Origin: an uncultured Clostridia bacterium
GTDB lineage: Bacteria; Bacillota; Clostridia; Christensenellales; UBA1242
NCBI GenBank assembly: GCA_947584415.1
Contig: CANPWN010000003.1
Location: 1-64,000 of the forward strand
Reading direction: 5' to 3'
DNA: 64,000 nt
A model generated the notes under the pieces. That model had not been told where the DNA came from. It worked only from the letters and a program-made list of their open reading frames with translations, and made no database searches. This document shows positions 1-64,000 of the stretch, one piece after another. The translations under genes were made by a program, and so were the position numbers. Numbering within the stretch: the stretch's first letter is position 1; each line of letters opens with the position of its first letter.

Positions 1-64
1 GCAAAAAGCCTTTACAACTTCCTAAGTCCCGTCCACAAGCCTTAAAGCAACAACAAAACAAAAG

Positions 65-89
65 GAGAAGGCATAAACCTTCTCTTTTT
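65..89 (+). terminator. Rho-independent terminator for an upstream gene
   Basis: GAGAAGG-cataaa-CCTTCTC hairpin followed by T-run. Confidence 0.6.
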
Positions 90-255
90 CTTGTTTTATC
101 TTATAATTTGTGTTATACTGATATAGTGACATGAATGATTATAAATCCTGCGCCAATTAAAACTTTATGGTTCGGATTTGATATCGTTTGTCGCACCATG
201 CAAACAAAAGCAGCACTTCGAAGATTTTCCCGGCGGAATTCCATAAGGAGGAAAA

Positions 256-954
256 GTGAAAATTCTTGTTTTTAGCGACATTCATGGAAATTTGAATTGT
301 TTAAAAACACTTATTGACACTGATGACTGGAAAAATGCCAGCCTTAGGATTTTTCTCGGCGACGCGTGTGTGTGCTTTAATAGGCCCAACGAATGCATTG
401 ACTTGCTGCAAAAACTTGACTGCAAAAAAATCTTAGGCAACAATGACCAATATGCTTGCGACCACATCCCAAAAATCAACTATGACGCCCTGCCCGCCGG
501 CAAGCTTGAACAACTTGACTATATGTGCAAAGCCATCACCGAGGAAAACAAGCAAAAGGCTCGCTCGTGGCAAAAAGATATTTCTATGGAACTTTTTGGA
601 AAAAAGTTTTATTTCACACACTATGTTTGGGAAAAGCGAAATGGTGATGAAAATGTGCTCACCACACCAAAAGAAAAATCCTTCTGCGTGAGAGCAAAGA
701 TGTTTGAAAACATTGATGCGGACTATTATTTCTTTGGGCATGAGCATAAGGAAAATCATTTCACAGATGGCAAAAAGCACTTCTATTGCCTCGGTTCGCT
801 CGGGCTGGTTAACCCTGGATACTATCTCATCATTAATGTTGACGAAAGCGGCGTTAAAGTGACAGAAAAATATCTTGTTCACAATATTAAAGAAGAAATT
901 GACCTCATGAAAAAAGCCGGCTATCAATACAACAAAAAGCGCTTTCCGGATTAA
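256..954 (+). CDS. YfcE/MJ0936-type metallophosphoesterase
   Basis: GTG start with aaggagg SD; N-term KILVFSDIHGN, later GNND and FGHEH phosphoesterase motifs. Confidence 0.85.
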   Translation: MKILVFSDIHGNLNCLKTLIDTDDWKNASLRIFLGDACVCFNRPNECIDLLQKLDCKKILGNNDQYACDHIPKINYDALPAGKLEQLDYMCKAITEENKQKARSWQKDISMELFGKKFYFTHYVWEKRNGDENVLTTPKEKSFCVRAKMFENIDADYYFFGHEHKENHFTDGKKHFYCLGSLGLVNPGYYLIINVDESGVKVTEKYLVHNIKEEIDLMKKAGYQYNKKRFPD

Positions 955-1012
955 AAGAGGAAAATATTTGTAAGTTTTCGCTAATTTATGTTAAAATTTC
1001 TTTGGAGGGAAA

Positions 1013-1483
1013 ATGGATATTAGTTTTAAAACCGAAGAAGGCAGATTTAATTTCAGAGTTTCTGCTTACATAACTTGCGGCGACAAAATGCTTTTACAAG
1101 AAACCAAAGGTCAGGATTTTTACAATCTGGTTGGCGGCAGAGTTCACCTCGGCGAAAGCACAAAAGATGCCATAAAAAGAGAAATCAAAGAGGAACTTGG
1201 CGTCTGCGTCAAAAATCCAAAACTGTTTGAAATCACCGAAAACTTTTTTGACTGGCAGGGACTTAAGGTTCATGAGTTGGGATTTTTCTATCATGTTGAA
1301 CTCGCAAAAAAATATTTGAAAACGCTGGAACATTTGCCTATCCTCGACCACGCGGACAAGCAAACTGCATTTTGGGTGGATAAAAAGGACATAAAAAAAT
1401 ATAACTGCAAACCTGAATTTATTTACAAATTCACATCTTCAGATTTGTCGCAAATACATCACAACGAAAGAAGAGAAAATTGA
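1013..1483 (+). CDS. NUDIX hydrolase
   Basis: Nudix box GGRVHLGESTKDAIKREIKEELGV; good SD (tttggaggg). Confidence 0.9.
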   Translation: MDISFKTEEGRFNFRVSAYITCGDKMLLQETKGQDFYNLVGGRVHLGESTKDAIKREIKEELGVCVKNPKLFEITENFFDWQGLKVHELGFFYHVELAKKYLKTLEHLPILDHADKQTAFWVDKKDIKKYNCKPEFIYKFTSSDLSQIHHNERREN

Positions 1484-2274
1484 TGACCAACAAAAAACTT
1501 GAAAAAACAACTTATGATTGCCAAATTGGGATGTATTTTTCAAAAATAATATCACTCCAAAATGGTTTTATCATTTACTCTGACACAGTTTTGTCGCCTG
1601 AGTGGAATTTTCTGTTTGGTTTTCATGCAAAAAATGTGGAAGAATTTGAAAAAGTTCTGTGCGAAGCAAAAACAGTTTTTAAAAAAATTGGAAGAGCGCC
1701 AGCCTTCACAATATCTCCGCTCTGCAAAATCAGTCAAAAGGTGAAAGCACACATCTTAAAAACCTATTCACAACGAGGAGATGTTGCGACTATGGTCACA
1801 AAGAAGATTTGCTCACATCACACATCACCAAAAGGATATTCTTTCAAAAAAATTGACAATCAAAAGGAAAAAGAAATTTTTGTCCAAACTTTTTCAACTT
1901 CCAAGTCCCAGACCCTGCCAGATGATGTTTACTCCCCTTTGCCAGAATATTTTTCAGACGCGCTAAAAAAATCTTTTGACAACAAAACTGATTGGAATTT
2001 TGAACATTATTTGAGTTTGTATCGTTCCAAACCTGTTGGCATGGTATCATGTTGTGTCAAATCAAATCTTTGCGGACTATATGGCGGCGGCACATATGTC
2101 AAACACAGAAGCAAAGGAGTTTTTTCAAATCTATTAAAATTTGTCTCTGACGACATGAAGCAAAGAGGCGTCAAATTTTATTTTTTAATTGCAGAGAAAG
2201 ACACAAAAAACGAAACTTTTTATAATCATTTGGGCTTTAAAGAAAAATTTTCCAGCAAATTATTTGAATTTTGA
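1483..2274 (+). CDS. GNAT-family N-acetyltransferase
   Basis: ATG overlaps the NUDIX stop (TGATG); C-term LCGLYGGGTYVKHRSKGVFSNLLKFVSDD is GNAT-like. Confidence 0.6.
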   Translation: MTNKKLEKTTYDCQIGMYFSKIISLQNGFIIYSDTVLSPEWNFLFGFHAKNVEEFEKVLCEAKTVFKKIGRAPAFTISPLCKISQKVKAHILKTYSQRGDVATMVTKKICSHHTSPKGYSFKKIDNQKEKEIFVQTFSTSKSQTLPDDVYSPLPEYFSDALKKSFDNKTDWNFEHYLSLYRSKPVGMVSCCVKSNLCGLYGGGTYVKHRSKGVFSNLLKFVSDDMKQRGVKFYFLIAEKDTKNETFYNHLGFKEKFSSKLFEF

Positions 2275-2309
2275 TTGGTGAAGATTTATGTTTTTTGTAT
2301 AATAAAAAC

Positions 2310-2789
2310 ATGGAAGCCGAAGTTGTAAAAAGCAAGATGACAAAAGATGTGATTGAAAAGATTATCGAGATTGATAAGCATTTTTATCACAAAAACTATG
2401 AAAAAGAATGGTATTTTACTCGTTATAACGACAAAAATGAGATTTTTCTGTTGAAAGCCAATGGCCAAATTGTCGGCTATGCAAACATCATTTCAATCTC
2501 AAAAAAACTTTTTGATGACATCTTAAACTTCAAATATGAGGACGATTACTCCTTCCCCGAAACCGAAGTCAATGTGAGGTCAAATTATTTTTATCTGCCT
2601 TCAATTTTGGTGCTTAACGAATTTCGTCAGTTTTCTGTGCCACTCATCAAGCGCATTGCGACTGAAATTGAATCGCTAAAAAACTTCGTCGCAATTACAG
2701 TCTCTCGCGAAGGCGAAACTTTGGCAAGGCTGATATTAAAGCCAAAAACGAACTCAAAAATAAAAGTGTTTTTTAAGGAGGAAAAATGA
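2310..2789 (+). CDS. GNAT-like acetyltransferase
   Basis: ORF; KEWYFTRYNDKNEIFLLKANGQIVGYANI fits a GNAT N-terminal half; ATG preferred over the TTG at 2271. Confidence 0.5.
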   Translation: MEAEVVKSKMTKDVIEKIIEIDKHFYHKNYEKEWYFTRYNDKNEIFLLKANGQIVGYANIISISKKLFDDILNFKYEDDYSFPETEVNVRSNYFYLPSILVLNEFRQFSVPLIKRIATEIESLKNFVAITVSREGETLARLILKPKTNSKIKVFFKEEK

Positions 2790-3559
2790 AACTTGTTTAC
2801 ACTAGCAATTTGGGATGTCCGTATGATGACGGAAAGATGGTTAAAGCAGCAACCATAGACAACTCGAATGGATTTGTTGATGTTTTAAAAAAACTGATTA
2901 TTAAAACTGGCACTTTCATGTTCATTTCCAATCGCTGGGAAAAGGAAACCCCGCCTTCTCAACCAAAAGATGAGGTTTTTAATGACTATCATTACACAAA
3001 TGAGGAGTTTGCCAAGGCGACCTATGAAACATTTTGCAATTCAGGTTTTAAATTCAAAAAACTTATCCTCGTTGACTGCGAATATGATGGCGATTTTGAA
3101 AAGGATTTAAAAAACTCAGACTTCATTTTCATCCAAAACGGGCATACACCAAGAGGGCTTAAAATCTTAAAAAAATTGAAGTTTGAAAAATTCATTAAAT
3201 CTTTTGACGGAGTTGTTCTTTTCTGCGGAACTGCAGCAAAACTTCCTGCAACCAAAGTGCTTTCAACTCACCATGGAAATTTGCAAGAGTTTGAAATAGA
3301 AAAGGGACTTGGGCTGAAAAATTACTCCGTTCGTCCGCACACTGACATCAAAACGAAATATGCTTTTAACAAAAAATATCGAAACCGCATCAAACTCATA
3401 AAAGAATTTTCAAAATCCATACCCGTCATTGCTATGGGTGCAAAGCACTTTGTTGTGGATGACGGAAAACTAACGTTCTATGGCAAAAATAAGATGTTTG
3501 TAAATGGCAAGGCGAAAAACATAACTGAAACAAACATTAAAAATCTTTTCAAACTCTAA
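2786..3559 (+). CDS. Peptidase S51-like / class I glutamine amidotransferase-like protein
   Basis: ATGA overlap with previous gene; NSDFIFIQNGHTPRGLKILKK, then FCGTAAKLPATKV at the nucleophile-elbow position. Confidence 0.5.
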   Translation: MKLVYTSNLGCPYDDGKMVKAATIDNSNGFVDVLKKLIIKTGTFMFISNRWEKETPPSQPKDEVFNDYHYTNEEFAKATYETFCNSGFKFKKLILVDCEYDGDFEKDLKNSDFIFIQNGHTPRGLKILKKLKFEKFIKSFDGVVLFCGTAAKLPATKVLSTHHGNLQEFEIEKGLGLKNYSVRPHTDIKTKYAFNKKYRNRIKLIKEFSKSIPVIAMGAKHFVVDDGKLTFYGKNKMFVNGKAKNITETNIKNLFKL

Positions 3560-3607
3560 TTTAATTTACACAAAAAGAGTAAAAAAATGAAATATTTTTA
3601 AAAAAAT

Positions 3608-3632
3608 GGCGGTTTTGGCCGCCTTTTCTTTT
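3608..3632 (+). terminator. Rho-independent terminator
   Basis: GGCGG-ttttgg-CCGCC then T-rich run. Confidence 0.6.
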
Positions 3633-3678
3633 TATTTTTGTTTTTTTCTGTGTATAATAAACTTAAAGAGGTGAAAAT

Positions 3679-5037
3679 ATGAAAACAAATTTGTGGGAAG
3701 CGTATCTAATAAAAAGAGACGAAGTTGAAACTTTTTGTGATGGTTACAAAAACTTTTTGTCTTCTTGCAAGACTGAACGCGAGTGCATCAAATACGCTGT
3801 TAAACAGGCAAAGGCGCACGGATTCAAAAGCCTAAATGACCTAATGAAGAAAAACGGCAAACTTAAGCCGGGTGACAAAGTCTATGCCATCAATATGGAC
3901 AAAGCCATTGTTTTGTTTGTTGTCGGCAAACAGCCTATTGAAAACGGCATCAATATTGTTGGTGCGCACATTGACAGCCCTAGGCTTGACCTTAAGGCAC
4001 AGCCACTGTTTGAGAGCCAAGGCTTCTGCATGCTTGACACACATTACTATGGCGGAATCAAAAAATATCAGTGGATTGCAATGCCTCTCGCTGTGCATGG
4101 AGTTGTTGTGAGAAAGGACGGCACGAAAGAGGATGTTGTGTTTGGGGAAGATGGGCCTGTGCTTGCCATAACCGACCTTTTGCCTCACCTTGAAAACAAG
4201 GAGAAAGAAGACAAGAAGGACATCAAAGGAGAAGATTTAAATTTGATTGCTGGCAATATCCCTCTTGCTAAAGCAAAAGAGGACAAAGTTAAAGCCTTCA
4301 TCTTGAACATTTTGAAGGAAAAGAACATTTCCGAGGACGACCTATTCTCTGCAGAACTTGAAGTTGTGCCTTCTGGAAAGGCGCGTGACTGCGGACTGGA
4401 CGGAAGCATGATTATTGGCTACGGCCATGATGACCGCGTTTGTGCTTACACTGCCCTTCAATCATTGTTCACTGTTGAAAAGCCAGATGTAAGCACCGTT
4501 TGTCTGCTCGTCGACAAAGAAGAAATTGGCTCTGTTGGTGCAACCGGCATGGAGAGTATGTATTTTGAAAACGCACTCGCCGAAATTATGAACCTCTGCG
4601 GACAATACAACGAACTTTCTCTTCGCCGCACTCTCAACCGCTCAAAAATGCTTTCGAGTGATGTCACCGCAGCGGTCGACCCAATCTATGTTGACCCTTA
4701 CAATGTCCAAACTGATGCTCACCTGTCGCATGGCATAAGTTTCAACAAGTTCACTGGTCACCGCGGAAAATCAGGAGCAAATGACGCAAACCCTGAGTTT
4801 ATTGCACATCTGCGTGCCTGCCTAGACAAAGCGAACATCAGATATCAAGCCACCGAAATGGGCAAAGTTGACCAGGGCGGCGGCGGAACAATTGCCTATA
4901 TCATGGCAAAATATGGCATGGATGTTATAGATGCCGGCGTTCCAGTATTGAGCATGCACGCCCCATGGGAAATTGTAAGCAAGGTTGATGTCTATGAAAC
5001 TTTCCGCGCCTACCAAGCCTTTTACAATATGAAATAA
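3679..5037 (+). CDS. M18-family aminopeptidase
   Basis: VGAHIDSPRLDLK, DKEEIGSVGATGMES, VPVLSMHAPWE metal/active-site motifs. Confidence 0.9.
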   Translation: MKTNLWEAYLIKRDEVETFCDGYKNFLSSCKTERECIKYAVKQAKAHGFKSLNDLMKKNGKLKPGDKVYAINMDKAIVLFVVGKQPIENGINIVGAHIDSPRLDLKAQPLFESQGFCMLDTHYYGGIKKYQWIAMPLAVHGVVVRKDGTKEDVVFGEDGPVLAITDLLPHLENKEKEDKKDIKGEDLNLIAGNIPLAKAKEDKVKAFILNILKEKNISEDDLFSAELEVVPSGKARDCGLDGSMIIGYGHDDRVCAYTALQSLFTVEKPDVSTVCLLVDKEEIGSVGATGMESMYFENALAEIMNLCGQYNELSLRRTLNRSKMLSSDVTAAVDPIYVDPYNVQTDAHLSHGISFNKFTGHRGKSGANDANPEFIAHLRACLDKANIRYQATEMGKVDQGGGGTIAYIMAKYGMDVIDAGVPVLSMHAPWEIVSKVDVYETFRAYQAFYNMK

Positions 5038-5040
5038 AAA

Positions 5041-5064
5041 CAAGGCAAAAGCCTTGTTTTTTTT
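5041..5064. terminator. Rho-independent terminator
   Basis: CAAGGC-aaaa-GCCTTG followed by T8. Confidence 0.75.
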
Positions 5065-5065
5065 G

Positions 5066-7066
5066 TTAGGTTGCAGCAGTGAAACCTTTGTTTTTGAGAT
5101 ATGTTTCAACGGATGTCGTTGTGGCGTGATTGCCCGCCCACAAATTCCATCGTAATGCTGGGTAGCCTTCATTCAATGTCGCTCCGCATATCCATTGGCT
5201 GTCTGTAAAACCTGTGTAATAATTTTTTATAGTGGCAGTTTCAACCGTGTTTGACATATAGACACCAGCGTATGTATTGGTTGAAGACGTTGATTTATTC
5301 CAACACAAATCTGCAATGGTTGGAGCATAAACCGGGTGACCTTGAAATTGCACGTTCAGATTGTGGGTATATTGACATGTTCCTCTAAATGATGAATCCG
5401 TCACCGTAATTTTTGTGCCAGAGCCCTGACTTACAGCAAATATCGCAGTTGGCGTGTCAATTCCGCCGCTCACAACATTTCCAACAATTTCGACTTGGGA
5501 TATGTTTATATTATTATATCCTGAATCCATAACAAGCACGGCCACAGGCTGAGGGTCGCTTGAACCGCTCGTTGGCGTATTGTTGTTTGTCAGAGAACAA
5601 GTGATATACATATTTTTGAAGTTTGAGCTTATAAAAGTAGTCCCCGCAAATGAAATGGATTGGGTGTTATCACAAGATAAGTTCCAATTTAAAATATTTA
5701 AGTTTTGTATTGTCCCCCATATTTGGTCAATAAAATGTGCTGCATTGAAGTTTTGTATGATATGCCCCTGCCCATCAAATGTGCCACGGAACTCTTTGAT
5801 AGGTGTCCAAGTCTTGCCTGTGAAATCTATGTCCTTGTCAAGGAAAAATTTATCCGACGTGGAAAATGTCCCGCCCGCATTTGTGAAATCTGACATCGCT
5901 TGAAGCCCTGTGAAGTCGGTGATGTGATAACCATCTGTCTTTTTTGTTATGCCGGGATATTTGCTGAGATTGCTGTCAAAAGGCACAGCTGGATGTGGGT
6001 CATAGTTTACAGTGACCACTGGGCGTATTCCTGGAACAAGAGATGATGGGCTATAACTGTCAGAATCCCACACACCCTGAAAATTGATGGTTGCAAAGCC
6101 ACCATGAGTCCAATATGGAGCGGTAAGCTGGCCAAAAAAATTACAATATGCACCATTTCCAATAGCAAAATCAGAAACTATTCCCAGCGGCCCATAAAAA
6201 TCGGAACCACTCGTATACTGAATACTTAAAAAATAATCCGATTTAGACCCCATATCAAAGTATTCACTATCGAAGTCATCTAAACAACTCGCATTGCAAG
6301 ATACATGTGTCTCCAAAGTATCCTGCAAAGAATATATAAACATATCTAAAAACATATTGACATATTCATTATAACCTTCTTCGAAAGGAAGCCCTCCCAT
6401 CAAAATTGTGTTTGAGATAAGTTTGATGGTTGTTAATGAAGTGCAATTGTCTGGATTTGTGCCATCAATCACCCAAAATATGGCTGGCTCAACTTTAAAC
6501 CACTTTATATCTCCATCTGCTCCCTGGAATTCAAGTGCCCCACTCCCAGCATAAGCATGAGCAGCCCCATCGCTTTTGTTCAATTTTTGTGCTCCACGAA
6601 CATAAAAATCTCCATTGTATTCGTATTCCCACCAGAGATAACTATCATCAAAGCCATTCAAAATATAATCGCTTCCGGGATATCCCATACCGGTTTCAAT
6701 CATCTGTCCTGCCTGATATTCTGCCTCAAGTATGTCATTCATAGCATTTCCAACATAGGTCTGCGGATACCTGCCAAGATAAGTATAGTGATATGTGACA
6801 TTGTTAATCGTTTCCTTATACCAAGTCATGTTTGGTGGAAAGGTAGGCCAGCCGGCTGCGGTTATTGTGGATGGAGATGAAGGCGTTGCAAAAAGATTTG
6901 AAATGTTTGGAAAACAAAATAATGACAATATAAAAGCCAAGGCTAATGAAAAAATATTTTTCAAAAGGCTTGGCTTATTTTGAAAATGTGGATAACTTTT
7001 AGTTAGGCAGTAAGGTTGCCCCCCCCCCGGTGGGTAACAAAATGTTGCATTATTCCCTCGCTTCAA
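5066..7066 (-). CDS. Secreted surface protein with GLUG-/adhesin-like region; start ambiguous because of a G10 tract
   Basis: Signal-peptide-like LLKNIFSLALAFILSLFCFPNISNLFA; FRGTFDGQGHIIQNFN (GLUG-like). As given, only a TTG start at 7066 is in frame; the better ATG (7048-7050) is out of frame. Confidence 0.7.
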   Translation of the reverse strand: MKRGNNATFCYPPGGGQPYCLTKSYPHFQNKPSLLKNIFSLALAFILSLFCFPNISNLFATPSSPSTITAAGWPTFPPNMTWYKETINNVTYHYTYLGRYPQTYVGNAMNDILEAEYQAGQMIETGMGYPGSDYILNGFDDSYLWWEYEYNGDFYVRGAQKLNKSDGAAHAYAGSGALEFQGADGDIKWFKVEPAIFWVIDGTNPDNCTSLTTIKLISNTILMGGLPFEEGYNEYVNMFLDMFIYSLQDTLETHVSCNASCLDDFDSEYFDMGSKSDYFLSIQYTSGSDFYGPLGIVSDFAIGNGAYCNFFGQLTAPYWTHGGFATINFQGVWDSDSYSPSSLVPGIRPVVTVNYDPHPAVPFDSNLSKYPGITKKTDGYHITDFTGLQAMSDFTNAGGTFSTSDKFFLDKDIDFTGKTWTPIKEFRGTFDGQGHIIQNFNAAHFIDQIWGTIQNLNILNWNLSCDNTQSISFAGTTFISSNFKNMYITCSLTNNNTPTSGSSDPQPVAVLVMDSGYNNINISQVEIVGNVVSGGIDTPTAIFAVSQGSGTKITVTDSSFRGTCQYTHNLNVQFQGHPVYAPTIADLCWNKSTSSTNTYAGVYMSNTVETATIKNYYTGFTDSQWICGATLNEGYPALRWNLWAGNHATTTSVETYLKNKGFTAAT
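7019..7028 (-). repeat. G10 homopolymer (C10 on + strand) inside the 5' coding region
   Basis: Read directly: gttg-CCCCCCCCCC-ggtggg. Confidence 0.9.
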
Positions 7067-7168
7067 ATATCAAAATGTGGATATCTTTACATTATTATAA
7101 ACAAATTAAGTCAAAAAACAAAATAAATTGGAGGAAAATTCTATTTTTCTTGCAAAATTGCTAAAATA

Positions 7169-7246
7169 TTATTTTTCACGGTAGATGACGGCAACTGTTC
7201 CATCATCTTTGTTAAGCAAAAAGCAACCTGCTTTTATTGTTTTCAT
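7169..7246 (-). pseudogene. 25-aa stub resembling a NUDIX N-terminus
   Basis: ggagag SD then ATG: MKTIKAGCFLLNKDDGTVAVIYREK*. Confidence 0.35.
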
Positions 7247-7358
7247 ATTCTCTCCAGAACAATATTAACATAAATGGGCTAAAAATCAAAATAACAGGGT
7301 TGTTTTGCAAGACTTTTTCTGTTTTTTATGCTAAAATAGAGTGAAATATGGAGGAAAT

Positions 7359-8183
7359 ATGAAAAAATCTGCAAAATTATCTATTGTTGCGGGTGCTCTT
7401 GCGCTTTGCACTTGTTTTGGAGTGGTGGCGCTTTCTGGCTGCAACAAAGGCTCTTCCTTTGACCCATGGGCAAACATGACCGCAACAACTTATCATGACT
7501 TTTCAACTCACACAAACAGTTATGAATTAGGTCTTAACGCGAAGTTAGGCGGAATTAAAGCACAAAAGGCCATTGAAACCGACTCTTCACAATTCAATTA
7601 CACTTTGCATTACAAAATCACGGATAATAAGGAATATGCCTATTATGAATTTAATGGAACAGAGGATGTTCCTGACGGCTCAACAAAAACTCTCAATGCA
7701 AAGATTTGGCTGATTGACAACATCATGTATGTTGACAATGGCGAAATGAAATACTCCGCCCCTTATCAAAAGGGACTTGAAGATATCCCAACTGATAACA
7801 CTTCCCCTGAATATGTAATTTTCAACAAAAGCCTTGATTCTGCAATTTCAGACCTTTCCAAAATTGATAGTCTGGCCAAACCTGCTGAACTCAACAACAG
7901 AATTCGCTCACATCTTGAATATTCTGTCATTTACAAAACCACAACTGATGAGGCAAATTATTACAAGATTGATTATAACCATGCCGAAACTTTGGGAGCA
8001 AGTTTGAAAACAACCAATTTTGTCTATCGCTTTGGCTTTTACAAACAAAGCCTTTCGTTCTTTGGAGATTTGACCATAATAACAGAAGATGGAGTGACAA
8101 CAAAAACAGATACAACTTATGAAGCCTTGACTGCAGCAATAACCCTGCCAGGTCAACAAAAAGATTGGCCATCAATAATATAA
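7359..8183 (+). CDS. Putative lipoprotein
   Basis: SD ggagg then MKKSAKLSIVAGALALCTCFGVVALSGC lipobox. Confidence 0.8.
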   Translation: MKKSAKLSIVAGALALCTCFGVVALSGCNKGSSFDPWANMTATTYHDFSTHTNSYELGLNAKLGGIKAQKAIETDSSQFNYTLHYKITDNKEYAYYEFNGTEDVPDGSTKTLNAKIWLIDNIMYVDNGEMKYSAPYQKGLEDIPTDNTSPEYVIFNKSLDSAISDLSKIDSLAKPAELNNRIRSHLEYSVIYKTTTDEANYYKIDYNHAETLGASLKTTNFVYRFGFYKQSLSFFGDLTIITEDGVTTKTDTTYEALTAAITLPGQQKDWPSII

Positions 8184-8192
8184 AACAAAAAG

Positions 8193-8212
8193 CAGCCTTT
8201 AGGCTGTTTTTG
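8193..8212. terminator. Terminator between convergent genes
   Basis: CAGCC-ttta-GGCTG then T5. Confidence 0.6.
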
Positions 8213-8480
8213 TGTCGTTCTTTTCTTGCTGCGCTGCGGACTTGTATTGGCAACCGAGGTCCAACATCCCTTTTGAAAGAATTGGTGAAATGATAAGCCA
8301 AATTGCCGCAAGCATGATGATAACATAGATTGCAATTGCCCAACCACTGCGGAAGCCCGCGCATATCCAGCCAACAAGATTGAAATTGAAAATTCCAACA
8401 AGCCCCCAATTTAACGCACCGAGCAGTGTCAAAATGTAAGCAATGTAGTTGGCAATGATTATCCATTTTCTTCCTGACAT
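8199..8480 (-). CDS. DUF378-family small membrane protein
   Basis: SD ggaggg; NYIAYILTLLGALNWGLVGIFNFNLVGWICAG is the DUF378 pattern. Confidence 0.8.
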   Translation of the reverse strand: MSGRKWIIIANYIAYILTLLGALNWGLVGIFNFNLVGWICAGFRSGWAIAIYVIIMLAAIWLIISPILSKGMLDLGCQYKSAAQQEKNDTKTA

Positions 8481-8532
8481 AATTCCCTCCTTGAGAGTAT
8501 TGTGTGCAAAAAAGAAAAAATATAACAAAAAA

Positions 8533-8556
8533 ACGGCTTTGAGCCGTCTTTTTTTT
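8533..8556 (-). terminator. Rho-independent terminator, asnS
   Basis: ACGGCT-ttg-AGCCGT flanked by A and T runs. Confidence 0.65.
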
Positions 8557-9931
8557 ACAAATTTCCAACTGTTCTTGGGAACAAGAGCGCATCACGGATA
8601 TTTGAAACGCCGGTAACATACATAAGCATCCTTTCAAAACCAAGGCCAAAACCGCTGTGTGGTACTGAGCCAAATTTTCTTGTGTCCAGATATTGTGAAT
8701 AAGCCTCAAGTGGCATGTTGCGTTTTTTCATTGCTTTGACAAGTTTGTCATAGTCCGCCTCTCTTTCGCTGCAGCCAATGATTTCCCCTATGCCTGGAAC
8801 AAGCAAGTCGGTGGCGGCAACAGTTTTGCCATCCTTGTTTTGTTTCATATAAAAGGCTTTGATGTCGGCAGGATAGTTGACAACGAAAATTGGCTTTTTA
8901 AAATATTCGTCAGTCAAATATTTTTCATGCTCGGTTTGAAGATCGCAACCCCACTCGACTTTGTATTTAAATTCCTTCCCAGACTTTTTCAAAATTTCAA
9001 TAGCGTCAGTGTAATCCACTTTTCCAAAGTCACTTGCAAGCATTTTTTCAAGTTTTTCAATGAGTCCTTTCTCCACCCATTGGTCAAAATATTTCATCTC
9101 TTCTGGGCAGGCAGCAAGCACACTTCTTGTGATGGACTTAATGAAGTCCTCTGCAATTTCAATGATGTCATCAATCTCAGCGAAGGCTACTTCCGGTTCA
9201 ATCTGCCAAAACTCTGCTGCATGACGCGTTGTGTTGGAGTGCTCAGCACGGAAAGTTGGCCCAAAAGTGTAAATTTTTCCAAGTCCCATTGCCGCCATTT
9301 CGCCTTCAAGTTGAGCGGAAACCGTCAACCCTGCCTTCTTGCCGAAGAAGTCGTCCTTAAAATATTCTTCCTCCGTTTTGTAACTTGCGTTCCATGGCTG
9401 TGTGGTCAAGCGGAACATTTCACCTGCACCTTCACAGTCGCTGCCGGTGATGATTGGGGCATGAACATATTTGTAGCCATTTTTATGGAAATATTCGTGA
9501 ATTGCATAAGAAAGTTGGTCGCGAACAGCAAAAACCGCCTCAAAATACTTTGTTCGTGGCCTAAGATGTGGAATTGTCCTCAAAAATTCAAGCGTGTGAT
9601 GTTTCTTTTGAAGTGGATAGTCGCTTGGGCAGTCACCCAAAATTTCATATTTCTTAAGTCTAAAGTCAACAACATTGTTGCCCTCAGATTTTACAACATC
9701 ACCCACCATTTTAACTGATGCGCCGACTTTGAAGTAACCAATTTTGTTATCATCAAAAAGGCTTTTGTCAAGCACAACTTGAAGGTTATTTAAACTTGTT
9801 CCGTCATTAAGTTCAACAAAGCCAACAGTCTTTGAATTTCGCGAAGTCCTCACCCAGCCGCAAACTGTGGCCTCTTTGCCCAAAAATTTTTCAGGTTGTC
9901 TTAAAATGACTGCAATATCTGTGTGTTTCAT
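8555..9931 (-). CDS. asnS: Asparaginyl-tRNA synthetase
   Basis: Class II aaRS, OB-fold N-term (VCGWVRTSRNSKTVGFVELNDGT), ...FGLGFERMLMYVTGVSNIRDALLFPRT. Confidence 0.97.
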   Translation of the reverse strand: MKHTDIAVILRQPEKFLGKEATVCGWVRTSRNSKTVGFVELNDGTSLNNLQVVLDKSLFDDNKIGYFKVGASVKMVGDVVKSEGNNVVDFRLKKYEILGDCPSDYPLQKKHHTLEFLRTIPHLRPRTKYFEAVFAVRDQLSYAIHEYFHKNGYKYVHAPIITGSDCEGAGEMFRLTTQPWNASYKTEEEYFKDDFFGKKAGLTVSAQLEGEMAAMGLGKIYTFGPTFRAEHSNTTRHAAEFWQIEPEVAFAEIDDIIEIAEDFIKSITRSVLAACPEEMKYFDQWVEKGLIEKLEKMLASDFGKVDYTDAIEILKKSGKEFKYKVEWGCDLQTEHEKYLTDEYFKKPIFVVNYPADIKAFYMKQNKDGKTVAATDLLVPGIGEIIGCSEREADYDKLVKAMKKRNMPLEAYSQYLDTRKFGSVPHSGFGLGFERMLMYVTGVSNIRDALLFPRTVGNL

Positions 9932-10018
9932 CTTTCCTCCAAATATATTTTGAATATATCACAATTAAATTTTTTTTCCAAACAAATAAAAAGAAAAAAG
10001 CAGCATTTTAAAGCCGCT

Positions 10019-10243
10019 TTAATGTTTTAGCCCATCCATATCAAAAATTTCATTTGGGGTTGTGTCACAAATTTCACAAAAATCAAGAATTTGCCTGTAA
10101 CTAAACTCCTCTTTGCCGCGTTCAAATTTTCTGTATTCACTTTTTGTCATGTGCAAACTTCCTGCCAATTTTTCAACAGTCTTGCCGCTTACTGAACGCA
10201 GGTTTTGTAAGTTTTTGCCAATATGCCTTTTGATGTTTTTCAT
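10019..10243 (-). CDS. XRE-family HTH regulator
   Basis: SD gaggag; LQNLRSVSGKTVEKLAGSLHMTKSEYRKFERGKEEFSYRQILDFCEICDTTPNEIF. Confidence 0.8.
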   Translation of the reverse strand: MKNIKRHIGKNLQNLRSVSGKTVEKLAGSLHMTKSEYRKFERGKEEFSYRQILDFCEICDTTPNEIFDMDGLKH

Positions 10244-10296
10244 ATCTCCTCTGTCACAGGAAGTCATTTTAGCATATCCGCATTGTTTTGTCAAAT

Positions 10297-10587
10297 TTAA
10301 GATTTTCGGTCATCCTCCTGAAATTCTTTAAACCCTCTTTCAAACTCCAGGCGGCTCTCTTCGTCAAGTTGGAAGAGTAGCCCAAAAAGTTGGCCAACAT
10401 GCACTTTTTCTTCCTTCACAATGTCCGAAATTGTTGACTTTGCGGACATATCATCAGTTTCCATTAGATGCTTTTCATATTGGATAATGGCCTCAAGTTC
10501 GCCTATGATGTCCTCTCTGCAGTTTTGAATTGTCAAAAACCTGTTGGACTGATTTGTCATGTCATATATGTTGAATAATCTTCGCAT
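10297..10587 (-). CDS. Small ferritin-like/rubrerythrin-type helical protein
   Basis: IIGELEAIIQYEKHLMETDD...EEKVHVGQLFGLLFQLD has E..Y and ExxH ferritin-like motifs. Confidence 0.6.
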   Translation of the reverse strand: MRRLFNIYDMTNQSNRFLTIQNCREDIIGELEAIIQYEKHLMETDDMSAKSTISDIVKEEKVHVGQLFGLLFQLDEESRLEFERGFKEFQEDDRKS

Positions 10588-10597
10588 TTTCCCTCCT

Positions 10598-11521
10598 TTA
10601 TGGCGAAAGTTTTGTGATTACAATGCTGACAAGTTCGCTCGCAAAATAGGAGTTTGTGATTGTTTTTGTGATGTCTATGCCGCTTATGTATATGGAACTT
10701 TGATTTAAGTTGACAAGTTCATATTCTATGTTCGCATCCTCGACCACAAAAACACCTTGGCCGAACATTGTGCGCGGAACAGTGGCATTACTATACGAAT
10801 TCGCCGCAGCGAAAATTTGCTCAGAGCCGACAGGCCGAAAACCTATTGCCACAAAATCAGTCTTTTGGCTGAAAGGCACAGACGGAGTGACATAGGCGTT
10901 TGCAGAAAAGAAGATGTTATAAACCCCCGTGTCCGCAAATTTGATGGTGTTTTGGTCACTGTCAATTGAGATGAACTCACCGTAATTGGTCTCAAGTCTC
11001 ATAAGTGGCAGTCTGCCGCCACTTTGAATTTCTTTGCCATTTTCCGGAAAGCCAAGCGGGTCATTGTTGTAAGACGCAATAAAGGCAGATTTGATTTCAT
11101 AAGGGCCCGTTGCACCTCGTGGCCCGCGTGGACCTTCTGGACCAGCCGGACCAACCGGACCTGGAAGGCCGTCTAGCCCTGCGGGGCCGACATCTCCTCT
11201 GTCGCCTTTCTCTCCGGAATCACCCTTTTCTCCTTTCTCTCCGGGGTCACCCTTGTCACCTTTGTCACCTTTCGGACCTTGCGGGCCTGTAGGACCGGGC
11301 GGACCCGGAATTAAAGTTTCCTCAGTGGGTGTCACAACAGGCGTGGGCGGGGGCAGATTTGGAGTTGGGTCAAGCGGTGCAGGCGGAGTGAAAGGTTTTG
11401 GAAAAATTCCCTGTGCAGAGGATGATGATTTCTGCTCAAATCTAAGCGCTGAAAAATTGACAAAAGGTATGGCGCAGCCGCCACAAATTCTGCAAAATTT
11501 TGGCTTGCAATCACAAAACAT
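10598..11521 (-). CDS. Collagen-like protein with Cys-rich N-terminus and C-terminal globular domain
   Basis: About 23 contiguous Gly-X-Y triplets ([17 protein letters not shown]...GPY); N-term [16 protein letters not shown]. Confidence 0.85.
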
Positions 11522-11547
11522 ATTGTATCTCCTAGATGATACAATAT
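11520..11547 (-). promoter_or_regulatory. 10-bp perfect inverted repeat covering the RBS/start of the collagen-like gene
   Basis: ATATTGTATC-atctagga-GATACAATAT(G), read on the minus strand; SD in loop/stem, AT of ATG in stem. Confidence 0.55.
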
Positions 11548-11579
11548 ATTTATTTAAAATTTACAAAAAATGTTAAAAC

Positions 11580-13982
11580 TTAAATCCCACCGGTAAGTTT
11601 TTGAATTGTTCTTTCAAACATAACTGTTGTGAAATCATAGTCTTTGAAAAGATAAGATTGTGCATATCCCATCTCTGGGCAGAAATAATCAAAAACTATA
11701 TAGTCATTGATGTCCCTTATAATGATTGCCGCATAACATCCTTCATACGACCAATGAAGCCAGTAAGGCCAATCATCGTATGGTATAAGGTTAAAATGGT
11801 TTTGAGGGTCCAACGAAGCATATTCAAGTGCCGCTGGATTGTCAATAAAGCCTTCTGTGTCCAGCCATGGAGTAGAACTTGTTGGACAACCTGCTAGCGC
11901 GAATTCAGTTTGCCAAAACTCACTTTTGTTAACCCTGTCAATGAATTTCAACACCTCATTATTTGCAGCATTTTGATATTTATATAATCCGGACAAGAAG
12001 TTTGGAATTTTTGCTTTATCCATATTTTCTATCAAAAGCCCATTGTCCCCCAAAGAGGAATAAAATTTTTCATCACCATTAAGTTCAAATGTTCTTTCAA
12101 AACTACGGCGTTCTTCTTCACTTGCAAATTCAATCACTTCCTGATAGCAATCTTCAAGTTTGTCATTATCTAGCATTGTCAAAACAATAAATTTGTCATC
12201 TTTTTCAATAATTGCGTTTTCATAGTCAATTTTGGAAAGAATCAACTTTGCATCAATTAGTTTTTGAACAGCGTCAACAGGCTTAAAGTTTTTGTAAAAA
12301 GCGGTGTATTCAAAATCGCTTTCGACTTTTTTAATAAAATATTTATATGACCATTGAATATAAAATTTGATTTTGCCATTTGATGTTGGCTCTATTTTAT
12401 CATTGTTAAAATAATACCATTTGCCATTAACATTAAGTTCATAATGATAATCATAACGAGTGTAATAAAATTTCTCTAATTTATCTTTGTAAGTTTCATA
12501 ATCAAAGTTAAAATAATCTTCGTCATATAAATTGTTTGGGTCTGGGGCATATCTGCTTATTTCATAAAACATATATTTGTCGGTTCCAGCAAGTTTTATG
12601 CCTGGCAAAAGGGTTTCATTGGTGCCTCCACCAACAAAATACACGCCGCCATTTTGAGATTTTAAATCAGCAAAATAGTTTGGCCTTTTGTTATAGTATT
12701 TGAGATAATCTTCATAAGACATTTCATTTGAAAATGTTTGAGTTAAAGTGATATAAGTCCCTTCCGCATAATATGGATAAACATTTTTCATAGATTCTGT
12801 TGAAATATTGTATTTTGCCTCACAATTTTCATTTTCAATTTTAATAAGAGGATTTGTGAAGTGATAATCTTTGCAAGCCTCATTGAAAGCCTTTAAATAT
12901 TCATTATAATCTTCATATTCGCCGTTAGTGTCAAACGACCACTCTTCACCCTCTTCGCGCTCAGTGATTTCTTTCAATACTGGGGAAATTTGAAGATAGG
13001 TGCCGTGACGGTAAATGGCAATATACCAGCAGTTTTGGAACAATTTGAGTTTGTATACTTTTGCGTTGCCTGGGATAAACGGCACAGATTTTTCTGCAAC
13101 TGATTTTAATTCCTCGCACTCATCAAAAGTCGTTTCAAAAAAGCCGGCTTTTTCGAGTTGCTCCTCATAAAACTCCTGCATCTTGTTGGTGTAAGATGGC
13201 ACATAAATCTGTGTCCAGCCGTCAACATCACTTACTTCATAATATTCGCTGTAAATTGATGGAATATATTGGTAAACTGGCGTTTGGGCATAGTTTAAGT
13301 GTGTCCAGCCCGGCCATGTTTCAACAACTTCGCCAAGTTGTTTGTTTATTTCGTCTTTATTAAGACCGCCTTTGAAAAGGAGTGGCAGAGTGAGATACAT
13401 TTCACCCTCCATGACCGTGGAGTTGTTGCCGGCCTGAATATAAAACACTTTGACTTGAAAAGTCTTTTCTTTGTGAGTGAAATACGCCTCAAAAGTGTAA
13501 GAAAGCATGTTTTCACTTGAATTTGTTTGGATAAGCAAAGAAACATCATCACAAACTTCATTGTTGATATTCAAATTCGCGCCATAAGAGTCATAAAGAT
13601 ATGTCACATATTTGAGAAAGCCCGTGTAATCAATATGGCTGAATTTTAAGGTGATATAACCATTTTTTAAATCTAAATCTAAGCCAAAACCTTTTGTTGT
13701 GACGCCTGATTTGGCTTTTTCTGGAAGGCCATAATTCTGCTCGCTGATGAGTGAAAAGTCATAGGCCTCACTTTCAAGACCTTGAGTGGATAAATTTGGA
13801 AGCGCCTCGCTTTCAATTCCTCTTTTCCAACCATTTTCATCTGCAACTGAAAACTTTTCATCGCACGTCACATATTCAACTTCAAGCGGTGGCTGACTCT
13901 TTTTGCAGCCAAAACTCAAACACATGACGCCGCCAAACAATGCCAGCATGAAAGATGTCGCAATCAAAACATGTTTTTTCAT
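11580..13982 (-). CDS. Large putative lipoprotein
   Basis: MKKHVLIATSFMLALFGGVMCLSFGCKKS lipobox; SD gaggg. Confidence 0.8.
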   Translation of the reverse strand: MKKHVLIATSFMLALFGGVMCLSFGCKKSQPPLEVEYVTCDEKFSVADENGWKRGIESEALPNLSTQGLESEAYDFSLISEQNYGLPEKAKSGVTTKGFGLDLDLKNGYITLKFSHIDYTGFLKYVTYLYDSYGANLNINNEVCDDVSLLIQTNSSENMLSYTFEAYFTHKEKTFQVKVFYIQAGNNSTVMEGEMYLTLPLLFKGGLNKDEINKQLGEVVETWPGWTHLNYAQTPVYQYIPSIYSEYYEVSDVDGWTQIYVPSYTNKMQEFYEEQLEKAGFFETTFDECEELKSVAEKSVPFIPGNAKVYKLKLFQNCWYIAIYRHGTYLQISPVLKEITEREEGEEWSFDTNGEYEDYNEYLKAFNEACKDYHFTNPLIKIENENCEAKYNISTESMKNVYPYYAEGTYITLTQTFSNEMSYEDYLKYYNKRPNYFADLKSQNGGVYFVGGGTNETLLPGIKLAGTDKYMFYEISRYAPDPNNLYDEDYFNFDYETYKDKLEKFYYTRYDYHYELNVNGKWYYFNNDKIEPTSNGKIKFYIQWSYKYFIKKVESDFEYTAFYKNFKPVDAVQKLIDAKLILSKIDYENAIIEKDDKFIVLTMLDNDKLEDCYQEVIEFASEEERRSFERTFELNGDEKFYSSLGDNGLLIENMDKAKIPNFLSGLYKYQNAANNEVLKFIDRVNKSEFWQTEFALAGCPTSSTPWLDTEGFIDNPAALEYASLDPQNHFNLIPYDDWPYWLHWSYEGCYAAIIIRDINDYIVFDYFCPEMGYAQSYLFKDYDFTTVMFERTIQKLTGGI

Positions 13983-14039
13983 ATTACCCTCTTTTGTAAA
14001 AAGCATATATTTATTAACTTAATTTGTCAACCATAAATT

Positions 14040-14759
14040 TCATTTCCTGCGTTTGAAGGTTTTGAGAAGATAATTTTCAATGTTTTTTTGATATTTTGTG
14101 ACAAGCCACATGAGGATGACAACCGCCACAAAAATTATTCCCCACACGGCAAGACCCCAGCCTGAATATGGAATAATCTCGCCGCTGCCAAGATAACTTG
14201 TCAGAAATATGCCAATTGGCCGCGTTATCAAATTGGTCAGCACAAAAAACGCCCAACTCATATCCGTTACCCCTGCGACAAGACAAAGTGCATCATCTGG
14301 AAAAATTGGAAGAAGCATCATAATGAAAAAAGTGTATTTGGCGCGGCTTAAAAATCTCACCCATTTTTCGCAACTCTCCTTTCCAACAATAAAAGTAACA
14401 AGTCGCCTGCCAAATTGTCTGCCAAGCAAAAATGCGAAAAGGCTGCCAAGAAGTATGCCCGAAAAACTCAAAAGTCCGCCTTGAAGTGGGCCATAAACAA
14501 TTGAGCCAGCAATAGTTAAAATTGTTGATGGGATGGGGACGAAAGTGACCTGCAAAAATTGAAGTGTGACAAAGGTTAGCCTGCCATAAAAACCCAAATC
14601 TAAAATGAAATTTTTGAGTTTTTCAACCGAGTTAAGTTTTTCCCACAATCCTGTCCACAAAAGAACAAAATAAATGAGAAGTAAAAAAAGGGAAATCACC
14701 GCCAAAGTGATGAAGAGCCTGAAAAACTTTTTCCAAAATCCAAACGCATTTGTTTGCAT
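14040..14759 (-). CDS. TVP38/TMEM64 (VTT-domain) membrane protein
   Basis: TFVPIPSTILTIAGSIVYGPLQGGLLSFSGILLGSLFAFLLGR and FPDDALCLVAG. Confidence 0.85.
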   Translation of the reverse strand: MQTNAFGFWKKFFRLFITLAVISLFLLLIYFVLLWTGLWEKLNSVEKLKNFILDLGFYGRLTFVTLQFLQVTFVPIPSTILTIAGSIVYGPLQGGLLSFSGILLGSLFAFLLGRQFGRRLVTFIVGKESCEKWVRFLSRAKYTFFIMMLLPIFPDDALCLVAGVTDMSWAFFVLTNLITRPIGIFLTSYLGSGEIIPYSGWGLAVWGIIFVAVVILMWLVTKYQKNIENYLLKTFKRRK

Positions 14760-14790
14760 GCGTTATTATAAGTTTTTTTGAAAGATATTA

Positions 14791-15372
14791 TTATAAACAA
14801 TTCTCAATATAGGTCAAAATTTGCTCTTTGCCCTGGGAAGTTTGGCTGCTGTGCATGACAATTGCCTCCTGCCTAACTTTGAGCCTGTCTGCAATTTGTT
14901 TTTTTGACAAACGCTGTTTTTGTTGTGACAATTTGTCACATTTTGTTGCAATAATCATAAAGTTTCTGCCCGTTTGCACCAGAAAATCTCGCATGATAAG
15001 GTCATCTTCTGTTGGCACAATGCGGCAGTCGACCAGCATGAAAACAGTTTTGAGTTGTTCGCTATGCAAAAGATATTGCTCAATCAATTCTGCCCACATC
15101 TTTTCACTTTTTTTGCCCGCTTTGTGATAGCCATAGCCCGGCAAGTCAACAAACCTCAATTGCCCGCCGTTGACTTCAAAATAATTTATCATCTTTGTCA
15201 GCCCCGGCGTTGATGACGCTTTTGCAAGACCCTTTATTCCAACAAGATTGTTGATTATGCTGGACTTTCCAACATTACTTCTGCCGACAAAGGCAAATTC
15301 ACTCACCTCGTCCGTGAGCAGTTTTTCTTTTTGAGTGACTGATGTCAAATATTTTGCTGATATGATTTTCAT
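14791..15372 (-). CDS. engB: Ribosome biogenesis GTPase YsxC/EngB
   Basis: EFAFVGRSNVGKSSIINNLV, FVDLPGYGYHKA, TKCDK. Confidence 0.95.
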   Translation of the reverse strand: MKIISAKYLTSVTQKEKLLTDEVSEFAFVGRSNVGKSSIINNLVGIKGLAKASSTPGLTKMINYFEVNGGQLRFVDLPGYGYHKAGKKSEKMWAELIEQYLLHSEQLKTVFMLVDCRIVPTEDDLIMRDFLVQTGRNFMIIATKCDKLSQQKQRLSKKQIADRLKVRQEAIVMHSSQTSQGKEQILTYIENCL

Positions 15373-15416
15373 ATTTTTATTTTAGCAGTTTTTTAATTTG
15401 TTTGCAAGCAAAAAAA

Positions 15417-15438
15417 TTCGACAATTTTGACATGTCAA
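15417..15438. promoter_or_regulatory. 0A-box-like site (TTCGACA) plus palindrome TTGACATGTCAA
   Basis: TTCGACA 15417-15423 is the reverse complement of the 0A box TGTCGAA; palindrome at 15427-15438. Confidence 0.4.
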
Positions 15439-15502
15439 TTTGGTTTGTTAATTTTTTTAAAAAGTTTAAACTGATAAAGTCGTATTAAAAAAAGGAGTTT
15501 AT

Positions 15503-15886
15503 ATGCACCCCTCAATCATTTTTAAACAATTGTTTGATAAAATTTCTGCCATGCTTTTAAAATTGGGCTTTTTAAAAAATTCAAAAGGTTTTTCCTATCT
15601 TTGCCACACGATTTACTTTGGCGTGGTGGAAGAAGGCCAAAGATATGACATCAATAGCAAACTATTCCCAAAAGTTGCAAATTTGTTCGACACAAAACTT
15701 TTGAACATTGAACGCAACTCACGCCATGCTTTGAACGAAGCCTATCTTAATGGCGGTTTTAAGCAAATAAACGAAGTTCTAAACATGGAATATCTGCTTC
15801 CCTACGAAAAGCCAACTCTGACAAATTTTATTTCAACATTGATTGAGAAACATGTTATGACAATGGGTGATATGGCCTGTGTTTAA
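15503..15886 (+). CDS. Stand-alone Spo0A C-terminal (DNA-binding)-like protein, no receiver domain
   Basis: SD aaggag; LKNSKGFSYLCHTIYFGV...LFPKVANLFDTKLLNIERNSRHALNEAYLNGG resembles Spo0A-C (KGYLYLREAI...[27 protein letters not shown]). Confidence 0.65.
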   Translation: MHPSIIFKQLFDKISAMLLKLGFLKNSKGFSYLCHTIYFGVVEEGQRYDINSKLFPKVANLFDTKLLNIERNSRHALNEAYLNGGFKQINEVLNMEYLLPYEKPTLTNFISTLIEKHVMTMGDMACV

Positions 15887-15951
15887 CTATTCCTATTCTT
15901 TTGTTTGACAAAAGAATTTTATTTTGCTATGTTTAAAAAAGGAGGGAAAAT

Positions 15952-16437
15952 ATGTCTGAAAAAAACGAAGAAACTAAAACCAATCAACCTCAAAATGAAA
16001 ACATTGTTATTCCTGAAGTTGTGAAAGATGAGCCAAAACCTCAGCCAAGCGCTACGCCTGTAAAAAACCCAAAAGGCGCAATGATTGCGGCAATAATTTG
16101 CGGCTCACTTGCAATTGTGTTTGCAATTCTTTCATTTGTTGTGATTTCGCCTTTTATAAAAATCTTCGCAAGCACATCAAATGAAGGTGAACTTTTCCTT
16201 GGAATTTTGATGTTCTTCTTGTATATGGTGACTTTGGGACTTGTTTCATGGCTGCCTGCACTTGCGCTTTCAATTGCTGCGCTATGCTGCTCTGTAAAAT
16301 GCTGGTCGGCAACAAAAAAAGGAACAAAGGCTGTGGGAATAATCTTCTTCATCTTATCACTTCTTGTTCTTCTGGTTTGCGTTGGCGTGCTTGTGATATT
16401 CATGATACCTGGAACTGTAACACTTTTCACGCTTTAA
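15952..16437 (+). CDS. DUF4190-like membrane protein
   Basis: Charged/Pro-rich N-term then three or four TM helices (GAMIAAIICGSLAIVFAILSFVV). Confidence 0.6.
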   Translation: MSEKNEETKTNQPQNENIVIPEVVKDEPKPQPSATPVKNPKGAMIAAIICGSLAIVFAILSFVVISPFIKIFASTSNEGELFLGILMFFLYMVTLGLVSWLPALALSIAALCCSVKCWSATKKGTKAVGIIFFILSLLVLLVCVGVLVIFMIPGTVTLFTL

Positions 16438-16452
16438 AAAAATATTTAAAAA

Positions 16453-16477
16453 ACTCGGTTTTAAACCGAGTTTTTTT
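16453..16477. terminator. Bidirectional terminator
   Basis: ACTCGGTTT-TA-AACCGAGT with A/T runs. Confidence 0.7.
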
Positions 16478-17261
16478 ATTTCTTTTTGACCACTGAAAAT
16501 GCCTTTAAAAAGACTTTGAAGAAATAATACAAAAGTTTCATAAATGCAAGTATGGTGTCCGCAATATATGATGCAATGTAAGTTTTGAAAAGTGAGCGAA
16601 CGGACTCCATATCCTGCTCATTAAAGAAATTGCCATTTTCAAGCATATATAACGCTTGGCTATTTGCTCGTTTTTCAACTTTGACATTTAAAAATGCAAA
16701 TATTGTGGCAAGCAAATAGAACACAAAACCAATTATGCAGCCAACAAGTGATGCAACACCAGACATGTTGAAAATGAAAGCATCAATTATGACGCCAATC
16801 ACCGCAATAGGAACAAAAAGTAATGGTCCAAAAACGGCAAGTTGCCCAAGCGTTGCTTTGGCTTTGAACTGAGCACCGCCTTCCTTGTGTTGAAGTGCAA
16901 GCCCCACTTTTTGCAAAGCAATGCCAACTGCAGTGATGCTGTTTGAGTCAACAAGATTTTTTCGAAGATAAATTGTCTTTTTGCGGAAGGAATAATGATT
17001 CCCGTAAAAGAAGGCTCTGAAAAAGCCGGCTTTTTCAATTTTCACATCTTCAAGTCCGTTGCTATCCAAAAACGCTCTTGCCAGTTGTGACGCAGTCATG
17101 CCAGAACTTGATTGCGTGTTTTTATACTTTTGATATTTAAAAAATAAAATCCACTTTGTTATTGTTGCCGCCAAAGTTGCCGCAAGCATAATTGCACCAA
17201 TGACAATTCCAACCACAACGAGCGCAAACAACAATGAAGGCAAGCCCAGTAAATCTTTCAT
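16476..17261 (-). CDS. YugP-like (putative Zn metallopeptidase family) membrane protein, HExxH lost
   Basis: MTASQLARAFLDSNGL...SITAVGIALQKVGLALQHKEG aligns with the YugP family, but CHEVGHAIQHKE is replaced by LQKVGLALQHKE. Confidence 0.7.
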   Translation of the reverse strand: MKDLLGLPSLLFALVVVGIVIGAIMLAATLAATITKWILFFKYQKYKNTQSSSGMTASQLARAFLDSNGLEDVKIEKAGFFRAFFYGNHYSFRKKTIYLRKNLVDSNSITAVGIALQKVGLALQHKEGGAQFKAKATLGQLAVFGPLLFVPIAVIGVIIDAFIFNMSGVASLVGCIIGFVFYLLATIFAFLNVKVEKRANSQALYMLENGNFFNEQDMESVRSLFKTYIASYIADTILAFMKLLYYFFKVFLKAFSVVKKK

Positions 17262-17367
17262 ACCTTTCTCCTTTATAAAAATATGATAACATATACGAAA
17301 AATTATGTCAAAAAAAATGACAAATTTCGTTTAATGTGCTATTATACCTGTATGGAGGTCAGATTTA

Positions 17368-17994
17368 ATGAAAAAGTTTTTTAAAGATTTTAAAGCATTT
17401 ATCAGCCGCGGAAACATCTTAGACATGGCAGTCGGCGTAATTATTGGCGGTGCTTTCAGTGCCATTGTGACCGCTTTCACAAACAAAATAATCATGCCTA
17501 TTGTCAACCTTGTGCTTTCGCTTATTGGCGGCGGAAATGGATTGGAGTCCGCTTACACCTTTTTGAAATATGTGCCAAAAGTTGACGAAAGCGGTGCAAT
17601 TATTGAAGGTGTTGCCGACCTTGAAAAGAGTATATTTATTGACTGGGGCGCTTTCATTGTTGCAATTCTCAACTTCCTCATCATTGCAATGACACTGTTC
17701 ATCATTTTGAAAGTTGCCATGAACGCTCGTGGTATGCTGCAAAAAACAATGGGTGCGCAGCCAACTCGTGCAGAGAGAAAGGAACTCAAAGCCCAGGGTG
17801 TTGACATGAAAAATCATAAAGAAGTGCTTGAGGCAACAAAAGCACTCCGTGCAAGCAAAGTTCCACCTCCTCCACCACCAAAGCCAACCACCGAGGAACT
17901 TTTGACGCAGATTTTGGCAGAACTTAAAACCTCAAATGAGGCAAAGCAGCCGGCAGAAGAAAAGCCAAAGACAAAAACAAAAAAGAACGCGTAA
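17368..17994 (+). CDS. mscL: Large-conductance mechanosensitive channel
   Basis: FKAFISRGNILDMAVGVIIGGAFSAIVTAF; C-term TTEELLTQILAELK. Confidence 0.96.
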   Translation: MKKFFKDFKAFISRGNILDMAVGVIIGGAFSAIVTAFTNKIIMPIVNLVLSLIGGGNGLESAYTFLKYVPKVDESGAIIEGVADLEKSIFIDWGAFIVAILNFLIIAMTLFIILKVAMNARGMLQKTMGAQPTRAERKELKAQGVDMKNHKEVLEATKALRASKVPPPPPPKPTTEELLTQILAELKTSNEAKQPAEEKPKTKTKKNA

Positions 17995-18007
17995 AGCGCT
18001 CTTTTTT

Positions 18008-18196
18008 TTAAAAGAAAATTCTGTTTGAACAACCCGTGCAAGTGTTGGAGCAACCTCCAAATATTCCTCCGCCATTTCCACTTGAAAGGGCAAGCAGCAA
18101 AAGCAAAAGAAAGTTGGTGTTTGTGTTAAGGTTTGTGTCCGTTGCATTTGCCAAGGTTGAAAGAATAAGCACAAGCAAAATGTCCTGAGAATTCAT
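18008..18196 (-). CDS. 62-aa hydrophobic, Gly/Cys-rich small protein
   Basis: Strong SD aaggagg before MNSQDILLVLILST...SSGNGGGIFGGCSNTCTGCSNRIFF. Confidence 0.6.
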   Translation of the reverse strand: MNSQDILLVLILSTLANATDTNLNTNTNFLLLLLLALSSGNGGGIFGGCSNTCTGCSNRIFF

Positions 18197-18345
18197 ATAA
18201 ACCTCCTTTTCAACAAAAAGTCATATTTTTCCGCAAAATAGGGCAATTTCCTCTTTTGCTTTTTCTTTTGTTTTTGCTTTAATAAGTTTGATACGATAGT
18301 GTATATATGTTTTTTAACTGACATTTGTCACAAAAAGAGGTGGAT

Positions 18346-18678
18346 ATGGCAGAATATTTGTTGCTTTCTGAAAGGCGAAAAAATGAAATTATTGGCTTTA
18401 TGCCACAAGACAGAGATATTGAAAGGTTGGCAGGTTACTTTCAAAATTTTTCTGACTTTACGCGGCTTAAAATCATCTCCTGCCTGTCAATTTGTGATAT
18501 GTGTGTCGGCGACCTATCAAATTTTTTGAATATAAATCAAACCACTGTTTCGCATCAACTTAAAATCCTCAAAGACCAGGGGCTTGTGTCCTACCGGCGT
18601 GACGGAAAAATTTTGCTTTACACTTTGGCTGAAAAATCAGTGTCAGATGTTATGATGTATGCGGTTGAATATCTTTGA
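18346..18678 (+). CDS. ArsR-family HTH regulator
   Basis: FSDFTRLKIISCLSICDMCVGDLSNFLNINQTTVSHQLKILKDQGLVSYRRDGK. Confidence 0.85.
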   Translation: MAEYLLLSERRKNEIIGFMPQDRDIERLAGYFQNFSDFTRLKIISCLSICDMCVGDLSNFLNINQTTVSHQLKILKDQGLVSYRRDGKILLYTLAEKSVSDVMMYAVEYL

Positions 18679-18720
18679 TAAAGGTTGACTTTTTTTGCCA
18701 GTGATGATAAACTTTTTTTC

Positions 18721-19158
18721 ATGAATAAAACCGCTATCTCTCCCCTCGTTTTGCCTTTTGGCTGGAGAGAACTTAATGAAAAGTATGAATTAAAAAATGA
18801 CCAAGGTCTTGACTTTGTTGCCAATGTTTTATCAAGCAGCGGCAATGTGATTTCGGTGTTTAAAGCAAAGAAAGGGCTGAAAATTAAAACCTTTGAGATG
18901 ATGATAGAGGACTATGGTCAAGTCACCACTTCGCTCAAACTTAAAAAGAAGTTTAATATCAAAATTGGAGAAGACCTTTATCCTATATATATAATAGCAG
19001 GGCAAAACGACATTTTAATGGCACAGATGTTTATTGAAAAGGACGGGCTTTTCAGCCTTGTCTGCACGCTCAATGAAGGCGGAAAAAATTTTGAGGAATA
19101 TTCCAAAAAAAGCCCTGTTTTAAACGACCTTGTCAGCCTGATAAGGAGGAATAGATGA
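18721..19158 (+). CDS. Hypothetical protein
   Basis: ORF whose stop overlaps the queH start (ATGA-type coupling); no family recognised. Confidence 0.5.
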   Translation: MNKTAISPLVLPFGWRELNEKYELKNDQGLDFVANVLSSSGNVISVFKAKKGLKIKTFEMMIEDYGQVTTSLKLKKKFNIKIGEDLYPIYIIAGQNDILMAQMFIEKDGLFSLVCTLNEGGKNFEEYSKKSPVLNDLVSLIRRNR

Positions 19159-19697
19159 AAAAACTTCTGCTCCATAGTTGCTGCGGGCCGTGTTCAACAC
19201 ATGTGATAAATTGTTTGAAAGATGATTATGACCTGACAATTTTTTACTTTAATCCTGCAATTTTTCCGCAAGAAGAATATCAAAAACGTTTGCTTGAACA
19301 AAAGCGTTATGCTAAAATAGTCAATGTCAAAGTGATTGACGGAACTTGGGACGAAGAAGAATATTTGCGCCTAGTCAAAGGACACGAACTTGACAAAGAA
19401 GGCGGCGAAAGGTGTGCAATTTGCTTTGAGCAGCGACTTAAGAAAACCGCACAAGTTGCAAAACAAATGGGCTTTGACTTGTTTGCCACCACCTTGACGG
19501 TCAGTCCTCACAAAAATTCTTTGGTCATAAACTCCATTGGCGAAAGAATTGCAAAAGAGGAAGGCATCCCCTTTTTAAACGAAAACTTTAAAAAGAAGGA
19601 CGGCTATCTCGACAGCATACGCCTGTCAAAACAATATGGCCTTTACAGGCAAAACTACTGCGGCTGCAGATTTTCAATAAGGAAGGATAATGTTTAA
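19155..19697 (+). CDS. queH: Epoxyqueuosine reductase QueH
   Basis: MKKLLLHSCCGPCSTHVI...FYFNPAIFPQEEYQKRL; C-term YCGC. Confidence 0.93.
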   Translation: MKKLLLHSCCGPCSTHVINCLKDDYDLTIFYFNPAIFPQEEYQKRLLEQKRYAKIVNVKVIDGTWDEEEYLRLVKGHELDKEGGERCAICFEQRLKKTAQVAKQMGFDLFATTLTVSPHKNSLVINSIGERIAKEEGIPFLNENFKKKDGYLDSIRLSKQYGLYRQNYCGCRFSIRKDNV

Positions 19698-20526
19698 GTT
19701 CAAAAAAAACAAAACAACAAAAGCACAAAGCGAATATGTGGACAGACAAGTAAAAAAACTGCCCAGAGTTGTTTTTATCATCTTTCTCGTTTACTTCCTT
19801 CTTTTTGCAATTTACATTGGCTGGTATGCTTACTTTAAGTCCACTTACTCCATTTCAAAAGTGGAAGGCATAAGCATGAAAAACACCTTAAACCAAAATT
19901 GCACTTACGCAAGTCAATCAGATGATTTGGTTTATGTAAACCCCACAAAGCCGGTTGAAAGATTTGATATCATCATTGTCAATTATAAATCTCTTGTTGA
20001 TGGCAAAGTGCAAGAAAATCACCTCATCAAGCGTGCAATTGCCTTTGGCGGAGAATACATCACCATAAGAAAAAGCGAAGAGGATGGATATTATCACATT
20101 TTCTTTTATGACGAAGAAAAAGAGCAAGCACAAATGTTAAATGAAGATTATGTGCGCAGTTATGCCGACTGGACAAGCCGAATTTCCTATGCTGGAAGTT
20201 TGTCAGAGCAATATGAAGGCAAATTTTATGAATATTATCTAAGCGGAGCAAACAGCACCAACAACCAAAGAAACTTTACTGTTGAAACTTTTGACGGAAT
20301 TTCCTATTTGAAAGTCCCTGATGATGAAATCTTCTTCCTCGGCGACAACCGTGATGACTCAATGGACGCAAGATTTATTGGCCCGTCAACTTTGCAAAGA
20401 ATTGAAGGTGTGGCAGAGATAATTCTCACCGGAGCAAACAAACCGGGTGCAAATGTGCTTGGAATTAAAATCAAATCAATTTTCTCATATTATTGGAACA
20501 AATTGGCAAAATTCTTTGCAAGATAA
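19690..20526 (+). CDS. lepB: Signal peptidase I (S26)
   Basis: VEGISMKNTL (catalytic Ser), IKRAIAFGGE (Lys), FLGDNRDDSMDARFIG. Confidence 0.92.
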   Translation: MFKFKKNKTTKAQSEYVDRQVKKLPRVVFIIFLVYFLLFAIYIGWYAYFKSTYSISKVEGISMKNTLNQNCTYASQSDDLVYVNPTKPVERFDIIIVNYKSLVDGKVQENHLIKRAIAFGGEYITIRKSEEDGYYHIFFYDEEKEQAQMLNEDYVRSYADWTSRISYAGSLSEQYEGKFYEYYLSGANSTNNQRNFTVETFDGISYLKVPDDEIFFLGDNRDDSMDARFIGPSTLQRIEGVAEIILTGANKPGANVLGIKIKSIFSYYWNKLAKFFAR

Positions 20527-20529
20527 CCC

Positions 20530-20560
20530 AAAAAAAGCCTTTAAATAAGGCTTTTTTTGT
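20530..20560 (+). terminator. Rho-independent terminator
   Basis: AAAAAGCCTT-taaat-AAGGCTTTTT. Confidence 0.7.
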
Positions 20561-20664
20561 TTAAAATTTCATAAAAATGGTTAAAATCGTTTTGTTAAAA
20601 TGTTTTTTTATGCTATGCTACTTATAGCATAAGAAATGCAAAAAAAATAAAGGGAGATAATTTT

Positions 20665-20937
20665 ATGAACAAATCTGAATTTATCAAAGCGTTCGCTGAA
20701 AAGGCAAATTTCACACAAAAAGATGCTGGAATTGCTTTTGAGGCAATGGTGGCAACAGTTGTTGAGGCTCTCAAGAAAGGTGAAAAAATCGCTATCGCTG
20801 GTTTTGGAACTTATGAAATCAAGAAAAAGCCTGCAAGGACTGGTATTAACCCAATGACAAAACAAAAGGTTAAAATCAAGGCATCAAATGTTCCTGCTTT
20901 CAAATTCGGTAACAGTTTTAAAGAAATCTTTAATTAA
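20665..20937 (+). CDS. hup: HU-family DNA-binding protein
   Basis: MNKSEFIKAFAEKANFTQKDA...GFGTYEIKKKPARTGINPMTKQ. Confidence 0.97.
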   Translation: MNKSEFIKAFAEKANFTQKDAGIAFEAMVATVVEALKKGEKIAIAGFGTYEIKKKPARTGINPMTKQKVKIKASNVPAFKFGNSFKEIFN

Positions 20938-20938
20938 A

Positions 20939-20962
20939 AAAAGGCGAAAGCCTTTTTTTTAT
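20939..20962. terminator. Terminator between convergent genes
   Basis: AAAGGC-gaaa-GCCTTT + T-run. Confidence 0.7.
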
Positions 20963-21543
20963 TGCCCCAAATCAATTTGCACATATCCTTGCGGGTAGTC
21001 ACAAAGCGGACATGTTTGCCATGCCGCTTTTTTTGTTTCTGTGTGGCCACAATTTGAGCAGACAAATTGTTTTGCCTCTGAGGACTTATACAAACTCTTT
21101 TTCGCATACATCTGAGCAAGCGCAGAGAGTTTTTGGGCGTGCGTTTTTTCAACTTCTGCCACGAGCAAAAATGTTTTGGCTATGTCCGAAAAGCCCTCGT
21201 CCTTTGCCACTTTTGCAAACGCAGGATAAATGTTTGTCGACTCATACTCCTCCACTTCCGCCGCCGCTTTGAGCGAAGTGGCAAGTTCAGACTGCTTGAA
21301 CGGATAGCCTGCCTCAATGTTGATGTTGCCATTTTTTGACTTGTCATTATCAATTATATACTGATAAAAAGTTTTGGCATGTGCCATTTCATTTTTGGCA
21401 AGTTGTTTCAAAATTGTTGAAATATAGTTAAGTTGATTTTGTTTTGCATCCTTTGCCATAAATTGATATCTCGCACCCGCCTGACACTCTGCCGCAAATG
21501 CACGAGCAAGATTTTCCTTTGTTTTGCTGTTTGAAAATTCCAT
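20959..21543 (-). CDS. rbr: Rubrerythrin
   Basis: AFAAECQAGARYQFMAKDAK, ExxH motifs, C-term rubredoxin-like FVCSNCGHTE...CPLCDYPQGYVQ. Confidence 0.95.
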   Translation of the reverse strand: MEFSNSKTKENLARAFAAECQAGARYQFMAKDAKQNQLNYISTILKQLAKNEMAHAKTFYQYIIDNDKSKNGNINIEAGYPFKQSELATSLKAAAEVEEYESTNIYPAFAKVAKDEGFSDIAKTFLLVAEVEKTHAQKLSALAQMYAKKSLYKSSEAKQFVCSNCGHTETKKAAWQTCPLCDYPQGYVQIDLGQ

Positions 21544-21642
21544 ATTTCCCCTCCACTTTATTTATGTCCACTCTTTCACCCTTTCAAACATTTGCATTTT
21601 TAAAGAAGTTTGTGTTACTATATTACTTAAGAAGGAGAAGTT

Positions 21643-22410
21643 ATGGAAAAGACATCGTATCCTCAAAAAAAAATCCATTATGCAATGATTAGAAACAACG
21701 AAAATGAAATCATTTCAAAACTCGACAACGCACTTGGGTTTTACAGAATTTATTTTGAGAAGAAAATTAAGGGTCAAGAAACAATATATGACACCCCAAA
21801 TCATCTTCTTTCAAGCGCAGGAATTGTGCTAAGCAAACAATATGAAGACGGCGTTTTTTCTTTTAAAGTCAGAAAACTTTCCTACTTGCCAACCGAATTC
21901 AGAAAACCAAGCGAAAAGTTTTATCTTTCCAAATGCAAAAGGAACGAAGCACCAAAAGACTATCCCCTTCAAATTGCAGATGCAATAAACAATGCTTTTT
22001 CAAATATTTTCACAATTGACCTTGTGGATGTTGTCAAACAAACAATTCCTATTTATGAAATTAAAATTGTCGGCAACCTTTACACTCTTGCAAGTGGCGG
22101 TGGCATGAAAGGACAACTTGTGTTTGAAAAGGCCACTTACAAAGATTTGGTGGTGGGCAAAAAAGTCAAATGCCGCGGGGCAACTGTGACTTTCCCTGGT
22201 GACCCTAGGTTTGAAAAAGATTACGCCGAAGTGGTTGATGCCATTGAGCACAGGTGCAAAGAACTTTTGATGTTCAAAGAAAGCCGCTTTGAGATTGCTC
22301 AAAGGTTGCTCAGACCAAAACCAGCACAGCCAAAAGCAGAAAGGCCATCAAAAAAGGTTAAAAAATCAAAAAAACAAAATTTAGAACAAAGTGAAAATGC
22401 TGAAACCTGA
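21643..22410 (+). CDS. CYTH-domain-like protein with Lys-rich tail
   Basis: YDTPNHLLSSAGIVLSKQYEDGVFSFKVRKL matches the CYTH YDTpd..L...g..LR..dg...K pattern. Confidence 0.5.
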   Translation: MEKTSYPQKKIHYAMIRNNENEIISKLDNALGFYRIYFEKKIKGQETIYDTPNHLLSSAGIVLSKQYEDGVFSFKVRKLSYLPTEFRKPSEKFYLSKCKRNEAPKDYPLQIADAINNAFSNIFTIDLVDVVKQTIPIYEIKIVGNLYTLASGGGMKGQLVFEKATYKDLVVGKKVKCRGATVTFPGDPRFEKDYAEVVDAIEHRCKELLMFKESRFEIAQRLLRPKPAQPKAERPSKKVKKSKKQNLEQSENAET

Positions 22411-22625
22411 TGATTTAATGCCTTTTGAAATAAAGAAGAAAAAATTGAAAATTGTTTTAAAAAAAATTTTTTTGTAATTTTTTGAAAAAATATGCAAAAA
22501 CATTTGGTATAAAAAATTTTTTATGCTAAGATATGTTTGTAAATAAATATTCGGATAAAAAATATTTTTTTACAGATATTAAAAAGGGCAAGCAAAATGC
22601 CTTGCCGTGAAAAATGGAGGTTCTT

Positions 22626-23018
22626 ATGAATTTTTCAATGTTAGGATTAGCCGGTTGGGATAGTTTTTCAGACACACCTTATAGTTGGCTTACAGATGTT
22701 TTTAATTATTTGTATCCTACTCTGTATGCAATCATGGCAGTTGCTGCAGCGGCTGGTGCAATTTATGCAGTATGGCTTGGCATTCAACTTGCAAAAGCGG
22801 AAGACCAATCAAAACGTGATGAAGCAAAGAAGCGTTTGATTTACACACTCGTTGCTGTTGCCGTTGTCATTTTGCTCATTGTGTTCTTTAACGAACTATT
22901 GCCTGGAATTTTGGATGCTGTTGGTATTGGTAAAGAAAAGAATCCAAATGATAACAGGCCTGGAGAAAGCGGGTTCATCTCCCCTGTTCTTACATTCGTA
23001 AAAACATTTATTAGATAA
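22626..23018 (+). CDS. TrbC/VirB2-like two-TM pilin-type protein
   Basis: SD ggagg; LTDVFNYLYPTLYAIMAVAAAAGAIYAVWLGIQLAKAEDQSKRDEAKKRLIYTLVAVAVVILLIVFF. Confidence 0.6.
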   Translation: MNFSMLGLAGWDSFSDTPYSWLTDVFNYLYPTLYAIMAVAAAAGAIYAVWLGIQLAKAEDQSKRDEAKKRLIYTLVAVAVVILLIVFFNELLPGILDAVGIGKEKNPNDNRPGESGFISPVLTFVKTFIR

Positions 23019-23029
23019 TTAAAAAATAA

Positions 23030-23057
23030 AAGGAGCAAAAAATTGCTCCTTTTTTTA
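23030..23057 (+). terminator. Rho-independent terminator
   Basis: AAAGGAGCAA-aaaa-TTGCTCCTTT. Confidence 0.7.
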
Positions 23058-23301
23058 TTTTTCTGCATTTAATCTTCGGAGAGAAAAAGGGCTAAATTTC
23101 TCTCCTTTATTTTTTAAGTTTGTTTTTCAAAAAATCAAGCAAAATTTTTGCTCTTTTTTGACTTGTGCTTTAATAATGATTTTTTGTCATTTTGTCGCTG
23201 CGTTTTAATAATGATTTTCTTTCATCCCCTTATGCAACTTTGTCACATCAAATTTTTGTTGCATTTTTTCCTTCAAAGTGATAAACTAGGAGAGCATTTT
23301 T

Positions 23302-23394
23302 GGAGACGTATCGAAGTGGTCGCACCGAGCTTGACTCGAAATCAAGTTGTCCGCTAATCCGGGCACGTGGGTTCGAATCCCACCGTCTCCGCCA
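23302..23394 (+). tRNA. tRNA-Ser (CGA)
   Basis: GGAGACG/CGTCTCC acceptor, anticodon loop CTCGAAA, long variable arm, GGTTCGAATCC T-arm, encoded CCA. Confidence 0.95.
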
Positions 23395-23440
23395 AAACAT
23401 GTAAGTTGAGAGAATTTCTCAAATGTGAGATATGCTTTGA

Positions 23441-23690
23441 GGGGATTCGAACGGGCGGATAAGCAAAGGCAACTGTGTTTGCGTTTGCCCGCCCCGGCGT
23501 GATAGCAAGCCCACGGCAGTGGGCGGTCGCGTCAGCGATGCGGAGCGAATCCCACCGCCCTGTTCGGGACCCCAAAAACTTATTCAAGTTTTTGGGGAAA
23601 GGAGCAGCCAAATGAGGCCGCAAGTGATTGCGAAAGCAATCCGTCAACCGAATGCAGGCTGCGACGCAATCCCACCATCTGCCAAGTTCG
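23441..23690. other. GC-rich multi-hairpin element with tRNA-3'-end-like fragments (possible structured RNA or insertion remnant)
   Basis: Perfect stems: GCCCAC-ggca-GTGGGC (23509-23524), CCCCAAAAACTT-attc-AAGTTTTTGGGG (23570-23597), GATTGC-GAAA-GCAATC (23626-23641); fragments cGAATCCCACCG and gCAATCCCACCaTCTGCCA resemble the tRNA-Ser 3' end. Confidence 0.55.
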
Positions 23691-23767
23691 TAGACGTTGA
23701 AATCAGAACAATAAAGTGTGAAATTATTTTCCACACCAAAAATACAAAAGTTTATGCAGGAGATGTT

Positions 23768-24412
23768 ATGTTAAAAGATGCGTTTGACTTTTATTATAAA
23801 GCAACCGAATTAAAAGACCTGTTAAGACAGGGTGCTATTCAATGGAACATTGATAAAAAAAGGCGTGAAAGTGTTGCAGAGCATACTTATGGCTGCATGC
23901 TTTTGGCCATCAGTTTGCAAGCAGAATTAAAAATTGATGTTGATATGGAAAAAACTTTAGAAATGCTGGCTATTCACGAACTTGAAGAACTTTTCATTGG
24001 AGATATAACTCCACTTAATAACACTGAAAAAGCGGATTTAACATCAAAAGCAAGAAAGCACATTTATGAACTCGTCAAAAATTTAAATTCTTGCGACAGG
24101 TTGATGAATTTAACGGATGAATTCAATGCACAACTTTCCTCAGATGCAAAATTTGCAAAGGCTGTGGACAAACTTGAGTGCGTTTTAGAATTTAAAAAGT
24201 ATCAAGATTTGGGGCAAGTGTCATTGTCACATTTAAAACCTGAAATGTTGGAGAATAAAAAGTTAAAAACTTTTGTTGAAAGCGGAAAATATGATTTGGC
24301 GGACATCTTCTTTTTGTATCACCTGCCCGCTTATAAAGATTATGGCATTGATGAGGAATTTTGGTTTAAAAATTTAAAGCCTTTAAAAATAAACAAGAAA
24401 AATTTGGTGTAA
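23768..24412 (+). CDS. HD-domain hydrolase (YfbR-like 5'-nucleotidase type)
   Basis: SD aggaga; RESVAEHTYGCMLLAI...LAIHELEELFIGDITP (H...HE/HD-like). Confidence 0.75.
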   Translation: MLKDAFDFYYKATELKDLLRQGAIQWNIDKKRRESVAEHTYGCMLLAISLQAELKIDVDMEKTLEMLAIHELEELFIGDITPLNNTEKADLTSKARKHIYELVKNLNSCDRLMNLTDEFNAQLSSDAKFAKAVDKLECVLEFKKYQDLGQVSLSHLKPEMLENKKLKTFVESGKYDLADIFFLYHLPAYKDYGIDEEFWFKNLKPLKINKKNLV

Positions 24413-24532
24413 AACTGACAAAATAGCAATAAAAATACGCTTTTAAAGACGAAAAATTAAAAAATTTAATCAATTTTTAATATTTTCGTTTTTTTGTAAG
24501 CAAGTTTTGACAAAATATGATATAATTTTCTC

Positions 24533-25606
24533 ATGGAAAACATCCTGTTAAAAAACGCTGAACTTTTTTGCCCTCATCCTTGCGGAGTTAAGGATGTGCT
24601 TGTTTCAAAGGGACAAATTCAAAAAATTGGAACTGAATTGGATTATAACCCGCAGACCACCTATGTGCTTGACTGCTCGGGAGATATGGTTTGTCCAATG
24701 TTTGTTGATGGAAATGCCCTTATTGTTGGCAAACTTATTTATTCTGAAAAAGATTTTTTGGCGGGTGGAATTGGCACTGTTGTTGGCACTATGCGTTTCG
24801 GTTGTGCTGTGAAAAATCTTGAGGCTTATCTTGAAGCGGCGAACAAACTTAAACTCAATGGTCTTGATTGTTTCATATTGACAGACGGCATTGATTTTTA
24901 CACCAACTCTTTGACTGGTGATATTAGCACAGATATTGCCACAATCAATGGAATTATAGGCGCAAAAACAGCGCTCAGCAGCAAAGGCGTTGTCAGACTG
25001 GGCAATCCAACTTTTTCTATGTTTCAAGAACTTGCGGTCAGATGCTACAGCGTTTCAAGATTGATTAGGCGGCCTGTTCAACTTATGGTTCATTTGGAAA
25101 GAGAACTTAAACCACACACCCACAATCTTGCTTGGATTGACAAGATTGTTGAGGACACCGGCGTGCCATATTCAACCTTTAAACTTTTGCACGCCGAAGA
25201 ATATGCCGAAGATGTTTTGAAATACGCACAAAAAGGATGTTATGTTGACTTTACTGCTTTTGAGGACAAATATGACCCCCGCTATGACAATCTTGTGTCC
25301 GCCATGCAAACAAATGACATTGACCTTGACAGAATTTCAATTTCCTCAAACGCTTTTGACCTTGTTGAAAAACATGGAAATTTTGCAAAATATTGTGAGC
25401 CTAAAAACCTTCTTAACACTATCAAAATTCTTTGTCTTGAAAAAGGCTTAAAGTTTGCAGATGTTATTAAACTTGTCACATCAACTCCTTCACTTTTGAT
25501 TGGCAAAGATATTGCGTCACTTGAAGAGGGCAAAAAGTGCAAGGCTTTGATTTTGGACAAGCAATTTAACATCAAAGGCATAATTGATTACAAAAATAAC
25601 ATATAG
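24533..25606 (+). CDS. Isoaspartyl-dipeptidase (IadA)-like amidohydrolase homologue lacking HxH and Asp ligands
   Basis: LLKNAELFCPHPCGVKDVLVSKGQIQKI...CPMFVDGNALIVG...GIGTVVGTM...RISISSNAFD aligns along its length with IadA. Confidence 0.6.
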   Translation: MENILLKNAELFCPHPCGVKDVLVSKGQIQKIGTELDYNPQTTYVLDCSGDMVCPMFVDGNALIVGKLIYSEKDFLAGGIGTVVGTMRFGCAVKNLEAYLEAANKLKLNGLDCFILTDGIDFYTNSLTGDISTDIATINGIIGAKTALSSKGVVRLGNPTFSMFQELAVRCYSVSRLIRRPVQLMVHLERELKPHTHNLAWIDKIVEDTGVPYSTFKLLHAEEYAEDVLKYAQKGCYVDFTAFEDKYDPRYDNLVSAMQTNDIDLDRISISSNAFDLVEKHGNFAKYCEPKNLLNTIKILCLEKGLKFADVIKLVTSTPSLLIGKDIASLEEGKKCKALILDKQFNIKGIIDYKNNI

Positions 25607-25614
25607 GAGTTGGT

Positions 25615-26484
25615 ATGCAAGAAATTTTTATTGAAGCACGCGACAAATTTTTGCTTTCAACATTGATGTTCTCCCCTAAAAAGCCAAAAGCAGTTGTTCA
25701 AATTGTGCATGGCTCTTTGGAACATAAGGAAAGATATTGCGACTTTGCAAATTTTTTGTGCGAGCATGATTTCGCCGTTGTTATTGCAGATAACCGCGGA
25801 CACGGCGCATCAATAAGTCCCTCCTATCCGCGTGGTTTCAGCGGCACGCTTGAGCAAAATATTATGGATATGGAAGTTGTGACAGAATTCATTAAAACCA
25901 ACTTTCCTTCCCTGCCAATTTACATGTTTGGCCACTCTTTAGGCTCGGTTTTTGCAAGAGTTTTCCTGCAAAAGCATGACACGGAAATACAAAAGCTCGC
26001 TTTGAGCGGAACGGTCAATTACAACCCTTTTGCATGGGTGGGAATTTGTCTGGCAAAAATTATTTCACTTTTTAAAGGCAAGCACGGAACAAGCAAGTTG
26101 CTTAATAGTCTTGCCGCAATAAAAGAAGATAACAGTTGGCTAAGTTACAACCCTAAAAACCTTGAAAATTACAAAAACGACCCGCTAAACACACCTCTTT
26201 GGCAAAATGGCGGTGCGCTTACTGTTTTTGAAGCCGACAGACAACTTGGAAAATGCAAAAACTTTCAATGCAAAAATCCAGAACTTCCAATATTATCAGT
26301 AACAGGTCAAGATGACCCCGTTACAGGCGGAAAAAAGGGGTTAAGCAAAAGTTTAAGTCTATTAAACAAAATTGGATACAAAAACACTTCTTCCCTTGTG
26401 TATGAAAAAATGAAACACGAAATTTTAAATGAAGTTGATAATGCACGCGTTTATAATGACCTTAGGCTATTTTTTGAAAAATAA
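25615..26484 (+). CDS. Alpha/beta hydrolase (monoacylglycerol lipase/lysophospholipase-like)
   Basis: QIVHGSLEHKERYCDFANFL, DNRGHGAS, YMFGHSLGSVFAR. Confidence 0.85.
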   Translation: MQEIFIEARDKFLLSTLMFSPKKPKAVVQIVHGSLEHKERYCDFANFLCEHDFAVVIADNRGHGASISPSYPRGFSGTLEQNIMDMEVVTEFIKTNFPSLPIYMFGHSLGSVFARVFLQKHDTEIQKLALSGTVNYNPFAWVGICLAKIISLFKGKHGTSKLLNSLAAIKEDNSWLSYNPKNLENYKNDPLNTPLWQNGGALTVFEADRQLGKCKNFQCKNPELPILSVTGQDDPVTGGKKGLSKSLSLLNKIGYKNTSSLVYEKMKHEILNEVDNARVYNDLRLFFEK

Positions 26485-26535
26485 GTGCTGCAATTATTTT
26501 TTATTTTCCTTATTATTTGATATAATTATAGATAT

Positions 26536-28254
26536 ATGAAAAGACTTTTTCGTTTTTTTAAGGGCTATAAAAAAGAAATGGTTTTTGCTCCGTTTTTTAA
26601 GTTTTTTGAAACTTTGACGGACATTGTCATCCCTTTGATTGTTGCAAATATGATTGATATTGGCGTCAAAAGCAATGATGTCAAGTATATTGTCACCTAC
26701 GGCATTGTTGTTGTCGTTTTGAATATTGTTGGAATTGCAAGTGCAATTTTGTGCCAGCGTTTTACCGCTGTTGCTGCAAACGGCGTGCAATATGAAATTA
26801 GAAATGGGCTTTACAGACACATCAACACCCTTTCACACGCCGAACTTGACAAATATGGCACAGCCACTTTAAACAACCGCATCACCCGTGATGTCGGCGT
26901 CATCAAAAGTGCACTTTCAACCTTTTTGCGCAGCGTGATGAGAACTCCTTTCCTTTTGATAGGCTCGCTTATCATGGCAATGATAATTGACTTAAAACTT
27001 TCTTTGGCGTTTGTTGTTGTGATGCCGCTTGTGACAGCAATTGTATTTATAATTTTTAAACTAACCGAGCCGCTATATCAAAAAACCCAGTCAAATCTTG
27101 ACAAAGTTTCAGAGATAACTCGAGAAAATTTGCAAGGCTCAAGAGTTGTGAGGGCTTTCAATAAGCAAGACTACGAAGAAAAACGCTTTGAAGTTGCTTC
27201 TCTTAGGCTGCGAAAATCTTACACAAAAGTGACCAATCTTTCCTCCGCCCTGCACCCACTCACAAGCACCGTAATCAATTTTGCAATTATTGCTGTCATC
27301 TGGTTTGGTGGAGTGCAAGTTAATGTTGGTGGGCTTTCACAAGGCCAATTGATTGCTTTTGTCAATTATCTCACTCAAATTGGCTCTGCACTTGTGTCAC
27401 TTGCCAACCTCATTATTCAATTCATTAAGGCGCACAACTGTGCTTGCAGAATAAATGAAATTTTTGACACAAAGCCTTCCATAATAGAAACCAATCATGA
27501 GCATATTGAACTTAAGCCTTCCAAACAGACACCAAAAATTGAATTTAAAAATGTGTCTTTTGCTTACAGCGAAAGTGCAAAGTATGCAATAAAAAACTTT
27601 TCCGTTAAAATTATGCCAGGCGAAACAATTGGAATTATTGGCGGAACAGGAAGTGGAAAAAGCAGCATTATCAATCTTATCCCAAGATTTTATGACACCA
27701 GCGAAGGAACTGTTTTTATTGATGGGGTGGATGTTAAAAATTTCAGTTTTCATGATTTAAGGTCAAAAATTGGCATTGTGCCACAAAAGGCGGTGCTTTT
27801 TAAAGGCACGCTCAAAGAAAACCTTCGTTGGAGAAAAAAGGATGCCACCATTGACGAACTTGTCAAAGCAGTCAAAATTTCGCAAAGCGAGGAATTTGTT
27901 AATGAACTTGATGGCAAATATGATTTCAAAGTTCAGGCCGGCGGCAAAAATTTCTCTGGCGGGCAGAGGCAAAGGCTTACCATTGCAAGAGCGCTTGTTG
28001 GCAACCCTGAAATTCTAATTTTAGATGACAGCGCAAGTGCCTTGGATTTTGCAACTGACGCGGCACTTCGAAAAGCAATAAAACAAGAGGTCAAAGCAAC
28101 AATTATTCTTGTTTCACAGAGGGCAAACACCGTTAAAAACGCAGACAAAATCATTGTGCTTGAAAATGGCGACATTGTTGGCATAGGAAAGCATAATGAA
28201 CTTTTGCAAACTTGCCCAGTTTATCAAGAGATTTACAACTCTCAGACAAAATAA
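26536..28254 (+). CDS. ABC exporter (TMD-NBD), degenerate-site half
   Basis: Walker A GGTGSGKSS, FSGGQRQR, LDDSASALD (Glu to Asp), VSQRANT (H-loop His to Gln). Confidence 0.92.
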   Translation: MKRLFRFFKGYKKEMVFAPFFKFFETLTDIVIPLIVANMIDIGVKSNDVKYIVTYGIVVVVLNIVGIASAILCQRFTAVAANGVQYEIRNGLYRHINTLSHAELDKYGTATLNNRITRDVGVIKSALSTFLRSVMRTPFLLIGSLIMAMIIDLKLSLAFVVVMPLVTAIVFIIFKLTEPLYQKTQSNLDKVSEITRENLQGSRVVRAFNKQDYEEKRFEVASLRLRKSYTKVTNLSSALHPLTSTVINFAIIAVIWFGGVQVNVGGLSQGQLIAFVNYLTQIGSALVSLANLIIQFIKAHNCACRINEIFDTKPSIIETNHEHIELKPSKQTPKIEFKNVSFAYSESAKYAIKNFSVKIMPGETIGIIGGTGSGKSSIINLIPRFYDTSEGTVFIDGVDVKNFSFHDLRSKIGIVPQKAVLFKGTLKENLRWRKKDATIDELVKAVKISQSEEFVNELDGKYDFKVQAGGKNFSGGQRQRLTIARALVGNPEILILDDSASALDFATDAALRKAIKQEVKATIILVSQRANTVKNADKIIVLENGDIVGIGKHNELLQTCPVYQEIYNSQTK

Positions 28255-28263
28255 GGAGAAAAA

Positions 28264-30276
28264 GTGGCTGAAAACAGAAAAAAAGGACTGACCAAAGAGG
28301 AGAAAGAGTTTAGGAAACTTCAAAAAGCAATTGCTTCACTTCCTAAGCCTTCTTTTAACAACCCTGAAAAAGTCCAACCAACCAAAGAGGTTAACCCTCC
28401 ACAACCCCTCACTGCTTCGCTCTTGTCACAAACCGACAAGCAAGACATCAATGAAGAAAGAGCCGTCAAACCTGCCGACACTGGAGTCATCCTTGACAGC
28501 GGCGGCAAAAAGATTGAAAGAATTGTCGGTGGAAAACGCCCACAAAAAAGAAAAATTATTGCAAGAGTTTTGCATTACACAGGAAAAAATTGGTGGCTTC
28601 TTGCACTTTCAATTTTCTTTGGATTTGCCAACACAATCTTTGAAATTGCAAACCCTCTTATCATTGGTGGCGCCATCGACCAAATCATTGGTCAAGGCAA
28701 TGTGCAATTTGAAGTTGTTGGGACTTATCTCATTGCGCTTAGCGTTTCGGTGACCGCTTTTGCAGTGTTGAAATGGCTGACAAACAAAACTGCAAATGAC
28801 CTTTCATTTAAAATTGAACAAGCCATGCATGATGACATTTTCAATAAACTTAGCGTTGTTCCTCTCAAATTTATTGATGGGGCAAGCCATGGTGATTTGC
28901 AAAGCAGGATGATAAATGATGTTGACACAATCACTGACGGGTTCATTTTGGGGCTGACAACTTTCTTTGACGGAATTTCAACCATCGCACTGACAATCGT
29001 TTTCATGTTCCGCATCAATGTGCCAATAGCCGCCGCCATTGTCGGCATGACGCCACTGACAGTTTTGGCAGCAGCATACATTGCAAAAAAGACCAACAAA
29101 CTTTTCAAACTTCAAGCCAAAGAACTTGGAGATTTGTCAGGCACTATTGTGGAAATGCTTGGCAATCAAAAGGTTGTTAAAGCCTTTGAGTATGAAGATG
29201 ATTCCATTGAAAAATTTGACCAAAACAATTTGAGATTGAGGGCTGTCAACACAAAAACTTCCTTTTACTCCTCTATCAGCGGCCCACTTACAAGATTTAT
29301 TAACGGAATATTGTATGCCACAGTGGCAATCATGGGTTGCTTGTTTGCACTTAAGGGTCACCTATCTGTCGGAAATATCTCCACCATGCTTTCTTACGCA
29401 AACAGATATTCAAGACCGTTCAATGACATCACTGATGTGTTTGCTGACTTGCAAGCAGCCTTCGCTTCGGCTGGAAGAGTGTTTGCAATTTTGGATATTC
29501 CAAATGAGGTCAGTGATGTGGGGCTGCCTCAGATTAAACGCTGCACAGGAAATGTTGTTTTAAAAAATGTTGAATTCTCTTACACTTCCACCAAAAAACT
29601 TATCACAAACTTAAACCTCACCGTGACAAAGGGTCAACGAGTTGCCATTGTCGGCCCAACAGGGTGTGGAAAAAGCACTTTAATCAACCTGCTAATGCGC
29701 TTTTATGATGTGGATAAAGGTCGCATTGATGTCTGCGGGCATAACATAAAGGAAGTGACGCGTGAAAGTTTGAGAAATCAATTTGGCATGGTGCTGCAAG
29801 AAACTTGGCTGTTTAGCGCAAGCATAAGGGATAATATTGCCTACGGAAAACCTGACGCCACAGACGAGGAAATCAAACTTGCCGCAAAACACGCCGGTGC
29901 AGACTTCTTTATTGAAACAATGCCAAATGGCTATGACACCATCATAAATGAAAATGGCGACAATCTTTCACAAGGGCAAAAACAACTTTTGTGTATTGCC
30001 CGCCTCATGCTTGTGAAACCTCCAATGCTGATTTTAGACGAAGCCACAAGCAATATTGACACAAGAACTGAACTTGCAATTCAGTCAGCCTTCAACAAGA
30101 TGATGAAAGGCAAAACAAGTTTTGTTGTTGCTCACAGACTTTCAACCATCATATCTTCGGACATTATTCTTGTCATGAATAAGGGCGACATCATTGAACA
30201 AGGCACACACAAAGAACTTATGGCAAAGAAAGGTTTTTATTACAATCTTTACAATTCACAATTTAGCAGTTATTAG
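28264..30276 (+). CDS. ABC exporter (TMD-NBD), catalytic half
   Basis: GPTGCGKST, LSQGQKQL, LILDEATSNID, VVAHRLST. Confidence 0.93.
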   Translation: MAENRKKGLTKEEKEFRKLQKAIASLPKPSFNNPEKVQPTKEVNPPQPLTASLLSQTDKQDINEERAVKPADTGVILDSGGKKIERIVGGKRPQKRKIIARVLHYTGKNWWLLALSIFFGFANTIFEIANPLIIGGAIDQIIGQGNVQFEVVGTYLIALSVSVTAFAVLKWLTNKTANDLSFKIEQAMHDDIFNKLSVVPLKFIDGASHGDLQSRMINDVDTITDGFILGLTTFFDGISTIALTIVFMFRINVPIAAAIVGMTPLTVLAAAYIAKKTNKLFKLQAKELGDLSGTIVEMLGNQKVVKAFEYEDDSIEKFDQNNLRLRAVNTKTSFYSSISGPLTRFINGILYATVAIMGCLFALKGHLSVGNISTMLSYANRYSRPFNDITDVFADLQAAFASAGRVFAILDIPNEVSDVGLPQIKRCTGNVVLKNVEFSYTSTKKLITNLNLTVTKGQRVAIVGPTGCGKSTLINLLMRFYDVDKGRIDVCGHNIKEVTRESLRNQFGMVLQETWLFSASIRDNIAYGKPDATDEEIKLAAKHAGADFFIETMPNGYDTIINENGDNLSQGQKQLLCIARLMLVKPPMLILDEATSNIDTRTELAIQSAFNKMMKGKTSFVVAHRLSTIISSDIILVMNKGDIIEQGTHKELMAKKGFYYNLYNSQFSSY

Positions 30277-30311
30277 TGGCTAAAAGGTTCGTCTGGGAAT
30301 AAATAACTAAG

Positions 30312-31100
30312 ATGAACCTTTTTTTGTCCGCATTAAAATATGTTAAATCAACCATTTGGAAAGACGAACACTCCTTAGGTCAAATTTTTGATTTGGCAAA
30401 AAAGGCTTTTGATTGTGCAAAACAAGACTGCACTTATGGAAAAAGATTTTTTCGGCTGGCTGGTCAAAGCGGAAGTGGAAAAACCTCGCAACTTTACTAT
30501 GCAACAAGCAAATATTGCTCACAAAAAAATATTAAGCCTCTGCACCTTGCAGTGCGAAATTTTTGCGAATACTATCCAGATTATCAGTCCATCCCCGTTA
30601 AACAACGCAGAGAAAAAACAAATGGATTCTGTTTGAAAATGCTTTTATTTGTTTTAAAGTTTGCACTTGAAAGCGGAATTGATATAATCTTGGAAATAGC
30701 ACTTTTGGGCAAAAATTTTGAAAAATACATAATTTTTATGTTAAAAAAACAAAATTATCACTCCATTTTTCAAATTATGAGTGTAAACAAACTTATTTCT
30801 GATATTTTATTGTTTAAAAGAAAACTTAAATCTGGAAGGCAAACACTATCCTCCTCCGCCAATTATTTTTTTTGCGTTCAAAACAAAAGTTTCAAATATG
30901 TTTCAAAAAATTTTGACTGCCCCGCAATTGTTTGGTCGGCTTTCAATTTTGAGCCTGTTTATTTCGGTTCACTCAAAACTTGCCGCAAAGATTTTTTCAA
31001 AAATCAAAAACGAATTGAAAGCATGACAAAAAATGAAGATGAACTCAAAAATGAAAAATTCAATTTTCTTATATCTCAATTTCCGGATGGTGCGTTTTGA
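30312..31100 (+). CDS. Zeta-toxin-like P-loop kinase
   Basis: FRLAGQSGSGKTSQLYYAT Walker A plus IDIILEIALLGKNFEKYIIFMLKKQNY...IMSVNKLISDILLFKRKLKSGR, zeta/AAA_33-like. Confidence 0.5.
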   Translation: MNLFLSALKYVKSTIWKDEHSLGQIFDLAKKAFDCAKQDCTYGKRFFRLAGQSGSGKTSQLYYATSKYCSQKNIKPLHLAVRNFCEYYPDYQSIPVKQRREKTNGFCLKMLLFVLKFALESGIDIILEIALLGKNFEKYIIFMLKKQNYHSIFQIMSVNKLISDILLFKRKLKSGRQTLSSSANYFFCVQNKSFKYVSKNFDCPAIVWSAFNFEPVYFGSLKTCRKDFFKNQKRIESMTKNEDELKNEKFNFLISQFPDGAF

Positions 31101-31860
31101 TGTAAGAGATATATTTTTCGTCAACATATCTCCACATTTGGACAAGTTCAAAAACGCTGTCTTCAATCTCTCCAAAGAAAGATTTATACGCCCTTATCAT
31201 TGTGCTTGCAAAGGCCTTTTCACTTCTTCCAATGAGCCTAGCAAAATCATTTAAAGGATGAGAAAGGCTGACAAAAGAAAAGTCTATGACGCCCGAAACA
31301 TGCCCGTTTGAAATTAAAATATTGCCGGTGTTGAAGTCACCATGACTTAAGACCAGTTTTTCTTTTTCAAGGCGTTTGAGAGGAAGGTGTTTTTTAAGGT
31401 CATATTGCCCTGGAACTAAAGAAAGGTCATCCAAAAATTGTGAGCAAGTTGGGAGCGGGATTGTGGGTTTTAAGTTTTGAAGTTGCCCAAGAAATTTGCA
31501 AATGTCCTCCGCCACATCTTCAGTTTGAGAAGAAGAGAGTTTGCATAAGTTTAAGGGCTGGCCTTCCAACTTTTCGTGGCATGAAAAAGGCCTTAAATTA
31601 TCAAAATGCAGTTTTAAATTTGGCAACGAAAAGTCAAACGCATTATGGGCAGCACTACTCACAAATTCGCACTCTTTGACAATTGTCTTTGAAAAAAAGT
31701 CGTTTCGCGGAAAGCGAAAAATTTTTGTTTGATGTGGCAACTTGACTTCAAACACAAAATTTGTCCAGCCTGTTGAAATCAAATCTATTTTCTTAACATT
31801 TTGCTCAAGTGAATTTATGATATAAAAAAAGTCATCAGAACTATCAAAATAATTTCTCAT
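31069..31860 (-). CDS. APH/choline-kinase-family phosphotransferase
   Basis: KLVLSHGDFNTGNILISNGHVSGVIDFSFVSLSHPLNDFARL. Confidence 0.85.
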   Translation of the reverse strand: MRNYFDSSDDFFYIINSLEQNVKKIDLISTGWTNFVFEVKLPHQTKIFRFPRNDFFSKTIVKECEFVSSAAHNAFDFSLPNLKLHFDNLRPFSCHEKLEGQPLNLCKLSSSQTEDVAEDICKFLGQLQNLKPTIPLPTCSQFLDDLSLVPGQYDLKKHLPLKRLEKEKLVLSHGDFNTGNILISNGHVSGVIDFSFVSLSHPLNDFARLIGRSEKAFASTMIRAYKSFFGEIEDSVFELVQMWRYVDEKYISYIKTHHPEIEI

Positions 31861-31895
31861 GACTTTTTATATGTTTTTAATCAAAAAGATGTTTA

Positions 31896-32276
31896 TTATT
31901 TTGTGTAAGCATCTTTATAATCAGATGATGGGCCAAGAACTTCACAATCAAGAACAAAGTCAAATTCTCCATCTGCTTCTGGGATGTCAACCGCTTCAAC
32001 ATCAAAAACTGGAGCGCTCTTTCTGTCAAGGCTTGCCTGTCTGCGTGTTCTTCTTGCGTTAAGCCTGATTTCCTTAAGTTTTGCGGCTTCCATCTTTTCA
32101 ATTTCTTCATCAGTTAAGTTTGTTGTGCTAAGTCTGTTCGCTGTGGTTTTGTCAACATATCCTGTTCTTCCATTATTTTTCTTTCCATACGCTGCTGATT
32201 TTGGTGGGATACCCCTTCTGATTTGGCGTGGTGTAAGTCTTCCTGTTGCTACTTCTTCTTCATAATTATTGTTCAT
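31896..32276 (-). CDS. Hypothetical charged protein
   Basis: Good SD (aaggagat); no family recognised. Confidence 0.55.
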   Translation of the reverse strand: MNNNYEEEVATGRLTPRQIRRGIPPKSAAYGKKNNGRTGYVDKTTANRLSTTNLTDEEIEKMEAAKLKEIRLNARRTRRQASLDRKSAPVFDVEAVDIPEADGEFDFVLDCEVLGPSSDYKDAYTK

Positions 32277-32361
32277 GTTTATCTCCTTTCAATGTGATGG
32301 TTTATTGTAGCACATATTGTTCGACAAATCAAGACTAAAATGCAAATTTTTCAAAAAATTT

Positions 32362-34122
32362 TTATTCAACTGTCACTGATTTAGCGAGGTTTCGCGGCAT
32401 GTCAGGATTTAGGCCTTTTATCATGCAAACTTTGTAACTTAAAAGTTGCAAAGGGATGGCGGCCATCACTCCTCTCAATAGTTTTGGGACTTTTGGAAGG
32501 GTCATGCACATTTCAAAATCTTTGAGTTCATACGCCTGCGGCAAAAGTGAAGAAATGACAAAAAGTTTCCCACCCCTGCTCTTTGCCTCCAAGGCACTGT
32601 TCATTGTTTTTTCATAAAGTTTTTCATCCGTTGCAACCACAATGATTGGCGTGCCTTCATCTACCAGCGCAAGCACGCCGTGTTTTAATTCCCCCGCTGG
32701 AAAAGAGTTGCAATTTATGTAAGATATCTCCTTCAGTTTAAGTGCTCCTTCAAGTGCTGTGATGTAATCAATCCCTTTGCCTATAAAGAAAACTTTGTCA
32801 TGCTTTGCAATCTCTTCAGCAAACGGAGAAATGTTAATAAAAAATTTTTGAATTTGCTCTGACAACTTTCTCACATCTCGAAGTGCCTGATAAAAATGCT
32901 TTTCGCTTTTTAAGGCCATTGTTAAAAGATAAAGCACCACAACTTGTGAACAATACGCCTTTGTTGACGCAACACAAATTTCAGGCCCAGCACATGTTGA
33001 AAAATGCATGTCGCCCATCTGTGAAAGAGTGCTGTGTGGAACATTGGTGATGACAAGTGTTTTAGCCTTTTTTTTGGATATCTTTTCTAGCGCTGCAATA
33101 GTGTCCGCCGTTTCGCCACTTTGACTGACAAACACACAAAGTGAGTGTGAACCTATGATTTGCTTGCCATATCTAAACTCGCTTGCCTGCACGGCCTCTG
33201 CGTCAATATTTAAGATGCGTTTGAAAAATTCTGCGCCCATTAAACATGCATGATATGCTGTTCCGCAGCCAACAAGTTTAACGGATGAAAATTTAAGTTT
33301 CTTTAATGCCGTCAAATCAAGTTTTTCATAAACGTCACACACTCTGTCCAAAACATCTGGCGTTTCATAAATCTCTTTGAGCATGAAGTGTTCAAAATTG
33401 TTTAAATCTGCGCTCGAGTTAATATTTTGATATTTTTGAAGTGTTTTTTTGATTTTTTCGCCCTTAAAATTGAAAAATTCCAGTTTTCCTTTACTCATTT
33501 TGCAAATTTCGTCATCTTCAAATTTGTAATAGTCACCCTTTGGAAAACAAATTGGGTCGCTTGCAAACATGGACATTTTGCCATCACAAAAAGCATAAAG
33601 TGGGCTTTTGTGTTTTGCCGCATAAACGTGATTGTCCGATTTGTTAATTGCACAAAAAGCATAACTGCCCTTAAGTTGTTTGCATGTCCAAAGCACACTT
33701 CTTAAGTTATCTTCAAAATCATTGGCTGAAAGCAAAGATGAAATTACTTCGGTGTCAGTGTCCGTGAAAAAGCACTCTCCCTCACTTGTGCGTTCGTCAA
33801 CAATTTCTTTGTAATTTTCAATTATGCCATTATGCACGACCGCCCAATTTTTGTCGCTGCTCAAAATTGGATGGGCATTTTTTTCACAAACCTGGCCATG
33901 CGTTGCCCAACGCGTGTGCCCAATTGCAATCTCCCCGTCATAGCCGTTTAGTTCTGTCTCCAACTTGGCAACACTTCCTTTGACCTTTATTGTCACAAGT
34001 TTTAAATCACTTTTAAAACACACACCCGCCGAATCATAGCCCCTGTATTGAATTTTTTTAAGACCACCAATTATGGTCTTTTTAACAGGCTGACTGTCAA
34101 TGACGGCAACAATTCCACACAT
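32362..34122 (-). CDS. glmS: Glucosamine-6-phosphate synthase (isomerizing)
   Basis: MCGIVAVID N-terminal Cys, IGHTRWATHG, SQSGETADT, C-term LAKSVTVE. Confidence 0.97.
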   Translation of the reverse strand: MCGIVAVIDSQPVKKTIIGGLKKIQYRGYDSAGVCFKSDLKLVTIKVKGSVAKLETELNGYDGEIAIGHTRWATHGQVCEKNAHPILSSDKNWAVVHNGIIENYKEIVDERTSEGECFFTDTDTEVISSLLSANDFEDNLRSVLWTCKQLKGSYAFCAINKSDNHVYAAKHKSPLYAFCDGKMSMFASDPICFPKGDYYKFEDDEICKMSKGKLEFFNFKGEKIKKTLQKYQNINSSADLNNFEHFMLKEIYETPDVLDRVCDVYEKLDLTALKKLKFSSVKLVGCGTAYHACLMGAEFFKRILNIDAEAVQASEFRYGKQIIGSHSLCVFVSQSGETADTIAALEKISKKKAKTLVITNVPHSTLSQMGDMHFSTCAGPEICVASTKAYCSQVVVLYLLTMALKSEKHFYQALRDVRKLSEQIQKFFINISPFAEEIAKHDKVFFIGKGIDYITALEGALKLKEISYINCNSFPAGELKHGVLALVDEGTPIIVVATDEKLYEKTMNSALEAKSRGGKLFVISSLLPQAYELKDFEMCMTLPKVPKLLRGVMAAIPLQLLSYKVCMIKGLNPDMPRNLAKSVTVE

Positions 34123-34211
34123 GCTTTCCTCCACTAAAGCATATTATGTAAATTTGGCTTCAATAGTGAATTTTGTTTTGTAAAAATAAATTGTTTTGTT
34201 ATAATAATTTT

Positions 34212-34820
34212 ATGAAACACTTAAAAATTAAATTTATTAAGTCCATAGGTGAAGTCAGAGAGTGCTTCTCTTTTTTCAAAAGAATTATGTTTGACATAAG
34301 CCAAGACAGCCTTGGAGTTTTCACATCTTTTCATGAAACCTATCAAATCATGCTTGACAATTTGAATAGAAAAGAAAAACTCCAGTTTGTCGCAGAACTT
34401 GATGACGAAATTGTCGGCTGCATAATTGGTGCAAAAGAGGACACTTCAACTTTGTTTTTGCCTGTTATTGCGGTTGACGGCAGACACAGAAAACTTGGCA
34501 TTGCTAGGCAACTTTTGGACACACTGATAAAACCACTTAAAAAATCAAAATATAAAACAATCAAAGTCATCTCTTCGGAAGAGTTTGCAGGGTTCTTTTC
34601 CAAACTTAACTTCTCGCCATATTTGTATGTTGAACCACTTGAAGCAGTGACAACGGAGCAGATTAAAAGTCTTGGCGCAACTTTGCAGCAAGTTGAAGAA
34701 GGCTCAAATTATGTCAAGTTCGCTTTGCCAGAATTTAAGGAAGATTATGCCAAACCTTTCAAAAAAAGGCTTAGGCTTGTGAACACTTACTTGACTTTTG
34801 AAAAAAATATAGTTGAATAA
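34212..34820 (+). CDS. GNAT-family N-acetyltransferase
   Basis: LFLPVIAVDGRHRKLGIARQLLDTLIKPLK. Confidence 0.8.
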   Translation: MKHLKIKFIKSIGEVRECFSFFKRIMFDISQDSLGVFTSFHETYQIMLDNLNRKEKLQFVAELDDEIVGCIIGAKEDTSTLFLPVIAVDGRHRKLGIARQLLDTLIKPLKKSKYKTIKVISSEEFAGFFSKLNFSPYLYVEPLEAVTTEQIKSLGATLQQVEEGSNYVKFALPEFKEDYAKPFKKRLRLVNTYLTFEKNIVE

Positions 34821-34858
34821 AAGTTTGCCTTAAGCACACTCTATGTGTGAGGCAAATT

Positions 34859-35599
34859 ATGGATATCAAAAAAACAATCAATTCAATGGATGAATATTCC
34901 ATCCAAAAACAGACCAAAGGAAGATGGTTTGAACTTGTGCTTGCAAACACGCTTGCAATTGTTTTTGTTATGCTCGGCTTCAATTTTCCATTTTTGAGCT
35001 TGACTTTGGCGTTTATTGTCATGGCATATTTGCAAATTGGAGTGTATGGATTTGCTCTTAAAACATATCAGGCAAAAAACCCAAAATTTGAGGAGATATT
35101 TTTTCCGTTCAAACACTTTTTGAAAGTCATCACTTTGAAAATTGTTGTCATGGCAGGCATGGCAATTTGGGCGCTTGCACTCATTGTGCCGGGAATTATC
35201 TTTGGGCTAAACTACGCCTTTGCAGGCTTTGTGCTGTTTGAAAATCCTGAAATGGAGATAAAGCAAGTTTTAAGCATCTCAAAAAAACTGACTTATGGCA
35301 AAAGAATTGAAATTTTGCTTATGACCCTCTCGCTCATAACCCTCATCTGTGCTGCGGCATCACTTGGCGTGGGAATTCACTTTTTACTCATGCTTGCGTT
35401 CAAAGTTCCAGTTTGGCTGACAATCATGCTCATCTTAATCCCTGCCGCCCTTGTTGGCCTTCTCATCTGTCTTCCGCTTTTCGAGTTTTTCCTTGCTGGC
35501 TCTTATGAAAATTCAAAAGAATTGAACGAAAAATCACCTATTCCTTCAAAAAAATCAACTTCTTCTGCACGCAAGCCCAAAAAAGTTTTAAAATCATAG
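34859..35599 (+). CDS. DUF975-like membrane protein
   Basis: Multiple TM; FLKVITLKIVVMAGMAIWALALIVPGIIFGLNYAFAGFVLFENPEM. Confidence 0.65.
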   Translation: MDIKKTINSMDEYSIQKQTKGRWFELVLANTLAIVFVMLGFNFPFLSLTLAFIVMAYLQIGVYGFALKTYQAKNPKFEEIFFPFKHFLKVITLKIVVMAGMAIWALALIVPGIIFGLNYAFAGFVLFENPEMEIKQVLSISKKLTYGKRIEILLMTLSLITLICAAASLGVGIHFLLMLAFKVPVWLTIMLILIPAALVGLLICLPLFEFFLAGSYENSKELNEKSPIPSKKSTSSARKPKKVLKS

Positions 35600-35642
35600 C
35601 GTTTTGTGATATAATCTCCTTAAAGAACGGGAGTAAAAAAAT

Positions 35643-36203
35643 ATGGAAAGAGAAAATTTTGTCACAAAAAGTGATGCTTTCAAAGGTTTCACGGAACTTA
35701 GAACTGTGATTAATGACTGCATAAATAATCCTGAGCAATATACAAAGTCATTTTTGGATATGTTCACCGAAGTTGGCACTCTGGCAATGTCTGGAAATTG
35801 CATAGCACAAGATGTGATGAGTTATTATTATAAAAATGGCGTTGAGGGACAACTGCCAGAAAACTATGACCATTACATGTGTTGGGCAATTCTTGCGGGG
35901 GCAAACGGAAATGAATTTGCCATTGAAAAACTGCAATTTTTCTTAAACTTTGCATTTGAAGAGATTGTTGAAAATGAGCAGTTGCCAGACATTTTGGACA
36001 GAAACGACATTGATGAAGAAAACTATGTTTTTATCCTTGGAAATTTGCTTTGCGAAGGCATTGTGGATGAACTTGGCATAAACGCAAAAGACCTTGTTGA
36101 AGCACAATTCAAAGAATCAAAATACACACCTGAAAAATTGAGAAAATATCGCAAAGCGCTGGACACTGCCCTTCCAAAAGTTGTAAATTACTTGCTGGCA
36201 TAA
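35643..36203 (+). CDS. Hypothetical, Sel1-like
   Basis: ORF with SD gggag; Sel1-like GTLAMSGNCIAQDVMSYYYKNGV. Confidence 0.45.
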   Translation: MERENFVTKSDAFKGFTELRTVINDCINNPEQYTKSFLDMFTEVGTLAMSGNCIAQDVMSYYYKNGVEGQLPENYDHYMCWAILAGANGNEFAIEKLQFFLNFAFEEIVENEQLPDILDRNDIDEENYVFILGNLLCEGIVDELGINAKDLVEAQFKESKYTPEKLRKYRKALDTALPKVVNYLLA

Positions 36204-36204
36204 C

Positions 36205-36230
36205 AAAAACGGCTTTAAAGCCGTTTTTTT
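36205..36230. terminator. Bidirectional terminator
   Basis: AAAAACGGCTTTAAAGCCGTTTTT perfect palindrome. Confidence 0.75.
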
Positions 36231-36699
36231 ATTTTAGTGTCACGCTTATCACCTCGCCGACATCATAAAGGTCGCTGCTCATCCTCATCCTTTGAAAGCA
36301 AAGACTGACAAGTCTTTCATATTCTTCAGATTTTTGAGCGAGGAGAAACAATTTCATGACCAACCTATTTTCAAGGCTTATTGCATTGATGAAGGCTTTG
36401 GTCTTATTTGGACTCAGCCTAAAACCGCGATTTTGCTTGTAGGAGAACATTTTGCGCATGGTTTCAATCTGCTCTTCATTGAGGGCATAAAACTTGTCTG
36501 AGCCCATAAATGTGCCAAGGCTGCGGTAAGTTGAACGCAACTTGAACATCAAATCAAAAGTCTCATCAACAAGATTGCTTACTCCTTCTTCGTCCAAACG
36601 CACAAAAATAAAACCCTTTTCCTTTAACGCGTTTGAATATGCTTTGGCAAGTTGCTCATATTCATTTGGCGAAAGAAAAGCAAAATCTTCATATTCCAT
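36229..36699 (-). CDS. Hypothetical protein
   Basis: SD agaggtg before MEYEDFAFLSPNEYEQLAKAYSNALKEKG. Confidence 0.55.
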   Translation of the reverse strand: MEYEDFAFLSPNEYEQLAKAYSNALKEKGFIFVRLDEEGVSNLVDETFDLMFKLRSTYRSLGTFMGSDKFYALNEEQIETMRKMFSYKQNRGFRLSPNKTKAFINAISLENRLVMKLFLLAQKSEEYERLVSLCFQRMRMSSDLYDVGEVISVTLK

Positions 36700-36747
36700 T
36701 TCACACCTCTGCCTTTGATATGATTCGGCACAAAAAAGTGTTAAAAA

Positions 36748-36772
36748 AAGCACCTTCAAAAAGGTGCTTAAT
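36748..36772 (-). terminator. Terminator
   Basis: AAGCACCTT-caaa-AAGGTGCTT. Confidence 0.6.
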
Positions 36773-36773
36773 T

Positions 36774-38768
36774 TTAATATTGCCTGTTTGCTATAATTTG
36801 ATTTCGCTTTTCAATATCATAGAACACCTGCTCTTCATTGAGCGACCTGATGGTTTTTGACGCAGTCAGTGGTGGATATAAAACAATTTGTGGAGTCTTG
36901 TAATATGGTGTAAGTTCGCATTTTATAGGCCTATAGCGGAAGATTTTTACAATTGCAGTTCCTGTTGGCAGAGTTGAAAGTTCAAACGGGTCGACAAGCG
37001 GACGAACAGAACGCTGAACATTTGTTGACCTGCTTGTTGAAGATGAATCCTTGCCTTCGTTTTTTGTGACCTGTTCTTCTTCAGTTGTAAGTTGAATATC
37101 TCCGCAACTCTTTGAAAAAGCCTCTCTTGTTGCGGCATCCTCGGAGCCGAGGAAGATTTGGATGTTAAAGTTACCTTTTAATGTTTCCGCAACCTCTTTG
37201 CCATATTTTGTGTCAAGTTGTGTGAAGGACTGCACAACAATGTTGAACAAAATGTTTCTTGAACGCGCAACCGTAATCATTGTGCCAAAGTCTTGGATAA
37301 CCGGTAAGTTACCGAATTCATCCATGATGAAGTAAACATGCCTAGGAAGTTGCATGCGAGGATACTTGTTTGCAATATCAACCAAAGTTCTGTAAAGTTG
37401 AGCAACGCAAATTGTGGCAAGTGGATGACGCTCTTTCTTGTGGTCAGGCACTTTGATGAAGAAGGCTGTCGGTTTGTCAATAAAATTATTAAAATCTATT
37501 TCAGTTCCGCTGGTCGCATAGCAGATACCCATGTCTTCCATGAGTTGTGAAACTTTACTTGCAAGCACACTCAAATATGACTTTGTGGTTGTAGGTGCCG
37601 AGTTGATGATTGGAGAAGTCATAAGTGGCACATTTGAGGTCTTGGCTCTGCCTGAGCAATATCTTCTTATGGAATTAAACGGGTTGTCTGGGTCAGGGTC
37701 ACGCTTGTTGGAAATCTTGTAAAGGTTATAAAAGTTGAATTGGTCCTTGCGAAGTTTGTTGTCGCCAAGCCTTGGGTCAATGGAGTCCTCAAGCATGGCA
37801 AGCATGATGCCATATAAAAAGTCTTGTGCACCCTGCTCCCACATTGTGTCATTTGTGCCGGCTGAAACTGGACAAATTGACGCTGCAACGCCACGCAAAT
37901 CAAAGGACGCCTCGTTGATAAGTTGCTGCCTCTTTGATGCGAGTTGTTTGTTCAAACTCTCTTCATCTGGAAATGCTATGTCCTCAAATTCATACCAAAC
38001 ATCACCATAAACAACGCCTTCCAAAGGCTCTTTGCCTGCCTGTTGTGGAGTGCAGCCAGAATATTTTTTTGCCTCTTTGTAAATGTTTATTGCCCTGTGA
38101 TAGATGTTGAACGCCCTTTCCATAGGATTCCATCTTGAAGATGCATAAGGGTTGTTAAGGTCATAAACTTTAACATCATATCCCTCTTCCAAAAGCGCCC
38201 TTGCGTGCTTTTCATAAAGTTCGCCCTTAGGGTCAGTGATGACAAGCGACGGTTTTTCCTGTGTGTGCGCATAAACACGGATTGCTGGGTCAATAAGCAT
38301 AGTTGTTTTACCTGTGCCAGTTGTTCCTATGATAAGCGAGTGCATTTCATCCTTCATTGTTGTTTCATAGCGCGGGCCGTTTTTAATTCCCATGATAAAC
38401 GAGCCTGTCTTTTTAAGTGACGGCAGTGATGACCAAGTTTGATTTATCAAAAATTTGTCGTTCAAAACTTCATCTCTCGCCATAAAGCCTGAGTCATAGT
38501 GAAGTTCGAACTCCTTTCCTGCGGCTGTTTTGCCTTTGACAGTTTTTGGACCTTTGCCTTTTTTGAAAAATTTGATGTAAAGTGTTATTGCAAAACCAAG
38601 CGCAACTCCCGCAACAAGCATGCCAAGAGAAAGAGAAGATTTCATCATGTCAATGTTAAAATCCCCTTCGGTTTGCAAATATGTGATTCCCACGCCTATT
38701 CCAAAACATATTGCAGAACACACCACCACCCAAAAAACGAGCAGCAAGAAAAAATTCATTTTTTTCAT
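36774..38768 (-). CDS. VirD4/TraG-family type IV coupling protein
   Basis: Two N-terminal TM; IIGTTGTGKTTMLIDPAI Walker A, VITDPKGELY, HVYFIMDEFGNLPVI Walker B. Confidence 0.92.
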   Translation of the reverse strand: MKKMNFFLLLVFWVVVCSAICFGIGVGITYLQTEGDFNIDMMKSSLSLGMLVAGVALGFAITLYIKFFKKGKGPKTVKGKTAAGKEFELHYDSGFMARDEVLNDKFLINQTWSSLPSLKKTGSFIMGIKNGPRYETTMKDEMHSLIIGTTGTGKTTMLIDPAIRVYAHTQEKPSLVITDPKGELYEKHARALLEEGYDVKVYDLNNPYASSRWNPMERAFNIYHRAINIYKEAKKYSGCTPQQAGKEPLEGVVYGDVWYEFEDIAFPDEESLNKQLASKRQQLINEASFDLRGVAASICPVSAGTNDTMWEQGAQDFLYGIMLAMLEDSIDPRLGDNKLRKDQFNFYNLYKISNKRDPDPDNPFNSIRRYCSGRAKTSNVPLMTSPIINSAPTTTKSYLSVLASKVSQLMEDMGICYATSGTEIDFNNFIDKPTAFFIKVPDHKKERHPLATICVAQLYRTLVDIANKYPRMQLPRHVYFIMDEFGNLPVIQDFGTMITVARSRNILFNIVVQSFTQLDTKYGKEVAETLKGNFNIQIFLGSEDAATREAFSKSCGDIQLTTEEEQVTKNEGKDSSSTSRSTNVQRSVRPLVDPFELSTLPTGTAIVKIFRYRPIKCELTPYYKTPQIVLYPPLTASKTIRSLNEEQVFYDIEKRNQIIANRQY

Positions 38769-38923
38769 GTTTCCTCCAGTAAGTTCAATTTAGCATACCA
38801 CATTTTTGGTGAAAATAAAAGCAACTTGCCTTTGTTTTCACATTTTTCTTTGACAAATTTTTGATTTGATATATAATGAGATAGTTTGATGCACATTTAA
38901 ACTTCTTCGTTCAGTTTTTATTT

Positions 38924-38998
38924 GCTCCCGTGGTGTAATGGAGAGCACAGCAGTCTTCGGAACTGCTTGTTCGGGTTCGAGTCCTGACGGGAGCACCA
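38924..38998 (+). tRNA. tRNA-Arg (UCG)
   Basis: GCTCCCG/CGGGAGC acceptor, anticodon loop CTTCGGA, GGTTCGAGTCC T-arm, encoded CCA. Confidence 0.93.
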
Positions 38999-39001
38999 GA
39001 T

Positions 39002-39247
39002 TTATGTCTCTAAATTATCTAAACTAAACAATTCATCATTAAAGAAATCGTTTAATGAAATATCCAAAGCAATGCAAACTTTGACTATTGTCGAAAAATA
39101 AACATCTGTGTTAACTTCATTGAAAATATATCTCAGCGCTGAATGTGTCAATCCAGTTTCTTTTTCAAGTCTATATTTTGACATTCCTTTTTCATTCAAC
39201 AATTTGCTAAGCCTCAATGCAAATGCTTTATTTAAATTCATTTTCAC
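39002..39247 (-). CDS. XRE/Cro-CI HTH regulator
   Basis: LSKLLNEKGMSKYRLEKETGLTHSALRYIFNEV. Confidence 0.8.
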   Translation of the reverse strand: MKMNLNKAFALRLSKLLNEKGMSKYRLEKETGLTHSALRYIFNEVNTDVYFSTIVKVCIALDISLNDFFNDELFSLDNLET

Positions 39248-39361
39248 CTCTCAATATTATGTGCAATCAAAATAAGAGAAATACATTGCTCTTATATTTG
39301 ACATTATAAAATTGAGATCTTATAATATAGGTGCAGTCGTCTGCACTTATATGAGGTCGTT

Positions 39362-39925
39362 TTGAAAACTTGTTGCTTTATCGGGCATAGAAAAATTGAA
39401 ATAACTGATGGGCTTGTGTTAGCAATCAGGCACATTTTATTGTCACTCATTGAAGATGAAGGTGTGCGGATTTTTGCTTTTGGTAGCAGGAGTGAATTTA
39501 ACTCGCTATGCCACAAAATTGTCACGGATTTGCAAAAAGAGTATAAGGGGATTGAAAGAGTTGCTCTTACCTGCCGAAGTGAAGTTTGTTGTTTGGAGAG
39601 CGAAAAAGAAAGGTGGGAAGAGATTTTTGCCAAAAATTCAAATCAAACAGTCCGCTTGCAGGGCTTTGAGAGAGAAATTGAATTCAAAAATAAATACACC
39701 TCTGGAAGAGCGGCGTATGTCGAGCGAAATCAAGCACTGATTGATATGAGCGACTTCTGCATATTCTATTTTGACAAAGATTATCTTCCGCCATAGAGGA
39801 AGGAATCAAAAAGATCCACATTTTTTTATCAGCCAAAGAGCGGAACGGCACTTACTTACAAATATGCTGAGCAAAAGAAAAAACACATCATCAATGTGTT
39901 TGGGATTGATAAAATTGCGTTTTAA
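39362..39925 (+). pseudogene. DUF1273/SLOG-like (YpsA-type) protein, in-frame TAG
   Basis: MKTCCFIGHRKI...SDFCIFYFDKDYLPP*RKESKRSTFFYQPKSGTALTYKYAEQKKKHIINVFGIDKIAF*; same frame resumes after TAG. Confidence 0.75.
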
Positions 39926-39989
39926 AAAAACACGACTTTTAAGCCGTGTCTTTTATAAACATTGTTTGAAATAATATCACTTTCTAAAT

Positions 39990-40883
39990 TCAATTATCAA
40001 GGTCAACAAGTTCGTATTCGTGGGTGCCAAGGCCGAGTTGTTCCGCCGCCTCTACTATATGGATGCCGTGACGGGAGTTCATTCTTTCAACAAGCGACTT
40101 TTTACCCTTGTCTTTGGAATTTATCACGGCGTCATAGCACGCTTGGTCAAGTGCCACTGGATTGAGTGAGGCAAATATGCCAATATCCGCCATTTCAGGC
40201 TCTGGTGGATGTGCATCACAGTCGCAATTGACTGAAAGGCGATTTGCCACATTGATGTATGCCATATTTTTTGGCTTCAAATAATCAATCACCGCTTTGC
40301 ATGCGTCAGCCATGCTTTCAATGAAGGCGTCTTGGTCACGGTCAAAGAGATTTTGCATCATTACATCAGGGTCAGATGTTGCACCGACAGAGTGGATAAA
40401 GGCTTTGCCATTTCGTGATGCAAGTCCAATTGAAATATTTTTCAGCGCTCCGCCGAAGCCACCCATCATGTGTCCTTTAAAGTGCGACAACACAAGCATG
40501 GAGTCATAGTTCTTTAAATGCTCGCCGACAGTGTCATAAGGCAAATGAAAACCGCCTTTGACTGGCAAATTAAACTCCCCTTCCTCATCCAAAATGTCGC
40601 ATGGGGCAATGTCCAAAAAACCGTGCTGCTTGATTGCCTTCCAGTGGTCTTTGGAATCAAATCTCCTGCCGCGATATGCTGTGTTGCACTCAACAATTGT
40701 GCCACCGACACGCGAAACAAGTGGAGCAATCAGTTTTGGATTTAAAAAGTTGTGTCCGCCCGGCTCGCCTGTTGAAATCTTGACTGCGACTTTGCCCTTT
40801 AACTGAGCTTTCAGTGCGTCATAAATTTTATTTAAGCCTTCGCTTGTCAATTCTTTTGTGAAAAAAACTTTTGATTTTGCCAT
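39990..40883 (-). CDS. DUF362 domain-containing protein
   Basis: KVAVKISTGEPGGHNFLNPKLIAPLV...VLSHFKGHMMGGFGGALKNISIGLASR. Confidence 0.88.
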   Translation of the reverse strand: MAKSKVFFTKELTSEGLNKIYDALKAQLKGKVAVKISTGEPGGHNFLNPKLIAPLVSRVGGTIVECNTAYRGRRFDSKDHWKAIKQHGFLDIAPCDILDEEGEFNLPVKGGFHLPYDTVGEHLKNYDSMLVLSHFKGHMMGGFGGALKNISIGLASRNGKAFIHSVGATSDPDVMMQNLFDRDQDAFIESMADACKAVIDYLKPKNMAYINVANRLSVNCDCDAHPPEPEMADIGIFASLNPVALDQACYDAVINSKDKGKKSLVERMNSRHGIHIVEAAEQLGLGTHEYELVDLDN

Positions 40884-40961
40884 TTCTTTCTCCTTTATTA
40901 AGATAACTATACCACAAAATGAAAAATTTTAAAAATATTTCAACATTTTATCAACTTTTGC

Positions 40962-41014
40962 TTGACAGTTGAATACATATTCAATTATAATGAAACAGTT
41001 GAATGAATATTCAA
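40962..41014 (+). promoter_or_regulatory. Promoter with two ArsR/SmtB-type operators
   Basis: TTGACA (40962-40967), TATAAT (40986-40991), TTGAATACATATTCAA (40969-40984) in the spacer, TTGAATGAATATTCAA (40999-41014). Confidence 0.75.
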
Positions 41015-41030
41015 CCATAAAGGAGATAGT

Positions 41031-41411
41031 ATGGGAAAATGCAAATGTGTTAATTGCGACTGCAATGTCATCAATGCGGAAAAAGTTTCCGCTGTAAAAA
41101 AACAGATGCAAGAAGAGGAAGTTTTACTTGCTATGGCGGATTTTTACAAAGCACTTTGCGACAGCACAAGAATTAAAATTATCAATGCGCTGGACTGCCA
41201 AGAACTGTGCGTCAGCGACATTTGTTCGCTTCTCAACATGTCAAAGTCAGCAGTTTCTCATCAACTGCAAAATTTAAAAGAGCAAGGGCTTGTCAAATGC
41301 CGCAAAAGTGGAAAAGAGGGCTATTATTCCCTCGCTGACGACCATGTTTGCCGCGTTTTTGAGATAAGTTTGGAGCATGTTTTGGAGGAAAACAATGAAA
41401 AAAAGCGTTAA
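41031..41411 (+). CDS. ArsR-family metal-responsive repressor (CadC/CmtR-like)
   Basis: ALCDSTRIKIINALDCQELCVSDICSLLNMSKSAVSHQLQNLKEQGLV; N-term CKCVNCDC. Confidence 0.88.
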   Translation: MGKCKCVNCDCNVINAEKVSAVKKQMQEEEVLLAMADFYKALCDSTRIKIINALDCQELCVSDICSLLNMSKSAVSHQLQNLKEQGLVKCRKSGKEGYYSLADDHVCRVFEISLEHVLEENNEKKR

Positions 41412-43452
41412 ACTTGTCGGCTTAGACTGTCCAAATTGCGCAAGGTCGCTTGAAAATGAAATCAGCAAACTTAACTCTGTCAAAAATGTGCATATAGACT
41501 TTGTCAAAAACAGGCTTTATTTTGAGAGCGACGACACTATGGCGGCACTTGATGAAATTATCAAATTGACAAAACGCCTTGAGCCGCAAGCACAAATTTC
41601 GGAGATAAACTCGGCAGAGCGCAAAAACAAGTTGAATTTGATTTTGGACATCACTTTCCTCGCCGTGGGAATTGCAATTGGCTTTGTCATTTTCTTTGTT
41701 AGCATGCCAAAATGGTGTTACTGGACACTCTATGTTCTTAGTGCGTTGCTGCTTGGCTATAAGACTTATTTGAAAGCAATAAGACTACTCTTTAAAGGCA
41801 TAATAAATGAAAATCTTCTTATCACAATTTCTGTTGTCGGAGCGTCAATCATAAGCCAGCATATGGAGGGACTTATGGTGATAGCGCTTTACTCCATAGG
41901 CAAAATATTTGAGGGGTTGGCGGTCAACAGGTCAAGAAAAAGCATTGAGAAACTTGCTTCGTTGCAACCCGAATATGCAAACCTAATCTTAAACAACGGC
42001 GAAGTTGAAAAAGTCCAGCCATCAAGTGTTAAAATTGGCGACATGATTTTGGTCAAAGCCGGAGAAAAAGTGCCACTTGACGGCAAAGTTGTTGAGGGCG
42101 AAACCTTTCTTGACCTAAAAAGCCTTACGGGAGAAAGCCTGCCTGTCAAAGCCAAAGAGGGCGATGAGATTTTGTCTGGCTCAGTTGTTGTTGATGGTGT
42201 GATAACAATTGAGGTGACAAGCGTTTATGAAAACAGTGCCGTAAGCAAAATTATGAATCTTGTGGAAAACGCGGCGGAAAACAAATCTAAAACTGAAACC
42301 TTCGTTTCAAAAATCACAAAGTGGTATACCCTTGCAATTATTGTGCTGGCGCTTTCGGTTTGGGGAATTGTTTGGGCTGTGACGAAAGATTTGAATTCCG
42401 CATTTTACAGAGGACTGATATTTTTGGTTGTGTCCTGCCCTTGCGCCTTTGCCATTTCTGTGCCACTTTCATACTTCTCTGGACTTGGCAACGCATCAAA
42501 AAACGGAGTTTTAATCAAAGGTTCAAATTTCTTAGACGCCTGTGCTGGCTTAAAAACAATTGCGTTTGATAAAACTGGCACGCTGACAACTGGTCAGTTT
42601 GAAATTGACAAAATCACATCTTTTGGTGATAAGAAAGAAGATGAACTTTTGTTTGTCGCCGCTTTGGGTGAACAATATTCCCTTCACCCGCTGGCACAAG
42701 CAATAACAAAATCTTGCATAGTTAAATTGCCAAAACTCAAATCAGTCAAAGAAATTGCTGGAGAGGGTGTTGAATTTGTTTATAAAAAGAAAAATTACTT
42801 TGTCGGAAGAAAAAATGATAATTTAACCGCAACATGCGTTGAAATATATGAAAATGATGAAAAAATTGGTGAAATTTCACTTTCTGACAAAATAAAACCT
42901 TCCGCAAAGGACACCTGCAAAGGCTTAAATGACCTTGGTGTGAAAACCGTTTTGCTCTCTGGCGACAACACCGAAATTGCCCAAGATGTTGCAAAACAAG
43001 TTGGCATAAATGAGGCACTTGGAAAACTTCTGCCGCAGGACAAATATGAATATTTGAAAAAATGCAAAGATGAAAAAATCAAAATTGGCTATGTTGGAGA
43101 TGGCATAAATGACGCCCCTGCCCTCACTCTTGCAGATGTTGGAATAAGCATGGGAATAAACGGCGCACCGGCAAGCATTGAAGCAAGTGATGTTGTGCTG
43201 GTTGATGATGACCCGCAAAAGATAATTTCGCTTATCAAAATATCAAAATTCACAAAACTAAATGTCATTGAAAACATCTCGCTTGCCGCAATCATCAAAC
43301 TAACATTTTTATCCCTCGGAGCAGCCGGCGTGACAGGTATGCTTGCCGCTGTGTTTGCAGATGTCGGGGTAACACTTCTTGCAATCTTAAATAGCATGCG
43401 GGTTTTAAAATACAAACCTAACAAAAAGCAAAATATAAAAAACAAAAAGTAA
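41395..43452 (+). CDS. cadA: Heavy-metal (Cd/Zn/Pb-type) P1B ATPase
   Basis: HMA LVGLDCPNCARSLE, VSCPCAFAIS, FDKTGTLTTG, GDGINDAPAL. Confidence 0.93.
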   Translation: MKKSVKLVGLDCPNCARSLENEISKLNSVKNVHIDFVKNRLYFESDDTMAALDEIIKLTKRLEPQAQISEINSAERKNKLNLILDITFLAVGIAIGFVIFFVSMPKWCYWTLYVLSALLLGYKTYLKAIRLLFKGIINENLLITISVVGASIISQHMEGLMVIALYSIGKIFEGLAVNRSRKSIEKLASLQPEYANLILNNGEVEKVQPSSVKIGDMILVKAGEKVPLDGKVVEGETFLDLKSLTGESLPVKAKEGDEILSGSVVVDGVITIEVTSVYENSAVSKIMNLVENAAENKSKTETFVSKITKWYTLAIIVLALSVWGIVWAVTKDLNSAFYRGLIFLVVSCPCAFAISVPLSYFSGLGNASKNGVLIKGSNFLDACAGLKTIAFDKTGTLTTGQFEIDKITSFGDKKEDELLFVAALGEQYSLHPLAQAITKSCIVKLPKLKSVKEIAGEGVEFVYKKKNYFVGRKNDNLTATCVEIYENDEKIGEISLSDKIKPSAKDTCKGLNDLGVKTVLLSGDNTEIAQDVAKQVGINEALGKLLPQDKYEYLKKCKDEKIKIGYVGDGINDAPALTLADVGISMGINGAPASIEASDVVLVDDDPQKIISLIKISKFTKLNVIENISLAAIIKLTFLSLGAAGVTGMLAAVFADVGVTLLAILNSMRVLKYKPNKKQNIKNKK

Positions 43453-43555
43453 AATTTGTTTCGGTCTATTAGAGTTTATAATATATGTAAACTCGCACCT
43501 TCAACTTTTTGAGCATAAATTGAAAAGCACGGCTTTAAGCCGTGTTTTTTTGGAA

Positions 43556-43795
43556 TTAAAACACAATTCTATCAATCCCAAACACATTGACAATATGTTT
43601 TTTCTTTTGCTCGGCATATTTGTAGGCAAGCGCCGTTCCGCTTTTTGGCTGATATGGAAATGATTTTTTAGTGGCTTTTCTCTCTGGCGGAAGATAATCT
43701 TTGTCAAATAGAAAATGCAGAAGTCACTCATGTCAAAGCCCATCAGTTATCTCAATTTTTCTACGCCCAATAAAACAACAAGTTTTTGTTTTCAT
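43556..43795 (-). pseudogene. Second DUF1273/SLOG-like copy with internal deletion and frameshift
   Basis: Minus strand: MKTKTCCFIGRRKIEITDGL[deletion]..MSDFCIFY[-1]..DKDYLPPERKATKKSFPYQPKSGTALAYKYAEQKKKHIVNVFGIDRIVF*. Confidence 0.8.
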
Positions 43796-43918
43796 ATATA
43801 TTCCTCATAGTCTACGGATTGTATAATAATAGACAACCTATTATAACATACTAAATCAAAAAAATAGTCAACTATTATAGACTATAATTATACTTGTGAT
43901 TAACTATGTGAGGATAAT

Positions 43919-44170
43919 ATGGATATTTTAAAAAGAATAACCGATATAAGAGAAACTCGCGGTATGACAATATATGAGCTCGCAAAAAGAAGTGGAATAA
44001 ACAAAAATACAATTTATAGGTGGTATGACAATAATTACACTCCGACACTGGATTCTTTGCAGATAATTTGTGAGAAGGGTTTTGGAATATCATTAGTAGA
44101 ATTTTTTGCAGTTGATTGCGACCTTATACCTGCAACGCCCGAAATAAAAGAGATTGTAGAAATTTGGTAA
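43919..44170 (+). CDS. XRE HTH regulator, probably C-terminally truncated by TAA
   Basis: ITDIRETRGMTIYELAKRSGINKNTIYRWYDNNYTPTLDSLQIICEKGFGISLVEFF; frame continues SLNDVQKDAINKS after the stop. Confidence 0.7.
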   Translation: MDILKRITDIRETRGMTIYELAKRSGINKNTIYRWYDNNYTPTLDSLQIICEKGFGISLVEFFAVDCDLIPATPEIKEIVEIW

Positions 44171-44309
44171 AGTTTAAATGATGTTCAAAAGGATGCTATA
44201 AACAAATCATAAAATCTTATAAAATTAAAAATGCATAACTTAGATAATTTGGAAATATAGGATAAAACACGGCTAGCTGCTGTGTTATTCAAATCTAAAT
44301 AATTAACAA

Positions 44310-44338
44310 AAAAATGCGCTTTTTGGCGCATTTTTTTA
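44310..44338 (-). terminator. Terminator
   Basis: AAAATGCGC-tttttg-GCGCATTTT. Confidence 0.65.
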
Positions 44339-45562
44339 ATTGTTTATATCAAATTTTGTTTCAAAAAATGTTTTGCAGCATTTCTTCATGTCTTCAATAT
44401 CCTCGCACGCTGCCATCTCAATGGCTGAGTGCATTGCAAGTTGCGGCACTCCTATGTCACAAGCGTTTATATGCAAAAGTGAACTTGAAATAAGTCCAAC
44501 TGTGCTGCCACAACTAAGGTCAGAATTGCAATAAAAGTCCTGATATTTTAATTTTGCGTTTTTGAGCATTGTTTTGACAACCGATGCAGAATAGCCATCT
44601 GTTGAATAGCGGCTGTGATGTTTGATGACAATCCCGCCGCCAAGCACGACATCATTTGCAGGGTCAGATTTTTCTGTATGGGCAGGATGAATTGCATGTC
44701 CGTTGTCAATGGAAAGCATAAAGCCTTTTTCACAGGCGGAAATAAAATCTTGTTCATCATGTCCCAAAGAATATCCAATTTTTTTGAGCAAGTCGCTCAA
44801 AAGCGAACTGTCCGCCCCCTGTTTTGTGAGTGAGCCAATTTCCTCATTATCAAAAATGCACCCCACGGCAATATGTTTTGGCTTGCAATTTGAAAGCCCT
44901 TCTATCACTGAAAGCACGCTTGTTTTGTTATCTATGCCATAAGCGGACACAAATTGCTCGTCACTTCCGTTCAAAAATGGCTCGACCGCTGGGACAACAA
45001 ACAAATCACCGTCCAGCACTTCGGCTTTTGGATATATAAGGCTGTAAACATCTTCGCCGCCGCCAACTAAAGGAAGCAAGTCCTTTTGAACATCAATTTC
45101 AAGTTTTTCATTGACCCCTCGGTTTTGATGAATTGCCAAACTTGGAATCACAACATTAAATTTGCTTTCAACAAGTTCGGCTTTGATTTTACCTTTTTCT
45201 TGAACAAAAACTCTTCCTGCAATTTTGAGAGGGATGTCCAGCATTGAATAATTGATAAGTCCCCCATACACTTCAACATTTATCCTTTTCCCTTCCTCGC
45301 TGTCCAAAAGTTTGTTGCCTTTGACTTTTAATGCGGGGCTATCCGAGTGCGCAACAGCAATATTGAAGGCAAAATTTTCGCCAAGCACAAAGCCGATAAG
45401 TGCGCTTTGGTTTTTTGTTACATAATACTTTCCGCCTTTTTTCAAACTCCATTTTTCTGAAAGGTCAAGTTTTTTAAAGCCGTTTTCCTTTAAAACTTCT
45501 TCGCACGCTTTTGTTGTGTGAAATGAAGTTGGTGTTTTTTTCAAAAATTCCAAAACTTTCAT
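44336..45562 (-). CDS. M18-family aminopeptidase (second paralogue)
   Basis: VAHSDSPALKVKGN, FDNEEIGSLTKQGADSSLL, LAMHSAIEMAA. Confidence 0.92.
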   Translation of the reverse strand: MKVLEFLKKTPTSFHTTKACEEVLKENGFKKLDLSEKWSLKKGGKYYVTKNQSALIGFVLGENFAFNIAVAHSDSPALKVKGNKLLDSEEGKRINVEVYGGLINYSMLDIPLKIAGRVFVQEKGKIKAELVESKFNVVIPSLAIHQNRGVNEKLEIDVQKDLLPLVGGGEDVYSLIYPKAEVLDGDLFVVPAVEPFLNGSDEQFVSAYGIDNKTSVLSVIEGLSNCKPKHIAVGCIFDNEEIGSLTKQGADSSLLSDLLKKIGYSLGHDEQDFISACEKGFMLSIDNGHAIHPAHTEKSDPANDVVLGGGIVIKHHSRYSTDGYSASVVKTMLKNAKLKYQDFYCNSDLSCGSTVGLISSSLLHINACDIGVPQLAMHSAIEMAACEDIEDMKKCCKTFFETKFDINN

Positions 45563-47916
45563 TTTTTCTCCTTTTGTTTATTCCAATTCCAATCAAGAAT
45601 TTCCGGCATATCTATGCCAAATTCTCGGATATATTTTTCATGTTTGTTGAGAAGTTTTTGCATATCCTTTTGGATAAGTTTTCTTTTATCCTCTGGGATG
45701 GAAAGATATTTGATTGCACTTAAAACCAAGTGATATCTGTCAACACAATTTCTCACTCGCATGTCAAACGCGGTTGTGATTGTTCCCTCTTCGCGGTAGC
45801 CAGAAACATGAAGATTTTGATGGTTTGGCCTGTTGTAAGAAAGGGTGTGAATAAGTTGCGGATAACCATGGAAATTGAATATGACTGGAACATTTTGCGG
45901 GAACAATTTTTCATATTGCGCCGCTGTAAGCCCATGAGGGTGAGATGAATCGAGTTTCATAAGGTCAACAACATTGACAAACTTTATGTTAAGAGATGGG
46001 AGATATTCATTTAAAAGTTTGACTGTGGCAAGCGCCTCTAAAGTGACAGTGTCGCCGCAACTTGTAATAATAATGTCTGGGTTTGATGTGTCATTTTTCC
46101 CAGCCCATTTCCACTCGCTTGCCCCCTGCTTGCAATGGCGTTTTGCCTCATTAATGTTCAGCCACTGGAAAGACGGATGTTTTGATGCCACAATGATATT
46201 GACATAATTTTTGCTTCTCGCGCAGTGGTCATAACATGACAAAAGTGTGTTTGTGTCTGGAGGAAGATAAATTCTAACAACATCAGCTTTTTTATTGACC
46301 AAATGGTCAAGCATGCCGGGGTCTTGATGTGTAAAGCCATTGTGGTCTTGCTGCCAAACATTGCTCGTCAAAACCAAATTAAGAGAGCTTATGTCCTCTC
46401 TCCAAGGAATTTCGTTGCAAGCCTTAAGCCATTTTGCATGCTGACTTACCATGCTGTCAACCACCCTGATGAACGCTTCATAACTGTCAAACATACCATG
46501 CCTGCCGGTCAGCAAATAGCCCTCCAACATGCCTTCGCAAAGATGCTCTGAAAGGTAACTGTCCATCACTCTGCCGTCTGACGCCAAACTTTCATCAGAG
46601 TCAAGAATTTTGGCATTAAAGGTTCTGTTTTCGCTTTCAAAAACTCTGTTCAAGCGGTTGCTCATGGCTTCGTCAGGGCTGAAAATGCGGTAATTTTTGT
46701 TCTTTTTGTTAAGTTTGAATATATCACGGACAAAACTGCCAAGTTCCATCATATCTTGAGATTTTACTCTGCCATGTCCCCTAAATTTGATTGCATAATT
46801 TTCAAAAGGCGGCACAATCAATTCCTTTAAAAGTTTGCCACCATTGGCATAAGGGCTTGCGCACATCCTTTTATTTCCCTTTGGAATGACCGCTTTTATT
46901 TCATCAACTGGTTGATATTTTTCGTCAAAAAGTTCATTAGGCTTGTAACTTAAAAGCCAATTTTTGAGCATATCCAAATGCTCTGGCTTTGTCATATTTA
47001 GCGGAATTTGATGGGCACGGAAACTTCCCTCCACTTTTTTGCCGTCAACTTCTTTTGGCCCAGTCCATCCTTTTGGAGTTCTTAAAATAATCATTGGAGG
47101 GCGGATATTTGCCTCACTTGAAGTTTTGCGAAGATGGATGTCCTCAATGCATTTGTCCATTGCTTCTGCCATTGCCTTATGCATTTTCATAGGGTCGTCA
47201 CCCTCAACAAAATAAGGGTTATAACCATAGCCTTGCATGAGAGATTTCAGTTCGTTTTTGCTGATGCGCGACAATATGGTTGGATTGTTAATTTTGTAAC
47301 CGTTCAAATGTAAAATTGGCAAAACTGCCCCATCATTTTTATTTAAAAATTTATTTGCGTGCCATGATGTTGCAAGTGGCCCCGTTTCTGCCTCGCCATC
47401 ACCGACAATGGCAACTGCAATGAGATTTGAATTGTCCAAAACACTGCCATAGGCGTGTGCAAGCACATAGCCAAGTTCACCGCCTTCATGGATAGAACCC
47501 GGGGTTTCTGGAACACAATGTGACCCTATTCCACCCGGAAAGGAAAACTGCTTGCAAAATTTTGACATGCCATCATGGCTGAAGGAAATTTCTGGATAAT
47601 ACTGTGAATAAGTGCCTTCAAGATAGCAGTTCGCCGTCAAAAAGTTGCCGCCATGCCCTGGGCCTGAAAGCAAAATCATGTCCTGACCATATTTTTGTAT
47701 CACTCGGTTGCAATGGGCGTAAATAAAATTCTGCCCCGGCACAGTTCCCCAGTGTCCAACGAGTTTTTTCTTGACATCATCCATTTTAAGTTCGTGGTCT
47801 CGAAGTAGTGGATTTTGCTTGAGATAAAGTTGTGCAACAGAGAGATAGTTTGCTGCCATAAAATATTTGTTAAGTTTTTCAAAATACTCTTTTGAATTAT
47901 AATAATCTTTGTCCAT
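45559..47916 (-). CDS. xfp: Xylulose-5-phosphate/fructose-6-phosphate phosphoketolase
   Basis: VGHWGTVPGQNFIYAHCNRVI, GPGHGG, VGDGEAETGPLATSWH, GYREEGTITTAFDMRV. Confidence 0.97.
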   Translation of the reverse strand: MDKDYYNSKEYFEKLNKYFMAANYLSVAQLYLKQNPLLRDHELKMDDVKKKLVGHWGTVPGQNFIYAHCNRVIQKYGQDMILLSGPGHGGNFLTANCYLEGTYSQYYPEISFSHDGMSKFCKQFSFPGGIGSHCVPETPGSIHEGGELGYVLAHAYGSVLDNSNLIAVAIVGDGEAETGPLATSWHANKFLNKNDGAVLPILHLNGYKINNPTILSRISKNELKSLMQGYGYNPYFVEGDDPMKMHKAMAEAMDKCIEDIHLRKTSSEANIRPPMIILRTPKGWTGPKEVDGKKVEGSFRAHQIPLNMTKPEHLDMLKNWLLSYKPNELFDEKYQPVDEIKAVIPKGNKRMCASPYANGGKLLKELIVPPFENYAIKFRGHGRVKSQDMMELGSFVRDIFKLNKKNKNYRIFSPDEAMSNRLNRVFESENRTFNAKILDSDESLASDGRVMDSYLSEHLCEGMLEGYLLTGRHGMFDSYEAFIRVVDSMVSQHAKWLKACNEIPWREDISSLNLVLTSNVWQQDHNGFTHQDPGMLDHLVNKKADVVRIYLPPDTNTLLSCYDHCARSKNYVNIIVASKHPSFQWLNINEAKRHCKQGASEWKWAGKNDTSNPDIIITSCGDTVTLEALATVKLLNEYLPSLNIKFVNVVDLMKLDSSHPHGLTAAQYEKLFPQNVPVIFNFHGYPQLIHTLSYNRPNHQNLHVSGYREEGTITTAFDMRVRNCVDRYHLVLSAIKYLSIPEDKRKLIQKDMQKLLNKHEKYIREFGIDMPEILDWNWNKQKEKK

Positions 47917-47945
47917 AGTTTTATTATACATATTTAATTAAAAAA

Positions 47946-48452
47946 TTAAAAATGATTTATTAACAAATCTGGTCTTGGCGGTTTTAACTGAACATCTGCG
48001 TCAATAATTTGCCTTTCTTCTGGCAAAGAGCCGTTCAAATTGTCAATCTCCTGTTGAATCAGTGCCGCAGTTTCGCCAGAATAATGTGCCATCATGTTTT
48101 TTCCACTTTCGGCGACAAATTGAACACAAATTTCGTAACTTCTTAAGACTTTAAACATCTTCTCGGGCCTGAAAAGATTGTCCTCCCAAAATTCCTGCTC
48201 GCCCTTAGACAAAATTATATTCGGGTTGAACATTACACTTATTTTTCCGCCAATTCTCTCCGCTAAGGCAATTGCACGGACATTTAACCCAATTTGATTT
48301 GAAGAAAGTGATTTGCAAATCCTTCCGTTTGACCAATGATATCTTAAAGTGTCCTTCATATCACTTGCAGCACAAACACTTTGAACATCAAAAGGCGTTT
48401 CAATAACCGGCTGTTTAAATTTTTCGTTGTCAAAAACAATATCTTTTACCAT
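47946..48452 (-). CDS. Peptide-deformylase-like protein with lost catalytic motifs
   Basis: SLSSNQIGLNVRAIAL (GLAAxQIG-like), EDNLFRPEK in place of EGCLS, LIQQEIDNLNG in place of IQHEIDHLNG. Confidence 0.7.
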   Translation of the reverse strand: MVKDIVFDNEKFKQPVIETPFDVQSVCAASDMKDTLRYHWSNGRICKSLSSNQIGLNVRAIALAERIGGKISVMFNPNIILSKGEQEFWEDNLFRPEKMFKVLRSYEICVQFVAESGKNMMAHYSGETAALIQQEIDNLNGSLPEERQIIDADVQLKPPRPDLLINHF

Positions 48453-48517
48453 ATCTTTTAAGATATGATTTAACTTGAAAAAGATGATAACAAAATTGAG
48501 GAAAATTTCCTCGACTT

Positions 48518-49939
48518 TTAGCCTAAAATGTCACTTCTGTCGGCATAGGTCGTGTGGAGTAATTCACTTCCTGTTTTGTTAAGATAGGTTTCATAAAGTT
48601 GGACAATTTCAGGGTTTTCGTGGGCAAATTTGATTTTTGCACTCTCATCAAGCGAGTAGATTGCCTGCTTTCTCATTTTTCTGACATCTTCAAAGGTGTT
48701 GAACAGATTTTTTGGCTGTCCTCCGCCTGCCATACATCCGCCAAGACACGCCATAACCTCCACAAAATCATACTTTTTGCCTTTTTTCATTTGTTCAAAC
48801 AACTTGTGAGCATTAACAAGTCCGCTGACAACTGCAACTGACAAAGTTTTGTTGCCAACACGCACTTTTGCTTCGGTAAAGCCATCATTTTTTCTTAAGT
48901 TTTCAAATTTGCAATTTTTTAAATTTTTCCCAGTAAGCATGAAATTCGCTGTGCGAAGAGCCGACTCCATAACACCACCCGAAACACCGAAAATTATTCC
49001 TCCTCCGCTGCCAGTTTGCATCATGCTGTCATACTCGCTCTCTTCCAAAAGGTCAAACCTAATTTCCCTCTCTTTCATCCAGCGGGCAAGTTCACGAATT
49101 GGGATGACAAAATCAACATTTTTTGTCCTTTTTATTTCCGCTTTTTTTGCCGTGCATGGAGTGATTGCCACGCTGACAATGTTTTCTTTTTTTATGCCCA
49201 TCTTCTTTGCCCAAAATGTTTTTATCATTGCCCCCTGCATTGATATTGGACTTTTGCAACTTGACAAAAGGTTTATTTTTTCAGGATAAAAGATTTCTGC
49301 AAACTTAACCCACGCAGGACAACAACTTGTGATTAAAGGAAGATTTTGTTTGTTTTTAAGCCTTTCAACAAGTTCCTTTGCCTCCTCCATAATTGTTAAG
49401 TCTGCTCCAAAAGTTGTGTCAAAAACATAGTTCGCACCAAGTTTTCTTAAAGCTGAAACAAGTTTTCCTGTGCAAATTGTGCCTTCTTTCTGTCCAAACT
49501 CTTCTGCCAAGGCAACCCTGGAAGATGGCGAAGTTTGAAAAACAAAAACTTTTGTCTTGTCCTGCATAAGTTTTTCAAGTTCCATATAGTCCATTTTTAT
49601 GTCAAGCGCCCCTGTCGGACACGCCAAGCAGCATTGCCCACAATCAACACACACGGACTTACACTTGCATTTTTGTATGTCATAATGCCCATAAACACTT
49701 TGTTTAAATCTGCAAACAGACTTGCAATTCCCACATTTGACGCAAAGATTTTCATTTCGGCAAATTGACGGGTTGTCCTTGTCAACTTCAATGAAAACCG
49801 TCTCTTCTCGTGCCACCTCTTTGACCGGCTCAAACAAATCTTTGCTCACATGGCACATGGGGCAAGTCCAAGAATCTGGCAGAGCTAAAAAATCACCATC
49901 ATAAATATAACCGCAAACTTTGCAAATATATTTGGACAT
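48518..49939 (-). CDS. [FeFe]-hydrogenase with N-terminal rubredoxin domain and [4Fe-4S] clusters
   Basis: Rubredoxin [10 protein letters not shown]...CPMC; CX2CX2CX3C clusters; [31 protein letters not shown]-cluster motifs. Confidence 0.93.
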
Positions 49940-49968
49940 AATAACTCCTTATTCAACAAAATCTTACA

Positions 49969-51048
49969 CTAAATTTTGTTTTTTTCAAAGTATTTGTCAA
50001 AAAATTTTTGATTCTGTTGAACACGCTCGTCATTTGGTTTGCAAGAGAGGCTAAGTTTATGAAATTCATAAGATTTTTTAATATCACCTTTGACAAAATG
50101 AGCATAACAAAGTTGCAGCGAAGGAAGAAAGCAATAATTGTCCTCGTTCACAAACGCACCGCTATTTAGGTCAATTTTGCTTTGAAGGGCCAGTTCAAGC
50201 CAAAAAATAGCCTCATCAATACGGCTAAGCCGCAACAAAAGGTCACCAAGTTTGCAAAAGACCTCTGCCTTTGGCAAAGAGGTTGTAAGAGCAGAGGAAA
50301 GACTTTGAAGTGCCATATCTTGTCTTCCCAAAATGTCATAACAATCAGCCATATCAAGATAAGCCTGAGCGCGGTTGACAACCCAGCCACCAGGCATATT
50401 TAAATACTTCTTTAACTCTTTTATCGCCTTATTATATCGGCCAGAAAAATAATATTCACGCGCATAAAAAAATTGTTCGCGAGGTGAAAATGCCACTTTC
50501 TTGCGTTTTTGGGCCAAAAAAATGCGTAAATTCCTATTTTTTTCGTTAATTTTCATTTTTTTATGATAAATTTTGATGTCCGCAATTCTAACATCTCCGT
50601 TCACTTCAACATACTCATGAACAAATCCATGCCACAAAAAGTTTTTGTCCCTTTTGAAAAGCCTCTCCCTTTTAAAAATGGAAATGGGCGTGAAATTTTC
50701 GTCATAGGCAAGCACATAATAAAACATGTAAGCGTCTGCTGGCGCTTTTGATTGTTTTAATTCGTTTATCTTTTTGATGTCTTCATCCAAAACAATATCA
50801 TCTGCGTCCAGCCACATCACATAATCAAGAGTTGCTTTGGAAAATGAAAAATTCCGTGCTTTTGAAAAATCATCATCCCACTCAAAATCAAACACCTTGT
50901 CTGTGAACTTTTTTGCCAGTTCTTTTGTCCTGTCTTTTGACCCAGTGTCAACAACAATAATCTCATCTGCAAATTTTTGAACGCAACAAAGACATCTTTC
51001 AATAACAAGTTCTTCGTCCTTCACAATCAAGCAAACTGATATTTTCAT
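49969..51048 (-). CDS. Family 2 glycosyltransferase with TPR-like C-terminus
   Basis: MKISVCLIVKDEELVIERCL...EIIVVDTGSKDRT...MWLDADD. Confidence 0.9.
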   Translation of the reverse strand: MKISVCLIVKDEELVIERCLCCVQKFADEIIVVDTGSKDRTKELAKKFTDKVFDFEWDDDFSKARNFSFSKATLDYVMWLDADDIVLDEDIKKINELKQSKAPADAYMFYYVLAYDENFTPISIFKRERLFKRDKNFLWHGFVHEYVEVNGDVRIADIKIYHKKMKINEKNRNLRIFLAQKRKKVAFSPREQFFYAREYYFSGRYNKAIKELKKYLNMPGGWVVNRAQAYLDMADCYDILGRQDMALQSLSSALTTSLPKAEVFCKLGDLLLRLSRIDEAIFWLELALQSKIDLNSGAFVNEDNYCFLPSLQLCYAHFVKGDIKKSYEFHKLSLSCKPNDERVQQNQKFFDKYFEKNKI

Positions 51049-51305
51049 ATCCTTAATTATTCAAAAATAATGAAAAAATTGCAGAAAAATAATATATTTT
51101 TATAAAAAAATCATTAAAATTATTAAATTATGCTTTTTATCCCTTATTTTTAAAGGCAAAAAAATTGTTTGAGGCGAAGACCTTCTTTTAATGTTATATT
51201 AAAATAAATATAATTATATATAATATTTACACATAATTTATTTTGATTTTGCAAAGAATTATGCTAGAATTATTTTGTCAAAAAATGACAGAAGAGGTAA
51301 GGTTT

Positions 51306-54300
51306 ATGAACAAGTTGAAATCAGTTTTGAGTTTTACTTTTCTAGCAGCGGCAGTCATAGGTGTTGGCTGCGGAGGTATGTTGTGTTCTGCCCCACCAAG
51401 AGCAAACATGACCGTTTTTGCAGACTATGTTGATGACACGGTCAATGAAACCGTGCTTGATGACTATTTTGTTGTTGACGGGCTAACCCAAGGCACATTT
51501 TTTCATAAAACTGCAAGTGACACTGGCTTCAGCGTCAGATTAAACACAGAGAAAGCCGAAGTCGCAAATGATGATAACGAAACGAGTCCTAATTTCAAAT
51601 ATTATTACTCAGTCCCTGGTGCAAGTCCAACGACATATTATTACTTCCTCGTCAACGCCGTAACCTTTTCAATTGATGGAGTGACCATCCCAGACAAAAA
51701 GGCAAGCGGAAATGACATTGGCTTTGACACTTCCAACCTTATCCTTAACTCCACCGGCAGTACTGACTTTCTTGATGCCGGCGACAATGTTACATCTCAA
51801 ACAATCAATTTTAAAGTTGTTTATGAAAAAGGTGGAAAAACAAGAATATCTCAACCAGTTGCAGGTGAGAACGACTATTTGACGACCGAAAATAAATTAT
51901 CACCAACACCTCAGCGAACAGTTTATCTTGGCGACACCTTCACAGACAGTGAAGGGCGCGAGCGCTCAACTGAAGGAAAACTTGAAATCAGAATAAGTTA
52001 CTCTTTCGTAATTTCGGAACAAATTGCAGTGGGGAGAAACTCCGAAAAATTTGTTGGCACAGAAACTCCACTCACCCCTGCCATTATCCGAACACTTTAC
52101 TTAAACGAAGACAACTATGTCACACAATTAAATGAGCCAAAACTTGAGTATGACACAAACACTTTGACAAGAACAAATGTGACAACAAGCGAGGCGGCAA
52201 CACATAAATTTAATTATTTTTACAACTATCAATCAAATCAAATCCCTTGGATAAGTTATAACCCAAATTACATAAGGCTCAGCGTAACAAAAACACAAAA
52301 CAACGCAACCATTTCCGACACCATTGTCTATGACCCAGATGACAAAAAGATTAACAAAGATGCAAACGGCAACGAGCATATCCCTTCTTTCTTGTATGAC
52401 ATTAAGGAAGAGGAAAATGGCAATTTGAAAGTTTACTTTAATGATGTTGGACAATATGGTCTTGCCATTGACTTTGTGCATATTAACACAAACGACAAAA
52501 CAACCTATGTTGTTGACAGGGCAATCAAAGGGCAGTTATATCAAAATGTTTATATCTTTGGTGCTCAAGCCTTTTTCACTAACCGTGCAGAAAACAAGCA
52601 AAGTGAGTTTAAAGATGTTGAAAATTTCGCTGCAACCATATCGGCTGATATAACTTCCTATTTGAAGGACAATAAATACGCCTCACTTCTGCCAAGCGGC
52701 GCAGAAACAAACGAACATGATGCTGAAGGCTCATGCACTTGTGCAGACTGCACAATGAAAAAACTTGTTGCACAAATAAACACAGACAAAATTAACATTG
52801 TATCAACAAATCAAACTCCGGTCAAATTCGCCTTCAACCTTAACTCTCAAAACATTTCCGTTTACTCAAAACTGGAAAATGATGATAAAGGTTGGCAGCG
52901 TTCCGCTGAAAGCGTGACAAAAACATTTAGCAACCCTGGAGAATACTTTGTTAGATTAAGTTACAGTTTTGCCCCTCACACAACTTTAGACGGAGCGGCA
53001 AGTGATGCAACTTTTACACAATATTTTTACTTCAAAATCAACAAGCCTGTTCCAGTTATCAAAATTTATGCTGTTGACAAAAACAACACTGAAAAAGAGT
53101 TGATGTCAAAAGATTACACCAACGCCGAAAGAGTTAAAATCATCTATGAAAACTATGGCGGCAAGTTTGACAGCGAAGCAACTTTTGAAATTTCAAAAAA
53201 GGATTTCAAAAACCCAAGTCAAAGTTTTGAAAACAGACCTTTTACTTTTAGAGTTACAACTCGCCAAGATGCAAGCGGAAACGAATATCAATGTGGCGAA
53301 TATGTGGAAGAAGGAGAAGGAACTTACACAGTTTCCACCTACTACTCTTTTGAAGGCGTTAAACAAAAAGTTCCTGTTACAAAAAGTTTTACAATTGACA
53401 GAGAAGCAATTGACGCAATTGAACCTATAAACGCTTACACTGTGCAAACTTATGGCTTGAATAAGGAATATCAAAGCGACCCAACACCAATTTCAGATGC
53501 CACAAACCAACCTTTCATTTTAACTTGGCAACAAACAAAACGCAGCGGCGCAACAACAAATGCCTATGTTAAATATTATCCACTTCAAAAGAACAATATC
53601 TATTCCTCTAACGGCAATCTTAGCGGGATGATACAAAGTTTCTTGGGAACATTTCAATCTCTTGCAACAGACAAATCTTTAAACTTTAGGCAAAATGCAA
53701 GTTGGGACAAATATGACAACGCCACTGCAGTGAGAAATGGGGTTATCCCAAATTACTATGTCAAATCTGACGCCGGACTTTACATCTTCCAAATTGTTGA
53801 CCAAGCAGGAAACACCGCTGTCAAGATTGTTTTATTTGATGACAGCACTCCTTACTTTGCAATGTATAAAGCGGGCAGCAGCAGTGGTGAAGCCGGCGGC
53901 TACTCCATTGTAAGCACTTATTACACAACCTCAACAGACGCAACAGTTTACTGGGGTGAAAAGAAAGCAATTTTCATTGATTATGACCCAAATAGCAATG
54001 ATGTTGCGGCCGACAGAAATGGTGACGAAAGCGAAAACTCCCCTGTATACCAAGCACTTATGAACTTCTTTAATGGCAAAACTCACAACTATTCCCTGCC
54101 ACAAATTGCAGATGCATACAAGGGTGATTACTACGAAGTTGAACTTGAAGATTATGCTTCATACAAAGGGCTAAGCGGAAAATATGAACCTATCAACGCA
54201 TCTTCAATGGAAATTCAATCTTCCTTCAAGGTTTATTACACGGGAGATGAAAGCGTAATAAATTATTACTATTCAACCAGCGACAATGTGAACAACTATG

Positions 54301-57300
54301 TTTTGAAAGTTAAAGAGGACGGCTCAACGGAAAGAGTTGTTTCAATCAATGGCACAACCATTGAAAATGAAGGAACACTTAAGGAAGCAAAGGTTTACAA
54401 ACGCTCAGTCAATGGTGAAAACACCGCTTATTACTATAGCGCTCCAATTTCCTCTGACACAAATCTTCACAAAGTTTACAGCACTGAAGTTGTGACAAAG
54501 CCTGCAAATTTTGAAAACTCCGAATTTAAGGAAGTTAACTTTGTGGATATGGAAGGCACTTATGTCTTCCTGCTCAGAGATAAGTCCAACACACTTGGAA
54601 GAGATTACCCTAAGGACTCAAACGGTTACAGCGAAGAGGCCTTCTTGAATCATGCGTCTGCATATCAATATGTCAAAGTGACGGGAGATGTTTCAGGGAC
54701 AAAAATTTACTTCACAGACGGAGATGACACCATTGAATTGACATACGCGGCATTTTCAAATTCCGGTGTGACTGAAAATGACGAAGCAAAAAATCTGTCC
54801 TTTAGGGAAAGTTACTATGAGCCAACCTGCATACAAAAAGTGTTGTCAGTTTCATTTACGCCAACCACAACAACCTCTGCAGGAAAAACACAAATTGACA
54901 AGGTTACACTGCAATACTTCCCTTATGAAACACAAAAGTATGCACATTTGAATGCTTGGGGAAATCCTGTTGTCGAATTCTATCAAACGCTTTCCACAGT
55001 TGAAACAGAACCTATTGTGCTTTATGATTATAAAAATGGAAGTGGTGATGCAGAATCCTCAGAAGAACTTACTTTCAGCATCAATGTTTCTTCACAAATG
55101 ACCAAGGCTGGAAAATACATCCTCAAGAGAACTTATGTCACAGGCGAAGGCTATATCACCGGCAGTTTTGACTATGACCAAAGAACACTGACCGCCCTTG
55201 TTGACAGATACAATGTTCTTTCTGAACAAGCGTCTGTTGAATATGTGGAAAACATCCGAACATATCAAAATGTTAATGGATTAACACTTCAAACCCGCGT
55301 TATTGAAAACATTTTGGAAGTTACTGTTGTGGGCGAAACGAATTTCCCAGACAACCCAACCTTTAAATTTTATGCAAAAAACGGCGAAGAAGAAACCGAA
55401 CTTAAATTAAGCCAAATCAATGCAAACATTGGATACTACAATCTTGTCAGCGAAGAAGACAGCAAAAAGCCTGACATTATCCTTGACACAAGCGCAATTG
55501 TTGACTATGTTTTGAAAGTTGGCGAAGATAAAATCCAAGATTACAGCGTAACACCAAGCAAATCTTACAGGTCTTTGGAAAGCGTTGTTGGCAGTGACAT
55601 CTTCGTCAATATGTATGATGGCATGTCTGAGAACGGCGGGAGCCAAGTTTCCATTACCTTCCCTAATTACAGCGGAATTTTGCCTTCTGGAGACTCTTTC
55701 TACACAGACAACAAATCAGATTGGGACCCAATTCATGATGAAACAGCAAGCAAGTTCACAACAAACAAACTTCCTGTTTCACTTTACATTCCAAGCGTTA
55801 AATACACTCTTTACAACTTAGGACAATGGGATGACGCAATTGAATATTCTTCAGTTTTAAATGAAACCCTAAATTACTATGACAAAACCTACACAAATTC
55901 AGTAATCAATTCCTATGAACTGCGTGCTGAAATCACCGTGTTTGACAACGAAGGAAACATAATCAAATATTATTCAAATGGCTCAACTTACAGTGGTTTC
56001 TTAAAATTCGTCGACGATAAAGGTCAAGATGTTTCTAACTTTACAACCGCCGGAGTTTACATTGTCAACATCTCGCAGGGCAACTATTCTGAGGGTGTCT
56101 CTGCAAATAGTTTCAAGAAAAACTATCAGTTCTCTTTCACCGTGCTTTCCTCCTCGCCTGAATTTAGCATCTCTGCAAATGGTGCTCAACTCAACTCACT
56201 TCAAGACCGTTCCCAAAATGAAGTTAAGGAAATTTATTACACAAACGCAAGTGACATAAGAGTTTCTTGGAACGACACGGACAGCCCTTACATTGCGAAC
56301 ATTGACAAAACTCAAATAAGACTTATCATTATGCAAGCAACATACAAAATCAGCATTGTTGATAATAAAGTTTCCGTTTTCAATGATACAAATGATGAAC
56401 TTCCGGATTTTGAAGTCGGGATGTCCTATTCAAAAACGGGCAACCAAAACAGGCTGATTATCAACCTGTCCGCGCTAGACGCTTACTACAACGGCAGCGA
56501 AGTTGACATCACCATGCAATTTGAAAATCACAACTCTGACTATTACTCGACAAAAACAAAGGCCATTTACATTGACCTTGCCGCTGACGCAACTTCCCTC
56601 AACCCACTCATTGACAAACTTCCTTCATCTTCAGCCTTAACACTTGACCGCAGCACTTTGAGAAGATACAAGGATGCAAGCGGCGGCGACATCACAACGG
56701 GCAACCCGAATAACGACAACTTTGTTGCTTCTTACAACATCTCTCAAGATGCAACCAGCCCACTTTATAGATACAGTTACATGGTTGATTCAAATTTCTT
56801 CATTACTTTGCGCGACAAGGTTATGGCAAATGCAAACATCACTTCGCCACAGGACTATGTTCAAGCAGGCTGCGGCGCTTGGGAAGCATATTACAGAATT
56901 GTTGACAACCCTTACAACACCACCTCTGAAACAAGTGACGAAGAAACATCCTATGAAAACTTTATTCCATCAACCTTTAACAACATCACAGATTCAATTC
57001 CTTCAACTGCGGGCGACTATGTTGAAGTGGTTGAACGTGACCGTGCTGGAAACATGACAATTTACTTGGTTTACCTTTATGACCAAGACCAAACTGACGA
57101 AGGGCAAGAAGGCTCTTATCAGGGCATTGAAATCAAAGATGAAAGCACCTTTAAACTTGCAAGTGATGCCCAAATTGCCACAGACAAACTCAGCCTTTAC
57201 GCATCAACCAGCACAACCATTTCTCGTTTCAACTTCTTGGGTGATGAGTGGATAAGATTTGCTGTTAATGATGAAGAATACTTGCTCTCACCAATTATTC

Positions 57301-60272
57301 CTCAAGGCAATGTTTTCCATCTGCCAAACACAACAACTTCAATAAGTTTGAATTCTGTTCTTTCTTCCTTTAGTTCATCAACAGTGCCAATTTCCATCAG
57401 AGTTCTTAACAGAGCCACCGGCGTTTGGCACAATTTCACCATCACGCTTTTAAATGAAGTTGCGCTTGTGACAACGCTTTCAAACTCTGACTCCGAATAC
57501 ATTTCAATCTCATATTCCAATGCGGTGTATCCAGTCAATGTTTCAATCTTCCAGCAAACAATACAAAATGAACAAGCCGTTCTCACTGCAAACCTATCAA
57601 ACAACCCTAACAAACTTGAAAACCTGACAAATGCAGATTACACATATCTGTCAGGCTGGGCAAATAAAGACGGCATAACCGTTTCTGTGGACGCAGCGAC
57701 AAACCGCATAGTGTTCAGATTTAACCGCAACCCTTCAGTTGGTGTTAAAGTTAGATATGAAATTGAAGATAACTTTGGCAATATCTTAAAGCCAGCGCAC
57801 ATCTTTGGTATTGTGCAGCCAAACGAAATCACGAGCAGCGGAAATATTTATCAAACTGTTGTCAATGACTTCACAACTGGCAACCAAAACGAAATTTATT
57901 ATATTGCAACCAAAAATTTGGTTTACAGTTTCAACAACCTCATACACAATGTTACTGTTGAAAAATGGGATAACATCCGCGGAAGATGGTCATCAGACGC
58001 TTCAGTTTTACTTCCTAATGATTACATTTCACGAACAACCGACAATATCACAACTTACACCTTTGCCCCTCAAAATGACACTTTTAATCAAAAGTTTAGG
58101 TTGATTGTCAATGAATTGGACGGAACAGAACAAACAAATGTTAAAACCGTTTACTTGCAACTATATCAAGTTCTGCCACATCTTTTGGATAAACTTGAAA
58201 ACGCAAATGACTATCTTTCAACTTTCACCATGACGGACTCCTCAGGCATCAACATAACCAAAGAAGTTTTGGTGGACAGAAACTCCGAAAATGTTTTCAT
58301 CAATGGCAAAACTTACTCCGTTTCTTTGGCCGGAATAACCTTTGCAAAGAGCATTAGATTGACTTTCACTGACCCAGCGCAATTTGCCTTCCCTTACAGC
58401 ATTTACATATATAAAGAAGATGGCTCGCTTGGTGAAGACTTTGTGCCAATCAACTCTGGAAGTAGATTTGCAGAAAGCGGCGTTTACTACATCTTGTTCA
58501 AATATGACGAACTGTTGTTGTATGAGGACAGAGTTTACAAAGTTGAAATTCTTGACTCCAATAATGAATACTACCGCGTTACAAACAATGGACATGTTGT
58601 AAACCGCGCCGGAGCATATTACAATGATGGCTCAGTTGATAACCCTGAATATTACATTGTCAATGTTAAATATCCAGACGAAAGCCGTGCAATTGAAATT
58701 GTTCCAAACACCTATCAAAAAATTGTTTCTTACTTCATCTCAGAAAAACCAGAAGAACAAAGTCGTGAAGTGGTAACTTTGCAGTATGTTGTTTCAAATG
58801 TGGGAAGAAATGGTGACCAGCCTCTTGAACAGGGACTTCATAAATTCTTCAAAAAAGTCTTTATCACCTTTGTTCCTCCAACACAATCTCCTGTTGGCAC
58901 AATGTATTTGACCTACAACTTCTCTGACATGCCTATCCCTGATTCAATAAATGATAAAAGTTCTTACACAGCAGTGCCACCAGACCCAGGAATTGAATCA
59001 ATCAAACTTGTTTACTCCAAAAACAGAGGAATTGACAGCAATTTGATTAATCTTTCCGTGCTTAAAGATGGCGTGCCTTACACCCCAACAATCAAGCAAA
59101 TGGCAACCGGTGACGGCGAAGAAGAACTTATGTATGCTGAATTTTCAATCTCCGGCACTTACACAATTTCATTTACAGATGTTGCGGGCAACAGGCAAAT
59201 GTTTGCAACTGGCTTAACTCAACAATCTTACGAATTTAATCTTGTGCTGTTAAAAGATGTTTCGTTCTTCATGACCTACACAGATGTTGACGGAAATGAA
59301 CAAAACACTGACCCAATTCAAAAAGGCGTGTTCAATAGCGAAGTGACACTTTCAGTTATCAAAAAGTTTAATTCGGTTTATTACACTCAAGCATCTGTCG
59401 GAGAAAAAGACTCCCTCATCCATGTTACCAGAAACGGCGTGCCTTACACTAATTATGAATACTCCTCAAACGAAACACTTTCTTCCTTCAAGTTCTCAAA
59501 ACCGGGATATTACTCCGTTTACTTCTCCGCAACCAGCCTGGCAACCGGACTTGAACTGAGAGAAACCGTTTACACCTTCGCAATTGTCGAGCCTGAAGAG
59601 TCAAGATATGCGTTTGAATTCTCACCTTATCAGAGTTATTATGTTCTCTCAATCATAAAAGGCAACAGCGGTGACATCACAAGAGATAATGACGGCAATT
59701 TGGTTGCAGACCTTCAAAATACCTTCCAAACCGCAGTTGGCAGTGATAACAAGCGCTATTTGAAAAACTTTGTGACTTCAGTTTCAGATGAAGGTTTGCT
59801 TGGCAGCGGAAGATATATTGTGACAATTTCAACAAACAAAAACTTAAACCGTGACGATTACTCCAAAGTCACAACCTTCTCCTTTGCATATTGGATAAAT
59901 TCAGAGTCAGTGCCAATCAGCGTTTCAATCAACGAAGGCACTTCAACCAACAAAAACATCTCTGTTTCCTTTAATGCAGAAAGAGTGTTCACTTCGGTCG
60001 GCGAGTGCGACATCTATGTTGGAACAAAAATATATCACATAAACAGTGAAACCATTGCCGAACTTGGCACTATCACCGAAACACTTTCAACAACAGGTGT
60101 TCACTACATCACCGTTATGTCAATGAGCGGCAGCGTTCTTTACAGATACAAAGTTGAAAAAACTGAACCTCTCAATGGCTGGGCAATTGCAGCAATTGTC
60201 ATAGGCGGCATAGTGCTGATTGCAGTGATAATCATCATTGTTAAACTGAGAAAACGAATCAAGGTTAAATAA
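51306..60272 (+). CDS. Giant surface protein (about 2,988 aa), Ig-like modules, C-terminal TM anchor
   Basis: Signal-peptide N-term MNKLKSVLSFTFLAAAVIGVGCGGMLCSA; recurrent G-Y-x-V-x-D-x-AGN motifs; C-term GWAIAAIVIGGIVLIAVIIIIVKLRKRIKVK. Confidence 0.9.
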   Translation: MNKLKSVLSFTFLAAAVIGVGCGGMLCSAPPRANMTVFADYVDDTVNETVLDDYFVVDGLTQGTFFHKTASDTGFSVRLNTEKAEVANDDNETSPNFKYYYSVPGASPTTYYYFLVNAVTFSIDGVTIPDKKASGNDIGFDTSNLILNSTGSTDFLDAGDNVTSQTINFKVVYEKGGKTRISQPVAGENDYLTTENKLSPTPQRTVYLGDTFTDSEGRERSTEGKLEIRISYSFVISEQIAVGRNSEKFVGTETPLTPAIIRTLYLNEDNYVTQLNEPKLEYDTNTLTRTNVTTSEAATHKFNYFYNYQSNQIPWISYNPNYIRLSVTKTQNNATISDTIVYDPDDKKINKDANGNEHIPSFLYDIKEEENGNLKVYFNDVGQYGLAIDFVHINTNDKTTYVVDRAIKGQLYQNVYIFGAQAFFTNRAENKQSEFKDVENFAATISADITSYLKDNKYASLLPSGAETNEHDAEGSCTCADCTMKKLVAQINTDKINIVSTNQTPVKFAFNLNSQNISVYSKLENDDKGWQRSAESVTKTFSNPGEYFVRLSYSFAPHTTLDGAASDATFTQYFYFKINKPVPVIKIYAVDKNNTEKELMSKDYTNAERVKIIYENYGGKFDSEATFEISKKDFKNPSQSFENRPFTFRVTTRQDASGNEYQCGEYVEEGEGTYTVSTYYSFEGVKQKVPVTKSFTIDREAIDAIEPINAYTVQTYGLNKEYQSDPTPISDATNQPFILTWQQTKRSGATTNAYVKYYPLQKNNIYSSNGNLSGMIQSFLGTFQSLATDKSLNFRQNASWDKYDNATAVRNGVIPNYYVKSDAGLYIFQIVDQAGNTAVKIVLFDDSTPYFAMYKAGSSSGEAGGYSIVSTYYTTSTDATVYWGEKKAIFIDYDPNSNDVAADRNGDESENSPVYQALMNFFNGKTHNYSLPQIADAYKGDYYEVELEDYASYKGLSGKYEPINASSMEIQSSFKVYYTGDESVINYYYSTSDNVNNYVLKVKEDGSTERVVSINGTTIENEGTLKEAKVYKRSVNGENTAYYYSAPISSDTNLHKVYSTEVVTKPANFENSEFKEVNFVDMEGTYVFLLRDKSNTLGRDYPKDSNGYSEEAFLNHASAYQYVKVTGDVSGTKIYFTDGDDTIELTYAAFSNSGVTENDEAKNLSFRESYYEPTCIQKVLSVSFTPTTTTSAGKTQIDKVTLQYFPYETQKYAHLNAWGNPVVEFYQTLSTVETEPIVLYDYKNGSGDAESSEELTFSINVSSQMTKAGKYILKRTYVTGEGYITGSFDYDQRTLTALVDRYNVLSEQASVEYVENIRTYQNVNGLTLQTRVIENILEVTVVGETNFPDNPTFKFYAKNGEEETELKLSQINANIGYYNLVSEEDSKKPDIILDTSAIVDYVLKVGEDKIQDYSVTPSKSYRSLESVVGSDIFVNMYDGMSENGGSQVSITFPNYSGILPSGDSFYTDNKSDWDPIHDETASKFTTNKLPVSLYIPSVKYTLYNLGQWDDAIEYSSVLNETLNYYDKTYTNSVINSYELRAEITVFDNEGNIIKYYSNGSTYSGFLKFVDDKGQDVSNFTTAGVYIVNISQGNYSEGVSANSFKKNYQFSFTVLSSSPEFSISANGAQLNSLQDRSQNEVKEIYYTNASDIRVSWNDTDSPYIANIDKTQIRLIIMQATYKISIVDNKVSVFNDTNDELPDFEVGMSYSKTGNQNRLIINLSALDAYYNGSEVDITMQFENHNSDYYSTKTKAIYIDLAADATSLNPLIDKLPSSSALTLDRSTLRRYKDASGGDITTGNPNNDNFVASYNISQDATSPLYRYSYMVDSNFFITLRDKVMANANITSPQDYVQAGCGAWEAYYRIVDNPYNTTSETSDEETSYENFIPSTFNNITDSIPSTAGDYVEVVERDRAGNMTIYLVYLYDQDQTDEGQEGSYQGIEIKDESTFKLASDAQIATDKLSLYASTSTTISRFNFLGDEWIRFAVNDEEYLLSPIIPQGNVFHLPNTTTSISLNSVLSSFSSSTVPISIRVLNRATGVWHNFTITLLNEVALVTTLSNSDSEYISISYSNAVYPVNVSIFQQTIQNEQAVLTANLSNNPNKLENLTNADYTYLSGWANKDGITVSVDAATNRIVFRFNRNPSVGVKVRYEIEDNFGNILKPAHIFGIVQPNEITSSGNIYQTVVNDFTTGNQNEIYYIATKNLVYSFNNLIHNVTVEKWDNIRGRWSSDASVLLPNDYISRTTDNITTYTFAPQNDTFNQKFRLIVNELDGTEQTNVKTVYLQLYQVLPHLLDKLENANDYLSTFTMTDSSGINITKEVLVDRNSENVFINGKTYSVSLAGITFAKSIRLTFTDPAQFAFPYSIYIYKEDGSLGEDFVPINSGSRFAESGVYYILFKYDELLLYEDRVYKVEILDSNNEYYRVTNNGHVVNRAGAYYNDGSVDNPEYYIVNVKYPDESRAIEIVPNTYQKIVSYFISEKPEEQSREVVTLQYVVSNVGRNGDQPLEQGLHKFFKKVFITFVPPTQSPVGTMYLTYNFSDMPIPDSINDKSSYTAVPPDPGIESIKLVYSKNRGIDSNLINLSVLKDGVPYTPTIKQMATGDGEEELMYAEFSISGTYTISFTDVAGNRQMFATGLTQQSYEFNLVLLKDVSFFMTYTDVDGNEQNTDPIQKGVFNSEVTLSVIKKFNSVYYTQASVGEKDSLIHVTRNGVPYTNYEYSSNETLSSFKFSKPGYYSVYFSATSLATGLELRETVYTFAIVEPEESRYAFEFSPYQSYYVLSIIKGNSGDITRDNDGNLVADLQNTFQTAVGSDNKRYLKNFVTSVSDEGLLGSGRYIVTISTNKNLNRDDYSKVTTFSFAYWINSESVPISVSINEGTSTNKNISVSFNAERVFTSVGECDIYVGTKIYHINSETIAELGTITETLSTTGVHYITVMSMSGSVLYRYKVEKTEPLNGWAIAAIVIGGIVLIAVIIIIVKLRKRIKVK

Positions 60273-60302
60273 AAAATGCGAACTTTCGTTCGCATTTTTT
60301 TA
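60271..60302 (+). terminator. Terminator of the giant gene
   Basis: AAAAATGCGAAC-ttt-GTTCGCATTTTT. Confidence 0.75.
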
Positions 60303-60398
60303 AAGGTTAAATACGGACTTGCATTTTCATTTTCAAAGATTAAATGTTGCCATGGGTTGTTTTTGTCCCATGCTGTATGTTATAATATAAGTAGAGAG

Positions 60399-60695
60399 AT
60401 GAAAATGAACAAACACAAAAAACTTATCATTTTGTACGTGTATGATGTTTTAAAGCATGGCAGTGCGGAAGATTGCCTTTTTCACCAAACAAGCATTGCC
60501 AAGCAAATAAGTGAGTATTTTGGCATACCTTGTGACAGAAAGACAGTCGCGCGCAATATTGGTTATTTGCGGGAATATGGCTGCGACATTGTCACAATCA
60601 AAGGTAAAGGTTGTTACATGAGGTCCTATCCCTATCTTGGAAAGACCATTTACACAAAGAAAAAGTTTGAGGAGGAAAATAATGCGACCAATTGA
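60399..60695 (+). CDS. HTH protein resembling the N-terminus of WYL regulators, no WYL domain
   Basis: TSIAKQISEYFGIPCDRKTVARNIGYLREYGCDIVTIKGKGCYM. Confidence 0.65.
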   Translation: MKMNKHKKLIILYVYDVLKHGSAEDCLFHQTSIAKQISEYFGIPCDRKTVARNIGYLREYGCDIVTIKGKGCYMRSYPYLGKTIYTKKKFEEENNATN

Positions 60696-60975
60696 ACCAT
60701 TTGTTATGCCAAAATACAAATGCAAGAACTGCGGAAAAATTATTTCCGAGCCGCAACTGAAATCTTTTAAAGTTTCGTTTGGCGACTTTCAATGTTTTGG
60801 GCAATGGTGTTTGTGCGATGAGTGCTTGGAAGGTGGAATAACAAAGCCCAAATGCGTCCGCACACATAAATGGGTTTTGGGAAAAGATGACGCAACATTT
60901 TTAAGGGAACTTGCGGACCTGATAACAAAATATAAAGTCCGCGCAATAGATGTATTTTTTGAGGAGGAAGACTGA
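60682..60975 (+). CDS. Cys-rich putative zinc-binding protein
   Basis: SD gaggagg; overlaps previous gene; YKCKNCGK...WCLCDECLEGG. Confidence 0.65.
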   Translation: MRPIEPFVMPKYKCKNCGKIISEPQLKSFKVSFGDFQCFGQWCLCDECLEGGITKPKCVRTHKWVLGKDDATFLRELADLITKYKVRAIDVFFEEED

Positions 60976-61433
60976 TGGAAAAAGAGTTTTTAAACAGAGT
61001 TTTTGAGTTTGGTGGCACATTAGGAAATTTGCAAGCGGAAAAAGGAAATTACAACGGCGTTTACATCTTTGTCCGCCCTGATGATTTCGGAAAGGTTATT
61101 TTTGGCGAAAGTAAGTTGAAGTTTTGGCGTGGCTACGAAGTTTCGTTGACCACTGAAGAACTTCAAAATAAATGGGTCGAAAACGCAAATGTTTTGTATA
61201 TAGGAAAATGCTCATCAAAAACAAAGTCACTTCAAAAACTTGTGCGAAAACACATAGAATTTTGGAATGGCAAAGAGGTTTCCGCGTATGGTGGAAAAGC
61301 CATTGGCCAAATCCAAAACTGGAAGGATTTGCAAGTATGGTATTTGGAGTGTGCCGACCCGCAACAAGCAAAAACTGATTTATTGAAAGATTTTTTTGAA
61401 AAATATGGAAAATTGCCGTTTGCAAATTTGTAG
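60975..61433 (+). CDS. GIY-YIG-like protein
   Basis: TGATG overlap; GVYIFVRP...NVLYIGKCSSKTKSLQKLVRKHIEFWNGK...KYGKLPFANL. Confidence 0.65.
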   Translation: MEKEFLNRVFEFGGTLGNLQAEKGNYNGVYIFVRPDDFGKVIFGESKLKFWRGYEVSLTTEELQNKWVENANVLYIGKCSSKTKSLQKLVRKHIEFWNGKEVSAYGGKAIGQIQNWKDLQVWYLECADPQQAKTDLLKDFFEKYGKLPFANL

Positions 61434-61447
61434 TTAAAAGGGTGAGC

Positions 61448-62116
61448 ATGAAAAATCATAATTTTAGCATCAAAATTCTCGGCAGCGGCATGGGAGGGAT
61501 AAACATCATAAAGCCCTTTGCCAAAGTGCCTTTGAAAAATGTTGAGTGTTTGGATATGCACGCGGACTGGGCCTCTAAAATCACCAACAAATTTATTAAA
61601 ATAGGAACAAAAACAACGAGGGGTTTAGGCACGGGCGCACTCCCACTTTTCGGCGAAAAGGCGGCAAGAGAAGATAAAGACGCGATCGTTAATGCAATAT
61701 CTGGCTGCGACCTTTTAATTCTTGTTTCGGGGCTTGGAGGAGGAACAGGCTCTGGCGCATCGCCTGTGGTGGCTGAAATTGCAAAAGAGCTCGACATTCC
61801 GACAGCCGCGTTTGTGACAACTCCACTTGGCTTTGAATCAAAAATGCGGCATCAAAATACGCAAGTAAGCCTTGAAAAATTAAAAAGTTTTGCCGGCGTT
61901 TTAATTGTCTTTTCGTGTGAAGAATACATGTCGCACGTTCCGAAAAAAACTCCTATTGGCGAAATTTTTAAGCGAATTGATGAGATTTTGCAAAAAAACA
62001 TCATAAAAATGATAGATTTTTGCAATTTGCAAGCTTCAAATGGCAAATCAGCTAAAGAGATTTTGAAACTTATCAAATTTGATGATCCTTGCATAAATGT
62101 GTTTAAAACGATATAA
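61448..62116 (+). CDS. Truncated FtsZ-like GTPase (tubulin G-domain only)
   Basis: TTRGLGTGALPLFGEKAA...LLILVSGLGGGTGSGASPVVAEIAKEL...VTTPLGFE...TPIGEIFKRIDEIL; no FtsZ NxDxxD T7 loop, ends at 222 aa. Confidence 0.75.
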   Translation: MKNHNFSIKILGSGMGGINIIKPFAKVPLKNVECLDMHADWASKITNKFIKIGTKTTRGLGTGALPLFGEKAAREDKDAIVNAISGCDLLILVSGLGGGTGSGASPVVAEIAKELDIPTAAFVTTPLGFESKMRHQNTQVSLEKLKSFAGVLIVFSCEEYMSHVPKKTPIGEIFKRIDEILQKNIIKMIDFCNLQASNGKSAKEILKLIKFDDPCINVFKTI

Positions 62117-62145
62117 AAAATGCGGCGATAATTGCCGCATTTTTA
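62116..62145. terminator. Bidirectional terminator
   Basis: AAAAATGCGGC-gataatt-GCCGCATTTTT. Confidence 0.7.
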
Positions 62146-62805
62146 AATTGCAATTTCGTCATCTTTAGATTCAAGCGATTTGTCAACAGAATTATCCACA
62201 TATTCCTCGCCATAGATGTCGCTGATGTCTTGCGTCATCTCAATGTCCTTAATTTTTTCCTGTATAACTTTAACGTCCCCTAAATCATGTGCAAAATCAA
62301 CTTGGCTGTGCATGAGCATAAGTTCAAATTGTGAAAATTCGCCAATGTTGCCTATTTTGAAAGCATGCCCTTGCGTCAAGATTTCTGAAAATGTCAAATT
62401 TTTAAAGTCAGTGATTGCATCCTTATATTCCTGCTGTGACACTGCATCTAACCCTTGGCTCAAAGCCATTTTTTGATATATCTTGTATCCTTTTTTAAAC
62501 AAGTTTTTGTTGTTGATCTTGCGAATGCGTTTTGTAATCAAATTGCCAACAAACATCACGCCTGCTCCACCCAAAAAAAGTGAACTTGCCGCTGCAAATT
62601 CGCCATCATGCAAACCTTTGATAAACATGCCAATTCCACCGCCTATCAAGCCAAGACTCAAAATGGAAAAAAAGAGATTGCCAGTAAAGTTTGCCAGCTT
62701 CATAGAGTGGTCAAAACTTTTTAATATTGGATAAAGCCTGTCAATTTTGTCTTCCTCAATCGAAATGTCACCCATCATCTTTTGAACGATTTCATCATTG
62801 TCCAT
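62143..62805 (-). CDS. Hypothetical two-TM membrane protein
   Basis: SD aaggaga; NLFFSILSLGLIGGGIGMFIKG and AASSLFLGGAGVMFVGNLITKRIR. Confidence 0.6.
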   Translation of the reverse strand: MDNDEIVQKMMGDISIEEDKIDRLYPILKSFDHSMKLANFTGNLFFSILSLGLIGGGIGMFIKGLHDGEFAAASSLFLGGAGVMFVGNLITKRIRKINNKNLFKKGYKIYQKMALSQGLDAVSQQEYKDAITDFKNLTFSEILTQGHAFKIGNIGEFSQFELMLMHSQVDFAHDLGDVKVIQEKIKDIEMTQDISDIYGEEYVDNSVDKSLESKDDEIAI

Positions 62806-62894
62806 ATTTTCTCTCCTTGGCTTTATTATACGCTCTGAGCGTCTGAGTGTCAATATGGAAATTAAAAAAACAGGCCTTTCGGTCTGCTTTTTTG

Positions 62895-63578
62895 TTACAT
62901 TGTTGTCACAATCTTAATTCCAGGGCCCATTGTTGAGCAAACGGAAATGTTTTTGAAATATTGTCCTTTTGCTGCCGCAGGTTTTGCCTTTTGAAGGGCT
63001 TCAATGACTGTGCGATAGTTTTCTATAAGTTTTTCTTTGCCAAAGCTAACTTTGCCCAAAATTACGTGAACATTGTTTGTTTTGTCCAAACGATATTCAA
63101 CTTTTCCGGCTTTAACTTCGCTGATAGCCTTTTTAACGTCCATTGTAACTGTTCCGCTCTTTGGGTTTGGCATGAGGCCCTTAGGTCCAAGCACTCTTGC
63201 CACACGTCCAACAACGCCCATCATGTCAGGAGTTGTGATGCAGACGTCAAAGTCAAGCCATCCTCCTTGAATTTTGGCAACAATTTCTTCTGCGCCAACA
63301 AAGTCCGCTCCGGCCTTTGTTGCTTCGTCCGCTTTGTCACCCTTTGCAATAACCAAAACTTTCACGCTTTTGCCTGTTCCGTGAGGAAGCACAACAACGC
63401 CTCTAACCTGTTGGTCAGCGTTTCTTCCATCAACGCCAAGTTTAACATGAAGTTCAACTGTTTCATCAAATTTTGCTTTTGCTGTTTCAACCACATGAGC
63501 AAACGCCTCTTCTGGAGAATAACTGGTTGCTTTGTCATAGGTGGAAAGAGCAAGTTTCATTCTTTTGCCTTTATTCAT
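62895..63578 (-). CDS. rplA: 50S ribosomal protein L1
   Basis: [30 protein letters not shown]...[25 protein letters not shown]. Confidence 0.97.
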
Positions 63579-63588
63579 ATCCTTCCTC

Positions 63589-64000
63589 CTACTCTGTGAT
63601 TGTAACGCCCATGCTGCGTGCTGCACCTTCAATCATGCTCATAGCGGCCTCAATGCTTGCTGCGTTAAGGTCAGGCATTTTTGTGGTTGCAATTTCACGA
63701 ACTTGCGCTTTTGTGAGTGAACCGACTTTTTGCTTGTTTGGTTTTGGCGAACCCTTTTCAAGTCCAAGCGCCTTTTTGATAAGAACGGCTGCTGGTGGGG
63801 TTTTCAGCACAAAACTGAATGACCTGTCTTGATAAATTGTTATCACAACAGGGATGATGAGACCTGCTTGAGATGCAGTTTTCTCATTAAATTCTTTGGT
63901 AAATGCCGCAATGTTTATCCCATGAGGTCCAAGTGAAGAACCCACAGGAGGTCCAGGTGTGGCTTTACCGGCTGGGAGTTGCAATTTTACAACTGCGCCA
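63589..64000 (-). CDS. rplK: 50S ribosomal protein L11 (partial, 5' end beyond window)
   Basis: [36 protein letters not shown]; frame open to the window edge. Confidence 0.95.

Follow-up and report, generated by a model that had tools for sequence, protein, structure and literature searches.

Probable translational phase variation of a dispersed secreted-protein family through leader G tracts in an uncultured Christensenellales bacterium

Phase variation by simple repeats has been best studied in cultured, mostly pathogenic bacteria. For example, Neisseria carries up to 11 dispersed opa genes with CTCTT repeats in the leader-peptide region (PMC3960869), while 29 poly-G/poly-C tracts are found in Campylobacter jejuni (PMC4965091). 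Among gut commensals, Bifidobacterium (B. breve) has pilus genes with a G tract at which slippage fuses a signal-peptide ORF with the main one (PMC9187656). Moreover, many G/C homopolymer tracts have been described in Gardnerella in the vicinity of surface-protein genes, frequently on their upstream side (PMC11287997). The switch type is thus already known. In the open-access literature, no paper on slipped-strand mispairing in Christensenellales was found, and broader searches returned none on the lineage; Christensenellales is therefore a lineage for which we found no earlier report in that literature.

Here we describe a G-tract leader on the minus strand of a 64,000-nucleotide stretch from an uncultured Clostridia bacterium of this order (the window hereafter denotes this whole stretch). 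The leader, which reads GCGAGGGAATAATGCAACATTTTGTTACCCACC-G10-CAACCTTACTGCCTAACTAAAAG on the minus strand, has an ATG (7050-7048) directly after GCGAGGGAATA, with GCGAGGG as its Shine-Dalgarno (SD) sequence, and ten G downstream in the context CCCACC-GGGGGGGGGG-CAACC (Table 1). The tract is the only G/C run of at least 8 in the window, where 0.27 overlapping 8-mers are expected by chance. A first-pass annotation had claimed that at G10 this well-placed ATG is out of frame, and that G11 or G8 would join it to the long frame of a secreted protein of more than 600 aa. Both claims held when the frames were recomputed: at G10 the frame of the ATG ends as MQHFVTHRGGGNLTA and a stop, while G8 or G11 would put it in frame with an ORF that stays open for 650 codons after the tract and includes a signal peptide. 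The window copy is therefore OFF in the assembly, and ON would need, for example, G11. In order, the ORF comprises the linker, the signal peptide, a WFKVEPxxWWxID region and a beta-helix-like C-terminal half with GTFDGQGH. The annotation had also taken TTG 7066 as the only in-frame start at G10; this is correct upstream of the tract, but an in-frame TTG downstream of it (6964-6962) had been overlooked, and TTG 7066 itself is an unlikely start because other leader copies are without it. Elsewhere in the window, a collagen-like repeat protein of 307 codons is encoded on the minus strand (10598-11521; Pfam Collagen, E=1.3e-14).

Table 1. Elements of the window leader, in order along the minus strand, and tract-bearing leader copies of the genome (contig:position)
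Feature	Position	Strand	Remarks
Promoter-like TTGTTT (7121-7116), 16 nt, TATAAT (7099-7094)	7094..7121	(-)	conserved in leader-copy alignment
Upstream TATCCACA box	7076..7083	(-)	present in 12/12 copies reaching that far
Shine-Dalgarno-like GCGAGGG	7055..7061	(-)	GCGAGG(G/A) in all class-1 leaders
ATG-frame OFF product at G10, MQHFVTHRGGGNLTA then stop	7003..7050	(-)	stop codon 7005-7003
G10 tract, proposed slippage site	7019..7028	(-)	G10-G12 in 13 copies
Secreted-protein ORF after tract	5066..7018 (frame 7018-5066)	(-)	650 codons + stop
Linker from tract to TTG, 54 nt (QPYCLTKSYPHFQNKPSL)	6965..7018	(-)	open only in the gene's frame
Downstream TTATCCACA box inside linker	6987..6995	(-)	TATCCACA in 11/13 copies
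Conserved hairpin over internal TTG	6935..6975	(-)	13 pairs kept in 12/12 copies
Internal in-frame TTG, rival start	6962..6964	(-)	conserved in 12 copies with the stretch; no SD
G10 copies	C3:7019 (window), C1:98596, C12:8096, C20:43, C1:27248		
G11 copies	C6:22937, C10:25992, C14:23434, C13:9110, C9:25362, C7:3210		
G12 copies	C14:25488, C1:47270		

The 200-bp window leader was searched against its own genome (903,074 bases, or 0.90 Mb, in 21 contigs; 99.4% complete; 16S not found in the assembly). Many further copies of the leader were present, the long matches being 79-94% identical, and 13 copies including that of the window bear a tract: five G10, six G11 and two G12. Genome-wide, 13 of the 14 G runs of at least 8 are inside copies of the leader. 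The fourteenth, an in-frame G9 (C1:35558-35566; G000, L182), lies in a gene resembling an isochorismatase-type hydrolase. Four further family genes start at contig ends within the leader (C13, C7, C5 and C16); the repeat therefore interrupts the assembly, and the family comprises no fewer than 16 members (at least 12 complete ones plus the four at contig ends). The location of all tracts on one strand was considered as a special feature and dismissed, as it is mostly a matter of contig orientation: on most contigs genes and GC skew are on the minus strand, and the only plus-strand copy (C16) is found where the skew is plus. Because the copies are related by descent, the 13 loci are not 13 independent proofs; more independent support is provided by the diverged leader classes, by the sister species G047 and by the paralogue sets of G065, G053 and G040 (see below).

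The reading frames around the tract follow one pattern. Each of the 12 copies that have a gene body keeps one and the same frame open for 391-977 codons after the tract, and both alternative frames reach a stop within 2-13 codons. Taken modulo 3, the length from the ATG to the end of the tract gives 0 (ON) for five copies and 1 and 2 for four copies each, so that five copies are ON and eight OFF; this 5/4/4 spread is close to the expectation for a freely slipping tract. Class-1 leaders have 22 nt from the ATG to the tract (23 in C13:9110), and those class-2 leaders that possess a body have 31 nt (30 in C20:43), so that the two classes are three codons apart; the spacing between the upstream TATCCACA box and the ATG is free to vary, from 16 to 26 nt. 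As in a translational contingency locus, a long tract between an SD-preceded ATG and a full ORF sets the frame in the 13 copies, and among the paralogues tract length differs, both ON and OFF states occur and the ORFs are intact. The phase variation that the first-pass annotation had suggested for one gene thus gains the support of 13 leader copies with tract lengths of 10, 11 and 12, all three phases and open bodies, and we consider it very probable that they represent translational phase variation of a dispersed secreted family by slipped-strand mispairing, with one switch per gene.

The annotation had cautioned that a sequencing error in the homopolymer would look the same. For the state of a single copy this is possible: homopolymers of such length are error-prone, the tract lengths are taken from one assembly of an uncultured MAG whose contigs break at the repeat, and tract lengths in database entries of B. 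breve differed from those in the population (PMC9187656). That all copies truly have an in-frame tract, with no switch at all, is nevertheless extremely unlikely, given that i) eight of the 13 copies would need to be wrong, and by different amounts; ii) the flanks, and not the tract alone, carry frame-changing differences (C13:9110 and C20:43); and iii) the same mixture of ON and OFF is seen in other assemblies. Since errors cannot yield the lengths, phases and open bodies of the 13 copies together, they are inadequate as an explanation. Nor do the OFF copies look like decaying members of an expanded family. Gene decay often sets in with a frameshift near the start, but the seven OFF bodies (391-977 codons each, ~4,440 codons in sum) have zero further stops or frameshifts, and the pattern is repeated by paralogues in other species; we therefore give decay next to no credence.

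Upstream of the promoter-like element the leader copies diverge in sequence, and a generic promoter consensus scan did not pick up the proposed promoter. The upstream TATCCACA box is DnaA-box-like if a T precedes it. Boxes resembling TTATCCACA, and similar to DnaA boxes, flank the start codon and tract on both sides in the leaders, and are also seen in 5' UTRs of unrelated genes of G047 (L135, L136). As a genome-wide feature TTATCCACA was discarded: there were 36 sites versus 7 for the reversed pattern, and the leader itself makes up most of the excess.

The linker between tract and TTG is 54 nt long in all 12 copies that share the stretch (that of C1:27248 differs). Its substitutions are not codon-like (pN/pS of 0.80, versus 0.39 for the signal peptide after the TTG), which lends no support to a conserved functional peptide, and the linker seems to be kept as a frame-preserving spacer rather than as a working peptide. 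Since codon-like evolution begins only at the TTG, this codon is a serious rival start. It would then initiate translation constitutively, with the ATG and the G tract left in the 5' leader and at most tuning expression via a short upstream ORF or translational coupling. A linker that does not evolve like constrained protein leaves room for such a start, as do the conservation of the TTG, its position precisely where the signal peptide begins (TTG-KNIFSLALAFILSLFCFP) and the resemblance of the linker to 5'-UTR sequence of other G047 genes. Several lines of evidence make it unlikely, however: i) the TTG has no SD and is buried in a hairpin kept in all 12 copies; ii) the linker keeps its length and stays open in the gene's frame, and the leader classes differ by whole codons; iii) a TTG start leaves unexplained why nearly all long G runs of the genome sit between an SD-preceded ATG and the frame of a gene. 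The hairpin has an outer stem (GCCAAG...CTTGGC) and an inner stem (TGAAAA...TTTTCA). In two copies one of its pairs is changed from GC to AU on both sides, and G-U pairs occur at two other positions; the covariation is modest, and one event may account for it. Taken whole, the window leader folds only a little better than its shuffles (z -1.14). Under switching at the tract, the hairpin over the TTG and the absent SD probably keep the OFF state tight.

Across 112 genomes of the genus, the leader DNA hardly occurs outside the species of the window. Close protein relatives were found in G047, G052 and G089; a scan of genome contigs with the family alignment found no relatives, and one with AsnRS put the organism among uncultured Clostridia MAGs (best match 76%, from sheep colon). 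On contig 8 of the sister species G047, a diverged leader with ATG, G9 and EPYSICDNCPQN... is followed by a 1,359-codon ORF that is out of frame with the ATG. In G065, G053 and G040, tracts of G8-G13 lie immediately behind the signal peptide of paralogous genes for secreted proteins or lipoproteins: six paralogues of G065 (L085-L090) are three in frame and three out, two of G053 (L144-L145) are a G13 in frame and a G8 out, and those of G040 (L094-L100) are one in frame and two out. Both these mixed states and the tract-bearing diverged leader of G047 support the switch.

Slippage can also take place at homopolymers while a gene is being expressed. Either RNA polymerase or the ribosome might accordingly slip on the G run, with all copies always making some in-frame protein, which would also account for the intact OFF bodies. 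We regard this as very unlikely, since the length variation across the copies and the paralogues of other species fits switching at the level of DNA, and since it is the tract length in the DNA that decides pilus production in B. breve (PMC9187656). Loss of mismatch repair as the cause of DNA-level slippage was rejected, as MutS was found in the window's own genome and in 40 other genomes of the genus; slippage may therefore be slower than in organisms without MutS.

In the proposed mechanism, each gene would be transcribed from the promoter common to the copies, and ribosomes would initiate at the ATG behind GCGAGGG. The tract of 10-12 nt, beginning 22 or 31 nt after the ATG, would then change its length by slipped-strand mispairing. 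One phase in three (G11 in the window copy) would place the ATG in frame with the linker, the signal peptide and the body, turning the gene ON, while the remaining two would terminate after about 15-18 codons, leaving it OFF, a state that the conserved hairpin over the TTG and the lack of an SD there would hold tight. Because each copy could switch alone, a clone would come to consist of cells that differ in the DUF6273/beta-helix-like proteins they make. We infer that the tracts slip in vivo and that the genes are expressed.

The 13 aligned bodies have a signal peptide in common, and the window member is 26-44% identical to the others. DUF6273 (PF19789), which in proteins of gut phages was modelled as resembling C-type lectins (PMC10743442), is above the Pfam gathering cut-off in seven of the 13 members; the window protein matched no Pfam or NCBIfam model, DUF6273 included. 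The earlier label of the protein as GLUG-like proved weak: the GLUG model of Pfam matched none of the 13 members at E up to 10, and beta-helix models matched them only at E 2-4, while in its favor the family profile matched PDB 3n6z (putative IgA1 protease) at E=1e-4 over the C-terminal half. A single-sequence structure prediction of the window protein was discarded (mean pLDDT 36). The family proteins are probably displayed on the surface, where they may bind in a lectin-like manner. At the protein level, leader and signal peptide are 75% identical (pS 0.27) and the bodies about 30% (pS 0.63-0.71); this makes the leader either more recent than the bodies or more homogenised, and it may have spread between genes or undergone gene conversion. 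Many genomes of the genus also contain open frames of ~6,000 aa that match the beta-helix-like half of the family (L110-L116 and others), putatively giant surface proteins.

The distribution of long G runs across the order is patchy, and in the genus they also occur in promoters. TTGACA-N-G7 or more-TAnAAT promoters were found in 46 of the 112 genomes (up to 22 per genome), and the reversed spacer pattern gave zero matches in the same 112. Spacer runs of G7-G11 are seen, for example, in G042 (L066-L084), G031, G064, G066 and G008. By a crude test of secreted or membrane character, confined to the loci read, 22 of 24 first ORFs downstream of G-spacer promoters have a charged-plus-hydrophobic N-terminus, versus 68 of 302 background genes of the window's own genome. 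Such spacer runs may serve phase variation at the level of transcription, or they may mark a class of G-rich promoters. In G039 (L043), G10 is followed by CAA-ATG, placing poly-G directly before the start codon, at the SD position. The case is evenly balanced for a wider reading, namely a genus-wide combinatorial switchboard for secreted proteins in these gut Clostridia with small genomes, with poly-G tracts in the promoter spacer or before or after the signal peptide, to which the species of the window would add one leader (promoter, SD-preceded ATG, G tract and hairpin-masked TTG) spread over, or homogenised between, diverged genes.

These patterns suggest that in an uncultured lineage of the gut, secreted proteins are likely controlled to a main part by poly-G phase variation. 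Clonal gut populations are predicted to be mosaics of surface types, which would affect their encounters with host immunity, phages and mucus. Moreover, gene callers will miss such tract-bearing genes, shorten them or assign them a wrong start.

The nearest working analogue is opa of Neisseria, which likewise consists of dispersed paralogous surface-protein genes with variable bodies, each gene carrying a separate repeat where its coding region begins and with the frame deciding between ON and OFF. The opa repeat is a pentamer within the signal peptide, whereas poly-G precedes the signal peptide here; proteins and bacterium are unrelated. The analogy is one of mechanism, which in our case is proposed from sequence. 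C. jejuni resembles the present genome in having many G tracts in a small genome and combinatorial ON/OFF states, but its loci mostly encode surface-modifying enzymes and are mutually unrelated, while here one gene family shares one leader. Gardnerella is also a Gram-positive-type commensal lineage with many tracts near surface-protein genes; it belongs to another phylum, and the text consulted describes no common leader family (PMC11287997). The tentaclins of gut phages share the DUF6273 domain with seven of the 13 family members, but they are phage proteins diversified by retroelements (PMC10743442), whereas the family described here consists of chromosomal secreted proteins. Finally, among gut commensals the pilus G tract of B. 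breve comes closest as an experimental precedent, and in the same way it separates an ORF with start and signal peptide from the main ORF: B. breve has two such pilus clusters, while here at least 13 copies of one leader are found, and its signal peptide precedes the tract, as in G065 and G053, whereas in the window the signal peptide follows it.
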